This document shows positions 1-64,000 of a DNA stretch of 64,000 nucleotides, piece by piece (the first letter of the stretch is position 1; each line of letters opens with the position of its first letter). This DNA is from Chloropicon primus. Taxonomy: Eukaryota > Chlorophyta > Chloropicophyceae > Chloropicales > Chloropicaceae. Below the pieces are notes generated by a model. That model saw only the letters and a list, made by a program, of their open reading frames with translations, had not been told where the DNA came from and did not search any database. Made by a program: the position numbers and the translations under genes. Location: NCBI GenBank assembly GCA_023205875.1, contig CP060756.1, forward strand, positions 682,001 through 746,000, given 5' to 3'.

Positions 1-68
1 GGAGCTGGCAAAGTCCATAAGTTCTTAGGCAAAGGGTTTCCATAATTTACGCCTCACTCTCCCTTGGT

Positions 69-740
69 TCACGACGCCGACGGATCCTTCGTGACTCTCA
101 GGTACCCCTTGTTGCTCGGCACGGAGAGCTTCGTGAAGCCGTGCTCGAACTTCGCGGAGGCGTCCTCGTCGCTGAGCGTCGGGACCACCATGCAGTCCTT
201 CCCGCTGCACCAGTCGGCAGGGGTGGCCACGCTGTGCTTTGCCGTGAGTTGCAAGGAGTCGATGGCCCTCAGAACCTCCTGGAAATTCCTCCCCGTGGTC
301 GCAGGGTAAAGAATCGACAAGGCAAGCGTCTTGTCCGGCTTTATCACAAAGACTGCTCTGCAGGTCATGGGCATCCCTTCCTTGTCTTTCTCCTCCGGAT
401 CCAGCATCCCGTACACCGTGGCCACCTCCCTCTTCGGGTCGCTCACAATCGGGTAGCAGACCTTGGCCTCCCCACAGAACTCTGGCAGTGCCTCAATGTC
501 CTTGATCCAAGTCTTGTGGGACTCGGTCGTGTTGCAGGACAGGGCAGCCACCTTCACCCCCCTCTTGTCGAATTCCCCCAGCAGCCTCGCCACAGATCCC
601 AGTTCTGTCGTGCACACGGGCGTGAAATCGTTTGGATGGCTGAAGAGCACCGCCCACCTGCCTTCTATGTACTCGTGCCACCTCAGGGGCCCCGCCGTGG
701 AGTCTGCCCTGAAGTCTGGCACCCTCGTCCCCAACCGCAT
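69..740 (-). CDS. 1-Cys peroxiredoxin (PRDX6 type)
   Basis: Reduces peroxides through a single peroxidatic cysteine. The 223-residue product carries the family signature HPNDFTPVCTTELG with the catalytic Cys at about residue 43 and the C-terminal extension typical of 1-Cys peroxiredoxins (segment around WCSGKDCMVVPT). Length matches the family (about 220 residues). I start at the ATG at 740 because it gives the canonical N-terminus MRLGTRVPDF; the frame stays open to 863 but only with a GTG, and that stretch is low-complexity and better read as 5' leader. There is no clear organelle signal from this start, so cytosol or nucleus is the inference. It is divergent from the STMP1-like gene. The family call is firm; only the start is uncertain. 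Confidence 0.93.
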   Translation of the reverse strand: MRLGTRVPDFRADSTAGPLRWHEYIEGRWAVLFSHPNDFTPVCTTELGSVARLLGEFDKRGVKVAALSCNTTESHKTWIKDIEALPEFCGEAKVCYPIVSDPKREVATVYGMLDPEEKDKEGMPMTCRAVFVIKPDKTLALSILYPATTGRNFQEVLRAIDSLQLTAKHSVATPADWCSGKDCMVVPTLSDEDASAKFEHGFTKLSVPSNKGYLRVTKDPSAS

Positions 741-1368
741 CTGTTCACAAAACGTCTCCACAACACAAATACGATTCGACCGAACCGAACCCTTCGACCT
801 CCTCGACCCCACCAATCCGCCTCCCGCTCCTCCCTTCGCCACCGCTCCTCCTCCTCCTTCCACGCCGACCAGCGCGCGCTGCTACTCTGCTGCTTTGTGT
901 CCCTGACACAAGGAACACGAAGGGAGGTCGCTCGCTCTGTCTGTTGCGGAGAGAGAGAGAGGGCGCGGGGGTGGCGTCGAGGGGGACGACGCAACGCGGA
1001 AGCGAAACTGCGTCTCACGAGCTCTCGCTTGATCCTTCACTTCACGGCTTTCGGCCTCGTGCAAGCCGAGGAGAGAGAGAGAGAGAGGAAAGGCGTCATC
1101 TTCAACTTCAACTTCATCGTCAACACCAAACGCAGCTGCAGCGAGGAGGGGAGGCGCCGGAGGGGAGGTTGTCGTGTGTTTGCAGAGGCGTTGGTGGTGG
1201 TCTCAAGGAGAGGGGAGGTTTAGGCTCCGCGGCGAGAGAGGCGAGGGGCCTCGCATACGGATAACTGTCGCTCTGGCTGCTGTGGGTGGGAAAGATTTGT
1301 AAGGAGGAAGCAGGAAGGAGCGCACTGCCTAGACGACTGGCCTATCTATATTGTATAGTATTGTCGGA
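741..1368. other. Divergent intergenic region, 628 bp
   Basis: Lies between the start codons of the peroxiredoxin and the STMP1-like gene. It holds two GA-rich tracts (around 948-962 and 1071-1087) and no convincing coding sequence on either strand; presumed leaders and promoters of both genes. Confidence 0.6.
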
Positions 1369-1672
1369 ATGGCCTTTGTCAGGGGAGCCCTTGGAGCTTT
1401 CGTGGGCCAGGCCTTTGCCGGTAGCAGAAGCCTGCAGGCCCTCACGATAGGCGTCGCCGTGGGCATCTACTTGGACCAAAACTACACCGTGCCGAACGTG
1501 AAGGAGGAGACGAAACGGTAAGGAAGCACGTTTGACTCGACAGCCTTCTGGCTTCCTTACGGCGCTTGGGACTGACCTCGTTTTCTTGGGTTCTTCCATT
1601 GGCCTTCTTCTTCGCTGCAGGTTGTGGGGCGTTTTGAAGGAGAAGGAAAAGGAGCACAGAAAGAGAAAGTGA
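1369..1672 (+). CDS. STMP1-like short transmembrane mitochondrial protein, 66 aa, two exons
   Basis: Exons 1369-1517 and 1621-1672 are joined by a GT-AG intron (GTAAGG donor, CTGCAG acceptor) and encode 66 residues. A single hydrophobic helix (ALTIGVAVGIYLDQNY) is followed by TVPNVKEETKRLW and a very basic tail. The helix-end motif G-x-Y-L-x-Q-N-Y-x-[VI]-P-N matches the signature of human STMP1 (MYLAQNYDIPN), a mitochondrial inner-membrane microprotein linked to respiratory complexes; plants have homologues. Known: family and location. Inferred: mitochondrial role here. The gene is small and split, so simple ORF calling misses it. The conserved block crosses no splice site. Downstream TGTAAA motifs near 1792 and 1806 could be poly(A) signals. 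Confidence 0.75.
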
Positions 1673-1883
1673 GGTGCCTCATGTACTCCGAGGGGAGGGG
1701 GGGGGGCTGGGTCAACCACTTCACCACCCGGTGGGAAGCGAAGCCGAGGTGGTTGTCCGCTCTCTCTCTCTCTCTCTTATTTACCAACCAATGTAAAACA
1801 AAAAAATGTAAACGCTTGTTAGTTTTAGTATTCACCCTTCCCCCCTCGCTGACTATCCGCCTCGAAAAGGAGCAGCGAGGCGG

Positions 1884-2441
1884 TCACTCGGCCATCGGCT
1901 CCGCACCAGCCCCCGCAGGAGTGTTGGCGAGCACGGGCTTCCCGGCTTCGATCCCCCCGTGTGCCGCTTCCCCCTCCTTCGCTCTGTCCTCGCCAGCGGC
2001 GGCAGCTACCGGAACCCCGTTCCCGTCCGTCGTCGTCTCTTCCCCGCCTTCCCCCTTCTTCGTCTCGCTGGCGAGTTCCTCCGCGGCCTTCTGCGCCTTC
2101 CTCTTCTTTATGGACTCGCTCCTCTTCTTCGCCCTCTCCCTCATCTCGCTTCTGTGGTCCTCGATATCCCCCTCCAGCTCGGCTATCAGGTCGCCGAACT
2201 CGAGGTCCTCCAAAGCGCTGATCACGTCGCCCACGCTGATGGTCTGCCGCTTGCTCTCCACGCAGATGTCGTTCGCCGTTGCGCTGATCAAGTGGATGAA
2301 CACCCGGCACGCCTCGCTCAGCGCAGTCAGGGCGTCCCTGTTCAAGTGTATATCAGGACCTCCAGTGCCTTTCAGCTCCGTGATCTTCTGCTTCACTATC
2401 CTCCTCACGTTTGAGCGAGGCAAATCCGCGTCCGTGTCCAT
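1884..2441 (-). CDS. POLE3: DNA polymerase epsilon subunit 3 / CHRAC17-like histone-fold protein
   Basis: The 185-residue protein has an N-terminal histone fold (about residues 7-80) beginning LPRSNVRRIVKQKI and containing INRDALT-like helix 1-2 and SVGDVISALEDLEF. The last motif matches POLE3/Dpb4 (DVLSAMEEMEF) better than NF-YB or DR1. POLE3 pairs with POLE4 in DNA polymerase epsilon and in CHRAC-type chromatin remodellers and acts in the nucleus. The C-terminal half is Lys/Glu-rich then Ala/Gly-rich and disordered, as in POLE3 proteins. The start is an ATG at 2441 directly before the fold. NF-YB or NC2-beta remain possible but less likely. Confidence 0.82.
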   Translation of the reverse strand: MDTDADLPRSNVRRIVKQKITELKGTGGPDIHLNRDALTALSEACRVFIHLISATANDICVESKRQTISVGDVISALEDLEFGDLIAELEGDIEDHRSEMRERAKKRSESIKKRKAQKAAEELASETKKGEGGEETTTDGNGVPVAAAAGEDRAKEGEAAHGGIEAGKPVLANTPAGAGAEPMAE

Positions 2442-2972
2442 GGCGAATCAGGTCCTCCGAAGACCTAGGCTCTACCAAAGGAGGCAAGCGCGAAAAACTA
2501 AACTGCGTTTTGCGATTCCGATTCCTTTCCAAGGAACGAAGGAGATCGTCCGATCGACCTCAACAAGCTTGGTGGTTTCTCCGCCCGCAAGGCCTTGGTG
2601 GTTCGAGTCCGAGGCCAACTCCAGTGTCTCGCGGCAAGGACTCTTCCTCGGCCTCAGCTCTCTCTCTCTCTCCCTCTCTCTCTCTCAGCTTGGCTCTCGC
2701 TCGCTCCGCTTTCCTTTCCAGTGGACTGGCGGGAAATCGGCGAAGGAGGGAGGAAGGGTTTTGGGGGGGGGGACGACATCTACGGCACTACATGACCAGG
2801 GGGCTGGGATGCGGGGCAGAGAGGAGTCCAGCAGCGAGCTCCTCCGTGGTAGGACGAAAAAGTTGGGGCAGGGAGAAGTCCCGCAAAAAGGAAAAGGATT
2901 ATATTGTGATGATGAATGGATTGATTTGGGTTTTGCTGAGTTTACCCCCCCCCTTCGAAGCACAACGCGTTA
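2442..2972. other. Intergenic region between POLE3 start and CHLI stop
   Basis: 531 bp. Holds a CT-rich tract near 2658-2690, a poly-G run at 2762-2772 and no supported gene. Likely POLE3 leader plus CHLI 3' end. Confidence 0.5.
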
Positions 2973-4531
2973 TTAATCCTCCTCGATGCCGAAGACTTCC
3001 ATGAAGGTCTCCTTCACCTTGTCTCCGGAATCAATGGTCTCCAAGGGATCCTTTCTCAGCCTGTGCCTGAGGCACAAGACGCAGATTCGGCCGACGTCCT
3101 CCTCGGTGACCTCGGTCCTGCCCTCGAAAGCGGCGATGGCCTTGGCAGCGCGGTTGGTCACGATGTCCCCCCTCAAGCCATCCACGTCGAGCTGCGAGCA
3201 CATCTCGGAAATCTTCACCCTGATGTCCCTGTCCACGGTCACCTCCTTCAGGAGCTGGCGGGCCTCCTCCAGCCTGTCCTTGATGGCGGTCTGAGGGTCG
3301 ACGTACTCCTGCCTGAACTTCTGGGGCTGCTCATCGAACCTCGCCCTCTCCTCGACGATTTTCACCCTGAGCTCCGGGTCCTTCACCGTCCTGATCTCGG
3401 CGTGCATGCCGAATCTGTCCAAGAGCTGCGGCCTGAGCTCGCCCTCCTCTGGGTTGCCCGAGCCCACCAAGATGAAACGCGCCGGGTGACTGATGGAGAT
3501 TCCCTCCCTCTCCACGGTGTTCCAACCCGACGCCGCAGAGTCAAGCATGACGTCCACCAAGTGGTCGTCGAGCAGGTTGACCTCGTCCACGTAGAGCAGA
3601 CCCCTGTTCGCCTTGGCGAGGAGGCCAGGCTCGAAGGCTTTCACGCCTCCGGTGAGGGCGCGCTCAATGTCGATACTGCCGCAGACTCTGTCCTCGGTGG
3701 CGCCCAGGGGGAGGTCGATCATGGGAACCCTCATGTGAGTCTTCTCCAGCGCCGCGCCCGAGTTGAACTTCTCGGTGACCTCCGGGCCCATGAGCTCGCG
3801 GTCGTCAGGAGAAGAGTTGAAAGGGTCGTTCGCCACGATCTCGATCTCGGGCAGGATGTCCACCAGGGCCCTCACGGTCGTACTCTTCCCGGTTCCACGG
3901 TCGCCCATAATCATCACCCCCCCGATCTTGGGGTCGATGACGTTGAGGCAGAGCGCGAGCTTCATCTCCTCCTGGCCCACGATGGCGGTCAGCGGGTACA
4001 CGGGTCTCGCCTCCTTCTCCTCCACCTCGGCGACTTCTTCATTCCCGTCCGTCGTCGTCGTTTTCCCGAGCACAGCGAATCCATTGCGAGGGCAAGAAGC
4101 GCCAAGTCAGCGACGGCAAAAGGATTCACCTCAAATATTGTTTGTGTGTTTGTTTGGTTTGTGTGTGGATAGGATGACGTGGGATTGCATTGGACAGACG
4201 GACCGTCGCCAACGCCCACCGACACACGCACAGAAGAGAGGGAGAGGGAGAGGGAGGGAGAGAGGGAGGGAGAGAGGCTCCCTGAAGCTCACGCACGGGG
4301 CGAAGCGTTTTCGTCGGTCGGTTCGCTTCCGCCTGGTGTGTCCACCTTACCTGTTTCTGGCTCTGCAACCGCCCTCGTGACGAAAGTCGCCCTCCTATTT
4401 CTCCTCGTCCCGTTCGCCTTGCTCTGCAAAGAAGGCGAGTTCCTCGTCCTCCCCTCCACCCTACGAGTCACCGTCCTCCCCACCATGGTGTTCCCCCTCC
4501 TCAAGAGGCTGGACCTCATCGTCTTTGTCAT
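2973..4531 (-). CDS. CHLI: Magnesium chelatase subunit ChlI, plastid precursor, two exons
   Basis: AAA+ ATPase subunit of magnesium chelatase, which with ChlD and ChlH inserts Mg into protoporphyrin IX, the committed step of chlorophyll synthesis in the plastid. The large exon 2973-4036 encodes the mature enzyme from [17 protein letters not shown], with Walker [10 protein letters not shown] (about residues 105-113) and Walker [14 protein letters not shown] (about 207-219). That frame has an in-frame stop at 4107-4109, so an upstream exon is needed. Exon 4351-4531 starts with ATG and encodes an Arg/Ser/Thr-rich transit peptide ending near [10 protein letters not shown]; its donor is GTAAGG at 4350. 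The acceptor is after 4037 (or 3 nt later; both keep the frame). Joined length about 414 residues, as in plants. The acceptor site is the least certain part. Confidence 0.92.
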
Positions 4532-5324
4532 CGTCGTTGCCGCCGTCTCCCGTCGTGGCTCTTCTCCTTCAAGCTTCCAGGTTAAATCGTCGCCAAATCA
4601 CACGAGTGAACCCTCAAACGAAAGCCCTTGGAGAGAACTCGTGTTGCGTCTCAACCCCTGTGCTCTTTGCCTCTCGCGCCGTCCGCAGTCTCCGTCTGAA
4701 CCAAGCCCAAAGCCGATCGATCGACACGAACGTCGTCTGTTCTGGTTCGCGATCTGTTTCTCTTATCCATTTATCTTCTGTAGGAAACGCGACTTGAGGG
4801 GGAACTGACGCGTGATTGGTTCCGAGGATTTGGCCCGCAATTCGCGTCTCTGGAAAAATTGTACCCGTACGGGGATGTACCCCACGTGTATACACACACG
4901 AGGAGCCAAGCGAGGCGTGCAGAGGCAGGACGAGGACGACAGGAAGGAGGAGGACCTTGACGTGGGTTGGATGGACGTGAGGCTCTGCAAGGGACACGGC
5001 CTGGCAATCGAGCGTGTTCGTTAAGGTTCCGCGGAAGCAATTGAAGGGACCCAACCTTGCGCAGGTGAACCTGGAAAGGCAAGCAAGAAGAGCAAAGGGA
5101 GGTGAGGTGGTGTCTTGGAGGAGGGAGGAACGGGACCCAACCTCTTTGTTGGATTGACCTGTCGCAAGGGAGGAGACCAAGGGACTGGGACTTGGGAGAG
5201 GGTACTGCATTGCCGGCAAGATTAGGATCTTGGACAGGCGGAAAGGCTGAGAGCAACAAGACCTTGTCGAGTCTTTCTTGTGCGTGTGCGTGTGCTGCGA
5301 AGGACTGCTGGCTCGGGCACCACC
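4532..5324. other. Divergent intergenic region, 793 bp
   Basis: Between the start codons of CHLI and the HARE-HTH gene. No supported coding region. A donor-like GTGAGG near 5101 could belong to an intron in the leader of the HARE-HTH gene, but I cannot place its acceptor. Confidence 0.5.
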
Positions 5325-6794
5325 ATGGGCGTGAAGGCGAAGAAGGACAAGCTGCCTTACAAGGATATCGCGGTGAAAGTTCTGAAGAACAAGGACTGCT
5401 GGCTGACCCTGGAGGAGATGACGGAGATATCCAAGAGACTCGGGTACGTGCCCGTGGACTCGAACTGCGAGTCCCAGCTCGCCTCGGCCCTGTACACGGA
5501 CTTGTGCAAGCCAGAGGAGTCGAGGCTGTTCAAGTTCAAGCCCGCTTCGGACGTTTTCGGCTTGAGCTCCTGGGAGGAGGAGGACGCCGCGAGGTCCAAC
5601 TCGTACAAGGAGTACCTGGACAGGCACCCGGAGGAGCGCGCCGGGGACCAGGAGGAGCTGAAGAGGCAGGAGGGTCTGAAGCGCAAGGCCGAGGACGAGG
5701 CCGAAAGGGTCGGGGAGGACAAGACGCCGAGGGGAAACATTATTGATCGTGCCGCTTCTGGCGAACAATCGAAGCAGGGGGCTGAAGAGGCGACCGCCAA
5801 GGGAACTGCTGAGCCGGCCGCCGTCCCTGGAAGGCAAGCCTGTGCCCCTGCTGCCCCTAGTGCCCCTAGTGCTGGACAGAGAGCGAGCACGAGCGAAGCG
5901 CCGGTCGAGAGGCGCGGCGGACCCACGACGACCGCGGTGGACCCCTCACCCTCCCAGGTGACCGGGAATCGCAGGCTGGAGCACCGCGTGACGAACAGCG
6001 TGCTGAGGCAGCACCTGGCGGGCAACCAAGCCACCCGTGCGAGCGGACCTCGAGCCACGTCGAGTGCGGGGAAACCCCTGATGTTCTCGCCGCCTCCCCC
6101 GCAACGGACCCAGCCGCAGCAACCAAAGCAGCCCCTCTTCGCAGAAACCCCTTCGTCGTACGCCAGCGCGGCGAGCCAAGGGGTGTTGCGTTCCCCTCCC
6201 CCCCCGCAGCCCAAGCAGCCCGGCGGATACACGGACACGCCCTCGAGTCCCGGAAAGCTGTTCAAGCAGCTCGTCGCGGAGCGAGGCGCGAGGGAGAAGG
6301 AAAGGTTCTCGCCCAGCGCGCCGTCGCCCTCCTTCAGCGGCGGCGGTGCGGTCAGAAGTCAAGCCAAGAGCGCCGACGACAAGTCCTTTGGGAAGACCGA
6401 GATCGCCAAGATCCTCAAGTTGGCCGCTGAGATGGGCGAGAACAACATTATCGTGGGAAAGGTGTGGCTCGAGCTCGCTTTCAAGCTCAAGAGCAGCGAG
6501 CCGGGCCTCTCTGAATACGCCCAGAAGCACGCCAAGGGCGTCCTGCAGAACTATATTCAGGAGAAGGAGAAGATGCAGAAGCAGCTGTTGGAGACAAACG
6601 AGCAGATCGAGGAGCAGCAAAACATCGTCAAGGACTTTGTGAATTCCCGCAGCGGGGTCGGGATTGAAGTCCACTCCGTCGCAGAAAACATGAACATGCT
6701 CTCGGAGATCACACGATCCCAAAGTAACCTCGCCGTGCACGCCCTCGAAGCGTCAAAACTCGCCGAATCCGTCCTGCAAGAGATTTGCGATTAG
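5325..6794 (+). CDS. HARE-HTH domain protein with C-terminal coiled coil
   Basis: The 489-residue product starts at an ATG in a strong context (ACCATGG). Residues about 10-85 look like a HARE-HTH winged helix: the pattern of an N-terminal helix (IAVKVLKNKDCWLTLEEM), a central SALYTDL and the closing FGLSSW fits the family found in ASXL, plant RLT/HB1 and some restriction proteins, where it is thought to bind DNA or chromatin. Residues about 110-350 are charged then Pro/Gln/Ser-rich and disordered. Residues about 370-489 hold a helical block (TEIAKILKLAAEMGENN) and a coiled coil with many Gln and Glu. No catalytic motif is visible. A chromatin-linked role is inference. The only other winged-helix gene in the window is the triple-repeat gene at 57041. 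Confidence 0.75.
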   Translation: MGVKAKKDKLPYKDIAVKVLKNKDCWLTLEEMTEISKRLGYVPVDSNCESQLASALYTDLCKPEESRLFKFKPASDVFGLSSWEEEDAARSNSYKEYLDRHPEERAGDQEELKRQEGLKRKAEDEAERVGEDKTPRGNIIDRAASGEQSKQGAEEATAKGTAEPAAVPGRQACAPAAPSAPSAGQRASTSEAPVERRGGPTTTAVDPSPSQVTGNRRLEHRVTNSVLRQHLAGNQATRASGPRATSSAGKPLMFSPPPPQRTQPQQPKQPLFAETPSSYASAASQGVLRSPPPPQPKQPGGYTDTPSSPGKLFKQLVAERGAREKERFSPSAPSPSFSGGGAVRSQAKSADDKSFGKTEIAKILKLAAEMGENNIIVGKVWLELAFKLKSSEPGLSEYAQKHAKGVLQNYIQEKEKMQKQLLETNEQIEEQQNIVKDFVNSRSGVGIEVHSVAENMNMLSEITRSQSNLAVHALEASKLAESVLQEICD

Positions 6795-6974
6795 ACCCCA
6801 AAGGCGTGGGAAGCGGCTCGCGTGTAATGTAACAACACCACTTCCATCCTCCCCGCCCTCTCCTCCCTCCCCCTCCTCTTCTAATGCTCGAGCGTTATTT
6901 TTTTTTAAGGAGAAAGAGAAACGCTCGGGGCTCGGGCGCTCGCGACGAGAGAGGGGGCGACGACGACGACGACG

Positions 6975-9900
6975 ATGGCGACGACGGTGGTGAAGGCGGG
7001 AGGGGGGAGACCCGAACACGAGGCTGCGGGGTTCGCAAACCAGAGGGAGGGGCCCGTAGCGACGGAACAACGTGTCGCACGTGCACGTCGCGCGAATGAC
7101 AAGGGGAACGACAAGTTTAAGATCATGGTGAGTGCGAGGGTTGGGATGTCTCGAAAAGAAGTGTTGTCTCTTGCTCCCTCCCATTTCTGACCGGTTTCGA
7201 TGGGCGCTTACAGGATTTCGAGGGGGCGTTGGGGGAGTACACTCGGGGACTCGACGTTTTGGCTTCCGCTGGAGCCAAACGCGGCGACCCAGCGAGCGAG
7301 TTGAGGCAGCGGCTTCTGTGCAATCGTGCGAGCGCCTACCTGAGGAGGGACGAGGCGGGAGAAGCGTTGCGGGACTGCGAAGCTGCGATCGACATCGACG
7401 GCGAGAACCCGAAGCCGTACTACAGGGGCGGACTGGCTCGCCTCGCCCTCGCGGATTATCGCGGAGCGAGGGCGATGCTGACGAGGAGCTCGAGCTTGGG
7501 CTCGAATGAGTGTGACCTGGGCGTGCTGCTGGAGACTTGCGAGCACCTGGTGGGCAACGAGGAGCTCGCGTCGCGGCTAGAGGGGACTGAGCGCGGAACG
7601 GAAGTAGCTGGAATTCTCGCGAGGTACTGCGAGCAGCTTATCGATGACGGCGACGACGAGGATTGTGACATTGGCGACGTGCTCGACGACCTCTTGAAAC
7701 TTTTGAGGAGGGAGCCCTCCGCGAAGGTCTTGTTCGACAGGGCGTGCCATTGGAGGGCGCTTCTCTTTTACTTGACGGACTCTTACGGGCACAGAGTTTC
7801 TGACATATTGAAAGAGCTTGTGTCCGGCCCGCACGCCGTGGCGTGGCCACCCATCGTGACGGGAAGGCTGGTCTCCACGGTCCTGGAAGCATCCTATGAA
7901 GAAGGCGAGAAGGAGACGGCGATGAATCTGATCCTGTATTCTGCTTCGATTCCGATGATGACCTCCTGGTTCCTCATACGGCCATCCCGTGAGGTGGCCG
8001 GCGTCGTGGGGAAGGACGGAGCTGTTGTTCCGGCGCACCTCGTGTTTTCCTCCCTTCGGAGCAAGGCACGGTGGGAGACCATCCCCGTCAAATTTGCCCA
8101 GTACTACGTGTGGACCCTTTCGTCGTTTTGCAAAGCAGCTCACGGCTCGGAGATGCTAGCCAAATCGCACATCAGACCTATCAGTGATTTGGTCTTTATG
8201 TTTGAGCACGCGAACGATCTCAAAGGGGCCTTTGACGAACTCGCGGACGCCAGCATACCGTCCCACTTTGACCGGGTCACGACCGCAGAGGAGGCCGAGA
8301 AGTTCTTCAGGAGGGAGAAGAAGAGGATGTACAACGTGCCTGTCATAGATCTCAAGCACTCGGTGTTGGATGAGCTGAACGTGTTGGTGAGGGATGGGAG
8401 CGGTCTCAGAAACGAAGCATTTGTTCGGGAGACCACGGCATTGGGCAAGAGCACGCTGAAGCCAACGAGGCTTCTGGTAGATCTGTTAGCGCTGGCAAAG
8501 GAAATGCACAAGTTGTCACCCCTGAAGTCAGCCCCTGTGTTGGGACAGGACGGCGCCGCGAAGACTTACGAGAAGCGCCCGTTTGCAGCAGATTTCTCCA
8601 AAAACCCCTTTGGAGATGCCTTCATCGAGGAAGAGCATCCAAGCAGGGAGACGATGCTGAGCAAACTTATGGACGTTCTCATCGGATGTTGCGACGTGAA
8701 GAATGCGGCGATTACGTTGTGCTCCAAGAACATTCACAGCCTGCTGGTCGAGCTCAGCAAGTACGCCACAGAATCTATCGTTGAGAAGGCCGTAGAGCTC
8801 TACAAGGTGCTCTCTTCGTCTTGCCAAGCGTTTGCAAGCGAGGTCTTGAACGGAGACACGGACATGATTGCTTACACGGGATTGCTTTTGACGAAAAGGC
8901 CAGACTTGCAGTGCGCGGCGATGAACAAAATCGTTCTCATGCTGTCCACTTGCTCAGGAGACGATTTCAGTTGGTTCACCAAGAAAGGCTCTGGTCTAGA
9001 TGCGTGCTACACCTTGCTTTGCCGGTGCATGGCGGATTCGGGTGGCACGTACCAGGAATTTTTGACTGCTGGGGGCAAAAGCAAGTCTTCGCCCTCCCGA
9101 GACGTCATCGAGCTGTGCAAAATAGTTTTCTTGCAGAGTTTGGAGAGGTGCAGACTGCGCAAGAAGTCAAAATTTGCCATACCAAAGGGAGGGGCCTGGG
9201 ACACGTTTGGCAACCAGGAGATCATGGAAATGGAACGCTTTCTTACAGGGAAGCCTGTTGTTCCCCCCACGGCCGCAGAGATACCGAGCGAGGCGTCGGT
9301 TAGGATTCAAAATGCGAGCGAACCCCAAAGAACGGTGGCTTCGCCCACACCTTTGCACGAGGAAGGAAAATTGCGAAAGGGTTTCTTCGGATCGAAGAAG
9401 TCGTACAGAAGGTCTTCCAAGGGGAAGGATCGGGCACAGAGAATCGCTGCAGACACGAAGCCTTCCGTTGTGAAAAAGTCAGAAGTCTCGAAAGAAGAGG
9501 AAGTTATCGAGGAGATTGCAAACAACCCCCTCCTGTCAGATGAGAAACAGCAGTGGGAGGAGGACAACCGCGGGCCGGAGAAGGAGGACGGCACAGAACT
9601 GAAGGTTGTATGGGACAGCACCCCGAGCGACGAAATCAAGAAGCATCGCACCGACTGGGCAAACATGGACCACAGCCAGAAACTGTCTTGGACCCAGTCG
9701 AGCACGGAGGTTACAGCCACAGTCAAGGTTCCAAAGGGAACAAAAGCCAAGGACTTGGAAATCGTCGTGACGCCCACTAGGCTGCTCGTGAAGCTGAGGT
9801 GGTATGGCAGGGTCTTTGATGGCCCTCTCAGCCGAAGGTGCAAAGCCAGCGAGAGCTGGTGGATTCTTGATGGAGATCAGATCGAAATATGCATTCCAAA

Positions 9901-10144
9901 GGATGACAACCATTTTTGGAGGTCCCTTTTTGAGGGAGGGCAAATGAAAAGTTACTACGAAGTCTTGCAAGAGCTCGTTCACGCAGATGAGCCCGCCCAG
10001 AGCTACGAGGACCTTCCCGAGGAGTCGAAAGATCTCGTGGACGAGCTGAGAGAGAGGCAAGAGCTAGTATCGGAAGGCCTCATTGACCCTGATATTTTCG
10101 ACGACTTCCGCTGCGTCTTGAGTGATGGCGATGGGGCGAAGTAG
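6975..10144 (+). CDS. TPR plus NudC-type CS domain protein, two exons, 1027 aa
   Basis: Exon 1 is 6975-7127 and exon 2 is 7214-10144 (phase 0, GTGAGT donor, TTACAG acceptor). The splice joins NDKGNDKFKIM to DFEGALGEYTRGL, restoring a standard TPR; without exon 1 the frame has no ATG. TPRs span about residues 40-130. A long helical middle (about 180-700) looks armadillo-like but I cannot name it. A charged, Lys/Ser-rich linker follows, then a CS (p23-like) domain at about 870-965, with KLSWTQSSTEV, LEIVVTPTRLLVKL, WWILDGDQIEI and the NudC-like tail motif LVDELRERQ. TPR and CS domains both serve HSP90 systems, so an HSP90-linked co-chaperone is the inference. It differs from SGT1 (no SGS domain) and UNC45 (CS domain present). 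Confidence 0.8.
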
Positions 10145-10236
10145 GCCAGATGCCGGGGCATCCGGCAATCATTCGGAAATAAATATGTTTTACTTCAGGG
10201 TTTCGCAAACTCAGCGCCACTTTACTGTACACATGT

Positions 10237-13200
10237 TCACACCATTTCTGCCCCGGAATTGTCTCTCATCTTGCTCCAGCAAGCACGAACGAAGCCGTGG
10301 TCAACGGCAGGTCTGCCATCCAACAACATAGAGAGCTTTGAGCAGAAAGTGTGGGCCACCTTCATGTTCTGCAGGCTCAAGCATCTCGAAGCAGTTCCAG
10401 CTGACTGCTGACGATCCACCATCATATGCATAGAGATGTACGGCAGCAAAGACGCTGGCTTGTCTTCCGCAAGGCATTTGTACAGGACCTCTGAAAATGC
10501 CTTGCTGAACTTGTCCTCGCCCTCTGAGTAGATCTCAGCAAATCCGAGAAGGTGGGGGTCGGATGTGTACTTTTCGACGATCTCCAGCAGGCTCGAGCCT
10601 CCGTGAAACGTGCGCCCCACCAAGCTCTGACCAAGCTTCCTCTTGACGTATATCCTCTTCCTTTGGGGTGGAATGCTGATGGAACCCACCTCATTCGAGT
10701 ATTCCTCAACCTCCTTGTCCGCGTTCTCCGTCACCTTCACGGGTCTCTCCCAATACCTGCTGTCTTGCCCCTTCACCTGGATGCGCTTAATTTTTGAGCT
10801 CTCAGGAAGAATGGTCGGAGTCAAGCACTCGTACTTGTAAATCCCGCCGGCATCCTCGACTTCGACCTCCAAAGTGCAACGCACCTCTCTCCACGACTCG
10901 ACGTCGATGGCGTCCATGCACCTGTTCTCGGTGCCCAGAACGTACAAGTGCCTCAGAGCTTGGAGGTGCGATCTGTTGTCCGTCGTGGAAGACGGGAAGT
11001 GTGGGAAGAGTGATACGAGGATGGCAGCAATCGCTTTGGGGGACGTGCAGAACGACAGCTGGCCTCCACCAAGAAACAGGAAGCCTATTGCCAAGGAAAT
11101 CGACATCGAGGTTGCGTACGTCATCCTCCCAGACTTCGCGTTGTCCCTCATGTGCAGACCACGGAGCAACTTGAACGTTTCCAAGTCCCCGGTTCCAGCC
11201 ATAACAAGAGACAAAGCCAAAGCAAGGATGCATATGCACTGCTCAAGAGTAGGCTTGTTGGCCCTGTTGCACATGGACGTGTGGACCATCGCAATATCGG
11301 GGCTCTTCGACTTGAATCTCAACAGCTTCAGCATGTGATCCATCAGTATTTTCTTGGCATCCTTGTTTGCGCTGCCGGCGTACCTGACCCCAAGAGCAAT
11401 GCTTGCACCCGTGAGTGCGTAAAGGTGGCACTGAGCAATCGTGTGTGGATCAACGTCACAGAGGTCACTATCGTCCTCGCTAGAGATCAGCACGGACCCG
11501 TCTTCACTAACCGCGCTCCTCAAAAATTGTGGGATTTGCTCCTGGATCCACTCGGGCGCTGCCTTTACTTCGTCCCACATGATGAGGGACCTGAAAAGAA
11601 TCCGCAGCAGGATGAAGTCCGGGCGCACAAAGTCTAAAGCGAAGTTGGACTCCGGATTCGAGAACCTCGATGCAATTGTCTTGTCATTTGTTTGCAAGTA
11701 CATCAGGCCCAAAGCATACGCCGCGGCGGGAGACGTCACGTTCAAGTTGATGAGGTTGTCCTCCATCACCTGAGCGCTTGATCCACTTGCAGCTCCTGCG
11801 CCACCGTTATCGGACACTGCCTTCATGCGGCTCGAGAATTTGTAGGTCGCCCCTCCGTTCATGAAGTAGCAGAGCCTGTCTTCGAGGTCCATGTCAGAGA
11901 GCCCGGTGGAACTTGGGCCACGGGCCAGGTTCACCAGCCCCAGCCCTATGCCAGCGGCAAGGGCATATCCCTCCTGGTCTCGCCAATTGTCCGTGTTGGG
12001 CTTGCGAACAATCTCTTCCAACAGCACCTCCGTCATGATCCTGTGGGAGGATCCCAGGTACAGTAGCCCCACGCCCACAAGCGCAGCAGCCTGGATCAGC
12101 GAGGACAGTTCCAACTCCGGGTAGTGCGCGGGATGCCTTGCCGGGATGTGAAGAAACAGCATCTTCGAAATGGTCGTGTCCATGTTGCCAATGTTTGCGG
12201 CCGAGACGCCGAGGAGGACGCCAATTGTGGTCATGTCATCCTCTTGGGAAAGGTACCTGTATATATCGGTGATGCTAAGGCAACCGAGATGCCCTTGGAG
12301 GCCAAGAGCCATCAAGAAGCCGGCATGCGAATTCGATGGCTCTGCCGTCTTGTTGTAAACGATCCACGTCCTTGTCAGCTGCGCCTGGCCCTTTGCTAGC
12401 TGAAGCCCAGCCGCCACGCCGTTGTGGAACTGCGGCCAATCCAACATGTTTTGCGCCATCATGTTGTTGATGTCCAGGGTGATGCGGGCGTTGTTCTGGT
12501 GAGGCAGCGTTCCGCTTAGAGTCAAATCGGGAATCCGGAAGGGCTCCGTGGGCAAAGGGGTCAGCGTGCTGAGGCTGAAAGCTCCTCGGCCGACGGGAAG
12601 GGCCATCGTCTTCATCGCCATCTCGTACAACTTGGTCTGTTGCACGTTATTGGTCTCTGGGTGAGAGAGGTCCATCCCCTTCGGCAGCTGCACTGGGCGC
12701 GCGCAGGAGGAGGACAGGGCCTTCCGCACCTCCTTAAGTCTCAAGTCGTGGCTGAACCTCAGCCTCGTCGAGTCTTTGTCGATTCCACTCATTCCATCAT
12801 TGGCCTCCCCGTCCCTCCCCCGCGTCACCACGCTCGTGCCACTCGCGCTGACGCTGCTATCCTTGATGTTGTACTCCACCTTGTGGTCATCCTCCTCGCT
12901 CTGCTCAGCGAACAGGCCAAAGCTGTAAGGGAGGTTGAGCAAGGATCCTTTGACCGCCAAGCAATTCGCGGCAAGGTCTTGCCGATTCAGGATCATGTAA
13001 ACCGTTCCGGGCCAATCGAGCTCGGGATTATCCCTGCAGTGCAGGACTACCTCCTGAACCGGGATCGCCAGGCCAAAGGGCAGGCGCTGCAGATCAAGTA
13101 GCGACCAAGAGTCCTGTATCAGTGCCTGCACGACCGCGGAGGGGTTGCTCTTCTCGTCCTCCCTCCTGGCAGAGCAGGAGTAGCAGTATTCCCGTATGCT

Positions 13201-15147
13201 CAGGCAGAGCCTCAGTATTTTCCTGGACCACGAGAGGTACCTCACGGACTCGCTCTTGAGCAGCCCGGGAAGCCACGGGTCGTGATCCGATGAATCCAGG
13301 ACGCAGCTCAGAGCCTGGTACATGTCAGCCGGGTACCGCCCCTCCCCGCTGGCCGCGGCGCGAGGGGGCGCGCCCGATCCGGAGGAGGTGTCCAGAGCGT
13401 ACCTCCTCTTGTACCGATCCGCCTCGCTGCCGATGAGGGCCGACAGCCACTCCAGCAGCGACAGGAGGTGGCCGACGTAGGGCCACTTTGTGATGTCGAG
13501 GCGGTAGTCCTCGTAGAGGGCGTGCAGAGACTCCAGGAGGAGCCAGAGCTGGGTCTGACTCAGCTTCCTGGTGCCCCGAGCCCCCCCGCCGAGCCTCGAT
13601 TGGGGCTTCTGGTTCACGCTGTCCGGGCTCTCTGGCAGGAAGGCCCCGAACTCCCCCGTCCTCATCAGCTTCTCGTGGTGCGGCGACTCCAGCAAGTAGT
13701 CCCAATCCGACGAAGGGCTTCCCTTGCCCCCCTCCCCCGTCGCCTCCCCGTCGTCCTTGCTCTCCACGAGCTCGGAGAAAGAGCTCAGGAAGCACTCCCA
13801 CTCCTCCTCCAGGGAGCCCAGGGGCAGCCCCCTCGACGAGGCGAGGAACGCGCCGTACACCTCGTGGTATAGCTCCTTCGGCAGGGCGACCTCCAGGGCG
13901 CTGACGGCGTCCTTGGTGATCTGAAAGTACGGCTCCAGGCGCATTGGGACGCAGACTCTGGTCCCGTCCCCAAGCTCAGCGACGAACTTGTTGTGCAGGT
14001 TGTAGGGCATAAGGTCGGCGACTTGGTGCTGCAGGGGCCCCAGGCTCACCCTGCACACGCACCAGTCCCCAAAGTACAGCATGATCTCCGAGATCTCGGG
14101 CGTGAGGACGACGATGCCCGCGGGCTTTGAGGCGGAGGAGGACGACGACGACGACACCGAGGTGGCGGCCACCGCGGGGACGCTGAAGGACTCCCTCACC
14201 CCCTCACCCGCCTTGCCCCCCGGCAGGTCGAACGCGAGGAGCTGGTTCGTCTCCCTCTGCAGCAAGTGGAGCCTCGTGCCCCCGGCCTCGTGTCCTCCCA
14301 CGAGGTCGATCCAGCTGGACGGCTCCGGGTACTGGTACGAGGCCCACAACATGTCGACCTGAGCCAGCCCGAGCATCGGCACGGACTTTGGGGCGTGAGC
14401 CTCGTGCCTGTACTCGTACCGGAACACCCGGTGGCACCCCTCCGACTCGTAGAACAGGACGAGGTAGGGCGCGTCCCCGCGGCCGCTCGCGAAGCGCACG
14501 CTCCCTCCCTCCGGGCCGGGAACCTCCAGCTCGGTGAGCTCGCTCAGCCCGCTCCCGAGGAACCACAAGCAGCTGCTGGTGGTGGTGGTGGTGGTGGTGC
14601 TCCTCGTCTTCCTACCCTGGAGGAGCACCCCGCTCGAGAGGGGCCAAATCTTCGACGCCGGGGACGGCAGCGCGATCGCGTCGGCCTCCCCCCCGCTGTA
14701 CGAAACGAAGGAGTCCTCGGTGAGGACGCAGAGGACCGGGGGGGAGGCCGAGGACGGATTCCCCGCCACCGCCGCCGCCGCCGTCGTCGTCGTCGCAGCA
14801 GCAGCAGCAGCCTTATTGTCGTCGTCGTCGGAGGTCGTCGTCGTCGTCGTCGTCGTCGTCGTGGAGAACCTCGCCCAGTTGGCGTCCACGATCCGTCCCC
14901 CGAGCCTGAGCGTCTGCCTGACCACCCCGCCCGTGGTCCACGCCAGCCCCCTCCCCCGGTAGCACACCTCGTGCTCCCCCTCCTCGCACAGCCCCCCCGT
15001 CGTCGCGGAGGCCGGAAGGTACTTCGTCGTGGCGACGACCCCAGCGTCGTCGTCGTCGTCGTCATGGCCGTGGGTCGAGGCCAGGGCGGTGAACCCGAGG
15101 GTCGCGAACGGGTGGGACGACACGTGCGCCGTCTTCAGCTCTTCCAT
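10237..15147 (-). CDS. APC1: Anaphase-promoting complex subunit 1
   Basis: Largest scaffold subunit of the APC/C ubiquitin ligase that triggers sister separation and mitotic exit. About 1636 residues. The proteasome/cyclosome (PC) repeat region (about 930-1400) contains family motifs such as GFLMALGLQGHLG, MTTIGVLLGVSAANIGNMDTTI and LAAGIGLGLVNLARG. The N-terminal WD40-like half is expanded by codon-repeat tracts encoding runs of Thr, Asp and Ala (14580-14620, 14770-14865, 15040-15062), unusual for APC1 and likely unstructured loops. I start at the ATG at 15147 (GCGATGG context); an in-frame ATG at 15261 lies in a weaker context and would add 38 Arg-rich residues. The 3' end faces the TPR-CS gene at 92 bp. 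Confidence 0.95.
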   Translation of the reverse strand: MEELKTAHVSSHPFATLGFTALASTHGHDDDDDDAGVVATTKYLPASATTGGLCEEGEHEVCYRGRGLAWTTGGVVRQTLRLGGRIVDANWARFSTTTTTTTTTTSDDDDNKAAAAAATTTTAAAAVAGNPSSASPPVLCVLTEDSFVSYSGGEADAIALPSPASKIWPLSSGVLLQGRKTRSTTTTTTTSSCLWFLGSGLSELTELEVPGPEGGSVRFASGRGDAPYLVLFYESEGCHRVFRYEYRHEAHAPKSVPMLGLAQVDMLWASYQYPEPSSWIDLVGGHEAGGTRLHLLQRETNQLLAFDLPGGKAGEGVRESFSVPAVAATSVSSSSSSSASKPAGIVVLTPEISEIMLYFGDWCVCRVSLGPLQHQVADLMPYNLHNKFVAELGDGTRVCVPMRLEPYFQITKDAVSALEVALPKELYHEVYGAFLASSRGLPLGSLEEEWECFLSSFSELVESKDDGEATGEGGKGSPSSDWDYLLESPHHEKLMRTGEFGAFLPESPDSVNQKPQSRLGGGARGTRKLSQTQLWLLLESLHALYEDYRLDITKWPYVGHLLSLLEWLSALIGSEADRYKRRYALDTSSGSGAPPRAAASGEGRYPADMYQALSCVLDSSDHDPWLPGLLKSESVRYLSWSRKILRLCLSIREYCYSCSARREDEKSNPSAVVQALIQDSWSLLDLQRLPFGLAIPVQEVVLHCRDNPELDWPGTVYMILNRQDLAANCLAVKGSLLNLPYSFGLFAEQSEEDDHKVEYNIKDSSVSASGTSVVTRGRDGEANDGMSGIDKDSTRLRFSHDLRLKEVRKALSSSCARPVQLPKGMDLSHPETNNVQQTKLYEMAMKTMALPVGRGAFSLSTLTPLPTEPFRIPDLTLSGTLPHQNNARITLDINNMMAQNMLDWPQFHNGVAAGLQLAKGQAQLTRTWIVYNKTAEPSNSHAGFLMALGLQGHLGCLSITDIYRYLSQEDDMTTIGVLLGVSAANIGNMDTTISKMLFLHIPARHPAHYPELELSSLIQAAALVGVGLLYLGSSHRIMTEVLLEEIVRKPNTDNWRDQEGYALAAGIGLGLVNLARGPSSTGLSDMDLEDRLCYFMNGGATYKFSSRMKAVSDNGGAGAASGSSAQVMEDNLINLNVTSPAAAYALGLMYLQTNDKTIASRFSNPESNFALDFVRPDFILLRILFRSLIMWDEVKAAPEWIQEQIPQFLRSAVSEDGSVLISSEDDSDLCDVDPHTIAQCHLYALTGASIALGVRYAGSANKDAKKILMDHMLKLLRFKSKSPDIAMVHTSMCNRANKPTLEQCICILALALSLVMAGTGDLETFKLLRGLHMRDNAKSGRMTYATSMSISLAIGFLFLGGGQLSFCTSPKAIAAILVSLFPHFPSSTTDNRSHLQALRHLYVLGTENRCMDAIDVESWREVRCTLEVEVEDAGGIYKYECLTPTILPESSKIKRIQVKGQDSRYWERPVKVTENADKEVEEYSNEVGSISIPPQRKRIYVKRKLGQSLVGRTFHGGSSLLEIVEKYTSDPHLLGFAEIYSEGEDKFSKAFSEVLYKCLAEDKPASLLPYISMHMMVDRQQSAGTASRCLSLQNMKVAHTFCSKLSMLLDGRPAVDHGFVRACWSKMRDNSGAEMV
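14766..14866. repeat. Trinucleotide repeat tracts in APC1 coding region
   Basis: GCC, GTC and GCA repeats on the + strand, read on the minus strand as Ala, Thr and Asp runs in APC1. All runs keep the frame. Confidence 0.8.
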
Positions 15148-16237
15148 CGCGTCGGCGAAGGACCTCGGAGAGCGAGGAAGAAGCAAGCGATCGATCAAGC
15201 GACGAGGACCGAGAGCCCTCTGTCGATCGATCAGGAGAAGGCGGGAGAATTTTTTCACCATGCATTTGGAAAGGTTGGGGGCCAAACGAAAAACGAAAGT
15301 TTCTCTTCGACAGAGAGAGAGAGAGAGGGGTGAGAGGGGAAGGAATGGGGGAGGGGGAGCAATTCCTTTTCCTCTTTTTTTCTATTCCTCTTTGAGGCCT
15401 TGACACCACCTTTGGAGGATGGTTTGCTTCCTCTTTTTCCTTTCCTTGCTTCCTCTTTTTCCTCTCCTTGGAGGACGGACACCAACTCATGACAAGTTTG
15501 TAGTTTACGGTAGAGCAGAGCATGCGGTGCGTGCAATGCGTGTGGCAGGACAGGTGCAATGCAGGACGTCGTCGTACCATTGAGCAAGAACTCGAACTTT
15601 TCCTCCTCCCCATCAAATAAGAAAAGAAAGAATTGCAACATTGTCCTTTTGCGAAAGACAGAGAAAAGAAAAAAGAGAAAAGAGAAAAGAGAAAGGTGCA
15701 GCCTGTCCTTCCTTCTTCACTAAACCCGTTGTTCTTCTTGGCCTGTGTGCGTTGGCGTTCCTCCCTCTCCTCCCTCTCCTCGCCTCCTCTGCCTCTGCCT
15801 CTCAAAAGTGCAAAAAAATGTACGGCCCTCAATCCATCTCAGGGCGGATCAGATACGAAAAAGGGTTGAGAGAAAAAGGGCATCTCAAGACGGGTTTCGT
15901 ACTCTCGTGTCCCAGATTTGGGGAAAAGAGGAGGCCTCTCTTATCCAGGCCTCGTGGGTCCACCACAGAAAAGCGCGAGCGCGAAAGGAGGGCAACCGAC
16001 CCGAGCACAACGAGAGCGAGGACGACGAACGAACGAACGAACGAACGAACGAACGAAGGTCTTCCTTCCTCTTCCTTCCTTCCTTCCTCCTTCGCGGCGT
16101 GGTAGAATGTCCTGAAGAAGCAATCGCGCGCGCGTGAGAGAAGAAGAAGAAGAAGAAAGAGAAAGAGGAGAGAGGAGAGGACAACAAAGGTTTAGCATCC
16201 AACCATCCAACAACAGCCAGGAAAAAGAAGGGTTGTT
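15148..16237. other. Divergent intergenic region, 1.09 kb
   Basis: Between the start codons of APC1 and the DOF gene. Low-complexity CT/GA and A-rich stretches, a GAAC tandem repeat (16027-16057) and TTCC repeats just after it. No supported gene on either strand; likely promoters and leaders of both genes. Confidence 0.5.
16027..16057. repeat. (GAAC)n tetranucleotide microsatellite
   Basis: About 7.5 copies of GAAC in the presumed leader or promoter of the DOF gene. Confidence 0.9.
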
Positions 16238-17742
16238 ATGAACGGCAACGAGGGCGACGAGGCGAAGGGGGCGGCCTGCGACGACCTGCGGGGCAGGAGG
16301 ACGACCTTGGAGAAGAGGGGCCGCGAGAGCAGCGGCGTGAGCAGCAGCACTGGCGAGTGCACGAGCGGGGAGAGCCGGGCGGCCCACGAGGACGGCCAAG
16401 GGAACGAAGCGGGCTCGAAGGAGAACCACCCTTCGATGAGGACGACGAAGGACCCGTCCTCGCGGCAGGGGGGGGAGAACGGCGGCGACAAGCCCGGCCA
16501 GGCGTTCGGCGGAGGCACGGGGAGCAACGGAGGGAAGCCGAAGCTTCCGAGGCCGAGCGGAATTGTGGAGTGCCCGAGGTGTCACTCCATGGACACGAAG
16601 TTTTGCTACTACAACAACTACAACATAAAGCAGCCCAGGTACTTTTGCAAGGTAAGGTCCACCCGAAGCGAGCGGTTCCCGAGGAGAGGACGCGCCTATT
16701 GACACCATTTTTCCTCCTTCTCGCCTCTCGTTTTCTCTCTCCCCCATTCTTGCAGTCCTGCCAGAGGTACTGGACGTCGGGAGGGACGCTGAGGAACGTT
16801 CCGGTGGGCGCGGGCAGGAGGAAGCACAAGAGCTCCGCGAAGAGCGAGAAGAACAGGGGAGATGCCGAGGGGCTGGTGGTGAACGGGAGCCAGGGGCAGC
16901 AGTTCTCCCCCTTCCACGACAAGAATAGCATGGCCCTGACGTACGCGGCGGTGGCGGCGCTCAAGCCCCAGTCGCTCGTCGCCCCCGCGGCGACGGAGAT
17001 GCTGGACGGCAAGGGCGGGGCCTCGCCCGTGGCCCAGGACGGGGCGGCGAACAGGCCGAGGAGCCGGTCGAGGTCGAAGAAGAAGCAGTTCGTCCTGGCG
17101 AACCACCTGGACAGCAAGGGCCTCGGCGCCGGCGGGGACCCGAACGGGGACAACGCCAGCAACGCGTCGGCCATCCAGGACCAGGGCCAGACGCTCCAGG
17201 CCATGATGCAGTGGCAGGCCATGATGCAGGCCTACGGCGTGCCCCCCGCGCCGAGCAGCGGGGTGCAGCGACCCGTGCCCAACTTCACCAGCCAGGCCTA
17301 CCAGCAGCTCCTGTCCCAGAACTGGGCCCAGGTGTGGCAGCAGGCCATCCTTCAGCAACAGCAGCAGCAGCAGCAGCAGACCGTGTGGAACTCGAACCCC
17401 GCCGTGCAGACCCTCCTGGGAATGAAGAGGGAGGGCTGGCAGCCGGTCTCTGGCGACGGGCCGGCAGGGGGCGCGGCGACGGGCCAGCAGGCCGGCGGGG
17501 GGGCGGGCCAGCAGGCCGCGGACGGCGACGGCGCCAACCTGGGCGGGGCCGACCAGCAGGCCTCCCAGCAGCAGGCCACCGCCACCGCCATGGGCGGGGT
17601 GGAGGCCCAGATCCCCTGGTGGTACACTCAGATGGTCAACAACTTTGCGGCGACCCAGAACCCGTCCGCCATGATGAGAAGCTACAACCTCCAGGCCCAG
17701 ATGCAAACGGACAACCACCCGCAGGAGAACCACCAAGAGTAG
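16238..17742 (+). CDS. DOF zinc-finger transcription factor, two exons
   Basis: Exons 16238-16651 and 16756-17742 (GTAAGG donor, TTGCAG acceptor, phase 0) give 466 residues. The splice falls inside the zinc finger and restores C-x2-C-x21-C-x2-C (Cys 112, 115, 137, 140), with the DOF signatures [16 protein letters not shown] and [23 protein letters not shown] factors are restricted to green plants and algae and bind AAAG cores in the nucleus. The N-terminus is Gly/Ser/Lys-rich and acidic; the C-terminus is Gln/Ala/Gly-rich with a nine-Gln run near 17358-17384 and a tail with [11 protein letters not shown] basic RSRSRSKKK segment follows the finger and may aid nuclear import. Prasinophytes usually have one or few DOF genes, related to the plant CDF group; which subgroup this is cannot be decided here. 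Confidence 0.95.
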
Positions 17743-18837
17743 CCGCAGCGAGCGAGCGGGGGGGGGGGTTGGGGTCGGGGGAAAACCAGCAGCATCGCTG
17801 GGACCTTTTGTTTTGTTTGTCTTTCTTGTTTCCAAACAGAAAAGGATCAAAAAGAATAATAAAAAGGACAAGCGTATAAGATTATATTTTTGTGACAATA
17901 GAAGAATATATAAGAAACAAAAAAGCAGAACAAAAAAGCAAGCAAAAGCAACAGGCAAAGGCAACCAGAAGAAGAAGCGGGGATGGCAAAACGAACGACG
18001 TCCTCTCCATAACAATCTCCATATCGTGCGGTGGTAACGTGAGGGAGTGAGGTCTGGGAGTCCAAAACACATAGGTCCCAAGCCGTGGACACGTTCCTCC
18101 TCTCAACTTGCCTTTGGACATGGGACAATCGGAGGATGCTTCAGCATGAAGCAAGGCTCAGCCACCATCCTCGCATCATCGTATCTTGTCTCCCTCTCTC
18201 GGAGACAAGTGGAGTGTCTCCGAGTCTTCGTGTTCGTGTAGCTTTTCCCGTCTATTTTTCCGGATAAAACGAGAGCCGTGTACTTTTGGATCTGAGGCCA
18301 TGGTGATCTGAGAGCCAAGAACCAGGGGGGGTAGCAGGAGCCCAAAAAACGGAGGGCCACGACGACGACGCAAGCATCGAACTCGATCGGGGCGAAGAGA
18401 GCGAGCGAAGGAGGGACGACGAGACGGACGGACGGAGGGTCGACCACTTGAGGACGGTCGACGAGGGCTTGGACAATCGTTGTCGACGAGGTCGGCGGGG
18501 TATCGTGCTCTCTTTCGACGACGACGGCGACGGCGACGGCGACGGGAGGGTTTGGGGGCTTGTTCTTTCTTTCTTTCTTAAACTTGAGGGCAAAGGCTGG
18601 GGGAATGGTGAAGAGAGGGGGAAGAGGCGCTACACCATCTGCGGGAGGACGACCCATGGACGCGTTGAAGTTGGCCGGAGGTACGAACTGAAGCTTTGAA
18701 CTTTCGGGTCGGGGAAAAACAACAACAACAACAACTTGTACACAAATCAATCGATAGAGAGAACAACAAAGCCGAGGGATCGCAAAATTAGGCCTCCGCA
18801 TTACCCAGTGGCGAGGAACAACAAGGCGTCCTCCGCG
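17743..18837. other. Intergenic region between DOF and VTC2, 1.1 kb
   Basis: The first part (17800-17960) is AT-rich and A-rich, presumed 3' end of the DOF gene. The rest holds the presumed promoter and leader of VTC2, including a very short ORF near 18300 and the 28-codon uORF listed separately. No further gene is supported. Confidence 0.5.
18605..18691 (+). promoter_or_regulatory. Candidate upstream ORF in the VTC2 leader, 28 codons
   Basis: ATG at 18605 opens a 28-residue frame (Gly/Arg-rich, ending LKLAGGTN) that stops at 18691, 146 bp before the VTC2 start codon. Land-plant GDP-L-galactose phosphorylase mRNAs carry a conserved uORF that represses translation when ascorbate is high. I see no clear match to that peptide, and the transcript start is unknown, so this is only a candidate. 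Confidence 0.35.
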
Positions 18838-20154
18838 ATGACGAAGAGAGACGTGCACGTCGTTCCCCAGATCAACGGCCTGGTTGGGCCGCTGGCGTAC
18901 GTGCCCGATGGCAGCCTGGTGCCGCCCCACGCCCACAAGAAGAACAAGGTGGTGGGCAGCCTGTGCAACGAGGAGAACCTCAAGGACTCGTCCCTGCCCA
19001 ACATGGTCGTCCCGGTGAGGGAGCAGGTGATGGGCAAGAGGGTCATGTCCTTCGGCCAGCTGGCCGACCTCGACGTGATCGACGGCTGGAGCAGCTCCTC
19101 GGAGGAGGAGGAGGAGAAGATGGTCCTGGTGGCGTACAAGGACAAGGAGGAGGTGAAGAGGCAGAGCCTGGTCGAGAAGATGCTGCTGTCCGCTTGGGAC
19201 GAGAAGAGCGACCTGGGCCTCTTCAAGTATGACGTCTCCAAGTGCCAGAGCAAGAAGATCCCGGGCCGCTTCGAGTTCGTCGCCCAGCTCAACGAGGGCA
19301 GGGCCCAGAAGAAGAGGCAAACGGAGTTCCGCATGGACAACGTCTGCCAGGAGTTCGACACGAAGAAGTTCAACTTCACCAAGGCCAAGCAGGACGAGGT
19401 CTTGTTCCAGTTCGAGATGAGCGTCGACGACTTCACCTCCTGCTACGAGGAGAAGAAGATCGTCGAGAGCAACGCCAGCTTCGTTTACATCAACATCAGC
19501 CCCATCGAGTACGGTCACGTGCTCCTGGTCCCCAAAGTGCTCGACTGTATCCCGCAGCAGATGTCGATGGAGTGCCTCCTCACGGCGCTCCACATGTCCG
19601 TCGAGGTGCACAACCCTTGCTTCAAGTTTGGGTTCAACACCCTTGGGGCTTACGCGTCCATCAACCACTTGCACTTCCAGGGGTACTTCTTGAACGCCCC
19701 CTTTCCCGTGGAGAGGGTCGAGACGGAGTACCTCAACAGGTTCACCAACAAGGGCGACAGGGACCTGAGGGTGAGCAAGTTGCTGGACTACCCCGTCAGG
19801 GCCTTTGTCTTCGAGCTCGGAGCGGACCTGAAGGAGCTGGCCAGGGAGGTCTCGAGCGCGTGCAACAAGCTGGAGGGGAAGAACATCCCCTACAACCTGC
19901 TCATCGTCGACTGCGGAGCCAGGGTCTTCCTCCTGCCACAAAAGTACGAGGAGAACAAGGTCGCCCAGGTCATCCCCGAGGACGTCCTGGAAACCCAGGT
20001 GAACCCCGCCTGCTTCGAGATCGGAGGCCACATGGTGATGAAGAGGGCCCAGGATTACGACAACCTGACCGAGGAGAGGATTTGCGAGATCCTCTCTTAC
20101 GCGTCCCTGTCGGAGGCCGAGTTCAAGAACATCGAGGAGGAGCTCTTCGCGTGA
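18838..20154 (+). CDS. VTC2: GDP-L-galactose phosphorylase (VTC2/GGP)
   Basis: Converts GDP-L-galactose and phosphate to L-galactose 1-phosphate and GDP, the committed step of the plant and green-algal ascorbate pathway. 438 residues, intronless. Family motifs are in order: IPGRFEFVAQLNEGR, KKRQTEFRMDNV, FDTKKFNFTKAKQDE, SPIEYGHVLLVPKVLDC and the histidine-triad site INHLHFQ (about residues 274-280). The start is the first ATG in frame (18838); the frame runs on to 18736 only with a TTG. An acidic Ser/Glu run (SSSSEEEEEK, about residue 85) interrupts the N-terminal part and is probably a loop. Residues near the triad are intact, so the enzyme should be active. Its leader has a candidate uORF. 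Confidence 0.96.
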   Translation: MTKRDVHVVPQINGLVGPLAYVPDGSLVPPHAHKKNKVVGSLCNEENLKDSSLPNMVVPVREQVMGKRVMSFGQLADLDVIDGWSSSSEEEEEKMVLVAYKDKEEVKRQSLVEKMLLSAWDEKSDLGLFKYDVSKCQSKKIPGRFEFVAQLNEGRAQKKRQTEFRMDNVCQEFDTKKFNFTKAKQDEVLFQFEMSVDDFTSCYEEKKIVESNASFVYINISPIEYGHVLLVPKVLDCIPQQMSMECLLTALHMSVEVHNPCFKFGFNTLGAYASINHLHFQGYFLNAPFPVERVETEYLNRFTNKGDRDLRVSKLLDYPVRAFVFELGADLKELAREVSSACNKLEGKNIPYNLLIVDCGARVFLLPQKYEENKVAQVIPEDVLETQVNPACFEIGGHMVMKRAQDYDNLTEERICEILSYASLSEAEFKNIEEELFA

Positions 20155-20387
20155 GGACGAGCCCGTTGCTTTGCTTGCGACGACAAACCCAATTTTTTCT
20201 TTTGCAAACTATGAAATCCGTTTATAATCGTCCTCGTCTCCGTCCCGGCGGTCTCTCTCTTTCGGTTCGTCCTTGCGGTTGTGCTCAAGAAAGCAAATGG
20301 TACGACGACGACAACAGAGACATCCAAATCACAAGAGTACAACATATCATGAAATTGTGTGTGTGTGTGTGTTTTGTTTCTTTACAG

Positions 20388-23300
20388 TTACATGGGATAG
20401 AGGTTCGAGGTCGTCAAAAGCGCTTCGTCGCTCGAGAGTATCCCCGCCCACCTCTCCCCCCCAGCCCGAAGCGTGCTCAGCATCTTGCTCATCGCGTCAC
20501 CCGTGCTCCCGTCCACGGCGTCCTTGTCCACCTTGGCCAAGAGACCCTCCATGGATTGCTTCAGAAGGCCGTAGGCGGCCGTCAAGTTGGACATGAGTCT
20601 CCAAGAGTTCCTTCCGTGCTTGTCGAATCCGAGGCTCGACTTGAATATGATTTCCTGCACGTAGGTGCTCAAGTTGAGGATTCGGCCAAACAGCTTCAAG
20701 AGGTCCCCGTGCATCTCGTGCTCATCGGCAGCGTTGCAGAGGCCCGCCGAGATATGTATCGACTGGATCTGGATACCAATGAGGGAGACGAGAAGGGAAT
20801 CCTTGAACGCGTCCGCGTTGCGCATCCTGCTCTCTGCGGATGGCAAAGAGATCAGGAGGAACTCGAGAAAGTAGCAGACGTTGGTGTACATGGTGTGCGC
20901 GATCTGAAAAGTGTAGCGGCTCGTCTTCACTTCTGCCCTTTCGGGGGTGTTCACGTACTTGCTGCTTCCCGCCATCGGTGCGACAGCCAGGCTCGTCCCG
21001 ACCTTGGGTCCCTTCGCGATTTCCGGCTTGACGGCGCCGAACCAGCCCTCCACCAAGATGGAGCCATCTTTGCCCTTGTGCAAGCTGACCTCCTTCTCGT
21101 CAAGCAATTGAGATTCCACGTAAAAGTATGGCTTCAGGGCAGGCTGGGCCGCATACACCAGGAAGATCACAACAGAGTCCTGCACGTTGACGATGCTGCT
21201 TGGAAGGGCCAAGTGCCACCTGCCCGCAAACTTAGACAGTGCATACAGGAGGAAGGCCACGTGTTTCACGATAACCAGCTCTCCCAGCTTCAACTTCCTG
21301 TCGTTGTTGGAGAAGGACGACAGCAGCGTCACGATATAAGGGTGGAGTTCGTCGGTCAAGGCCGAGGTGAAAACCCGGAGCGCGGCGATGCCGTCCGTTG
21401 AAGACATCAAGTCGGAACAGACGTACAGAAGAGTGCCCACCAGCTCCAACCAGCTGCACCACTCCGCAGAGCTGCTGTCCCCCCTCGACACGAGAAAGCT
21501 GGCGTACTTTATCAGCTGCCTGAAGGTGCCAAACTCCTTCCACCAATCTATCAGCGTGCTCGCCCCGGCACCGGTCTCTGCCAAGGATGCCGCAGTGACC
21601 AGCAGCATCGAGCGCAGCTCCGAGGGATAGGACTCCTCTCCCAGTTTGCAGAGCTCCATTTTGGCTGGGCTTTCTTCCAAGAGGGGTATCCAATCCCCGT
21701 GCGACATCTTCGGGGACAACCAGTCGTCGATGATGCATTTCATCACCAGCAGAGACGAAAGCTTCAGATCTTTGCTGGAATGGCAAAACGAGCAAGACAG
21801 AGAAAAGCTCTTCAGAACCGTTTCCATGCCGATGGAAACCACGCCTCCCGCTTCGCCCACGTTGGAGTAGACCGTGTGCAGCAAAGAGAGCAGCTTGATG
21901 CTCAGTCCCACACCAGAGTCACTTGTGTCGCTAGGGCTGCTCAACAGGAAAGTCAGCCAGTTATGCATCCACTCCGTGGACTCGCCCGTGGCGTAGAACA
22001 AGCTGTCAACCCAATCATCGTCCAGCAAATCGTGGTCCAAGCCAATCGTCAGTGCCGTGGAACAGACTTGAACCAGCGACTTGTTGAACGTGAGAACCAG
22101 CTCCTCTATCGGGCTGAAAGCCGTGAAGAGAGTATTGCAGACATCGTGGTTTGTGAGCTGCCCCAGCGACCAGTTCAAGGTTTCGACGGTATCGTCCAAG
22201 AACTTTGTCAGATCCAGACAATCGAAGTTCGCATCCTTTTGCTCTTTGGCGATGAATGCAATGCTGCTTGCGGCTTTTGAGAGACTCATTGCAGCAGCCT
22301 CGACTTGCGACTGAGCATTGATCTTTCTCACCAGGCTCTGTATTGCCTCTGTCTTCTGCATCGCCATGTAGTCTTGGGACAGGATGGAGAAATCGACTGC
22401 GAACTTCTCTGGGCCCAGCTCCTCGTATTCCTTCAACCACATCGAGTGCCTCGGCGTCCGAGATTCCAAGCAGCACAGGAAGAGGCGCTCCACGGAAGAC
22501 GAAAACTGCAGGCTTTGGTTCAGGTCCTCGGGCTGCATGGCAGAGATATCTTCTGGGAACTGCTCCGACCCCCTTGGAAAGTTTTCCTCCACGAATGTCA
22601 AAAGCGCCCTGATCCCCATGTGACTAAAAACGTTAGCAATGGAAGAGCTCTCCACAAGCAGGGATCTCAACTTGACCTGAAGCCTTTGCCTGGTGCTCAC
22701 ATCAATTTTGATACTGGCAAACTCCAGGATGATGTTTGAAAAATTGGTTTCGACCCAGCTCTTGATTGACGCAGCTCTACCTTGGTGCGCGCTGTAACCT
22801 CGCGAGGAGAGGAAGAACTCGTGGGCCAAGATGTTGAGGGCACACGCGTGAATTCTGCAGAAATAATCTTGCCCGAAATCAGAAAATTTGAAGGTCCACG
22901 CCGCGCCCAAAGAATTCCACTGCTGGGTGCTTGATGCCAATTCCTCTATGGTGTTCCACGAAGCCTTGTTCTCCAAAATGCCTTGGGTGATGAAAGACAG
23001 GCCTGAGACCCAAGCGCAGTCCAAGAACTCCAGCAAGGCGCAGTAAGCCGACGGCTGCTTTGTTCTGCACTCGTCGTTCACAAGGCACAGGCACAGGTTG
23101 CGTATCCACAAGCTCAGCAACTTGTTCTCGCTCCTGCTGTCATATCCAGGAATAATGACGGGGGGGAACGGGTACCTGACGTGAACCAAAAGCGTCAGAA
23201 ACTCGACTGTGCTCGTGAACAATTCCGGATTGCCCAAAAGACTCTCTTCGGACAGCGAAGACGCGACCACGTGCAAGAGCTTGGAGGATTCGGCTGAAGT

Positions 23301-26225
23301 CAAAGAGTAGGGATAGCAGCATTGAAGAAGCCCTATGTTGTCCAGACGGGAAGCAAGCCTCGCCACCCCCTTCATGACATCGAACGCAAGCTGCCTGGCG
23401 TTCAGGTCAAACTGGTACTCGCAATAGGAAGTCACGACTTTCACGAGACTCTCGGAGCCGCTCGGCATGAAATTCGAGACGATGCAAGGAAAGACGTCCT
23501 GGTTCAGACTATCCCTTTCCACCATAGCCAAGAGGCGGAGAAGCAGCTTTCCGGCTGTCTGAATGCAAGCCTCCATCTTTGAGGCAAGCAGGTTTTGTCC
23601 CTTTGCGTGCATGACTTCGGTTCTTGAGGCTTCGGACAAAAGCATCGATGACCTCATCACTATGGCGATAGAAAACTTGTTGGTCAAAAAGGAGTCCATG
23701 TCCTCTGTGAAGGAGGTTCTTCCCTCGGTCCAATCAAAGTCCCTCAAAGGGCGTTGATTCTGGACTCGCCTCATGCTATGCAACAGCTCGTATACCCTCA
23801 GGGAATTGTGAACAAGGTTCAGTGCTGCGGACACCAAATCAAGCCGCTGGTGAGCGAAAAGGAACGTCATCGTCTGGATATTCGACAGCACCCCAAAGGT
23901 ACCGAAGTACAGGTAAAGAGCAGACTCTGGCCCAAACACCGCTTTCTCGACGAGCGAGTTTGCGAGCTTGAGAAACGTTATGGTAAACTCAAAGCTTCCT
24001 GTGCTGACTTCGTTCCTGTAAATGTCGGCCACGGTTGGAATGCACTGGGCGGGGTCGGATAAATTTGATTGGGACACGGACCCTGCGCCCCCTACCACAG
24101 TCCTCAGCCAGCTGCCGATCAGCTTGGGGTCGCACGTGGAGACCGCCACCGCTAGATGGAGGCAGGACGACAGAACTCTGAGGCATACGTCTGCTTCTTC
24201 CTTCTTGGCATGCGCCAAGATGGTCTTGTACCTGTCAAAGATGAGGGCAGCGACATCCAACAACCTGATCTCGTTTTCGTTAATCTTCACCGCCATCAAC
24301 TCTTCCCAGTGATTCATGCTGTTTGTCAAGACCGAGCTCAAGAGCTTGAACGACAATTGAATCTCTTCTGAGTTTGATAGTATCTCCGTGGACAGCGAAA
24401 AGCTGTGAAGCCTGCTGAGAATCAGAAAGTACCCATCGATGTCAACCATCCAGCTGACAAGATATTTTGATTCCGAGCTGTCCCTCCCGTCGTCTTGGTA
24501 GTACTCAAGGACATTTCCAATAACCTTGTCGTCTAGAAACAGGCCGGGGCAATCAGGAAGCTGGTACACGCTATTCTTGACTATCCGCACTTGTCTTCCT
24601 ATTTGCAGGTGCATTCTCTCTTGCACCTGGTGCCTCATGTGCATTTCAGAGGCCGCGTCCATCAAATCCGAGGGGCTGTGGAACACGGACACGCTCCTCA
24701 AGTCTCTGAAGTGGTTCAAAACCTGGTCATTCACCAGGTTTGCGCTCGCCTCGTGCACCGCTTCGCACAGAGCTTGAAGCAGCCTCATGTACGGGATTGG
24801 CAGGGTCGGGAAGAGCTGCTGGCATTCTCCAAGAAAATTTCTTATTGGCTGGTCCAGAGCGTAATCTTCGTCCCAAAATTGTTCCACCAAAGCCGGCTCC
24901 CCGGAGAGCGTCATGACTAGGATAGACGTGAGCGCATCGAGCACGTTGTGGGGCAACCTCTTTGGAGTGAGCTCGAAGGCAACCAAAAGCGCAGAGGAAA
25001 AGTTCTTCAAGACGCTGTGGTACGCCGTCGAGTCGGTGCCCGATCGGACCACGTCATCGCTCAGGGCAAAGACGAGTCTGTCCAGGGCGCCGTGAGAAAT
25101 CGAGTTGGATGCCACTTGCTCGACGTTCGAGCCCACCTTGGCGTGCTTGGAGTTCAGCACGTGCTTCAGCTGCTGAGAGACCGCCCACACGAGCGTGAAG
25201 TGAGGCTGGCCAATGCTCTCGACTTCTGCGCCCGTCAGATCCAGCTCGTTCCACTTGGACAAATCAGGCTGCGCCTGACTCGTGCCGAGCGCAAGCATCT
25301 CCAGCAACCCATCCACGTCCAGCATCTCCAAAAAAATGAATACGGACGTGCTCAGCGTGCTCATCACGTTCTTCGCGGCGTCAGGGGACAGCGACGAGCT
25401 TATGGAGTCCAGCTGCATGTCGCAGGTGAACTTCACCATCTTGTCCAGATCCCCTTTGCAGGGCACGTTGTCCTCCTGGTAGTAAAAGAGGAATATCTGC
25501 TGTGTCAGCAGGAGCTGCTCCAGGGTCTGCTGCTCCGTCCAGTACTTTTGCAGCCCAACCTCGGCCGTCTTGTTTGGGCACCTGCCCAGACCCCCCTCCG
25601 TCTCCGTCTCCTCCTGGTACGCCGGCGCGAAGTGGTGGGACGGGAAATCGCTGACCGAGGCGTTCAGCGAGGACAGAGCCCTGTCCACCAAGCCCCGATC
25701 CATTCTCCCGACCACGTCCTTGAGCTGCAGGCTCTTCACATCCGGCTCGTCCCTCAGCTCGTTCCTGAGGACCTCCAGGACGCACTCCAGCAACGCCTGC
25801 CTCTCCTGAAAGTAGAACTCGCACACCTTGAACACCAACTCGGAGTCCTCCGTGCCCCTCCCAGTGGCCGAGGCATCCGACTTCCTGGTGCAAGCCTCGT
25901 TCGTTTCGTACTTGTGAAGAAGGACGTACGTTTGCACGGCATTCAGGTTCAGGATTTGGGACAAACCCAAAGCGAGGTGCTTCCTCGCCACGTCCAAGGC
26001 CTCCTGGCCCTCAGGAAACTTCAACCCCACATCCACGTGCCTCTCCGCTTTCTCCAACTCGACATACGACGCCTTGGTGAACCGCCGAAACTCCCTCGTC
26101 CCGTTCTTCAACCAAGGCTTCAAGTCGCACAAAAGTTCCGTATCCGTCACCTGCAACAAGTGAAGCTCCTCCCAGCAACTCCTGAACGACGTGCACGGCC
26201 ACGAAAGCCTTTCCCTCGTCTCCAT
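20388..26225 (-). CDS. NUP205: Nuclear pore inner-ring protein NUP205/NUP192
   Basis: A 1945-residue, almost wholly alpha-helical protein. The N-terminus (WEELHLLQVTD, LGLSQILNLNAVQTYVLLHKYE, FYFQERQALLECVLEVLRNE) fits the opening of the NUP205/NUP192 family: the LSQIL-L motif and the -RRALL- helix are the landmarks. No enzyme motif is present, and length matches the family (about 1700-2000). In the nuclear pore it scaffolds the inner ring with NUP93. I start at the ATG at 26225. The same frame is open further upstream through the GA repeat and into the TOM7 locus, but that extension overlaps TOM7 and is repeat-encoded. Identification rests on N-terminal motifs and size, so a related large nucleoporin (NUP188) is the main alternative. 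Confidence 0.78.
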   Translation of the reverse strand: METRERLSWPCTSFRSCWEELHLLQVTDTELLCDLKPWLKNGTREFRRFTKASYVELEKAERHVDVGLKFPEGQEALDVARKHLALGLSQILNLNAVQTYVLLHKYETNEACTRKSDASATGRGTEDSELVFKVCEFYFQERQALLECVLEVLRNELRDEPDVKSLQLKDVVGRMDRGLVDRALSSLNASVSDFPSHHFAPAYQEETETEGGLGRCPNKTAEVGLQKYWTEQQTLEQLLLTQQIFLFYYQEDNVPCKGDLDKMVKFTCDMQLDSISSSLSPDAAKNVMSTLSTSVFIFLEMLDVDGLLEMLALGTSQAQPDLSKWNELDLTGAEVESIGQPHFTLVWAVSQQLKHVLNSKHAKVGSNVEQVASNSISHGALDRLVFALSDDVVRSGTDSTAYHSVLKNFSSALLVAFELTPKRLPHNVLDALTSILVMTLSGEPALVEQFWDEDYALDQPIRNFLGECQQLFPTLPIPYMRLLQALCEAVHEASANLVNDQVLNHFRDLRSVSVFHSPSDLMDAASEMHMRHQVQERMHLQIGRQVRIVKNSVYQLPDCPGLFLDDKVIGNVLEYYQDDGRDSSESKYLVSWMVDIDGYFLILSRLHSFSLSTEILSNSEEIQLSFKLLSSVLTNSMNHWEELMAVKINENEIRLLDVAALIFDRYKTILAHAKKEEADVCLRVLSSCLHLAVAVSTCDPKLIGSWLRTVVGGAGSVSQSNLSDPAQCIPTVADIYRNEVSTGSFEFTITFLKLANSLVEKAVFGPESALYLYFGTFGVLSNIQTMTFLFAHQRLDLVSAALNLVHNSLRVYELLHSMRRVQNQRPLRDFDWTEGRTSFTEDMDSFLTNKFSIAIVMRSSMLLSEASRTEVMHAKGQNLLASKMEACIQTAGKLLLRLLAMVERDSLNQDVFPCIVSNFMPSGSESLVKVVTSYCEYQFDLNARQLAFDVMKGVARLASRLDNIGLLQCCYPYSLTSAESSKLLHVVASSLSEESLLGNPELFTSTVEFLTLLVHVRYPFPPVIIPGYDSRSENKLLSLWIRNLCLCLVNDECRTKQPSAYCALLEFLDCAWVSGLSFITQGILENKASWNTIEELASSTQQWNSLGAAWTFKFSDFGQDYFCRIHACALNILAHEFFLSSRGYSAHQGRAASIKSWVETNFSNIILEFASIKIDVSTRQRLQVKLRSLLVESSSIANVFSHMGIRALLTFVEENFPRGSEQFPEDISAMQPEDLNQSLQFSSSVERLFLCCLESRTPRHSMWLKEYEELGPEKFAVDFSILSQDYMAMQKTEAIQSLVRKINAQSQVEAAAMSLSKAASSIAFIAKEQKDANFDCLDLTKFLDDTVETLNWSLGQLTNHDVCNTLFTAFSPIEELVLTFNKSLVQVCSTALTIGLDHDLLDDDWVDSLFYATGESTEWMHNWLTFLLSSPSDTSDSGVGLSIKLLSLLHTVYSNVGEAGGVVSIGMETVLKSFSLSCSFCHSSKDLKLSSLLVMKCIIDDWLSPKMSHGDWIPLLEESPAKMELCKLGEESYPSELRSMLLVTAASLAETGAGASTLIDWWKEFGTFRQLIKYASFLVSRGDSSSAEWCSWLELVGTLLYVCSDLMSSTDGIAALRVFTSALTDELHPYIVTLLSSFSNNDRKLKLGELVIVKHVAFLLYALSKFAGRWHLALPSSIVNVQDSVVIFLVYAAQPALKPYFYVESQLLDEKEVSLHKGKDGSILVEGWFGAVKPEIAKGPKVGTSLAVAPMAGSSKYVNTPERAEVKTSRYTFQIAHTMYTNVCYFLEFLLISLPSAESRMRNADAFKDSLLVSLIGIQIQSIHISAGLCNAADEHEMHGDLLKLFGRILNLSTYVQEIIFKSSLGFDKHGRNSWRLMSNLTAAYGLLKQSMEGLLAKVDKDAVDGSTGDAMSKMLSTLRAGGERWAGILSSDEALLTTSNLYPM

Positions 26226-26338
26226 TCCGACCGCCACCACCTCAACCTCCTCCTCTTCTCGCGCGATCGATCGCTCCCTCCGATCACTAGAGCAGCAGCA
26301 GCTGGCCGCTTCAAAAACCCACGAAGAGAAGCGGCGGC

Positions 26339-26340
<2 letters not shown>

Positions 26341-26381
<41 letters not shown>
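26341..26381. repeat. (GA)n microsatellite between NUP205 and TOM7 starts
   Basis: About 20 copies of GA end directly at the TOM7 ATG. The two start codons are 156 bp apart, so the repeat sits in a shared bidirectional promoter or leader. Confidence 0.95.
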
Positions 26382-26385
<4 letters not shown>

Positions 26386-26815
26386 TGAAGATATCGGAGA
26401 AGGTTGTTGCTGCGTACGAGACGGTCACGGATGCTTTGGAGAAGTACGCCAAGGTGAGTCGTCGTCAGTGAGGGAAGAGGGAACGGCCTCAGTGGGGCGC
26501 GTGCGTGCGTGGCGTGGCGTGGCGTGGGGGATGGGGGACCAAGGAGGCGGCCAAGGGCATGGTATGCGTATGCTTCGCGACCGAACGACGGGCTGTTTGG
26601 CGGAGCTCCGCGTCGGGAGGTTTTGTCTGACAATGCGAGCTCTCTCTCTCTCTCTATGTTTGTTTGTTTGTTTGTTTGTGTTTGTGTGTGTGTCTTTCTC
26701 TTCTTTGCAGCCTGCCTTTCACTACGGCTTGATCCCGCTGATCATCGTGGTGGGGATGACGATCAAGCAGGACGGACGCAGGCCAACTCTGGCCCAGCTT
26801 CTGAGCCCCATGTGA
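26382..26815 (+). CDS. TOM7: TOM7, mitochondrial import receptor subunit, 58 aa, two exons
   Basis: Exons 26382-26453 and 26711-26815 (GTGAGT donor, TTTGCAG acceptor, phase 0) give 58 residues. The segment FHYGLIPLIIVVGM is the TOM7 membrane helix (plant: HYGFIPLVIIIGM) and the tail RPTLAQLLSPM matches plant TOM7 PTLSQLLSPV. TOM7 is a small tail-anchored subunit of the outer-membrane translocase that tunes assembly of the TOM40 complex. The intron separates the soluble N-terminal helix from the membrane part, and the gene is missed when introns are ignored. The ATG follows the GA repeat immediately. Divergent from NUP205. Confidence 0.95.
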
Positions 26816-27094
26816 AGGATGTAGGGGACTTGCTGCCGCTCTGGAAGTCGGGAGGGGGCGTGCCCGGCCCCGAGGGGCGAGCGTCCGGGGGGTGGGCGAG
26901 TGCGCATGACACGAGGGAGGGGGAAAGTGGTTTGCCGAGCAATGCTGCTTCGCAAGTGAATTATTATTCCTTTTCTCTTCTTTTAGTACATTACATCGCC
27001 TTTATGAAGTTACAAGTCAGCTAGTCTAACCTAATCCCAGTCTCGAGAGATGATGATGATGATGTTTGTTGTTGTTGTTGTTGTTGTTGAGTCT

Positions 27095-28384
27095 TCAGTG
27101 CCTGAACGGCTTCTCGTGGCTCACGCACATTTTGGAGTGCATCCTGTACTTCTCCTTGAGCGGCATCAGGGGGGCGTCAGGCTCGGACTCCTCGCAAGCC
27201 TGCTGGTGCACCTTCTCCACGAACGAGGCGCAGTCCAGGAGCTGCCTCTCCTTGTAGCCGGTCAGGGCCTCCAGACCCTTCGTCCAGGTGCGCTTCCTGC
27301 TCACGTACACGGCACTCGAGGCGACCAGGCAGGGCGGGTACCTGAGGAAGCCGTAGTTCATGGAGCAAAGCTCGACCAGGTACGAGGCCATGAAGTAGTT
27401 CCTCTGGCTCATGCCCGTGGCCTCGTTGATGATGTTCACGTAGCCCCCCATGGACGGACTGTGGATCCTGTAGTCCAGAATCTGCAGGATGCTCACCTCC
27501 ATCCTTTTCACTTCCTTGGCGCTGAAGGTGTCGGCCGACATCCTGGAAAAGTCCTTCACCGAGGGGTGGACGACTTCCTCCATCTTGCTCGCTATCAGCA
27601 TGCTGGAGATGGCCACCAGCTGAAGGACCTTCCTCGAGACCGGCTCGGGGGACAGGGTGAGGAACCTGTCGAATATCCTGATCGCGAGCAGCAAGGTCTC
27701 TTGCTCGAACTTGAACTCGAGGGACAGCTCCACCATCCAGCCGCAGCAGATGGTCCTCATGTTGCTGTTGATGTACTCGGTCGGCAGCCTGGCCACGTCG
27801 TGGTTCTTCAGGTAGTCGGCGCTCGGCCTCGTCTCCTCGTCCTTCTGGCTCAAAAATCTGAAGCTCCCCGCCAGCTCCTTGACGCACGACGGCGACACGA
27901 GCTTCTTCTTCTGCGAGGCGGAGCACGACGGCGACACGACGATGGGCGCGACCACCCGCTTGCTGTGCCTGTGCTGCGGCTCGCGTCCGTTCTCCGGGGA
28001 CTGAATTTTCGTGATCGCGGCCAGGCCGTCCTCGCTGTGGGAGGCCAGGGGGGACTCGTTGCAGCGGAGCAGGCACTCGACCGAGGCCTTGGTCGTCGTA
28101 GACACGCAGCTCGCCGAGCTGTTGACAGATCCCTTGTTCTTCAGCTCCAGCACGGCGAAATCGCTGCTGGTCGTGGCCTCCGCGCCAACCATGATGAGGT
28201 TTTGCGTCTTGGCCTTCGACCTGGTGACTCGACTGCTACTGTTCGAGACGCCGACCCCCAAAGAAGGAGGAGCAAGAAGACCCTTGGTGGTGGTGGTGGT
28301 GGTCGCAATCGCTTCCTTCTGCTCCTGTAGAATGGTTGATCTTTTCCTCTTTCTCACGGCGGCGGCTGGTGGTTCTGAGGTCAT
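27095..28384 (-). CDS. A-type mitotic cyclin
   Basis: 429 residues, intronless. Two cyclin boxes lie at about 185-320 and 320-410, with the landmarks MRTICCGWMVELSLEF, ETLLLAIRIFDRFL, LQLVAISSMLIASKMEE and the second-box segment YFMASYLVELCSMNYGFLRY. The R-x-x-[LIC]-x-x-W-[ML]-V-[ED] motif and the IASK-EE motif place it in the mitotic (A/B) cyclins; spacing and the second box favour A-type. The N-terminal 180 residues are basic then Ser/Thr-rich; I see no textbook RxxLxxI destruction box (a weak candidate is near RSTILQ), worth noting since APC/C should degrade it. I start at the ATG at 28384; the frame is open upstream without another ATG. APC1 lies 12 kb away. Confidence 0.88.
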   Translation of the reverse strand: MTSEPPAAAVRKRKRSTILQEQKEAIATTTTTTKGLLAPPSLGVGVSNSSSRVTRSKAKTQNLIMVGAEATTSSDFAVLELKNKGSVNSSASCVSTTTKASVECLLRCNESPLASHSEDGLAAITKIQSPENGREPQHRHSKRVVAPIVVSPSCSASQKKKLVSPSCVKELAGSFRFLSQKDEETRPSADYLKNHDVARLPTEYINSNMRTICCGWMVELSLEFKFEQETLLLAIRIFDRFLTLSPEPVSRKVLQLVAISSMLIASKMEEVVHPSVKDFSRMSADTFSAKEVKRMEVSILQILDYRIHSPSMGGYVNIINEATGMSQRNYFMASYLVELCSMNYGFLRYPPCLVASSAVYVSRKRTWTKGLEALTGYKERQLLDCASFVEKVHQQACEESEPDAPLMPLKEKYRMHSKMCVSHEKPFRH

Positions 28385-28450
28385 GGATGATGTGTGTGTG
28401 TGTGTGTGATGGTGGTCGTCGTGCTTTTTTTTCTCTCTCGTCAAGCCGCA

Positions 28451-28476
28451 AGCAAGCAAGTCCCTACTTGCTTGCT
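28451..28476. repeat. Perfect inverted repeat, 11-bp arms, 4-nt loop
   Basis: AGCAAGCAAGT, loop CCCT, ACTTGCTTGCT, 67 bp before the cyclin start codon. Could form a hairpin in the leader RNA or be a dimeric protein-binding site. Confidence 0.85.
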
Positions 28477-29000
28477 GCTGAGTTCCCGCGGTGACGGGAC
28501 AAGCGGTGACGACACGCGGCTTTGCGCCAAAAAAAAAACAAACAAAGCGATCGAGGCGCGATCGAGGATCCAATCAATCCCCGGTGGGTCCGATCTCCAC
28601 GTTCGAAAGATCGAGACACGAGACAGTTGTCGTGGTAGGGTTCTCTCTTCTACCCTCCCTCCCTTGCACCCAAAAAAAGAGGGCGCGCGCGAAGAAAGAA
28701 CAAGAAGCGAACAAGAAGACGAAGCGAAGAAAGGACTCGGGTTGCGGAGATCGTAACCTTCTTCTGCGATCGATCGGAGTCCCCCTCTCTGTCTTACGGT
28801 ACTCGTGGCTCGTGCGAGTGTTCGCCGCCCCCTTGGCGTTTTTCCTCCCTCCAAAACCAAAAAAATCCGAAAACCTCCCGCCCATTGAATTTTCATCATG
28901 TGTGAAAAAATTAGGAGGGAAAATTTCATCTTCGCCCCTCCCCAGCTGTCAGCGTCAAGGTTTGAAAAAACTCTGGAGGATCGCAAGGGAAGGAACCTTT

Positions 29001-29027
29001 GAGCTTGAGCTTGAGCTTGAGCGTGAG
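29001..29027. repeat. (GAGCTT)n hexamer repeat
   Basis: About four copies of GAGCTT, the last one diverged, in the TOP3/cyclin intergenic region. Confidence 0.8.
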
Positions 29028-29437
29028 GGGGATGGAGGGATCCAAACCAAGAGGACTTCTTCTGGGATCTGGGATCTCTGTCGTGATCTGTTCTTGCCAT
29101 CCCCTCCGGCTGCTTGTCTTGTTCTCTCTTCTTTCTTTCTTTCTTTCTTCCTCACAAGAGGACGAGATGAAAAAACGCAAAAACGCAGAGAGACATCGAG
29201 ATGTGTGTGTGTTGTTGTTGCGTTTGGAGGGGGATCGTGGATCATGGCTTCCTCTCCCTCCCCACCACCCTCGGATCATCACTCCCCCCCTCTCTCTCTC
29301 TCTCTCTCCCTCTCTCTCTCCTCAGAAATTCCCCGCCAAAATCCCTCTCTCAGAAGCAGAAGGCCTCGCTCGGGCCCGTCGAGAGACCTCGCGAGCGAGG
29401 AGGGCGAAGGCGGACAAGAGAAGAAAGGAGGCCCGCT

Positions 29438-29473
29438 CCCCGAGTAGCTCCCTCCCCGAGTAGCTCCCTCCCC
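29438..29473. repeat. 16-bp tandem duplication upstream of TOP3
   Basis: Two exact copies of CCCCGAGTAGCTCCCT plus a partial third, 67-102 bp before the TOP3 ATG. Confidence 0.85.
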
Positions 29474-29539
29474 GCCAGCACAAGGAAATAAAAATAGCAT
29501 CGTCAACGTCGACACAAACCTGCTGCTGCTGCTGCTGCT

Positions 29540-31426
29540 ATGGTGCTGCGCGTGCTGAATGTGGCGGAGAAGCCCAGCGTTGCGAGGGAGGCGAGCAAGG
29601 CCCTGTCGAGGAACCAGGCGACGTACAGGAGGGGGCCGGGGAACACCGGGTGCTACGAGTTCCGGTACAGGGTTCAGGGGTTGGACTGCACCATGGTGTT
29701 CACCTCGGTGGCGGGCCACCTCATGAGCACGGACTTCCAGGAGCCCTTCAACAAGTGGAGGAGCTGCGCGCCCCTCGACCTGTTCCACAAGCCCCTGAGG
29801 CGGTACGTGCCGAGCGGCAAGAGGGACCTGAAGACGAACCTGGAGCAGGAGGCGAGGAGGGCCCAGTGGCTCATCCTTTGGCTGGACTGCGACAGGGAGG
29901 GCGAGCACATCTGCTTCGAGGTCATGGAGGTGTGCTGCGGGGTGAACAGGCGCCTCAGGGTGCTCCGGGCCCAGTTCTCCACCCTGCTGCAGAGGGACCT
30001 GGCGCACGCCCTGGAGACTCTCAGGGAGCCCCGCCGGAGCGAGGCGGACGCCGTGGACGCCAGGCAAGAGATCGACCTGAGGTCGGGGGCCTCCTTCACG
30101 AGGTTCCTCACCCTTTCCCTGCAGAACAAGTTCGACTGGTCGTCCAACTTGGGTCCCACGAGCGGAAGCCCCGTGATCAGCTACGGCCCGTGCCAGTTCC
30201 CCACTCTGGGCTTCATCGTGAAGAGGCAGTGGGAGATCTACGCCCACGTCCCGGAGGAGTTCTGGTACGTCCACGTGGCGTACCGCAACGAGTCGACCAG
30301 GCAGGCGTGCGACTTCGAGTGGGGGAGGAAGAGGATCTTCGACAAGTTCGCCGCGGAGATCTTCTTCGAGCCGTGCTCCGCAGAGGGCGCGGTCGCCAGG
30401 GTGGAGTCCATCAGGGAGAACCCCACGTACAAGTGGCCCCCCTACCCGCTGAGCACGATCGAGTTCGCCAAGAGGGCGAGCTCCTACCTCAGGATCGGGT
30501 CCCAGGAGGCCATGAAGGTGGCGGAGGACCTGTACCAGGCCGGGTTCATAAGCTACCCGAGGACGGAGACGGACAAGTTCTCGCCGGAGTTCGACCTCAG
30601 GGCCATCGTGGCGGAGCATACCTCCCACCCTCAGTGGGGGGCCTACGCCTCGAACCTCCTGGACCCCCAGACGGGCCTGTGGCGGAACCCGGGGAGCGGG
30701 GGGCACGACGACAAGGCCCACCCCCCGATCCACCCCACCAAGTTCACCGCGGGGGAGGCGAACTGGGACAACAAGAAGAAGAGGGTCTACGAGTTCGTGG
30801 TCCGCCACTTCCTGGCCTGCTGCAGCGAGAAGGCCGTCGGCTCCGAGAGCGTCATCCAGATCGACCTGGGGGGCGAGAAGTTCTCCACCAGGGGGGTGGC
30901 CGTGAAGGCGAGGAACTGGCTGGACGTGTACCCCTACAGGAACTGGAACCAGGCGAGCCTGCCCGACCTGAGGGAGGGGGAAACGTTCCGGCCCCACGAG
31001 GTGAGCCTGAGGAGCGGCCACACGAGGCCCCCCGAGAAGCTCAAGGAGACGGATCTCATCGCGAAGATGGAGCAGCACGGCATCGGGACGGATGCGACGA
31101 TGGCTCAGCACATCGAAACGACCCTGAAGCGAGGCTACGCGCTCAGGGAGGACCAAACGATGCAATTCTCCCCCACGCCCCTCGGGGAGGCTCTGGTCTA
31201 CGCGTACAAGGAGATGGGCCTGGACAACCTGTGGCAGCCCTTTCTCAGGGCGTACACGGAGTCCCAAGTCTCCAGCATTGCCTGCGGGCAGATCACCAAG
31301 AGCAGCGTCGTCCAGGACGCCATCGACAAGACCCAGGCCCAGTTCCGGAAGGCCCTGGCGCAGCTCATGGTGCTCGAGCGATGCGTCGGACACTTCTTCG
31401 CCAAGTCGCGAGGAAGGGGAAGGTAA
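29540..31426 (+). CDS. TOP3A: DNA topoisomerase III (type IA), short form
   Basis: 628 residues, intronless. The TOPRIM domain opens with VLNVAEKPSVAREASKAL and carries the acidic site ILWLDCDREGEH; the catalytic tyrosine is Tyr339 in GFISYPRTETDKF. Domain order, the gate motif GHDDKAHPPIHPTK and GIGTDATMAQHI match eukaryotic TOP3alpha. The enzyme dissolves double Holliday junctions with a RecQ helicase and RMI1. Plant and animal TOP3alpha carry C-terminal zinc fingers; none is present here, so the protein resembles the shorter yeast Top3. The final codons read into AGG-TAA-GT, which is also a perfect splice-donor match, but only about 70 bp separate the stop from a convergent gene, leaving no room for a zinc-finger exon. 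Confidence 0.95.
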   Translation: MVLRVLNVAEKPSVAREASKALSRNQATYRRGPGNTGCYEFRYRVQGLDCTMVFTSVAGHLMSTDFQEPFNKWRSCAPLDLFHKPLRRYVPSGKRDLKTNLEQEARRAQWLILWLDCDREGEHICFEVMEVCCGVNRRLRVLRAQFSTLLQRDLAHALETLREPRRSEADAVDARQEIDLRSGASFTRFLTLSLQNKFDWSSNLGPTSGSPVISYGPCQFPTLGFIVKRQWEIYAHVPEEFWYVHVAYRNESTRQACDFEWGRKRIFDKFAAEIFFEPCSAEGAVARVESIRENPTYKWPPYPLSTIEFAKRASSYLRIGSQEAMKVAEDLYQAGFISYPRTETDKFSPEFDLRAIVAEHTSHPQWGAYASNLLDPQTGLWRNPGSGGHDDKAHPPIHPTKFTAGEANWDNKKKRVYEFVVRHFLACCSEKAVGSESVIQIDLGGEKFSTRGVAVKARNWLDVYPYRNWNQASLPDLREGETFRPHEVSLRSGHTRPPEKLKETDLIAKMEQHGIGTDATMAQHIETTLKRGYALREDQTMQFSPTPLGEALVYAYKEMGLDNLWQPFLRAYTESQVSSIACGQITKSSVVQDAIDKTQAQFRKALAQLMVLERCVGHFFAKSRGRGR

Positions 31427-31494
31427 GTGGGTGAGAGAGGGAGGGGGGCTGCTCGGCCTGTACCATAGTACAAAGAAAGAAAGAAAAATGTAAT

Positions 31495-32626
31495 TTAAAC
31501 CTTGACGCTCTTCGCCCTGACGTAGCACGCCACCCCGACGAGGGTGATCATGTAGCCCGCGGCGGCGAGCCCAGTCACCCTGTCCCCAAATATAAGCACT
31601 CCCGCGATGACGTTCAGGACCCCCTTGGAGTTCCCGATGACCTGGAAGCTCAGGGCGCTGGACAGCTGGATGAGGAGAAACTGCGTGTAGTTCGCGCCGT
31701 ACGCTGTTATGGGGTTGACGACCAGAAGCGATGCGAACTGCCAAAACCCGTAGTCCGCGTCGCCGGTCTCCGATTGCAGCCAAGCGTACAGGGACCCGCT
31801 CTCCATGACCACGCCCAGCAGAAACAGGATGATCATGGCGTCCGTGGCCATGTACCTCAGGAGGTTCGGGCTGCTCATTTTCTGCTCGCCCTGGAGGAGG
31901 TAGCCCTGCCAGACCGTCTTCAGACCCCTGAAGAACGTCGAGGACAGCGTCAGGAAGAGGCCCACGAGGGTGAACCCCTTGCCCCCCAGGGCCTTGCCGT
32001 ACGTGGTGACCAGCGCTCCTCCCACAATGACGACCAGCGAGGCGTACACGCTCCTGCTGTAGACGGTGTTGAAGAAGACAAACCCGAGTATGCACACGAA
32101 GAACGGTGTCGTGGCCCCGACCATCACCGTGTAAGACACGTCGATGTACTCCAACGACCAGTTCCCGCACCAAAGGGAGACCGCGAACTGTATGGCGAGC
32201 CACCTTATGTTGGTCCTCTGCCTCGCGCAAGCCACGGTCTGCTTCTGGAAGACTTTGAGGACGTCAATCATGAGGTACGAAAACCCCACGGTCGTTGCCA
32301 TATGCAGGGAGGTGAGGAAGATGGGAAAGTTGAACCCCATCCGACCGATCAACTGCTTGTTCGTCATGATGACGAACGAGTTGCTCCAGTAGTACAAGAC
32401 CACGATGGCGAGGAACTGCGCGCGCGCAAATAAGAAAAACAAAATCGTCAGCATCTCTCTCTCTCTTCTTGGGGCGGTGATGATGACTAACCTTGAGCGC
32501 ATCCTTCCCCCCCCTCCTCGCCTTGCTAGCGTAAGCCTCCCCTCCCCCCGGATACTTGCCCTCCGGCGGGGACACCGTCAACCTCACGGTGTCATCTACA
32601 ACCGGCGCTCTCTTCCCTCCCGCCAT
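31495..32626 (-). CDS. Nucleotide-sugar / triose-phosphate type transporter, two exons
   Basis: Exons 32492-32626 and 31495-32415 (GTTAGT donor, GCGCAG acceptor, phase 0, 76-nt intron) give 351 residues. About ten hydrophobic segments follow the TPT/NST pattern: TNKQLIGRMGFNFPIFLTSLH near the start, VSYTVMVGATTPFFVC in the middle and the ending SFQVIGNSKGVLNVIAGVLIFGD, typical of the plant KT/KD-type nucleotide-sugar transporters. These exchange a nucleotide sugar or sugar phosphate for nucleotide or phosphate, usually in the Golgi. The N-terminal exon is hydrophilic and Gly/Lys-rich with no transit-peptide look, favouring Golgi over plastid. Substrate cannot be predicted. Convergent with TOP3 at 68 bp. 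Confidence 0.87.
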
Positions 32627-32950
32627 CCCCTCCCCTCCTCTCCCGTCTTCGTAACGGCCGGCGCTCCCCTCGCCCCCCGATTGAGAGAGAGAGAGACCTC
32701 GCCCTTCGCCCCAATCTCTCAAATCGGATAAGGGTGGCGCCCGCCAGTGGAAGGAGAGGAAGAGGACTGGACGACGACGAGGAGACACACGAGGAGGGAC
32801 ACGAGTGCAGGACATTGCGAGAATCTCGCGACGCGTTCCGTGTTGTGTGACGTGCGCCGGAGACGCCGCCCCGCGCCACGCGAAAGAAGGGAAGGGAAGG
32901 GAAACGAAAACGAAAATTACTGTTTTTGTATCCTCTGGAGAGAGGATAGG

Positions 32951-33669
32951 ATGGGGATCATGGACTTTGGTTTCGACTTGAGGACGGACCTCGTGAAGCA
33001 GCACGACTTCATGAACATGTTCATCCTTCCGCTTATAGGGCTGATGAGCGTTTTTTCGACCTTGACCGGGAACCCGACGTCTTGCCTCGTCGTGATCCGG
33101 ACGCTGATCACTTACATGGCCTGCGATGCCATCTATATCGCTCTGAGGCCTGGGAGCGTTCCGAGGTATGTGCCGGGACGGAACAATGTGCTGGTTGCAT
33201 CGATCCCCTGACTGACTGACTGACTGACTGACTCTCTCTCTCTCTCTCTCTCTCTCCCTCTCTCTCTCTCTGTCTTCCTCTTCCTCGCAGCGCGAAACTC
33301 GTTCTCTTCCACCACTTTGTGAGTGTCTGTGGCCTGTCCCACGGCTTGCGCTTTGCCCCAGCGATAAGGGAAGTGGCGGCCTACGGCCTGATCGAGATCC
33401 ACACCTCTTTCATGACCTACAGGAGGCTGACGGGCCTGAGGAGCCCCTCGTTCGAGGCGGTGTTCCACATTGTGACCGTCCTCGTTCGCTTGGTCTTCAT
33501 ACCGGGCCTCGCCCTCGTCAGCATACGCAACTTGTACGGGTTGGGCGTGCTCTTCAAGCCCTCGGGGATGCCGGGCCTCTCCGCCGTCCTCGGCCTGAGC
33601 ATCTTCAACATCCAGTTCCTCCTGAAGAGGAAGGCCATGTTCAACTATTCCGGCAAGAAGCAGCAGTGA
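32951..33669 (+). CDS. TLC-domain membrane protein, two exons
   Basis: Exons 32951-33165 and 33291-33669 (GTATGT donor, CTCGCAG acceptor, phase 2) give 197 residues. Several membrane helices are seen (FILPLIGLMSVFSTL; MACDAIYIAL; AVFHIVTVLVRLVFIPGLALV). After the splice the segment LFHHFVSVCGLSHGL and IEIHTSFMTYRRL matches the TLC (TRAM-LAG1-CLN8) pattern of a conserved HH followed by E-x-[HS]-x-x-F-x-x-x-R. It is shorter than ceramide synthases and closer to the TLCD group, linked to membrane lipid composition. Substrate unknown. The start is the first of two ATGs (32951 and 32960). A TGTAA motif at 33741 may be its poly(A) signal. Confidence 0.78.
33209..33272. repeat. (TGAC)n and (CT)n microsatellite inside the TLC-gene intron
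   Basis: Six copies of a TGAC unit run into about 20 CT copies just before the intron acceptor; the CT part doubles as the polypyrimidine tract. Confidence 0.85.
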
Positions 33670-34089
33670 AAGGGCCAAAGCGCGGGGGCGCTCGCTCTCG
33701 TCCTTGGGTCGGACGCCGGACAAGCCAACCAAGCCCCTTTGTAATTTTAATTATTATTTGTCACGCTTTTCTACTGAGACGCGATCCAGGCCAAGGACCT
33801 GGACCCAGCCATCTCCCCGCTTGTGGCCCCGCAAGAAGCACCCTTTCCAGATGGTGCATCTGCATCTCCACCTTCCTCACGCCGCGTGCTTGCTTCATCC
33901 TCACCATCATTGCCATCATGAGGAAGGGAAGAGGGGGAGAAGCACTTCCGTGCTGGAAAGGCAAGCGAGAAGCAGCCTCGTCCACGACTCTCTCTCTCTC
34001 TCTCCCTCCCTCCCCTCTCCCTCTCTCCCCCTCAATCTCTCCCTCAATCCTCTTTCTGGGCAGAGCAAGAGCAAGCAGCCCCAAAAACG
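33670..34089. other. Intergenic region between TLC and PGM2 genes
   Basis: 420 bp with the presumed 3' end of the TLC gene (AT-rich around 33740) and a CT/CCCTC-rich tract (33990-34050) before the mutase start. No gene seen. Confidence 0.5.
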
Positions 34090-35946
34090 ATGGGGCTTGG
34101 GGCAAGGAGGGCCCCGCGACGAGCGGCCGCACGACCAGCGCCAGGACCGAGGAGGGGCGTGGCGAGGCGGAGGGGGATGAGGGTGTGCGCGCACGAGTCC
34201 GAGAGCGTCCGCCTCTGGAATGCTCTCGTCGGGATCGAGGGCCTCCAAGCTGGCGAGGGGGAGGACACGGAGGACGCCTTCGCCAGATCGACGAAAGGTG
34301 GACTGATGGCTCTGGAGTTCGGCACGGCGGGCCTGCGGGCGAAGGAGGGTCCGGGGTGGAATCGGATGAACGCTGTCACTGTCGCGCTGACGAGCCAAGG
34401 GATCGCGGAGTACCTCCTCGCGGAGGAGGAGGGCGTGGCCGTTGGCGGTGGCGGCACCACCCCGAGCGTCTGCATTGGGTTTGATGGCCGCGAGGGGAGC
34501 CTCTCCTTTGCCATCTCGGCGGCCCTCAGCTTCGCCAGCAGCGACGTGAAGGTCTACCTTTTCGACGACCTCGTCCCCACGCCCCTGCTCGCGTTTGCCA
34601 CGCGCGACTTGAACTGCAGGGCCGGGGTCATGATAACGGCCTCGCACAATCCAAAGGAGTACAACGGGTACAAGGTGTACTGGAGTAACGGGTGCCAGAT
34701 CGTTCCGCCCCTGGACAAGGGGATAGCGGACGCGATATCGCGGCAGGATTCCCTGAGGACCAGCCCAGCCCAGTGGACGCCCGCCGTCGCGAAGAGTGAC
34801 CCGCTGGTCAGCGAGCTGAGCGCCGAGGCAATGAACGCAAAGTACGTGGACGGTGTCGCCTCCGCTTTTGACTTCACTTCGACGAGCGGCCTTGGCGAGG
34901 AGAACCAGGTGGAGGTCGTGTACACCCCTCTGCACGGAGTGGGCTCGCCCTACGTCGGCAGGATGTTTGACCGCTGCGGTCTGAGACCCTTTGTGAGGGT
35001 GGCGTCCCAAGACGAGGCCGACAAGGACTTCCCCACGGTCTCTTTCCCAAACCCGGAGGAGGGGGCGGGGGTGTGGACGGAAGCCTTCAAGGTCGCGGAC
35101 GAGAGGGGTGTCAACATCTGCGTTGCGAACGACCCGGATGCGGATCGACTGTGCTGCGCAGAGAGGGACGGCGCGGACTGGCGCATCTTCAGCGGCAATG
35201 ATCTAGGCATCATGCTGGGGGATTGGATCCTCACAAAGTGGAAGGAGAAGCAGGGGGACTCCCCTGATGGAAGGGGGACCCCTGCCATGCTGACAACCGC
35301 GGTGAGCGCCCGAGTCCTCCAGGGCATGTGCCAGCGCGAGGGGGTGCACTTTGAGGAGACGCTGACGGGGTTCAAGTGGCTGGGCAACAGGGCGCTCGAG
35401 CTCCAGCAGGAGGGGTACGAGGTTCTGTTCGCGTACGAAGAGGCTATCGGGTTCATGATCGGGGGCACTGGCGTGGTCGACAAGGATGGAGTCGCAGCCG
35501 CTGCAGTGTTCGTTGACATGCTGAATCACGTGTACAAGCGCAACACCACCCTGCAGGAGCATCTGCAAAGCTTGTACGACAAGTACGGGGAGAGACTGTA
35601 CAAGCAAGGATACTTCGTCATCGATGCCACCATCAACACAGACGAGGTGCTTGCGGGCCTGAGGCGTGAGTACCCCTCCGAGGTAGGAGGCCTGAAAGTG
35701 AAATCGGTGAGGGACATGGGGACGGGCTTGGACACCGCAGAAGAGTCGAGGGTGACGAAGCTCCCTTGGTCCAAGGGAGACAAGATGATCACGTTCAGGT
35801 TCCATGACAACGGGTTCTGCACGATCAGGGCCTCGGGCACGGAGCCGAAGCTGAAGTATTACATTGACTTGCCCACGAAGGACGAGGACGGGAGCGAAGT
35901 GGATATCTCGGCGGTGGAGGACAACATCAGCAGCTGGCTGGCGTAA
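34090..35946 (+). CDS. PGM2: Phosphoglucomutase/phosphopentomutase, PGM2 type
   Basis: 618 residues, intronless. An alpha-D-phosphohexomutase with all four sites: phosphoserine loop ITASHNPKEYNGYKVYW (Ser185), metal loop NDPDADRL (about 347-353), sugar-binding FAYEEAIGFMIGG and phosphate-binding RASGTEPKLKYY. The long GTAGLR opening (EFGTAGLRAKEGPGWNRMN) and total length match the PGM2/PGM2L1 branch, which interconverts ribose 1- and 5-phosphate or glucose 1- and 6-phosphate. The first ATG (34090) adds a 29-residue Arg/Ala/Pro-rich leader that could be a weak plastid or mitochondrial signal; a second ATG at 34177 gives a plain cytosolic form. Convergent with the sialidase-like gene at 69 bp. 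Confidence 0.93.
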   Translation: MGLGARRAPRRAAARPAPGPRRGVARRRGMRVCAHESESVRLWNALVGIEGLQAGEGEDTEDAFARSTKGGLMALEFGTAGLRAKEGPGWNRMNAVTVALTSQGIAEYLLAEEEGVAVGGGGTTPSVCIGFDGREGSLSFAISAALSFASSDVKVYLFDDLVPTPLLAFATRDLNCRAGVMITASHNPKEYNGYKVYWSNGCQIVPPLDKGIADAISRQDSLRTSPAQWTPAVAKSDPLVSELSAEAMNAKYVDGVASAFDFTSTSGLGEENQVEVVYTPLHGVGSPYVGRMFDRCGLRPFVRVASQDEADKDFPTVSFPNPEEGAGVWTEAFKVADERGVNICVANDPDADRLCCAERDGADWRIFSGNDLGIMLGDWILTKWKEKQGDSPDGRGTPAMLTTAVSARVLQGMCQREGVHFEETLTGFKWLGNRALELQQEGYEVLFAYEEAIGFMIGGTGVVDKDGVAAAAVFVDMLNHVYKRNTTLQEHLQSLYDKYGERLYKQGYFVIDATINTDEVLAGLRREYPSEVGGLKVKSVRDMGTGLDTAEESRVTKLPWSKGDKMITFRFHDNGFCTIRASGTEPKLKYYIDLPTKDEDGSEVDISAVEDNISSWLA

Positions 35947-36015
35947 AGACTCGGGGAGAAGGGGGAAGAAGCCTCTTTTCACCTCCCTATATTTAAAGCT
36001 TATTTTATACATAAA

Positions 36016-37836
36016 TTAGACGGTGAAGGGCGCCGACTCGTCGTACTCTGGCTTCTTTAGCCGCTGGATCAGATTGTCACCCCCGAACCTGAACTTGCTC
36101 ACTTCCGCGATGGCGATACGGATGCCGCCAACCGTCGTGCTCGTGTTGTCTGGATCGATGTAGTCGCAGCTATAGACCACGAGCACCCGATTCGGATTCT
36201 GCTTGTCTTGGATGGCCGTCGGGTAGTGCCACCGCTGCCACAGCGCTTCTTGGTCGATGTAGTCCGGCTGCAAGGACCCCTGATCGTGCCAAGTCTTCCC
36301 CTCGTCTTTGGACACCCCGACCCTCAGGTTTATCCTCCTCCTGTCGTAGGACTGGTGGTTATACGTGACGAGAAGATCCCCGCTAGCGAGCTTTATGAGG
36401 TTGAACTTCGAGTTTGGGTTCGGCAGCGCGTACTCCTCCGCTTCGGACCAGGTCTTCCCCCCGTCAACAGACCTGCTGCTGTACATGCTGCCCTGCACCG
36501 TCCTGAACAGCTGAAGCAGGCTCGTATCGGCGAGCTCCACCAAGGTGCCCTCGATCAGCCAAGTGAATGGGTGCGAAATGGTTTTCGACACCTCCCAAGT
36601 GTGCCCCTTGTCCGAGCTTATCAGCACACCGGCCTTCCCTTCGCCATCCGTGACGCATGTATCGGTCGCCTCGGCAGCGCCAGAGACCTCCTGCCACCAC
36701 GGGAGGACCAGCTTACCGCTGCTCGTCAAAATGGGTTGGTTCGCGATAACTTTCGGGATCCCGTGGTCGGCGTCCGTCTGGTGCAAGATCGCGGTCGGCT
36801 TGGTCCACGCTATGCCGTCCACGGATTTGACGTACTTGATGGCGCCTCCCGGCGACCACCTCTGTGGGACTTCCCGGCCCAGGTTGTCCTGCCTCGGGGG
36901 CCTCATGCACGAGACGCTCTCCGAGTAGAACAGGAAAAGGACGTTTCCCTCAAGGAACAGGACTGGACTCCACACGCACCCGCTCTCCCTCAGCGGGATC
37001 TCGAGGTGGGACGTCCATGTCCTGGCATCCAGAGACAGCGAGCAGCGGAAGTGCTGGTCGTCCGTCCCCTCGTGCCTGTGAGCCGTCTGCCAGCACGCGA
37101 TCCAGTTGAAGAGAGACAGCTTTGGCAAGGCAGATATCATTGCCATGTGGCTGTAGTGCGTCTTCCCCTCGTTCTGGTATACCCAATACTGGGGCAGAGC
37201 GTCGCTCTTCTCGTGGCCTGCCCTGTAAACGACCTCCTCGACCTCCTCCACGCCGTTCTCGCCCACCAGCTCGTCCCCCTGAATCTTCGTGGCGTTATAA
37301 AATATGGGCTTGTGGCCGTGCAGCTTGATCGCCCTTCCCTTCAAGACCTTCATCAGGAGGTCCTGCGCGTGCTTGATCTTCAGCGCGTCCTCCTCGCTCT
37401 CTTCCCTCACGACGATCTCGTCCAAGACCATAGCCTCCTCCTTGGCTATGCGCTCCATCTCAGTCTTGTTCATACTCACGAGCTCCCTCTCTATCTTCTT
37501 TAGCTGTTCCATCAGGATCTGGTTGTGTGTCTTGTAGAACTCCGCTTCCTCCTCGATCTTGTTCGTCGTCTCCACCAAGTTCTCCCTCTCCGAGTGGTGA
37601 TGCCTCGAGCGGCTCTCGATATCGGACCGGAGCAGACTCACATCCTCATTGGCCTTGGCGAGCTCCACCTCGGCCTTGTGCAGCTTGTCCCTCACCTTGT
37701 GGAGGCTGTCCCCCAGCAGCATGGAATCGTGCATAGCGAGAAGCCTGCGGTGGTGCTCCCTATAAGTGCACACGAAGAGCGCCAGGAACGCTACGAAGAT
37801 TGTGGCGTACACTCTCATGCTGTGACCCCTTGCCAT
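36016..37836 (-). CDS. Type II membrane protein with coiled-coil stalk and sialidase-like domain
   Basis: 606 residues, intronless. A short cytoplasmic tail and one membrane helix (VYATIFVAFLALFVCTY, about 9-25) are followed by a coiled-coil stalk (about 35-160) and a sialidase-like beta-propeller (about 195-600). The propeller carries three Asp boxes, SSDKGHTW, SVDGGKTW and SKDEGKTW, plus WSPVLFLEGNVLFLFYSES and WHYPTAIQ. This is the BNR/GH33-like fold of a Golgi-type protein. Green algae do not normally make sialic acid by the animal route, so the substrate may be another glycan (KDO-like or none). The catalytic Tyr/Glu pair cannot be judged by eye. The neighbours are also sugar genes. Confidence 0.8.
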   Translation of the reverse strand: MARGHSMRVYATIFVAFLALFVCTYREHHRRLLAMHDSMLLGDSLHKVRDKLHKAEVELAKANEDVSLLRSDIESRSRHHHSERENLVETTNKIEEEAEFYKTHNQILMEQLKKIERELVSMNKTEMERIAKEEAMVLDEIVVREESEEDALKIKHAQDLLMKVLKGRAIKLHGHKPIFYNATKIQGDELVGENGVEEVEEVVYRAGHEKSDALPQYWVYQNEGKTHYSHMAMISALPKLSLFNWIACWQTAHRHEGTDDQHFRCSLSLDARTWTSHLEIPLRESGCVWSPVLFLEGNVLFLFYSESVSCMRPPRQDNLGREVPQRWSPGGAIKYVKSVDGIAWTKPTAILHQTDADHGIPKVIANQPILTSSGKLVLPWWQEVSGAAEATDTCVTDGEGKAGVLISSDKGHTWEVSKTISHPFTWLIEGTLVELADTSLLQLFRTVQGSMYSSRSVDGGKTWSEAEEYALPNPNSKFNLIKLASGDLLVTYNHQSYDRRRINLRVGVSKDEGKTWHDQGSLQPDYIDQEALWQRWHYPTAIQDKQNPNRVLVVYSCDYIDPDNTSTTVGGIRIAIAEVSKFRFGGDNLIQRLKKPEYDESAPFTV

Positions 37837-38414
37837 CCTGCTCCCTTCTCACACACCACTCCGTCCCAGCTTGATAACCTCGACAGTCGGGCCGTTGACG
37901 ATGCGACTTCCTGCCTCCCACTTTATCCTGTCACCATTCCCGACAACGCAAGCATTACTCCTGCACACCTTCCCACACCTCCCTCCTCTCCCTGCCACCA
38001 AGCGCTGTCCGCCCTTCCCTTTCGCTGTCTCAAGACCTCGCCCCTTGCCTGCTGGGTCGTATGCTTCGACCAAGGAGTCAAACGAAAGAGAATGCGAAGA
38101 CGATCCTTCCGCCTGAACACGCTTGCCCTTTCCCCTCCGTCCTCTCGCTCCGCTGCCGTGGACGCTTCCTCTCTGTCCTCAACCTCCTCTCCTCCCCTGT
38201 TGGCGCGTCACTATACGACACACGAGGAGTGTGCGAGAGAGAGAGGATGAGGCGAAGGAAAGTGGAGTGAGGAGGGCGACCGAGGGGGGAAGGGTGCGCG
38301 AGTCGGGTGCTTCGCGAGAGGCCTTGCCGCGATCTTTCGATAGGTACCTCGGTTGTTGAATTTGGCAAAGGGATTCGAGAACCGCGGTCACGATAATATT
38401 GGGGTGTGTTTCGG
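37837..38414. other. Divergent intergenic region, 578 bp
   Basis: Between the start codons of the sialidase-like and TMEM260-like genes. Pyrimidine-rich (+ strand) in its first half; nothing else supported. Confidence 0.5.
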
Positions 38415-40562
38415 ATGGCTTTCGACAGGAAGGGAGCGAAAGGTGGGAAGAGGGGCGAGGGGAAGGGGAGGGGGAAGGGGGGGGACAATGCCGACAGATC
38501 GGAGGGCGAAAAGTCTCTGCCTTGGTTGTGGTCCTTTGTCGTTTTCGGGATCCACCTCGTCGTTTACGCAGGAACACTTTTCCCGAGCATCTCTGGAGGG
38601 GACGCGACAGAGCTGGTCTTCAATGCTTGCCAGCTGAGTGTGCCGCATCCACCGGGGTATCCCCTCTTCACTATGATCGAGTGGGTCTTCATCAAGGCGC
38701 TGGGCGCGATGGGGAAGAACCCTGCGTACTGTGCGAACTTGGCTGCTGCATTTCTTGGAGCTCTGGCGGTTTTCTTCCTCTTCCTGACCGTTGCTGAGAT
38801 CACCGACGGCGACCTTGCCTCGGCGGTGGTGGCCTCCGTGATCTTCGGATCCTCCAGACTGGTTTGGATGTACTCGATTCAGGCGGAAGTCTTCTCCCTG
38901 AACAATCTGTTCGCGTGTGCCCTGTTTTTCCTCACGGCCCGGTACGCGAGACCTGGAGACAAGGCGGGGAGAAAGGGCCTCGCCTACTTTGGCTCCTTTC
39001 TGTGTGGGCTCGCTCTGACGAACCAGCACACCATAGTCTTTTACGTTGTGACTTGCGTGTGCTTCGTGTACTGGCAGGGCTTCAAGACCCTGTTCACGCC
39101 GAGGTGCTCCTTGATTCTCGCCGCAGCTTTCCTCGCTGGCCTGAGCCCTTACGCCTACCTGTTCTTGGCCCCAGGATTCGGGGAGCCGGGGTCTTGGGGG
39201 GACACGTCGACCGTCGGCGGCTTCCTGACCCATCTGCTCCGGAGGGAGTACGGCACGTTCCGGCTCTTCTCGGGGAATGATGCGCAGGACAACAATCTGC
39301 TGCTGGGCCTGGCAAGGTACTGGGAGGCCGCCACGAGCGAGGACTATGGCTTGGCCGCATTTCTCGCAGGTGTTGGGGTCGTCTTGGGATCGTTTTGCCA
39401 CAAGCGATCGAGGGCAGGAATCGCGTGCGTCTTCTTCGCCTTCTGCTTCTACACTGTCACCTTCCATTACTTGGCGAATTTGCCCCTCAGCAGCGAGCTT
39501 CACCTGGGCGTCCACGCCAGGTTCTGGATGCAGAGCCACGTCGGCCTGCACATCCTCGCGGGCGCGGGAATTTCTTGCGTCTTCAAAGCAGCCGGATCGT
39601 TCGCGGGGAGCAAAAGGGTCTTGGATCAGGCCACCCTGCTTCCCCTCAGCATGCTCCTCGTTGCCATACTCTTCGGGTCCAAGTACAAGACCATGGACGA
39701 GAGCGAGAACTACATCATTTACAACGCCTTTCGGGACATTCTCGGGACCTTTCCCCAGGGCTCCAAGGTCATCGTCAAGGGGGACCTCTTCACCAACTCG
39801 ATCAGGTACCTGCAGCGTTGCGAAAACTTCAGAAGGGACGTGGAGCTGGTCGACCAAGCCATGCTCACGTACGAGTGGTTCGTCCGCGTGCAGTCCAAAA
39901 ACTTTCCCTCCTTCACTTGGCCCGGCACCCACTACCACCCGTTTCAGGAGACGAGCTTCTCGATGCACGAGTTGCTGCGAGCGAACCACCGGGGGAAGGA
40001 GGACCCCGTCTTCATGCTGGGCGGGTGGAACCCCCAGGACCCCACGGTTCCCGGCCAGTACCAGCTGGTCCCCTGGGGCTTCGCGGACCTCGTGGCCCCG
40101 AGGCACGATCCTTACGAGAGGTGGGGCGGGAGCATCTGGTCCTGGTACGAGGAGTGCGCGGCCTTGAGGCCGGGCGCGGTGGACTTGCCGAGCCACTTCG
40201 AGGGGGACCGCTGGGAGGCCGTGGTGCACTCGGACGCTACCGACATCCCGGCCAAGGAGGCCGTGAACTTTTTGAACTACGCCCTGGCCAACGGGGACGA
40301 CTTGCGGGCTCTGGAGAAGGCGGAGGAGATGATGAGCGACCACATCGGCGCGGGCCTCGGCATCAAGCCCCACCACTACAGGAACTTGGGCATTACCCGT
40401 AACAGGCTGATGACCCACCCCGAGCACAACAACGCCGAGATGTACGACAAGACCAGGGAGGCCTTCCGAACTTACCTCGACCTCGCGGACGCCGCTGAGG
40501 AGGCCGTCCACGAGAGGGAAGCCATCGAGCAGGTCCTCCAATACGAACCCCGACCTCTCTAG
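38415..40562 (+). CDS. TMEM260: TMEM260-like multipass protein (DUF2723), putative O-mannosyltransferase
   Basis: 715 residues, intronless. A Lys/Gly-rich tail precedes about ten membrane helices. The first loop, TLFPSISGGDATELVFNACQ with PHPPGYPLF, is the DUF2723 signature (acidic GD-x-x-E and P-H-P-P-G-Y-P), shared by human TMEM260, an ER protein O-mannosyltransferase, and by bacterial relatives with a GT-C fold. Other motifs: LALTNQHT and a C-terminal lumenal part with EMMSDHIGAG. Known: the acidic residues of this first loop serve catalysis in GT-C enzymes. Inferred: ER glycosyltransferase using a dolichol-phosphate sugar. Start is the ATG at 38415; a GTG 9 nt upstream is ignored. Confidence 0.87.
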   Translation: MAFDRKGAKGGKRGEGKGRGKGGDNADRSEGEKSLPWLWSFVVFGIHLVVYAGTLFPSISGGDATELVFNACQLSVPHPPGYPLFTMIEWVFIKALGAMGKNPAYCANLAAAFLGALAVFFLFLTVAEITDGDLASAVVASVIFGSSRLVWMYSIQAEVFSLNNLFACALFFLTARYARPGDKAGRKGLAYFGSFLCGLALTNQHTIVFYVVTCVCFVYWQGFKTLFTPRCSLILAAAFLAGLSPYAYLFLAPGFGEPGSWGDTSTVGGFLTHLLRREYGTFRLFSGNDAQDNNLLLGLARYWEAATSEDYGLAAFLAGVGVVLGSFCHKRSRAGIACVFFAFCFYTVTFHYLANLPLSSELHLGVHARFWMQSHVGLHILAGAGISCVFKAAGSFAGSKRVLDQATLLPLSMLLVAILFGSKYKTMDESENYIIYNAFRDILGTFPQGSKVIVKGDLFTNSIRYLQRCENFRRDVELVDQAMLTYEWFVRVQSKNFPSFTWPGTHYHPFQETSFSMHELLRANHRGKEDPVFMLGGWNPQDPTVPGQYQLVPWGFADLVAPRHDPYERWGGSIWSWYEECAALRPGAVDLPSHFEGDRWEAVVHSDATDIPAKEAVNFLNYALANGDDLRALEKAEEMMSDHIGAGLGIKPHHYRNLGITRNRLMTHPEHNNAEMYDKTREAFRTYLDLADAAEEAVHEREAIEQVLQYEPRPL

Positions 40563-41081
40563 CAGGACAGGTTTTCAGGAGGTCTTGGTCGGAGAGGAGA
40601 GGAACCCAAAAGAAAAAAGTAACAACAATAAAAACACAAAAAAGACATCAAGGGTCCCAAGTAGTCAGCGGCAGCAAACAAACAAACCGAACACGAACAC
40701 AAACAGACAAGAGGGTGAGTGGGTGGGGGTGGGGGTAAGTTATGCCGGGCCACTTTGGATCCACCTGGGACCCACTCTCACCTTGAGGCGTTTGGACCCG
40801 AGCATGCGTTGGGTAGTGCTGAGCCTCGAGATCTCCGTCTCCATCGAAGATCTCCGATCGTACAAGAGAATGCGCGAGATGTGAGGCCAGCGTGGACCTG
40901 CGTGGCTGGCTGGGGAGAGAAAAGGGGAGGGAGAAGAGACCGAGGCGAAAGACGACTTGGAGGATCGAGGGGACTGGCTGCACCTGACCCTGTTCCGTCG
41001 TCCTCTCCTCCCGTTGCACCCGTCTTCTCTCGCACGCACAGCTTCAACAAAAACGAGCGACAACGACATCATCCAGAGAAG
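40563..41081. other. Intergenic region upstream of the Cys-rich unknown gene
   Basis: 519 bp. A-rich just after the TMEM260-like stop (40610-40690), then a GTGAGTG/GTAAG-like area near 40713-40739. The CACACACAG-type pyrimidine/acceptor-like site at about 41040 could end a leader intron. No gene is supported on either strand. Confidence 0.45.
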
Positions 41082-42221
41082 ATGGCGAAGACGACCGAGG
41101 AGGGGAGGCTCTCCGAGGCGTGGCTCGACCGGGGCACGCTGGGCGTTCCCGTTCACCTGAAATCCCGCGGGCGCTACTGGGGCTGCAGTGGGGACCGCGT
41201 GGCCTTTGACAAGAAGGGCGCGTGCTGCGACGAGAAATTCGTCCTGAGCACGGACGTGGAGAAAGGCGTGCACGTGCTGAAGACGGAGGACGGCCGCTGC
41301 TGCAGCTTCCGGCCCGGTGGGCCGATCGAGCTCGTGAAGCACGACGAGATGCTCGGGTACGAATCCGTCCGCTCGCTTGGCGGAGCCAGGCTCGCGGGCG
41401 CATCGCTGGAGGTCCGAGGGGAGGTCTGCATAGGCTCTGCCTCTTGGGGCGGCCTCCTGGAGCCCCTCGACAAGGGCCTCGTCGCCTTCCGCGGCGAGGG
41501 GGGCGGGTCCGCTTCCGCGAGGAAGTGGAACCTGGTGCACCGCGGCAACAGCATATTCACGATCACGCTGGTCCAGAAACCCTCAGCGGCAAGGAGGGGG
41601 GTGAGGAGGCAGAAAAGGGAGCAAGTCCTCTTCGTCGGCAAGGGCAACGAGGTCGGGATCACCAGCGAGGACTCGCACGTCTTTCCGTCCAGGGCGTCGC
41701 TGTTCCAGGTGAAGCCAAGAGTGGTGGGGGGGGTGCTTTGCTTCACGATTGAGCACCAGCGCGGCAGGTTGAGCGCCTCCCCCACGGGAAGCCTGCGCGT
41801 TGCGCCGAGCTTGGGCGGGTGGCGCAAGCCCGGCACCTCCGAGCACTTTGTCCTGTTCAGTGCCGAGAGCAGCAGCGGAGGCATGAAGCCGGCCCCGCTG
41901 CAGAATCTCTGCGCCCGAATGGTTGACGACGAGGAGCTACTGGAGCTGATTGGGCTTGGCCGTCAAGGCCGTGAGCACCAAGAAGGGGCCAAGGGAGGAG
42001 TTCCCGGGGACTTTCAGTGCTGCGCGACCTGCGGCGACGTCGTGTGTCCGCTCGAGCCCGAGACGAATCCGAACCACTATCGATACCTGGAAGTGCAGTT
42101 GAGAAGATTGAACGGAGGAACAACGACGGGCAGGAACGTCCGCGCCGGTCAGTTGGTAAAGGTCATGGGCACCCTCTTGGCCTTCACAAGACTTCGTTCC
42201 TTCTTCTTGACCCACATGTAA
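41082..42221 (+). CDS. Unrecognised protein, possible beta-trefoil with Cys-rich tail
   Basis: 379 residues, intronless from the ATG at 41082. I do not recognise the family. The body is beta-rich, with repeats of the type HLKSRGRYWGCSGDRVAF and VHVLKTEDGRCCSF that recall fascin/FRG1-like beta-trefoil folds, but the match is weak. Two later blocks, KREQVLFVGKGNEVGI and LCFTIEHQRGRLSASPTGS, look like further trefoil units. The C-terminal part has a cysteine cluster (FQCCATCGDVVCPLE) that might bind metal, then a basic end. No signal peptide or membrane helix. The last codons overlap a TGTAA poly(A)-like motif. Convergent with aspartyl aminopeptidase. Confidence 0.7.
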   Translation: MAKTTEEGRLSEAWLDRGTLGVPVHLKSRGRYWGCSGDRVAFDKKGACCDEKFVLSTDVEKGVHVLKTEDGRCCSFRPGGPIELVKHDEMLGYESVRSLGGARLAGASLEVRGEVCIGSASWGGLLEPLDKGLVAFRGEGGGSASARKWNLVHRGNSIFTITLVQKPSAARRGVRRQKREQVLFVGKGNEVGITSEDSHVFPSRASLFQVKPRVVGGVLCFTIEHQRGRLSASPTGSLRVAPSLGGWRKPGTSEHFVLFSAESSSGGMKPAPLQNLCARMVDDEELLELIGLGRQGREHQEGAKGGVPGDFQCCATCGDVVCPLEPETNPNHYRYLEVQLRRLNGGTTTGRNVRAGQLVKVMGTLLAFTRLRSFFLTHM

Positions 42222-42255
42222 AACCAAAAACCATTGTTTTCATTCTTTTTCCTTC

Positions 42256-42294
42256 TATATATATATATATATATAAATATATATGCATGTATAC
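42256..42294. repeat. (TA)n tract between convergent genes
   Basis: TA repeat, interrupted once or twice, in the 170-bp gap between convergent stop codons; probably part of the overlapping 3' ends. Confidence 0.9.
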
Positions 42295-42391
42295 CATATT
42301 AAAAAATTGATGGGGGATATTCCTCCGCTTCAAAACGTGCGCCCCCTTCCCTTCTTCTTCTGGTCTGGTGGATCCGCTCGAGAGATCAAAG

Positions 42392-43799
42392 TTACTCCAT
42401 GCTGTCGAGCAAATCCTTCTCGATGGTGCCGAGCTCCTCCCAGAAGGCCCGGAAGTGCTCCACCGCGTAACCCACATCGTCACAGCCGCAGACCTCCCTC
42501 ACGCTGTGCATGCTCCACTGGGGAATGCCGACATCCGCCGTGCGCATTCCAGTCTTGGTCGACACGATTGGTCCGATGGTGCTGCCGCAGCCCATGTCGC
42601 TCCTCACGACAAACTCCTGGCACGGGAGCCCCCTCTTTCTCCCGCATTCTCGGAAAAGAGTAGCGGTGATCGAGTTCGTGGCGTACCTCTGGTTCGCGTT
42701 GTGCTTGATCACGACGCCCTTGTGGAACTGGGGGCCGTGCTGAGACTCGTGCTTGTCCGCGTAGTTTGGATGGATGGCATGGGCCATGTCCGCTGAGAGC
42801 AAGAACGACTTCTGCAGGGCGATCTCCAGGAGCTGAGACTTTCCGCTCTCGGACTTGCAGCACGCCGTGGTAACCCTCTTGACCAGGTCCGACGCCATCG
42901 TGGAACCCGCCCCAGGGGCGCTGCAGGAGCCGCATTCCTCGTGGTCGTACATCACCACAACCCTCACGCTGTCATCGTCCCCCAAGGAGCCCAAGGAAGT
43001 CGTGAGCGCCTCCAGGGACGCATAGCAGGAGGCCAAGTTGTCGAGCCTCCCGCTGAAAACGAGCTCGTCCATCGCCCCTCCAATGGCGGACGGCTGGGTG
43101 TCGCAGGCTTGGAGCTCAAAGTCCACGATGTCCTCCGCGCTGATCCCAAGCTCCTTGGCCAGGATGTCCAGGAGCAGAGGGTGCTGCTGCAGGACTCCGT
43201 CCGAGGCGCCCGCCTTTGCCTTCTTGCTCTCCTGCTCGCCGGAGCAACCCCTGTTGAGCTGGTCCTTGATGCTCGTGGCGAGAACCGGAGACATGTGCTG
43301 CTGGAAATTAACCTTGAAGCCGTCGTTCGCCCCCCTGTTCAGGTGGATGGCAAGGCTCGGGATGCGCATGATGGGCTTGTTGACGCGAACAAGGCCCGAC
43401 TTGAGCTTTCCCCCTGACTTGTAGACGACCCTGCCCGCCACGGACAGGTCCCTGTCGAACCAGGTGTACCACAGACCTCCCCCGTAGTTCTGGCAGTTCA
43501 CCATGAGCCAACCATTCTTCGTCTCCTTCGACACCGGCTTGAGCTTCGGGCAAGGGCTGTCGGTATGCGCCCCGATGATCCTGAACCCGTTTCCCGCCTC
43601 GTACTTCCCCCCCACCGCGAAGGCCACGATAGCCGACGCGTTCCTCGTAAAGTAATACTTCCCTCCGGGCACAACCTTCCACGTCTCCCGCTCGCTCAGC
43701 TTCTCGAACCCTTCACCCTCCAACTTCCCTACCGTGTGCTCCACCGCGTGGAACGGCGTCCAGCACTCGTTCAGGTACTCCACCAGCTTCTCGGCCTCC

Positions 43800-43804
<5 letters not shown>
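42392..43804 (-). CDS. DNPEP: Aspartyl aminopeptidase (M18 family)
   Basis: 470 residues, intronless. Removes N-terminal acidic residues from peptides; dodecameric di-zinc enzyme, usually cytosolic. Motifs in order: TPFHAVEH near the N-terminus, IIGAHTDSPCPKLKP with the first zinc histidine (His80), YGGGLWYTWFDRDLSVAGRV, SGRLDNLASCYA, VVMYDHEECGS with the catalytic/zinc Glu pair and DMAHAIHPNY. All are intact and length matches DNPEP (about 475). There is no plastid transit peptide. The ATG at 43804 borders directly on a long CT (GA on the coding strand) repeat. Divergent from the methyltransferase-like gene, start codons 122 bp apart. Confidence 0.97.
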
Positions 43805-43880
<76 letters not shown>

Positions 43881-43881
43881 T
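43805..43881. repeat. (CT)n microsatellite in a divergent promoter
   Basis: About 37 CT units with two interruptions, from the first base before the aminopeptidase ATG to 46 bp before the methyltransferase-like ATG. Confidence 0.95.
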
Positions 43882-43926
43882 TAAATTAACGCCCGAGCAC
43901 AGGAGCGTCACCTGAGGGGGTGCGCC

Positions 43927-44793
43927 ATGGAAGGTCACAGCAGAGCGACGGACGCTGCCGCGTCGGGAGGCGCGAATCAAGGGACTGACCATGACCATGG
44001 ATTCCGCAAGGGCAAGAAACGCGTGAAACCGGGGCGTGAGGGGTGGAAGAGGAAGGGGAAGCGTCCGGCGTTGCTTTCAGACAGGGCGTGGACGTGCGCC
44101 GAGGAGGACCACTGCGAGACGCCCTTGGCGGCGTTCAGGGACCTGAGGCCGGCATTAAGGAGTGTGGCCAAATTGTGCCACAAGGACTGTGCAAAGGTCA
44201 GGATCTACGATCCTTTCTATTGCGAGGGATCCATGAAGGACCACATGAACTCCCTGGGGTTCTCGAACGTGTACAATGAGAACGAGGACTTTTACGAGAG
44301 GGTGAGGACGGAAACGGTCCCGCCGTACGACGTGTTGGTCTCGAATCCCCCGTTCAGCGGCAACCATGTGGAGGGGATCCTCCGCTTCGCGGTCAAGTCC
44401 AGGCGCCCCTTCGCCCTCCTCCTGCCGGACTTCGTGTGCAGGAAGGTCTACTTTCAGGAGATAGTGGCTGGGGGCACGCCAATCGCTCTGATCGCTCCCA
44501 CGGAGCCCTACAGGTTTTGGGCTCCCGGCCGAGCGGACAAAGGGATTAGAGGGAGGGCCATCGTGCCTAAGGCCCACGGGCTGGAGTTCGGCTGCGTGTG
44601 GGTTTGTTGCTTTTGGTCCTTCCAGAAGAAGGTGATCCGGTGGTGGAGGAAGGGCGAGAGGTCCGAGAGCTTTTGCAAGCTGTACACGAGCGCGAACGAC
44701 CTCCCCCAGACCTCGACCACGAAGAAGAGGGGCAACCCCAGACAGAGAGCCAAGGCCAGGAAAAGGATGGCACTCGCTGCTTCGAAGGGGTGA
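43927..44793 (+). CDS. NPPF-motif methyltransferase-like protein
   Basis: 288 residues, intronless, ATG in strong context (GCCATGG). After a basic 55-residue N-terminus comes a block with HCETPLAAFRDLRPAL, VRIYDPFYCEGSMKDHM (the usual place of the SAM loop) and YDVLVSNPPFSG with NPPF at residues 140-143. The D/N/S-P-P-[YF] tetrad is the catalytic motif of amino-group N-methyltransferases acting on adenine or glutamine. The C-terminus is Lys/Arg-rich, suggesting nucleic acid or ribosome contact. Similar proteins with this arrangement occur in algae, plants and protists with no known substrate as far as I recall. Substrate is unknown; the methyltransferase call itself is fairly sure. Confidence 0.75.
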   Translation: MEGHSRATDAAASGGANQGTDHDHGFRKGKKRVKPGREGWKRKGKRPALLSDRAWTCAEEDHCETPLAAFRDLRPALRSVAKLCHKDCAKVRIYDPFYCEGSMKDHMNSLGFSNVYNENEDFYERVRTETVPPYDVLVSNPPFSGNHVEGILRFAVKSRRPFALLLPDFVCRKVYFQEIVAGGTPIALIAPTEPYRFWAPGRADKGIRGRAIVPKAHGLEFGCVWVCCFWSFQKKVIRWWRKGERSESFCKLYTSANDLPQTSTTKKRGNPRQRAKARKRMALAASKG

Positions 44794-44822
44794 CAACGTT
44801 GTCATTGTATTTCTATGTTTCA

Positions 44823-45569
44823 TTACAAGGAGAGAGCTCGCTCGCGCTTGCTCAGCAGCGCGTGGAGCACGTCTATCGCCGCATCCATCGTTTCCTCCAG
44901 AATCAAAAACCCGTGATTGAAACGGATGAACGCCTTGTGAGCCGGGTACGCGTGGCTTTTTAGCAATGCCCCCAAGGCGTCGACGTCCTCCCTAGTGCTG
45001 AACAGCGTGTCCGCTGGCGAGATGGGCACACCGAGTACCTCCGCATCCTCCTAAAGTGGTGTCAGAACCAGTGAGCACGAGAGGGAGGGAGAGGGATTCA
45101 TCATTCAACGTACCTTGGTTTCAAAACTGTGGCCGTGAAGCACGACTCTCGGTCGCTCCTTCCACTTGAAATCCGTTGGGGCCTTGATGAGAGAGAACCA
45201 GTGCAAGGGCGTGTCGCTCGATGGCTCGCAGTCCGCATCGGCGCTGTTGAAAAAAGCAGTCCACGACCCCGAATCGAAGCTCGTTACGCGGGCAAAGTCC
45301 CTCTCCAAGTCAGAGGGGTCCTCTGGGCTCCTTCCGGACCGCGATATCAGAATTTGTTCACCTTCCAGCAGGCACGCGCAGTTGCCAAGGAATTTGCCGT
45401 CCGGCCCGATGGGAGCCGCCTTTGTCTTGACCAGGCAATCCAATCCCTTTGACAGCTCCTTGAGCTCTTGGACCCCCTCCTGGTCCTGGCCAGGACCATC
45501 CTCTTCCCGGATGCAGGAAAACTTTATTCTCGCTCCCCCCTGCTCCAACGAAAGCTCTTCCAAACCCAT
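44823..45569 (-). CDS. Class II aldolase/adducin-family protein, two exons
   Basis: Exons 45114-45569 and 44823-45050, joined by a 63-nt GT-AG intron (phase 0), give 227 residues. Motifs: SSDTPLHWFSLIK, RPRVVLHGHSFETK with the HxH zinc pair, and FNHGFLILEETMDAA with the third zinc histidine. These are the class II aldolase (FucA/AraD) hallmarks, and the splice is needed to bring all three histidines into one protein. Family members cleave or epimerise sugar phosphates or dehydrate methylthioribulose phosphate; substrate cannot be called. The ATG at 45569 gives the usual length; the frame runs to 45695 only with TTG. Divergent from FLU, 156 bp between starts. Confidence 0.8.
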
Positions 45570-45725
45570 GCCCTCGACCAAGAGGTACTGTTTGAAAGAG
45601 GAAAGAGAAAGAGACGATCCTTCCGCCTGCCTCGCTCTCCCTCCGTCGCCACTCCCTCTCCCCTGTCCCTCGTCGCCAACTCCCTCTCCTGTCAATGGCT
45701 GAGGCGAAGCGAAGAGATCTCCAGC

Positions 45726-47025
45726 ATGAGGGCGGTGAAGAGGAAAGAGGTGTTGGTGAGGAGGGGGAGGACAGCGACGGTGGTCAAGGCGGAGAGGTCA
45801 GGAGGAAGACCCAGCGTGACTGGATTCGAAGCCAGGAAGACTTTGAGGAGCGGCGGCGGTGGGGGTGCTTCGACGACGACGACGACGACGAGGAGGAGGA
45901 ATCTCCTCGCAGGGTTTCTTGCCTTGTCGGTGGTGCCCACAGCTTGCGAGGCGAGGGCAGAGGGTGTTGACGCGGACAGGGTGGAGGGAGGCTTGCGAAG
46001 GTCGGGTGCCAATGGACTTCTTGCGGAGGAGGAGGAGCGCCTGATACAGCTGCGGATGACGGCGGAAGGGAACGCGAAGAGGTTGGACTCGGAAGCCAAG
46101 CTGGAGATCGAGCGAGCCATAGAGAGGGCGAGGGCGGAGGGCGAGGCGGAGGCGAGGAAGAGCTTCGAGAGAACGAACTCTCTCTGCGCCACGCCATACG
46201 GCATCGATATTGTGGGCATAACGGAGGGGATAGCCCTCGCGGGTGCACTCGTGGGAGGTACGTTTTCGTTTGTTTTGTTTGTTTTTCTGCCAGCTTTCTC
46301 TCCTTTCGGTGAGGCACCTGACTGACAGCGAGAACGCTCTTGCGTGCGCAGGCATTTCGGCGAAGAAGCGCAAGGACGAGGTGCAGAAGCTGAACGACCA
46401 GCTCAGGACGATCAACGTCACCCTGAGGAAGCAGGCAAGGTCTGGAATCGTTTACGCTCCGGATATGAACTACGCTCCTGCTTCGACGGGAGAGCCAGCG
46501 GCGGCAAGCGCTTCGGCCACGGTCCAGAAGAGCGGGGATGAAGCCTCCCGGGTCGAAGACGCTGTCTCGGTGAGCGATAACGTCGCGGAAGCAGAGCCGG
46601 AGGACGTGACGACTGCGGTAGAAGCGACCGCCGGTGCGGCCGCGCCAGACGCCCCGCCCTCCGGGGAGGGCATAAGCGAGACCGGCTTGGCCCTGAGAAA
46701 CGGCAGGAAGCTTCTCGAGGTCAGCAAGGGTGCCGCGGCCCTGGTCCACTTCGAGAAGGCGCGGATGCTCTCAAGGTCAGCGGGGAACAAGGTCCAGGAG
46801 AGGAGAGCCGAGCGAGGGCTCGCCGCGGCGAGCAGGATGCAGAAGCAGTTCAAAAAGGCTATCGGCCATCTCGAGAGGGTCCTGGAGATCTCCAAGGAGA
46901 TGGACGAGTACACTGGAGACGCGGATGCGTACGGAGTCATCGCGGACATTTACACGGAGCTCGGTGACCTCGAGAAGGCCGCGAAATTCTACGACCTGTA
47001 CCTCAAGAACATCGACCTGTCCTGA
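45726..47025 (+). CDS. FLU: FLU-type negative regulator of tetrapyrrole synthesis, two exons
   Basis: Exons 45726-46257 and 46352-47025 (GTACGT donor, TGCGCAG acceptor, phase 1) give 401 residues. An Arg/Thr-rich plastid transit peptide with a twin-Arg-like RRRNLLAGFLALSV hydrophobic segment precedes a membrane helix (ITEGIALAGALVGG) and the coil AKKRKDEVQKLNDQLRTIN, then VTLRKQARS and YAP repeats. TPRs end with AYGVIADIYTELGDLEKAAKFYD. This matches Arabidopsis FLU, with RKGELQRLNEQLRQIN, YAPSLSYAP and AYGAIADCYTELGDLEKAGKFYD. FLU is a thylakoid protein that binds glutamyl-tRNA reductase and shuts down 5-aminolevulinate synthesis in the dark. A low-complexity Ala/Glu insert (about 230-290) lengthens the linker. 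CHLI, the downstream branch enzyme, is in the same window. Confidence 0.9.
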
Positions 47026-47261
47026 TTAACCGAAGACGAGACGTGTCGTTAAGAAAAACATTTTTCCTCCTTTGCTCTCTTGCTAGATGCCCAGATGGGG
47101 TCCCCCTCCCTCTCCCTCCCTCGTCCTGGACGAGTCGTCCAAGGCACTGGTTTGGGGCTCTCCAACCCTTGCCCCCATCTCCACCCGGGCCGCGTCCCCC
47201 CAAGATCGCAAAGGCCCAAGATCAGCTCTGCACCTTGGGAGGGGAAGGGGAAGGAAGGAGC

Positions 47262-48464
47262 ATGGGTGGTATACCGGAGCGCATAGCGGCACTCCTATAC
47301 GAGGGAGACCACAACATCACGAAATCCGCACGGTATGTTCGAACTTGGCCTCCTGAAGAGAAGACGACGCCCAAAGAATCCAAGTCCCTGCAGAGAGAGA
47401 GAGACTTTTTCGCCAGGTTGGGGGATGGCTCTGTTGAGCTCGGAAAAAAGATGGTCACGGAGGACGGGAAGGTCGATCCGAAGGAGTTCATATTCTTCGA
47501 GCCGGAGGAAAAGAACGTGCACCTCTTTCCGAAGTTCGCACCGCACTCCCTGGAAAATCATGAAAAAGTGTTGTTGGAAAGCGATGCAATCCTGTCCCTG
47601 TCCAACGCCTTCGCCTACCTCCTCAGGAGGGCCAAGGTGATGCGCTACCACTCCTGCCTGTCGATGCTGACGGGCCTGAGGAACTACTACGTCCACGTGA
47701 TCCTGAGCCAGGGGCGGGGAGGATCGCAGAGGTCCGACCTGACGAGCCCCAACTCGACACTGGACTTGAGCTTGGGAGGGGAGGACGACCTCGCGGCGCG
47801 GGGCGCGAAGCCGGGCGTGATCGCGGAGGGCGCTCCGCCCCTGCATATGCCGCTCCAGGACGTGGTCCAGGCCTGCACGGCTTTGGAGGCGTGGTTGATC
47901 TCGCAGGAGGCCTTCGAGAATGATTACAGTATGGCAAAGCAGCTCAAGGGATCCCTTCATCAGAAGCTCGTCAAGCTCCTCGACGAGCAGCTCGAGCTGG
48001 TCCAGAGGGAGCTCCTGCTGAGGGCCTGCGATATCTTCTCCTTCCCCCCGTGGTACCAGGATTTGAGCGAGCAGTACCTCAACAACGCGGTCTACGGCGA
48101 CGCAGCGGAGGCCCTGTGCTTCGCGGGACAAGACAAGGAGGACGATTTTGCGTTTGCGAGGGACCTCAGCGTCGAGGACGAGAGTCGAGTCTGCCTTTAC
48201 AGGAGGATCGTGTCCCAGGCGATCGACGCGTACTTTTACGACGACTGGAACGCGAGGATGGAGCTTTGGGCTTTCCAGAGGAACCCCGTTCGGTGGAGGG
48301 ATGAACTGCTCCGAGGACCTCAGCAGGGCAGAAGGGCTTGCATGAAGTTCATCGCCTCGAAGCCCATGGGGGACCTGACTGATACGAGAGTCCCGTCCAT
48401 CGTCTACATCGCCACAAACGAGACGGGCGTCAAGCTCATCGCGATCCGTAGGTCCATGTTTTGA
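47262..48464 (+). CDS. Unrecognised conserved-looking soluble protein
   Basis: 400 residues, intronless from the first ATG (47262). I do not recognise a family. The sequence is complex and well balanced, not a shadow frame: N-terminal IPERIAALLYEGDHNITKSARYVRTW, then VDPKEFIFFEPEEKNVHLFPKF and helical blocks with LLRRAKVMRYHSCLSMLTGLRNYYVHV and VVQACTALEAWL. The C-terminal part ends SIVYIATNETGVKLIAIRRSMF, a likely beta-hairpin. No signal peptide, membrane helix or known catalytic motif is visible. The upstream 236 bp contain no further exon that I can support. Confidence 0.75.
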   Translation: MGGIPERIAALLYEGDHNITKSARYVRTWPPEEKTTPKESKSLQRERDFFARLGDGSVELGKKMVTEDGKVDPKEFIFFEPEEKNVHLFPKFAPHSLENHEKVLLESDAILSLSNAFAYLLRRAKVMRYHSCLSMLTGLRNYYVHVILSQGRGGSQRSDLTSPNSTLDLSLGGEDDLAARGAKPGVIAEGAPPLHMPLQDVVQACTALEAWLISQEAFENDYSMAKQLKGSLHQKLVKLLDEQLELVQRELLLRACDIFSFPPWYQDLSEQYLNNAVYGDAAEALCFAGQDKEDDFAFARDLSVEDESRVCLYRRIVSQAIDAYFYDDWNARMELWAFQRNPVRWRDELLRGPQQGRRACMKFIASKPMGDLTDTRVPSIVYIATNETGVKLIAIRRSMF

Positions 48465-48797
48465 CATGACTTCGTCAAGCCCCTTATATATTGTATATTT
48501 ATATCAACTTTTTCTCTTTTGTGTCATCGCTACCTTGCGATGGCGGCCTTGGCTCAACGTCCGTGGACTCGGTGTCCAAGACGCCAACCTGACCGAAAGA
48601 ACAACCCCTCCCCATCATCGATGACGATGATGTGCTGAACCACCTTGGGATCCTCCTGCTCCAGGCTCCAGAAAAATTTTCGGCCACAAACTCTTGAGTT
48701 CGGCGTGCGCTGTGCTGCTGAACGCAACGAGGGGAGGAGGAGGAGCGAGACGGAGACGGAGCACGGAAGACGGGCGAGGAGGACAGTTGCGAGTGGT

Positions 48798-50678
48798 ATG
48801 AGAATGTTTTCGCCTCGCTTGCGGGCCGCCGCTCTCGCGCTGGCCGTCGTCGTCGCAACGACAAGCGTCGTCGTTCACGTGGGGGCGCAAGAGGGAACCT
48901 CGGATGGAACCTCGGATGGGGCGTTTGGTTGCTCCAAGGCCGCCAACTGGGAGCACGTTTCGCCCATCCTGTGCCCCGTGGCCAAGATAAGGGTGTGCTG
49001 GAACGTGACCGACGAGCGGGAGCTCTTGCTGAGGGCGGAAGCCGCTGTCACGGGTTACATCCAGGTTGGTTTGATGGACAGGAACCTCGTGGGCTTCGTG
49101 GATGTTATGACGCTCTACGTGGACGAGCAGGGGGAGCCGCACGCGATCGACCAGTTCATCGGAGGGTTTGCCTCGTGGACCCATGCCGACCTTGTGACCG
49201 ACTCGAGGCAGGACGTGGAGGTGGTGGACGGGAGTGTGAAGACGTTCGATGCCCCATCCTCTGATGGGCACTCGAAAGGCACTTACACGAGCGTGACGGT
49301 CAAGAGGAAGCTCGTGACCGGCGACGTTGGTCGTGGCAACAACTTGTACTCCTCCCCGAAGGATTACATCATCGAGAGGGGCACCGAGTCCGGCCTCATC
49401 TGGATGACCAGCAGGTCCACAAAGCCCACGTTGGAGGGCGGCGAGGTCGTGGTGCCGACGTACGGCTACAAGTATCCGAACGGGAACAAGGGGACGTGGA
49501 GGGTGACTTTCGATGACTCTGAGTCCCAGCTCACGTGCGTGTACTACTGCAGGCTTCAGATGAACGTGTGCGGGGATTCTCAGGAGAAGGAAAGCCAGTT
49601 TACCAGCGAGGACGAGTGTCTCGCGCGGTGCACCCAGTACGTTTCGGAGGGCGCCTGGACTCTTGGGGACATCGTGACGGACCACAGCGTCCATTCCCTC
49701 GCTTGCAGGATCAACGCTGCGCACCAGGCAGAGAACGCGCCGGCCGAGGATGACGCGCTGAGGCAGGAGCTCTGCGACAACGCTGGCGTGAGTGGAAACG
49801 GCGTTTGTGGCACGCATTGCGAGAACTACTGCTCCCATGCTTCCCAGTGCAACGGGATGTTCCAGGACAAGACGCAGTGCCTTTCCACTTGCGACGGTGG
49901 ATTCGTCTCCTCTGAGGACCCCGCGGCCAAGGTGATGCAGGATGCTCGGTACGGCTCCGCAACGTTTCCGTTCTACGACACCGCTGCCTGCCGAACGATT
50001 CACGCCTCCCTGGCCTACGACAAGTTCTCCACAGGCGTCATGCCCAGCTTCCTGCTGTACGGAACCTATTACCGCTGCCCATTGGCTAGCCCGAACTCGT
50101 CGACTTGCTCAAACTCCACTCTGCCCACTTGCGGTTATTATTGCGAGTCTGTGCAGACGTCTTGCTCGGGTTCCAGGAGCCAGTTCGCCAATGTCCAGGC
50201 TTGCAAGTCTTGGTGTGAAGCGGAACTGGGTGCAGGCCTGGTCAAGGGGGACCTCACGGATGTCGGGGGGGAGTACACTTTGGGCTGCTTGTCTTACCTA
50301 GCCCAGCACGCCACGAGTGACGAGCTCTGCGCGGCAGCGAAGTCCGGTGGCTCGATCTGCCCGCCGCCGCAAAATGCCAAGGGCTCCACATCCTCCAACG
50401 CTCCGGTCCCTCCCACGAGCAATTACAGAGAGGGGTCGCAGGGGGAGGGATCGTACGGATCGGCGGTGAATCAGAGCGGGGGGGATTCTTCTTCTTCTTC
50501 TAAAGGAGGTGATCTCGGCGTCATCATCGGCGCCGCGTTGGGTGCGTTGGGCGCGACGATGATGGCCGCCCTGATCGTGAGGTACAGGACGAAACGGCAA
50601 AGGGTGTCGGCATTCGGATGCATGGGAATCAACGGCCCCCCGGCGCCCCGAGAGTTCGTCGATCTTGTTAAAGTGTAA
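48798..50678 (+). CDS. DOMON-domain type I membrane protein with three CX3C repeats
   Basis: 626 residues, intronless. Signal peptide at 1-30 (LRAAALALAVVVATTSVVV), then a DOMON-like domain (about 50-175) with ICWNVT-type opening VRVCWNVTDE (read KIRVCWNVTDE), GYIQVGLMDRN and MTLYVDEQG. DOMON domains bind haem or sugars outside the cell. Three Cys-rich units follow, starting near residues 248, 344 and 444, each CX3C (CVYYC, CENYC, CGYYC), another Cys, then a second CX3C (CLARC, CLSTC, CKSWC), spaced by 15-22 residues. A Ser/Gly-rich stalk, one membrane helix (GVIIGAALGALGATMMAALIV, about 572-592) and a basic tail end the protein. Surface or secretory location is inferred. It stops 19 bp from the GEX1 gene. 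Confidence 0.8.
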   Translation: MRMFSPRLRAAALALAVVVATTSVVVHVGAQEGTSDGTSDGAFGCSKAANWEHVSPILCPVAKIRVCWNVTDERELLLRAEAAVTGYIQVGLMDRNLVGFVDVMTLYVDEQGEPHAIDQFIGGFASWTHADLVTDSRQDVEVVDGSVKTFDAPSSDGHSKGTYTSVTVKRKLVTGDVGRGNNLYSSPKDYIIERGTESGLIWMTSRSTKPTLEGGEVVVPTYGYKYPNGNKGTWRVTFDDSESQLTCVYYCRLQMNVCGDSQEKESQFTSEDECLARCTQYVSEGAWTLGDIVTDHSVHSLACRINAAHQAENAPAEDDALRQELCDNAGVSGNGVCGTHCENYCSHASQCNGMFQDKTQCLSTCDGGFVSSEDPAAKVMQDARYGSATFPFYDTAACRTIHASLAYDKFSTGVMPSFLLYGTYYRCPLASPNSSTCSNSTLPTCGYYCESVQTSCSGSRSQFANVQACKSWCEAELGAGLVKGDLTDVGGEYTLGCLSYLAQHATSDELCAAAKSGGSICPPPQNAKGSTSSNAPVPPTSNYREGSQGEGSYGSAVNQSGGDSSSSSKGGDLGVIIGAALGALGATMMAALIVRYRTKRQRVSAFGCMGINGPPAPREFVDLVKV

Positions 50679-50697
50679 AGCTGCTGTAATCTTACTC

Positions 50698-51915
50698 TCA
50701 AACTTTCGCGTTTGCGCTCCTGGTCGTCCTCTTCTTCTTCCTGGTTGGTGTGCTCCTAGTGATGGCCCTTTTGCTTCGTTCCTTGACCTCCGTGGACTCC
50801 AAGACGTGGTGAGCGGAGGCCTTCGCCTGTTGCAGAAGGCCGAGGATCTCCTTGATCTCGCTCCTCAAAGGTCCAAGATCCATGGGTGAAACCACGGGTG
50901 AGGCAACGTCACGTGGACTGTGGAACGTCAGGGCCAGCACCGAGAGAGAGGCAAACAGCATCTCGATGGAGTGCGTTCCGGTCCCTCCCAGCACGACGAA
51001 CTGGTGGAATATTACCATCATTGCAGCTAGCCGAAGGTTTTGCCGCCCGCCCAGCATCAGAAGAAAGGAGAAGGCCAAGAGGAGTGCAACCCAGTGCTGC
51101 CTCATCTGTCCGTAAACGGATCCTACCATCTCCACCTTTGCGGCGTACTCCTCCTGCATGCGAAGAAGCTGCGCGGAGTCCATTTGCAACTTCAAAAAGA
51201 ATTCTTCTGTTGCGTTTTGCTGGTCCAGCACCACGGAAGAGAGGCTCTGGACGCGCCCCCGGACCTCGTCTTGTGTCCTCAACAGGTCTCTCTCGTTCTG
51301 GAGAACCAACTTGGTGTTGCCAAAAGTCAGCTTACTGATGTTGTACATCTCGGAGAGGGGGGCCTGCAGACCATGAAGGCCGTGGGAGAGCTGCTTGCCC
51401 AAGGCCAGGCTCTCTGCCGCTCTCTCGAGGAGGGCCTCGGAAATAGATTTCGTATAGTCCTCGAAAGATCTTGCTTCCAGGCTGAAGCACACGGTATACA
51501 CGTGGATGCGAAACTGCGTGTAGGCGGCAAACGCGTTTCCCCCTCTCTTGCCGACGCGCTTGACGCACGCGTCGACGTCTGTCTCGACGTCACAAGGATA
51601 CCGCAGTCCTCCTTCTCTCAAGTGGCACGAAGTGAAGGCCAAAGCCAGGCGCGTGAGGTCCTTTTCCGTCCTGCTCGCACACGCGCGCTTCGTGTCACTC
51701 AAGGCCCTCGGCCAGCACGACCTGGAGGTCCGAAGAAACCCGAAGAACGACGACTGCCTCTCCCTCTCCGACTCCAACTCGTTCGCCGCTTTCTCTCGCC
51801 ATTGATCCAAGATGCTCTCTCCTTCGTCTTGAATGTCCAAGATGGGCGACTTGCCCGCTTCGACGAAAGAAAGGACGCAGGCGGCGACAAGGACCAGGAA
51901 TAGCCCTCGCGACAT
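50698..51915 (-). CDS. GEX1: Nuclear fusion protein, GEX1/KAR5/Brambleberry family
   Basis: 405 residues, intronless. A clean signal peptide (MSRGLFLVLVAACVLSFVEA) starts at the ATG at 51915. Residues about 65-145 carry the family cysteine pattern: CWPRALSDTKRAC, LALAFTSCHLREGG, YPCDVETDVDAC and YTQFRIHVYTVCF. A long coiled coil (about 150-275) follows, then two to three hydrophobic segments (HWVALLLAFSFLLML, AAMMVIFHQFVVL, MLFASLSVLALTF) and a very basic tail. This layout is that of plant GEX1, yeast Kar5 and zebrafish Brambleberry, nuclear-envelope proteins required for fusion of gamete nuclei. Known: karyogamy role across eukaryotes. Inferred: the alga can, or recently could, undergo sexual fusion. 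The gene shows no break. Confidence 0.85.
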   Translation of the reverse strand: MSRGLFLVLVAACVLSFVEAGKSPILDIQDEGESILDQWREKAANELESERERQSSFFGFLRTSRSCWPRALSDTKRACASRTEKDLTRLALAFTSCHLREGGLRYPCDVETDVDACVKRVGKRGGNAFAAYTQFRIHVYTVCFSLEARSFEDYTKSISEALLERAAESLALGKQLSHGLHGLQAPLSEMYNISKLTFGNTKLVLQNERDLLRTQDEVRGRVQSLSSVVLDQQNATEEFFLKLQMDSAQLLRMQEEYAAKVEMVGSVYGQMRQHWVALLLAFSFLLMLGGRQNLRLAAMMVIFHQFVVLGGTGTHSIEMLFASLSVLALTFHSPRDVASPVVSPMDLGPLRSEIKEILGLLQQAKASAHHVLESTEVKERSKRAITRSTPTRKKKRTTRSANAKV

Positions 51916-52046
51916 GGTCTCTTCGCGCTTCACTGCCCACCCCACCAGCGCTCGAGCGTTACGGCGTATTGTGACAATTTTTTTCCCGATGAAAACGGAT
52001 GATGATTGATGGGACAGCCCCTTATGTGTGTGTGCGGTTGATTGAG

Positions 52047-53795
52047 TCATCGGAAGAGAACTCGGACCGGAATTCCCTCCAAGCCGAAGGAGTTTTGTAT
52101 GGCCCCCACGAGGAACTTTGCCACGGAGTTGGGCACGTTTTCCTTCTTCTTCTTGCTACCGCTGAGGAAGAAGGCGAAAGTCGGCGGCCTCGCTTTCACT
52201 TGGGTGACGTACCTTACGCTGTTCAGGATCGACGTTGGGCCCCCGCCGTGGTGAAAGTGCTTCAAGTCCTGGAGCCAGTCGTTCAAGTGAGAGGTCTGGA
52301 TTCTATCCTGCCACTTGTCGTACGTCTCCGCGACGGCGGGAAACAGGAAGCCCATGCCCAGCCCGGTCTTGGCGGACACTGGGATGCACTTCACGCCCTG
52401 GTAGTTCTGGAGGCCTTCGTTCAGGAACTTGTTCACGATTTCCCTCTCCTCCGGGGACTTTCCGTCCACCAGGTCCATCTTGTTCGCGAGGACGATCAAC
52501 GGCCTCCCGTGCCGCAGAGCGTTCGCAGCAATCGTCGCCTCAAAGTGAGTCAGGTAGGAGGAAAGTGCCGTGCCCCCGGCCAAGAGCTTGGAAACGTCGA
52601 CGAGAAGGACCACTATGTGCGCGAAGTGGACCGCCCTCTCGGCCTCCTCGTTCGCCTGCCCGGCCACCTGGCCTCCGAGATCGTCGTAGTGCTCGAACTT
52701 GCTGCTCCTCACCCTTCCCGCGGTGTCCACCACCGTGAACTGCCTCCCCTCCCAGGCGCAGTCCGCCTCCACCGAGTCCCTGGTGAGACCCGGCTTGGGC
52801 CCCGTCAGCACCCTGTCGAAGCCCAGGATCCTGTTCATCAACGTCGACTTGCCCACGTTGGGCCTGCCCGTGATGGCGACCCGGATGCTCCTCCCGTGCG
52901 TCTCCGCAGCTCCGGCCTCCAGGCTGGCTGGGAAAGAGATGCGGAGAGCGTGGTAGAGGTCCGACATGCCTTCCCCAGTCTCCGCGGAGATGGACACGCC
53001 CTCCCCGAACCCCAAGGAGCACGCCTCAGCATTGGTGGCGTCGATCTCCCCCAAAAAATCCCTCGAGAACAACCCCTCGCACTTGTTCAGGACGACCCTG
53101 ACCCTGCCCTCGCGCATCATCTCCTCAGACGCGTTCCTGCGCAGCCACCTGGCCAGCGCAAAGTCCGGCTCGGAGAGGCCGTGCCGCCCATCGACCACGA
53201 AGAGGGCCACGTGGCTCCTCCGAAGCGTATCCCGGACGATGGACCCCAAGTTGTTCTCCAGGAGGGGCGTGTCTTCCAGCGACTGCCAGAACCTCTCGTC
53301 GTTGTGCCCCGCCGTGTCGAAGACGTGGAACCGCAAGTCTCCGAGGGTTCCCTTGCCCTCGATGACATCCCGGGTCACGTGCCCCCCGGGCGTGTTCATC
53401 GTTATCGCAGTCTTCCTCCCGCTCCCCTTCCTCCCGCTCTTCGTCGTCAGCCTGTTGAACAAGGTCGACTTGCCGACATTGGGCTGGCCCAGCAGAATCA
53501 CCCTCGGCTTCTCCGCTGCCGCTGCAGAGGCCTCTCCCCCATGATCGACCCCCCCGCTCCTCCCCCTCGCCGCCAGCCACCAACCCACCGTCCACTTCTT
53601 ACCGGCAAAACCGCTTCCCGCGGTGGTGGTGGTGGTGGGGATCCCGCTGCCCAGACCGGCAGGCCAAAACGAGGACGCCGCCTGGTGACCACCGCCGAAC
53701 GAGGTCCCGAGAACCGATCTGAGGAGGACCACCCCGCAGCCGCCCGAGGCCATCGAAGACGACCACCACCGCGCCACCCCACGCGTCGTCGCCAT
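52047..53795 (-). CDS. DER: Der (EngA) double GTPase, organellar
   Basis: 582 residues, intronless. Two Era-like G domains in tandem: the first with VILLGQPNVGKSTLFNRL (about 104), FDTAGHNDERF and LNKCEG; the second with RVAITGRPNVGKSTLMNRI (about 294), VVDTAGRVR and LANKMD. A C-terminal KH-like domain follows (HHGGGPTSILNSVRYVTQVK, FAFFLSGSKKK). Der assists assembly of the large ribosomal subunit in bacteria and plastids. The N-terminal 95 residues are Arg/Ser/Gly-rich with no G motif and are probably a plastid or mitochondrial targeting peptide. In the first domain the TAG loop reads HNDERF, an unusual variant. Tandem with GEX1 on the same strand, 131 bp apart. Confidence 0.95.
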   Translation of the reverse strand: MATTRGVARWWSSSMASGGCGVVLLRSVLGTSFGGGHQAASSFWPAGLGSGIPTTTTTAGSGFAGKKWTVGWWLAARGRSGGVDHGGEASAAAAEKPRVILLGQPNVGKSTLFNRLTTKSGRKGSGRKTAITMNTPGGHVTRDVIEGKGTLGDLRFHVFDTAGHNDERFWQSLEDTPLLENNLGSIVRDTLRRSHVALFVVDGRHGLSEPDFALARWLRRNASEEMMREGRVRVVLNKCEGLFSRDFLGEIDATNAEACSLGFGEGVSISAETGEGMSDLYHALRISFPASLEAGAAETHGRSIRVAITGRPNVGKSTLMNRILGFDRVLTGPKPGLTRDSVEADCAWEGRQFTVVDTAGRVRSSKFEHYDDLGGQVAGQANEEAERAVHFAHIVVLLVDVSKLLAGGTALSSYLTHFEATIAANALRHGRPLIVLANKMDLVDGKSPEEREIVNKFLNEGLQNYQGVKCIPVSAKTGLGMGFLFPAVAETYDKWQDRIQTSHLNDWLQDLKHFHHGGGPTSILNSVRYVTQVKARPPTFAFFLSGSKKKKENVPNSVAKFLVGAIQNSFGLEGIPVRVLFR

Positions 53796-54265
53796 CGCAC
53801 CTTTCCCCGCTCTGCCGCGCCCAAAGCGAGGGTTGGCGTCTATCCAAACAACTCGAGGTCACAATGAGTCGTGCGAATGCGGTCACATCAACCGCTTCGA
53901 GGCCCCCCTCGCAAGGTCTCAGAGTCGCCGAACACCTTGGGCCCCCCTGGGTCTGGTGAAGTGAATCCTCTAATGCAGTGATGTGACCGAAGATTCCCAG
54001 CCACTCCGTGCGTCAAACCGTTCAAGCGAGGGGTCAAACGAAAGATCTCGAGCTGAATTTTCGCCCAGTTTGGTGCGTTCACGCGGCGTCCCTTCCCTCC
54101 CGCGACCTCACGTCCCCTCTTGCGCGCGCGCCCTTTGGTCGAAAAGTGTTTCCGCTGCTGCTGGCTGCAGAGAGAGATCCAAAATAAATGTCAAATTCAA
54201 ATCGAGAGAGAGACAGCCGTTACAGGAGGGGCCAGGCGAGAAACGAAACGCGCGCGCGAAGACGA

Positions 54266-54298
<33 letters not shown>

Positions 54299-54304
54299 GA
54301 AGGG
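53796..54304. other. Divergent intergenic region, 509 bp
   Basis: Between the start codons of Der and the coiled-coil gene. It contains a stretch (53900-54060) of ordinary complexity without a coding frame and a GACGAG repeat (54261-54298). No tRNA-like fold found by eye. Confidence 0.45.
54261..54298. repeat. (GAC/GACGAG)n repeat upstream of the coiled-coil gene
   Basis: Short GAC then GACGAG units just before the chosen ATG at 54305; if translation began at 54188 it would encode an Arg/Gly run. Confidence 0.8.
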
Positions 54305-55561
54305 ATGATGGCGACGCAAAAGGACGAGAGGACGCCGCTCCGCGCGATCCAGCCGGAGATTGTGCACGGGCAGGAGGACAAGGTCGAGGGGTTGGTGTTT
54401 GAGGAGAAGCTTACGGAGTTTGGTGGTGGGTCGTTAGACGAGGACGAGGTGGACGAGAACGAGGCGCCCCTGCAGGCCGGTCCCGAGATTCAGCTCTCCG
54501 CGTCCCCCAAGAGGACGGGGATGGCGATGTCGAGGGCGACGGCGAGGAGGCCGAGGAACACCGCAGCCGTGAGGAGGAGCCTCCTCCTGAGGACCTCCAT
54601 GAGGGCTTCCATGTCTGCAGCGGGGGGAGCCCCGGGAGCAGGCGAGCAGTTCCAGAGGGAGGTGTTCGACGTCCACAGCGAGATCGACAAGCTTCTGGGC
54701 GGGCTCAAGGGGGAGCTGGAGGAGTGGAGGTCGGACTTCCAGTCCCTCCAGGTCTGGTTTTTCAGCCAAGTCATGTGCGTGGAGTACCCTGAGGGCGGGG
54801 CGGGGTTGAGGAGCCTGTCGGAGTTCCAAGCCCTGCTGCAGAGGTTTTTGGACGAGAACGAGTTTGACCTGCAGGATCTCGAGGCGAGGCTCAAGTCGAG
54901 CGAGGAGGATCGCGCGGAGCTCCAAGACCTCCTTCAGGAGGGGTCCGCCGCGGTGAACGACCTCGAGGCGGAGCTGGAGGCCGAGAGGAAGGAGAAGAAG
55001 GAGTTCGGGAAGAAGGTCAAGGAAGCTGAGAGGGAGAAGAAGTGGCACAGCGAGGAGCTCCAGAAGATAGCCGAGGAGCTCAAAGAGGCGCAGAACGAGC
55101 TGGGTGCCAAGGAGAAGGAACTCGAGAGGGAGAAGCAGCTGGAGAGGGAGAAGAGAGGGTTCGAAGAGGAGAAAGTGGAGAGGGACAGGAAGAAGGCCGA
55201 GCACGAAAAGAAGAGGCTCGAGGAGGAGCTCGAGAGGGCGGGGCACGAGAAGGAGACTCTGAGGAAGGCCGCGGAGAAGGAAGCGGAAATGTACGAGCAG
55301 CAAATCCAGCAAGTGCGAAAAGAATTCTCCGGCATCAGCGAGAGCAACGCGGAGATCCAGGTGGAAGTCAAGAGACTTTTGCTGGCCTTGGAGGCGCGCA
55401 CGAACGAGCTGGAGGCGGAGAGGGTTGCCCACAAGAAGGCGATGGAGGCGGCGGCCTCGCTGGCAGCCTCGCAGGCCGTCAAGCAGCAGAAAGAGATCGA
55501 CGACCTGAAGAAGGACAAGGATGGATTGAAGGAGAAGGTTCTGGGCTTGTTTGATTTGTAG
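54305..55561 (+). CDS. Coiled-coil protein of unknown function
   Basis: 418 residues, intronless. Residues 1-110 are disordered with several TP/SP sites (ERTPLRAIQPE, SASPKRTGM) and basic patches. About 120-185 forms a helical block (EVFDVHSEIDKLLGGLKGELEEWRSDF cut short: heptads visible, with VWFFSQVMCVEYPE). The rest, to the end, is a continuous Glu/Lys/Arg-rich coiled coil with an Ala-rich break near 395. It ends LKEKVLGLFDL. No family is recognised; cytoskeletal, centrosomal or kinetochore roles would fit but are guesses. Two adjacent ATGs lie at 54305 and 54308; an in-frame ATG at 54188 sits in a weak context and adds an Arg/Gly repeat. A TGTAA motif follows at 55578. Confidence 0.72.
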   Translation: MMATQKDERTPLRAIQPEIVHGQEDKVEGLVFEEKLTEFGGGSLDEDEVDENEAPLQAGPEIQLSASPKRTGMAMSRATARRPRNTAAVRRSLLLRTSMRASMSAAGGAPGAGEQFQREVFDVHSEIDKLLGGLKGELEEWRSDFQSLQVWFFSQVMCVEYPEGGAGLRSLSEFQALLQRFLDENEFDLQDLEARLKSSEEDRAELQDLLQEGSAAVNDLEAELEAERKEKKEFGKKVKEAEREKKWHSEELQKIAEELKEAQNELGAKEKELEREKQLEREKRGFEEEKVERDRKKAEHEKKRLEEELERAGHEKETLRKAAEKEAEMYEQQIQQVRKEFSGISESNAEIQVEVKRLLLALEARTNELEAERVAHKKAMEAAASLAASQAVKQQKEIDDLKKDKDGLKEKVLGLFDL

Positions 55562-55659
55562 TTTTCTTTCTTTCATTTGTAAACACGACATTTTCCACAC
55601 ACGCTTCCAACGCAGGCGCAAGACGACCCTTCTTGGACGCCTCCACCCAAGCAGAAACC

Positions 55660-56618
55660 TCAATTCTGCTTCAGTCTGCTTGGACGGGGGGACGAGAGCA
55701 TCGCTGCAATTGCTGGCTGAAGGACGAAGAAGACGAAAAACTGTAGGGCATGCTGCCCGAAATTGGTGACCACGCCTTCCTGCTGAGCGACCATGGGCCC
55801 AAGTGCCAGGACCACCTGACCAGGAAGGCCGTTTACCAGGAAGGCCAACAAAAATTGCTTGCGCGAGAAGGTGAGCCTGCTGATGACCCACAACGAGGCC
55901 GGTGCTGGGAAAGAGAGAGAGGGGGGGAGATCTGGAGTCAGGGTCGCGGGCAGAGGCAGGCGTCGCCGCCCAACTGCGCTCGTCCGGGGCACTTACCATT
56001 GAGCAGGAGAGACTGGCAGAGTCCGGGGTTGTACTCCCAGTGAACAATCCCAGCAATGATGTGAAACAAGGCCGCGTTCACGAACACGAGGATCGCGTTC
56101 ATGAGCACAAGCATCCTCTTTTGGTTCTCGGGGAGGAAGAGCGGCATGAGGAACAGCCCCATCACGGCGTACACATTGATGTAGAGTATGGTGCTTTCGT
56201 CGTATCCGCAGTCCCCAGCAACCTCCACGCGAGGGGAAGTAGACTCGAGGATCACGTCGCACCCCAAAATCTTTCCAAGGTGTCTGACGAACTCGTACCG
56301 TCGCCCGAAGATGTCGTAGCCGTGCTCCTCGAATTGGTGCGAGCAGTACAGAGACGCGAGGAGCATGGCGAGCCAGTCGCAAAGGCGCGGCCGGGCATCC
56401 GCCAGCAGGAGAGGAACGCTGATCCACCCCAAAACAAAGTGAATGTGCATCCAGTTGGTGCTCATCCACGAAGCGAGATCGGAGAAAGTCTCGGGGAAGA
56501 AACCGCATGCAGCCGTGAGGAAAACCATCGTCCCACCACCACAGACAAGCACCCCTCGCGCTAATGCCATCCCCGTCATCGCTTGTATCCAATTCAAATC
56601 GTATCCGAGGCCCAGCAT
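55660..56618 (-). CDS. HXXEE-domain membrane protein, two exons
   Basis: Exons 55997-56618 and 55660-55904 (GTAAGT donor, TTCCCAG acceptor, phase 1) give 288 residues with about six to seven hydrophobic segments. The motif HQFEEHGYD near residue 95 is the H-x-x-E-E signature of the HXXEE family, common in bacteria and of unknown function, and the second landmark YNPGL follows a histidine pair in a later helix (LFHIIAGIVHWEYNPGL). The conserved His and Glu inside membrane helices suggest a metal-dependent or hydrolase-like site, an inference. I begin at the ATG at 56618; the frame continues upstream to a perfect acceptor-like TTCTTCTAG at 56674, so a further 5' exon is possible. Confidence 0.72.
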
Positions 56619-57040
56619 CTCCTGGTTCGCCAGGAGTCCCCTCCTCCTGAGGATTTCCTCGCGCGAAAAACCCTAGAAGAAGAAGAAGAAGATAAGGAGT
56701 TGAAAACGCGAGTGAGAAGTAACGCCCGGGTTCGTCGCACGACAAGGGAGAGGGAAGGTGTTTTTGTCGAGGACTTTGTGCACGGACGGGGACGGCGAAG
56801 GGGAGGAGGTGTTGAAAGAACGAAAGCGCGTCTCAAGGGCTTTCGATTGATACCTCGGCTGAAGGTTTTGACGAAGAGGAGTGGCCCTCTCGCTCGCTCG
56901 CTCTCTTTGCTACGACAGGCGTTACAGGAGGAGGTTGCCTCGAAGTTTGTTTTGCGAGTTGTTGGCTCGGTTGTGTGACGAGGAAGAGAAAGGCAAGTCT
57001 TCGTCGAGCTGCGCAGTGTCGTGCGGTGCTTTGTTTCATC
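56619..57040. other. Divergent intergenic region between HXXEE and triple winged-helix genes
   Basis: 422 bp. Holds a possible 5' exon boundary of the HXXEE gene near 56674 and the left copy of the flanking direct repeat (56748-56797). No other gene seen. Confidence 0.5.
56748..56797. repeat. Left copy of an imperfect 50-bp direct repeat flanking the triple winged-helix gene
   Basis: Begins GAGAGGGAAGGTGTTTTTGT and ends near GGACGGCG. It matches 58889-58937 with small indels. Confidence 0.65.
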
Positions 57041-58522
57041 ATGAGGCGTCCCACGAGACAGAGAAGCTGGACACGCACCAGGTCGACGGCGGCGATGATC
57101 GCGGCGACGGCCGACGACGGTGGTGATGACGACAAGGGAGGGTTGTCCCCAGGTGCCATGGACATGGACGTGGACGGAGAGTGTTTGGCGAGCTTCGTGA
57201 CGGGCTCTACGACGATCATCGAAGAGGAGAGTGACAGTGAGGAGGATAGTGGTGGTGCGGGTTCGTCTTTTCAGCCTGAGCCAGCAGAGGTGACTATGAT
57301 AAGAGGCAACGCACGTCCTATCAAGACTAGGAATGGAAAGAGAACGCTTGTGGCTGCCATCTACCTCGTTCTTCAAGATGCTGCGGGAGGGAGCTTGCGC
57401 GCCAAAGAGATCCATGCACGGATCCAGGCCAAGAAGTTGTATGTGTTTAGGCGTATGGATGGTTCTGTTCATACTGATCTGAAGAGAATGCGGGACGCTG
57501 TCAGCTCTGCTTGTACACAGAGCCCCTTCTTTGTTCGCACTGCATACGGAAGATATGCCATTGCCAAGGAATCCTTGAAGGGGTCCAATACTCAAGATGC
57601 TGCCAAGCCCTCACCGCTTCGGGATGCCATCTATCGCGTTCTTCAAGATGCGGGAGGGAGAGGCTTGCACTACGAAGAGATCTTTGGTCGGATCCGGGCT
57701 AAGAAGTTGTATGTGTTCAAGCGAAAAGATGGTTCTGTTCATACTGATCCGAAGGTAATGCAGAAGAGGGTCGGGACTGCTTGTTTACAGAGCCCCCTCT
57801 TTGTTCGCACTGAACGTGGAAGATATGCCATTGCCAAGGAATCATTGAATGGGTCCAATACTCAAGGTGCTGTCAGCACCTCACCGCTTCGGGATGCCAT
57901 CTATCGCGTTCTTCAAGATGCGGGAGGGAGCTTGCAGGTCAAAGAGATCTTTGCCCGGATCCGGGCGAAGAAGCTACATGTGTTTAGGCGAAAAGATGGT
58001 TCTGTCTGTACTGATCCGAAGAGAATGCGGAAAACTGTCAGATCTGCTTGTGCACAGAGCCCCCGCTTTGTTCGCACTGAACGCGGAATATATGCAATTG
58101 CCAAGGAATACTTGAATCGATCAACCGCCGACAACCTCAATGAGCAGAATTCCAACGCCACCACCATCAACAACAACATGAAGACGACGAGATCTCCTTC
58201 TCCCTCTCCCTATGCTTTGGATTTGAGAGAGGCTCTCGAGTCCGGCCTCATGACGGAGGAGGAGTACGCCGAAGCCATGCAGGAGGCCCAGCGTTATGAC
58301 AGCAAGTCCCTGGAGAAGAAGAGAGAGATCGCGGACTACAACGAGGCGTTGAGGATCATCTTTGCGGACGCATCTCTTAAGCTGAGTGACAAGGAACAAT
58401 GCATTGTGAAGAGAGAGTACCTGGAAGAGGTCGGGCTCTGCAAAGCTCCTCGTCCTCCGTCGTCGAAGAGAACACGAAGCAAGATGGCCCCTTCCATTGT
58501 CAAGGTCAAGCAGGAAGAGTGA
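57041..58522 (+). CDS. Protein with three tandem winged-helix (HARE-like) domains
   Basis: 493 residues, intronless from the ATG at 57041. An acidic N-terminus (about 1-95) precedes three near-identical 90-residue units (about 101-190, 191-280, 281-369), each reading AIY-x-VLQDAGG, [KE]EI-x-x-RI-x-AKKL-x-VF, R-x-DGSV-x-TD and FVRT-x-x-G-x-YAIAKE. The pattern of a helix, a second helix, a basic third helix and a closing F-V-R-x-x-x-G-x-Y wing fits HARE-HTH or related winged helices that bind DNA. Units 2 and 3 share an exact 50-nt stretch, a sign of recent duplication or conversion. A Ser/Pro linker and a charged coiled coil (about 405-460) with a Lys-rich end follow. Function unknown; DNA or chromatin binding is the inference. 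Confidence 0.85.
   Translation: MRRPTRQRSWTRTRSTAAMIAATADDGGDDDKGGLSPGAMDMDVDGECLASFVTGSTTIIEEESDSEEDSGGAGSSFQPEPAEVTMIRGNARPIKTRNGKRTLVAAIYLVLQDAAGGSLRAKEIHARIQAKKLYVFRRMDGSVHTDLKRMRDAVSSACTQSPFFVRTAYGRYAIAKESLKGSNTQDAAKPSPLRDAIYRVLQDAGGRGLHYEEIFGRIRAKKLYVFKRKDGSVHTDPKVMQKRVGTACLQSPLFVRTERGRYAIAKESLNGSNTQGAVSTSPLRDAIYRVLQDAGGSLQVKEIFARIRAKKLHVFRRKDGSVCTDPKRMRKTVRSACAQSPRFVRTERGIYAIAKEYLNRSTADNLNEQNSNATTINNNMKTTRSPSPSPYALDLREALESGLMTEEEYAEAMQEAQRYDSKSLEKKREIADYNEALRIIFADASLKLSDKEQCIVKREYLEEVGLCKAPRPPSSKRTRSKMAPSIVKVKQEE
57341..57610 (+). repeat. Tandem coding repeat unit 1 (270 bp)
   Basis: Most diverged of the three winged-helix units. Confidence 0.8.
57611..57880 (+). repeat. Tandem coding repeat unit 2 (270 bp)
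   Basis: The first 50 nt are identical to the start of unit 3. Confidence 0.9.
57881..58147 (+). repeat. Tandem coding repeat unit 3
   Basis: Starts identically to unit 2, then lacks one codon after the GGG-AGG run. Confidence 0.85.
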
Positions 58523-59030
58523 GGAGGGAGAGTTTAGGGTAGAGCAAGCAAGCTGTATAAGCAAAATGTAGTTACACATGTCATCACTCTTCAGTGTCAT
58601 AGCCTTGACAAGTCCTTTCTCATCATCATCATCGACGCCGGCACGAGACCGCCGCGTGCGTTCCAAAGCAAGCAAGCGGAATTGAATTCATTTCTTGACC
58701 CATCGAAAGCAGTGGAGAGCAAGCAAGAGTCCTTCCTTGTATTGTAGTTTCTCTGGCCCCTTCCCTCTTCCCCTCTTCCCCTCGTCCCCTTCATCCATCC
58801 AACTCCATCCTTGTAGCAGGACTCGCCTCCTCCATGAACTGGGCTCTGCAAAACACAAAGATGATTTCGGATAACGCAACACGACGCGGAGAGGGAAGGT
58901 GTTGTTTGTCGAGGTTTGTCTTTGTGCAAGGACGGCGATTCTCTGCGTGTATCCGCGTGGCTGCAGGTGAAGTCCCCTATCTGCTATCGAAGCCTTGTGT
59001 TGTTCCCAGCTATTCTTACATCAGCTCCCT
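58523..59030. other. Convergent intergenic region, 508 bp
   Basis: Unusually long for a convergent gap here. It holds several AGCAAGC copies (58551, 58664, 58719 areas), a pyrimidine-rich stretch (58750-58810) and the right copy of the flanking direct repeat (58889-58937). On the minus strand TTTTGCAG near 58852 looks like a splice acceptor. No gene is supported. Confidence 0.5.
58889..58937. repeat. Right copy of the imperfect direct repeat flanking the triple winged-helix gene
   Basis: Begins GAGAGGGAAGGTGTTGTTTG and ends GGACGGCG; partner of 56748-56797 in the same orientation. Confidence 0.65.
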
Positions 59031-59657
59031 TTACACGATGTCGTGCAAGCCTGCCTGAGCCCTCCTCAGCTCCTGCACAAGGACTTCGAGCTTGGCATAC
59101 GACAGGGCAACCGTGGCTTGCTTGCCCCCGCCTCGAGCCCCAGCCCCGGCTCTGGCCCCGAGCTCCAAAACCACAAAGTCGTCCTTGCCCCTTCCTCCCA
59201 AAGCTTCAGGCGACAGGTCCGCGTGAACTTCCTTGCTCTCCACCGCGAGAGGTGGAAGCCTCAGGGTGTTCCTCCACTCCGCTTCCCTGATCTCCGCCCT
59301 CGCCTCGCTGTACGGTCGCACCAGCGCGTCACTCAGCTCCCTCGGCAGACCCAACTGCTGCAACTCTAGGGACAGCGTCGTCCCATCCACGTCGAACTTT
59401 GCCGCGCTCGTTATGACGTGGTGAAGCACCGCAAATATCGCCCCCACGTCCCCATCCGACATCTCTTGCCCCCCCGACCTCACCTTGTCCGCTGCCTGCC
59501 TCACCTCCGAAGCCTCCACCTTCTTCTCCTTGAGGTACATTTGCACAATCCTTTTCGACAACACTCGTATCCTCACCGAGCTCACCTTGGCGATTGTCGC
59601 TATCTCTGCACCCAGCCACTCCGGGCAATCCTCCCCTCCGCAGAACCTGAACTTCAT
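59031..59657 (-). CDS. COMMD4: COMM domain-containing protein 4
   Basis: 208 residues, intronless. The N-terminus MKFRFCGGEDCPEWLGAEIATIAKVSSVRI (shown in part) aligns almost residue by residue with human COMMD4 ([29 protein letters not shown]), and the middle DGTTLSLELQQLGLPRE matches DGESLSSELQQLGLPKE. The C-terminal COMM domain (about 135-208) ends ALSYAKLEVLVQELRRAQ, the leucine-rich COMM signature. COMMD proteins form a decameric ring in the Commander complex with CCDC22/CCDC93 and retriever, recycling membrane proteins from endosomes. Divergent from the PhzF gene with only 43 bp between the start codons, mostly a CT repeat. Confidence 0.96.
   Translation of the reverse strand: MKFRFCGGEDCPEWLGAEIATIAKVSSVRIRVLSKRIVQMYLKEKKVEASEVRQAADKVRSGGQEMSDGDVGAIFAVLHHVITSAAKFDVDGTTLSLELQQLGLPRELSDALVRPYSEARAEIREAEWRNTLRLPPLAVESKEVHADLSPEALGGRGKDDFVVLELGARAGAGARGGGKQATVALSYAKLEVLVQELRRAQAGLHDIV

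Positions 59658-59663
<6 letters not shown>

Positions 59664-59692
<29 letters not shown>
59664..59692. repeat. (CT)n microsatellite in the COMMD4/PhzF divergent promoter
   Basis: CT run filling most of the 43 bp between the two ATGs. Confidence 0.95.
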
Positions 59693-59700
59693 GAGCGCCG

Positions 59701-60924
59701 ATGCGCTGCCTCGTCTGCTGCTGCTTCCAGCGGCAAGACGATTGCAGAGGATTGCAGAGGATGGAGGAGACTTGTGTGTCGAGGGTGAAGCAGTTTCAGG
59801 TGGATGCGTTTGCCGAGGGAAGGTACGAGGGGAACCCGGCTGCCGTGGTTTTGCTTGGGAGGAGGGAAGGAGCCAAGAGTTTTTGGCCCTCGGACGATGT
59901 TCTCCAGAAAATCGCGGTGGAGAATAACTTGAGCGAGACGGCCTTTGTTATTGAAGATGACAAGAGGGGGGACGACAAAACGGTAACGGGTTACTTTTTG
60001 CTCCGCTGGTTCACGCCGGGGGGGGAGGTGGACCTCTGCGGGCATGCGACCCTGGCCAGTGCGCACGTGGTCTTCAGCCAGCCCGGAATGACGGCCGGTT
60101 CCGTCTGCTTCAAGACAAAGAGCGGAGATCTGGTTGTTGAGAGGTCCTCTGGAGAGGACTCGGTTTACAGAATGCAGTTCCCAGTGGTCTGCACCACCGA
60201 TACGATCGCATCGGACGTGCAAGGCCTCGTCAGGGAGGCATTCTCCTGCGGGGAGGACGTTAAAGTTCTGAGGGGCGGCCCCGATGTCTTGCTGGTCCGG
60301 GAGACCTGGCGACAAATAGAGCAGACGAGACCAGACTTTGGGTGAGTCTTTGAACCAAGATCTCTCGAGGTCAGCGGGCTTGAACTGACACGAATTCCCT
60401 CTCCCTCTCTGTCCCTCTCTCTTCGATGCTTTCCTCGACACAGAAAACTTGACGCGATCCTTCGAAAGGAAGGAATCAGGGGCGCGATCGTGACCGCACC
60501 GGTCTCTCCCTCCGACCCCGTCGAGGGCGAGCGCGACGCGCTGGACTTTGTTTCACGCTTCTTCGCCCCGAACTTGGGAATCAACGAGGACCCTGGTGAG
60601 TGAGCAAAGAGTGCAATGCGCTGACCTCGAACGAGAAGCTGACACATTTTTGCCTTCCCTCTTCACGCGCGCGACACCTCAGTCACCGGTTCGGCGCACT
60701 GCTGCTTGGCTCTGTACTGGGCAAAGGAGAGGAAGCTGGTGCCGGAGGATCTCGGAAGCCTCGCCCCGGGACACGTCTGCGCCAAGTTCAGTGCGAAGCA
60801 GATGTCGCCGAGGGGCGGCTACGTCAAGATCGAGCTCGTCGTGACCCCTTCAGGGAAGCTCGTGACCCACCTTGTCGGCAAAGTCATGAACTTCCTCGAT
60901 GGCGTGATCGACCTCGAGGAATAG
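59701..60924 (+). CDS. PhzF-family isomerase-like protein, three exons
   Basis: Exons 59701-60341, 60444-60595 and 60683-60924 (all GT-AG) give 344 residues. PhzF motifs: FQVDAFAEGRYEGNPAAVV, NNLSETAFV with the catalytic Glu, FTPGGEVDLCGHATLASAHV and, rebuilt across the last splice, NEDPVTGSAHC. The two halves each adopt a hot-dog-like fold around the active site in this family, which includes bacterial phenazine isomerase and animal PBLD; most eukaryotic members have no defined substrate. Active-site residues look intact. The first ATG (59701) adds a Cys-rich 20-residue leader; the ATG at 59761 (MEETCVSRVKQF) gives the usual N-terminus and may be the true start. Confidence 0.92.
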
Positions 60925-61285
60925 GAGCCTATCCCAGTCTGTTCATCCTAGTCTATTCAGCACAATCCTCGATGGCATTGTATATTATATATTTGGTACC
61001 AGAGTCATCAATCACATCAATCCTCCAGCAGAGCTGCTGCTGCCTGTTATACTTTACCATTGTCACGCATTGGTCCCAGACCTGCTTGGAAGAGTCGTCC
61101 ACTGCTTCTCAGGCAGGTCCTTCTTCCCCTCCCTCTATTCCTCCCCATCGAACATGAAACAGAAACATCCCACCAAACAACTTCCCCGTCGATCGTGTTT
61201 GAGACCCCAAGGTCCTCTCCTCCAGGCTTATCCACTTTTTTTCCCAGCGGCGGGCGGGACTGGAGGAGTGGGTCGAGGACAAGCC
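60925..61285. other. Intergenic region between PhzF and the plastid membrane protein gene
   Basis: 361 bp. AT-rich first part (60976-60995) is the presumed PhzF 3' end; the second half is an open frame continuous with the next gene, with an in-frame ATG at 61154. Confidence 0.5.
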
Positions 61286-62428
61286 ATGAGAGGGACAGCC
61301 GTGCGCTCGAGGTCGGGTATGTCGGTGGCGAGGGCCGCCGCGGGGGCAAGCCTCAGGTATGGGAGGACGTGCGTCAGGTCGAGGGTCGGACCGGGGACGT
61401 CCTCCTCGCGAAGGAGGGGCCAGCAGCACCACACCATGACAACATGGACCTTGCCAGCGTCTTCCGAGGCTGGTGGGGACGCACCGACGGCAGAGGCTGG
61501 GGAGGCCAAGGCGGAGGAGGCCAAGGCGGAGGAGGTCGTCGTCGCGGGGGAGGGGGGCCAGCCGGCAGCGGAGGGGGCTGAGGTTGCGGAGAGCGGCTCC
61601 GAGGACGAGCTCGATTGGCTCGCGGAGGGGGAGGAGGAGGAGGAGGCGAACTTGTCCCAAAAGTTCGTGCGGACGATAGTGGAGCCCATCAAGGACCGCC
61701 CGGCCGTCCGCAACGTCCTCGCCCTCGCTTCGATGTACTTCGTGGGCACCTTCCTCTGGTCGACCTTCAAGGTGGTCAGGAAGATGGCGTCCCCGAGGGC
61801 AAAGAAGCGAAGGCAGGTGAACAAAAACTTGACGGTGATTCAGACCCTGAACGACTTCCTCCCCCAGAACAGGGCCGCCCTGAACGCCAAGACCCTGGAG
61901 AAGATTCGCTACACCACGACCTTCTCGTACGACCTCATCTTCAGGAAGTATCTGAGGTACCTGCTGAACGAAAGAAAGTTTGACGCGGAGGCGGTCTCCG
62001 ACCTGCTGCACCTCAAGGCCACGTGCCAGCTGACCGACGACCAGATGAAGGAAGTCATGCGGGAGATTGCTCAGAGGACCTTCAAGAAGTACGGCATTCT
62101 GATGACCGAGACGGCTGGCCTGACGGCGGACGCGGTCATGAAGAAGGCGGCGGAGAGGTCCATATTCTCCAAGCTGCTGTACCTCGCGGAGCTGCCGGAG
62201 CTGGTCACCCAGGAGGCCGACATCACCAACAACCTTTCTTGGCAAATCCAGGAGATCTTCGGTTCCACGAGCGAGGACACCGAGAAGCTGAGGATCACGA
62301 CGCTGAGCGAGCTCGAGGCGGAAGACATGGAGGCACTCTTCGCCCTGGGCGACGCGGACGACGAGGAAGAGGACGTGGAGGAAAGCGGCGAGGAGGCGGC
62401 AGAAGTAAGTGAGCGGTCGGAAAGCTGA
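61286..62428 (+). CDS. Predicted plastid membrane protein with acidic linker
   Basis: 380 residues, intronless. An Arg/Ser/Ala-rich N-terminus (MRGTAVRSRSGMSVARAAAG) looks like a plastid transit peptide. A long Ala/Glu acidic linker is followed by one membrane helix (VRNVLALASMYFVGTFLWSTF) and a helical domain with LNDFLPQNRAALN, FRKYLRYLLNERKFDAEAV, SDLLHLKATCQLTD and LYLAELPELV. The tail is acidic. I believe this helical domain is conserved in plant and algal plastid proteins and recalls parts of the TIC110 helical repeats, but I cannot name it. The ATG at 61286 has a good context (GCCATGA); an upstream in-frame ATG at 61154 would add 44 residues. Confidence 0.72.
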   Translation: MRGTAVRSRSGMSVARAAAGASLRYGRTCVRSRVGPGTSSSRRRGQQHHTMTTWTLPASSEAGGDAPTAEAGEAKAEEAKAEEVVVAGEGGQPAAEGAEVAESGSEDELDWLAEGEEEEEANLSQKFVRTIVEPIKDRPAVRNVLALASMYFVGTFLWSTFKVVRKMASPRAKKRRQVNKNLTVIQTLNDFLPQNRAALNAKTLEKIRYTTTFSYDLIFRKYLRYLLNERKFDAEAVSDLLHLKATCQLTDDQMKEVMREIAQRTFKKYGILMTETAGLTADAVMKKAAERSIFSKLLYLAELPELVTQEADITNNLSWQIQEIFGSTSEDTEKLRITTLSELEAEDMEALFALGDADDEEEDVEESGEEAAEVSERSES

Positions 62429-62583
62429 AGCTGTTTTGGGGGCGGGCAGCCCGCAGCAATGTGTACATAAATGGGAAGGTTGCGGCAAAAGGGGTGGGTT
62501 TCTATGATCCAACCAAGTAATGATCAATAAAATGTGGGTGTGGGTGGGAAATAATGTGCGCGTGCTTCTCCGTGAAAAAGTCC

Positions 62584-63792
62584 TCAGTCTTCGTCGTCGC
62601 TCATCAAAATCGCTTTCCCGCGAGTGGTCGCCCTCTTGTCCTCCTCCTTGTCCTCCTCCTCCGAGGACTCGTCCAAACCCCTCGCAAACTTCTGGCGCTT
62701 GATGGTCTGCTCCTCCTCGTCTCCGTCCTTGGCCCTGAGAATTCTCTTCTCTCCCCCCGCGTCTCCCATGTACCTGCCCCTCGAAAGCTCCTCCCTCGCC
62801 CTTCTGGTGGCATCCTCGTCCCAGTCTGGTACCTCCTCCTCGTCGCTTCCTTCCAGGTAGCCCGCCGACAACCCTCTTTCCCTGTACCCGCCGTACGAGT
62901 CCCTCCCGTCGTACGTGAGCCCATACTTCGCCATCTCCTTCTCCTGCTTCTTCTGCATCTTCTCGAGCTGCTTGATCCTGTCCTCCTCCTCCTTGACCCT
63001 CTTCTCGTACTTGATGTTAGGGTTCTCGGTCACCGTGATCTTCTTGACCGACTCCCTCTTCACCCCTTGCTTCTTGTCTATGCCCTTGGAGGCCAAGACG
63101 TGGGCCTTGCTCCTCACCGACGTGGGCCTGAAGGAGAACTTGCTCGCCAGGTCCACGCAGCCCTCCATCAGCTCGCCCTTCTCGTGCCTGGCAAAAACGA
63201 AGACGTTGTCGCCCGTCACGTCCTGCTGGAGGATATCGAGGTGCTCATCGCCCACCTGGAGGGTCTTGGAGCCGTCGGACCACCGCACGATCCGGGCGTT
63301 CGACTCAACAGCCCCCTCGCCGTTCACCCGCCAGCGGATGACGAACTGCTCCCTGCGGTCGCTCCCGCCCCCCTCGGCCTCGAAGGTCTCCGCCACGAAT
63401 TGCCGCTTCTCTATTCCAACGATGTTGCTCAGCTTGGCGAGCACCTTCTCCCTCTTCTCCCCCCCCAGCAAGGTGTCTATGCCCTCGTCGGCCACCATCT
63501 CCACCTCGATAGGTTCCTCGTCGTCCTCGTCGTCTCCCTCGCTATCGTCCGAGTCCTCCAGGCCCAAGGCCTTCCCCCCCGCCTCTCCCTCCCCTTCCCC
63601 CTTCTTCTCAGCCTCCTCGTCCGAGTCCCCACCAAAGAGGTCATCCATGCCCTCGCCGCCCTCGCCGCCTCCTTCCTCCCCACCCCCCGCCTCCTCGGCC
63701 TCCTTCCCACCCTTTCCTCCCTCTCCATTCGCCTCCCCTCCCGATCCCTCCGAGTCGCTCCCGAAGAGGTCCTCCTCCCTCTCCTTGTCCAT
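62584..63792 (-). CDS. LEO1: RNA polymerase-associated protein LEO1 (PAF1 complex)
   Basis: 402 residues, intronless. Acidic Asp/Glu/Gly/Ser-rich N-terminus (about 1-105) and a central Leo1 domain (about 110-260) with EKRQFVAETFEAE, FVIRWRVNGEG and the diagnostic ESNARIVRWSDGSKTLQVGDEHLDI (shown in part elsewhere as SNARIVRWSDGS). A charged coil, YGLTYDGRDSYGGY and an acidic C-terminus follow. Leo1 is a subunit of the PAF1 complex, which travels with RNA polymerase II and supports histone modification and elongation; plants call it VIP4. I use the ATG at 63792; the frame is open to 63873 only from a GTG. The window ends 208 bp upstream. Confidence 0.93.
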   Translation of the reverse strand: MDKEREEDLFGSDSEGSGGEANGEGGKGGKEAEEAGGGEEGGGEGGEGMDDLFGGDSDEEAEKKGEGEGEAGGKALGLEDSDDSEGDDEDDEEPIEVEMVADEGIDTLLGGEKREKVLAKLSNIVGIEKRQFVAETFEAEGGGSDRREQFVIRWRVNGEGAVESNARIVRWSDGSKTLQVGDEHLDILQQDVTGDNVFVFARHEKGELMEGCVDLASKFSFRPTSVRSKAHVLASKGIDKKQGVKRESVKKITVTENPNIKYEKRVKEEEDRIKQLEKMQKKQEKEMAKYGLTYDGRDSYGGYRERGLSAGYLEGSDEEEVPDWDEDATRRAREELSRGRYMGDAGGEKRILRAKDGDEEEQTIKRQKFARGLDESSEEEDKEEDKRATTRGKAILMSDDED

Positions 63793-64000
63793 CCCTTCTA
63801 AAAACCAATTCCTCCGCCCTCCCTCCGCTTCCTTCACGCCACCAATCGAAACCCCTTTGATATGACCTTCCACTCCACTCGCACCTCCCCCTCGCCCCCT
63901 CGCCCCCTCGCCCCCTCGCCGCCTCGCCCTAACTCCTCGCCCCTCTTCTCCGCTCCGCTCAGTGACTGCGCGCGCGCCAGTTTTTTCTTACAAGGGAGGA

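Follow-up and report, generated by a model that had tools for sequence, protein, structure and literature searches.

The window analysed here, a stretch of 64,000 nucleotides (bases 682001-746000 of contig 3) from the alga Chloropicon primus RCC138, contains on its minus strand an intact gene that we assign to the GEX1/KAR5 family (50698..51915), with a single exon encoding 405 amino acids. The 405 codons run uninterrupted from an ATG at 51915 to a TGA at 50700..50698, with no internal stop and no intron required. A first, sequence-only reading had placed an open and undamaged gene at exactly these coordinates, and its suggestion of a Chloropicon-like host was also correct. The frame stays open upstream to an ATG at 52050, which would give a 450-residue form; 51915 is the likely start, because a hydrophobic leader directly follows it and because the EngA-like frame next to it terminates at 52047. 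With a codon-usage model derived from two neighbouring genes, the sense frame scores a modest 0.18 bits per codon, whereas the five remaining frames range from -0.72 to 0.04; the 450-residue form scores 0.12, the second lowest among the 25 listed frames of the window. The locus is one intact copy, with no second copy found in the C. primus genome searched (17,584,162 bases in 20 contigs).

The gene is adjoined on the same strand by an EngA-type GTPase (52050-53795, minus strand). Convergent with it lies a frame at 48798-50675 (plus strand) that has a weak DOMON match (26 bits, under the Pfam cut-off), is rich in cysteines and carries a hydrophobic stretch at its C terminus. A Pfam scan, with the present gene taken in its 405-residue form, covered 23 of the 25 listed single frames of at least 230 residues in the window, a format in which intron-split genes would be missed. 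The scanned frames are mostly housekeeping in character (APC1, cyclin, topoisomerase, phosphomutase, M18 peptidase and Leo1, among others), several have no match, and none of the 23 carries an RWP-RK domain. Elsewhere in the window, a 1945-residue open frame (20391-26225, minus strand) has no Pfam match at E <= 0.001, and a sialidase-like BNR protein is encoded at 36019-37836 (minus strand); nine sialidase and 59 sialyltransferase genes are reported for the C. primus genome in the sections available of Lemieux et al. 2019 (PMC6731263).

Domain architecture and family assignment

Published descriptions of the family, as given in excerpts of PMC7586128 and PMC10609895, define it by a signal sequence, a Cys-rich domain with six cysteines, coiled coils and C-terminal membrane segments. 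The Chloropicon protein begins with a hydrophobic leader (residues 1-20, 51856..51915, minus strand, as are all features below), which by hydropathy alone is a likely signal peptide (Kyte-Doolittle mean of 1.92 over residues 4-22, a heuristic measure). It is followed by a Cys-rich domain (residues 66-146, 51478..51720) holding the only six cysteines outside the leader, C67, C79, C97, C108, C117 and C143, while a seventh, C13, lies within the leader. An AlphaFold model of the protein is mostly helical with a mean pLDDT of 65.1, and contains a block of residues 71-150 at pLDDT 80-93, followed by long helices modelled at low confidence. These helices mark out a long, probably coiled-coil region (residues 150-272, 51100..51468), and the alignment to a plant GEX1 profile extends to residue 271. 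Three closely placed hydrophobic stretches then appear by hydropathy (residues 276-294, 294-312 and 313-331, 50923..51090), with Kyte-Doolittle means of 1.52, 1.52 and 1.27, all under the usual 1.6; the second and third hydrophobic segments of Arabidopsis GEX1 likewise fall under that value (1.56 and 1.58). The model and the translation indicate a C-terminal helix (residues 348-387) and a basic tail (50701..50874). Of the architecture initially proposed from the sequence, the leader and the six cysteines stand, the coiled coil may correspond to the low-confidence helices, and the three terminal stretches are present, albeit weak. A fold search with the model gave no PDB match at E <= 0.001 among 96 returned, an outcome expected of a mostly helical, low-confidence model.

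For the family assignment, an Arabidopsis GEX1 bait sequence retrieved 331 proteins, and a profile was built from the best 120 of them; the names shown among these 120 are those of land plants. This angiosperm GEX1 profile matched the Chloropicon protein with 25.8 bits (E 1.6e-6 for 10,000 sequences), against a best score of 2.7 bits among decoys (500 shuffles, one reversal and 400 other frames of the window), and, when 401 window frames and the decoys were scored, nothing else exceeded 3 bits except the 450-residue form of this gene. When the profile was shortened for a second search, 100 proteins were returned: the Chloropicon protein itself, proteins and fragments from plants, numerous short proteins without a name and, in last place, a GEX1 family protein of 483 residues (P0219). 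Because the shortened-profile query held the Chloropicon protein, P0219 was re-tested with the plant-only profile, which it matched with 76.5 bits over both the Cys-rich domain and the membrane part. Addition of P0219 to the profile raised the score of the Chloropicon protein to 38.8 bits (E 1.6e-10). P0219 also matches the Chloropicon protein directly (BLASTP E 5e-11 as a single comparison, about 25% identity) and, in a six-frame search of the entire genome, has this gene as its single match (E 3.9e-8).

All six cysteines align with those of 23 plant GEX1 proteins (23 used of the 120 retrieved) and with those of P0219, although identity to plant GEX1 is 16-20% and significant alignment is restricted to the Cys-rich domain and the adjoining helix. 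Taken together, these comparisons identify the gene as a real, very divergent member of the GEX1/KAR5 family, as had been read from the letters alone. A check with a Kar5/GEX1 profile had been proposed at that stage, and its outcome depends on the profile: the plant GEX1 profile matches as described above, and the Pfam Tht1/Kar5 model (PF04163) has no match in the protein at E <= 10. A Tht1 search of the C. primus genome also found none, and its controls likewise gave no match. The 120 plant GEX1 proteins are themselves listed with no precomputed Pfam domain, except for kinase-type domains in one of them (P0052), so the Tht1 model does not define the plant-type branch.

Single-sequence searches are weak at this distance, as Arabidopsis GEX1 alone missed the locus in the genome, its best match lying elsewhere at E 2.43. 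With a single sequence, hhalign gave 42% probability and an E of 0.00026. A PDB sequence search with the Chloropicon protein returned nothing at E <= 10, and a protein database search with it alone returned only itself (two member sequences) and no congener.

Meiosis and gamete-fusion genes in the genome

The sequence-only reading had recommended searching the same genome for further sex genes, and this search was positive for MND1, HOP2 and SPO11-type genes, with no credible HAP2 in searches of weak power. MND1 was found at E 6.2e-18, in a match that leaves out the first ten profile positions, perhaps on a split exon, and HOP2 at E 1.5e-17 in a 232-residue frame starting from an ATG. Two SPO11-type genes with a TP6A_N domain lie on contigs C2 and C18. 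The C18 gene has topoisomerase VI A as its best match and matches SPO11 (8urq) at E 8.3e-9; the C2 gene reads like the TOP6A/SPO11-3 type, as we presume, so that one gene of each kind is apparently present, with the meiotic SPO11 type on C18. There are also two HORMA genes, one matching HORMAD1 (C1:793008) and one that we take to be like MAD2 (C1:531182), as well as two Rad21/Rec8_N loci. One of the latter (C12:339735-339974, E 3.8e-29) contains an in-frame TAA within the match, possibly in an intron.

No credible HAP2 was found in the C. primus genome by the Pfam model, by a motif scan or with a Chlamydomonas fragment, all of weak power. The Pfam model gave one genomic match (C6:233038-233223), at 12.2 bits, where the cut-off is 27.4, situated in a 201-residue, arginine- and proline-rich frame (1390-1992, minus strand, of the extracted C6 stretch) that on its own scores 15.4 bits (E 0.007) over 49 of the 515 profile positions. 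This frame lies on the strand opposite to the start of a gene for an FAD-dependent oxidoreductase (PF12831, E 1.6e-46); the sub-threshold match was rejected as probably due to chance. The motif G-[FY]-C-C-x-C, which we assume to represent HAP2, had 11 genomic matches against 25 for its backward control, and by eye none of the 11 frames was HAP2-like. The Chlamydomonas HAP2 fragment had no match in the genome, an empty result that shows nothing. These misses weigh little, because the same kind of search missed the GEX1 gene when Arabidopsis GEX1 was the query. One could envisage that C. primus keeps GEX1-dependent karyogamy and a meiotic toolkit and has lost HAP2, using an unknown gamete fusogen or another route to two nuclei per cell; karyogamy and meiosis without HAP2 would rest on a weak absence, and we regard the idea as speculative, with rather low odds.

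The gene had been presented as occurring in an alga with few signs of known sex, a description that is outdated, since meiosis genes and probable sex of C. primus were published in 2019 (PMC6731263). The portions of that paper available to us report SPO11-2, DMC1, RAD51C, XRCC3, MSH4 and MSH5, with nil or very low vegetative expression of the listed meiosis genes, together with a diploid, heterozygous genome in which the flagellar gene set is almost complete, and suggest that sex took place in the past or has been retained (Lemieux et al. 2019, PMC6731263). No sex has been observed in the class to which Chloropicon belongs, according to passages of PMC6731263 and PMC12301720, and the latter (Turmel et al. 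2025) does not decide whether cells pass between the haploid and the diploid state through gamete fusion and meiosis or through endoreplication. The terms HAP2, GEX1 and karyogamy have no occurrence in the main texts of these two papers. We found no mention of GEX1 in Chloropicon in the literature searched, and an earlier record is possible, for example in supplementary tables. GEX1 and HAP2 are both reported for the alga Auxenochlorella, in passages that do not name GEX1 for Chloropicon, and in a Cyanidiophyceae paper GEX1 appears in the reference list only.

Proposed role of the Chloropicon protein

The reading we favour, with a probability of roughly 0.8, is that this intact GEX1/KAR5 family gene most likely acts in the fusion of nuclear membranes after mating. 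The protein would be made in a mating phase and be directed by its signal peptide into the ER and the nuclear envelope, where the six-cysteine domain would fold in the lumen that separates the two nuclear membranes. The helical region would mediate oligomerisation and the C-terminal hydrophobic stretches would serve as anchors, and the protein would be needed to complete nuclear membrane fusion once two haploid cells have fused. This location, topology, timing and role in karyogamy are drawn by analogy from relatives in Arabidopsis, yeast, zebrafish, Chlamydomonas and Plasmodium. The open frame and the conserved cysteines suggest that the gene is under selection; retention of the cysteine pattern at 16-25% identity argues for long selection in the lineage. 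A present-day sexual cycle in C. primus may be inferred.

A true GEX1 might instead have been kept for another task at the nuclear envelope, such as repairing the envelope or bringing a cell back to a single nucleus when mitosis has been irregular, or for a parasexual cycle that does not involve meiosis, in which case the gene would have little bearing on sex. Family members do have further functions: as described in parts of PMC7586128 and PMC10609895, zebrafish Brambleberry is also responsible for karyomere fusion in the early embryo, and Arabidopsis GEX1 for the fusion of polar nuclei, so the earlier description, which confined the family to the fusion of gamete nuclei, was too narrow. The trisomic chromosomes, and the loss of heterozygosity that has been proposed, indicate that cultures grow asexually to a large extent (excerpts of PMC6731263 and PMC12301720). 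However, the members from Arabidopsis, yeast, Chlamydomonas and Plasmodium are reported to have expression linked to the reproductive phase, as far as described in the available text of PMC7586128, and the genome also holds MND1, HOP2 and the HORMAD1-like gene, all with open frames; we consider such a diverted function quite unlikely. Alternatively, the gene could be a relic of past sex, its frame still open yet no longer selected, as the absence of observed sex in the class (PMC6731263 and PMC12301720, in part) and the low codon score among the listed window frames might suggest. We consider this very unlikely, given 405 stop-free codons with the best codon score in the sense frame, six cysteines all kept despite very low overall identity, and open frames in the other sex genes examined, except for the one Rad21/Rec8_N locus with a TAA. 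That the protein is unrelated to GEX1, being a secreted, helical, cysteine-containing membrane protein of chance likeness, would fit the negative Tht1 result, the low identity and the absence of a PDB fold match at E <= 0.001, but this already disfavoured reading is barely credible when the profile, intermediate-sequence and whole-genome tests all point to this gene and cysteine order and spacing agree with the family.

As a probable karyogamy gene, GEX1 adds a nuclear-fusion step to the known meiosis genes of C. primus: the meiosis genes argue for a route by which ploidy falls, the karyogamy gene for one by which it rises when two nuclei fuse. The gene bears on the choice between gamete fusion and endoreplication in the 2025 genome paper (PMC12301720, consulted in excerpts), and its switch-on would report a mating phase, providing a marker in an abundant ocean alga without observed sex. 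The finding overturns nothing, because cryptic or past sex of C. primus was proposed in 2019 (PMC6731263, in the sections seen); it is a modest addition, in which a known family gains a divergent new member from a lineage for which cryptic sex had already been put forward.

Among its relatives, fungal Kar5/Tht1 (PF04163) and zebrafish Brambleberry are published as the same family, share the Cys-rich domain and are likened here by description; they are described with two transmembrane segments, as opposed to the three given for GEX1 (PMC7586128 and PMC10609895, in part), and the Pfam Tht1 model does not match the Chloropicon protein. P0219 has six N-terminal cysteines at spacings of 12-18-12-9-23 and shares the motifs RLALAFT-x-C and YPC with the Chloropicon protein, unlike which it carries a long C-terminal tail with acidic stretches and stronger hydrophobic stretches. 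Compared with plant GEX1 (Arabidopsis At5g55490, P0002 in our set, and its angiosperm orthologs), the Chloropicon protein is shorter, at 405 versus about 590 residues, with a shorter helical region and with hydrophobic stretches that are tightly spaced and weak. Like plant GEX1, it combines a leader, a helical region and three C-terminal hydrophobic stretches, and its six-cysteine domain has the same order and near-identical spacing.
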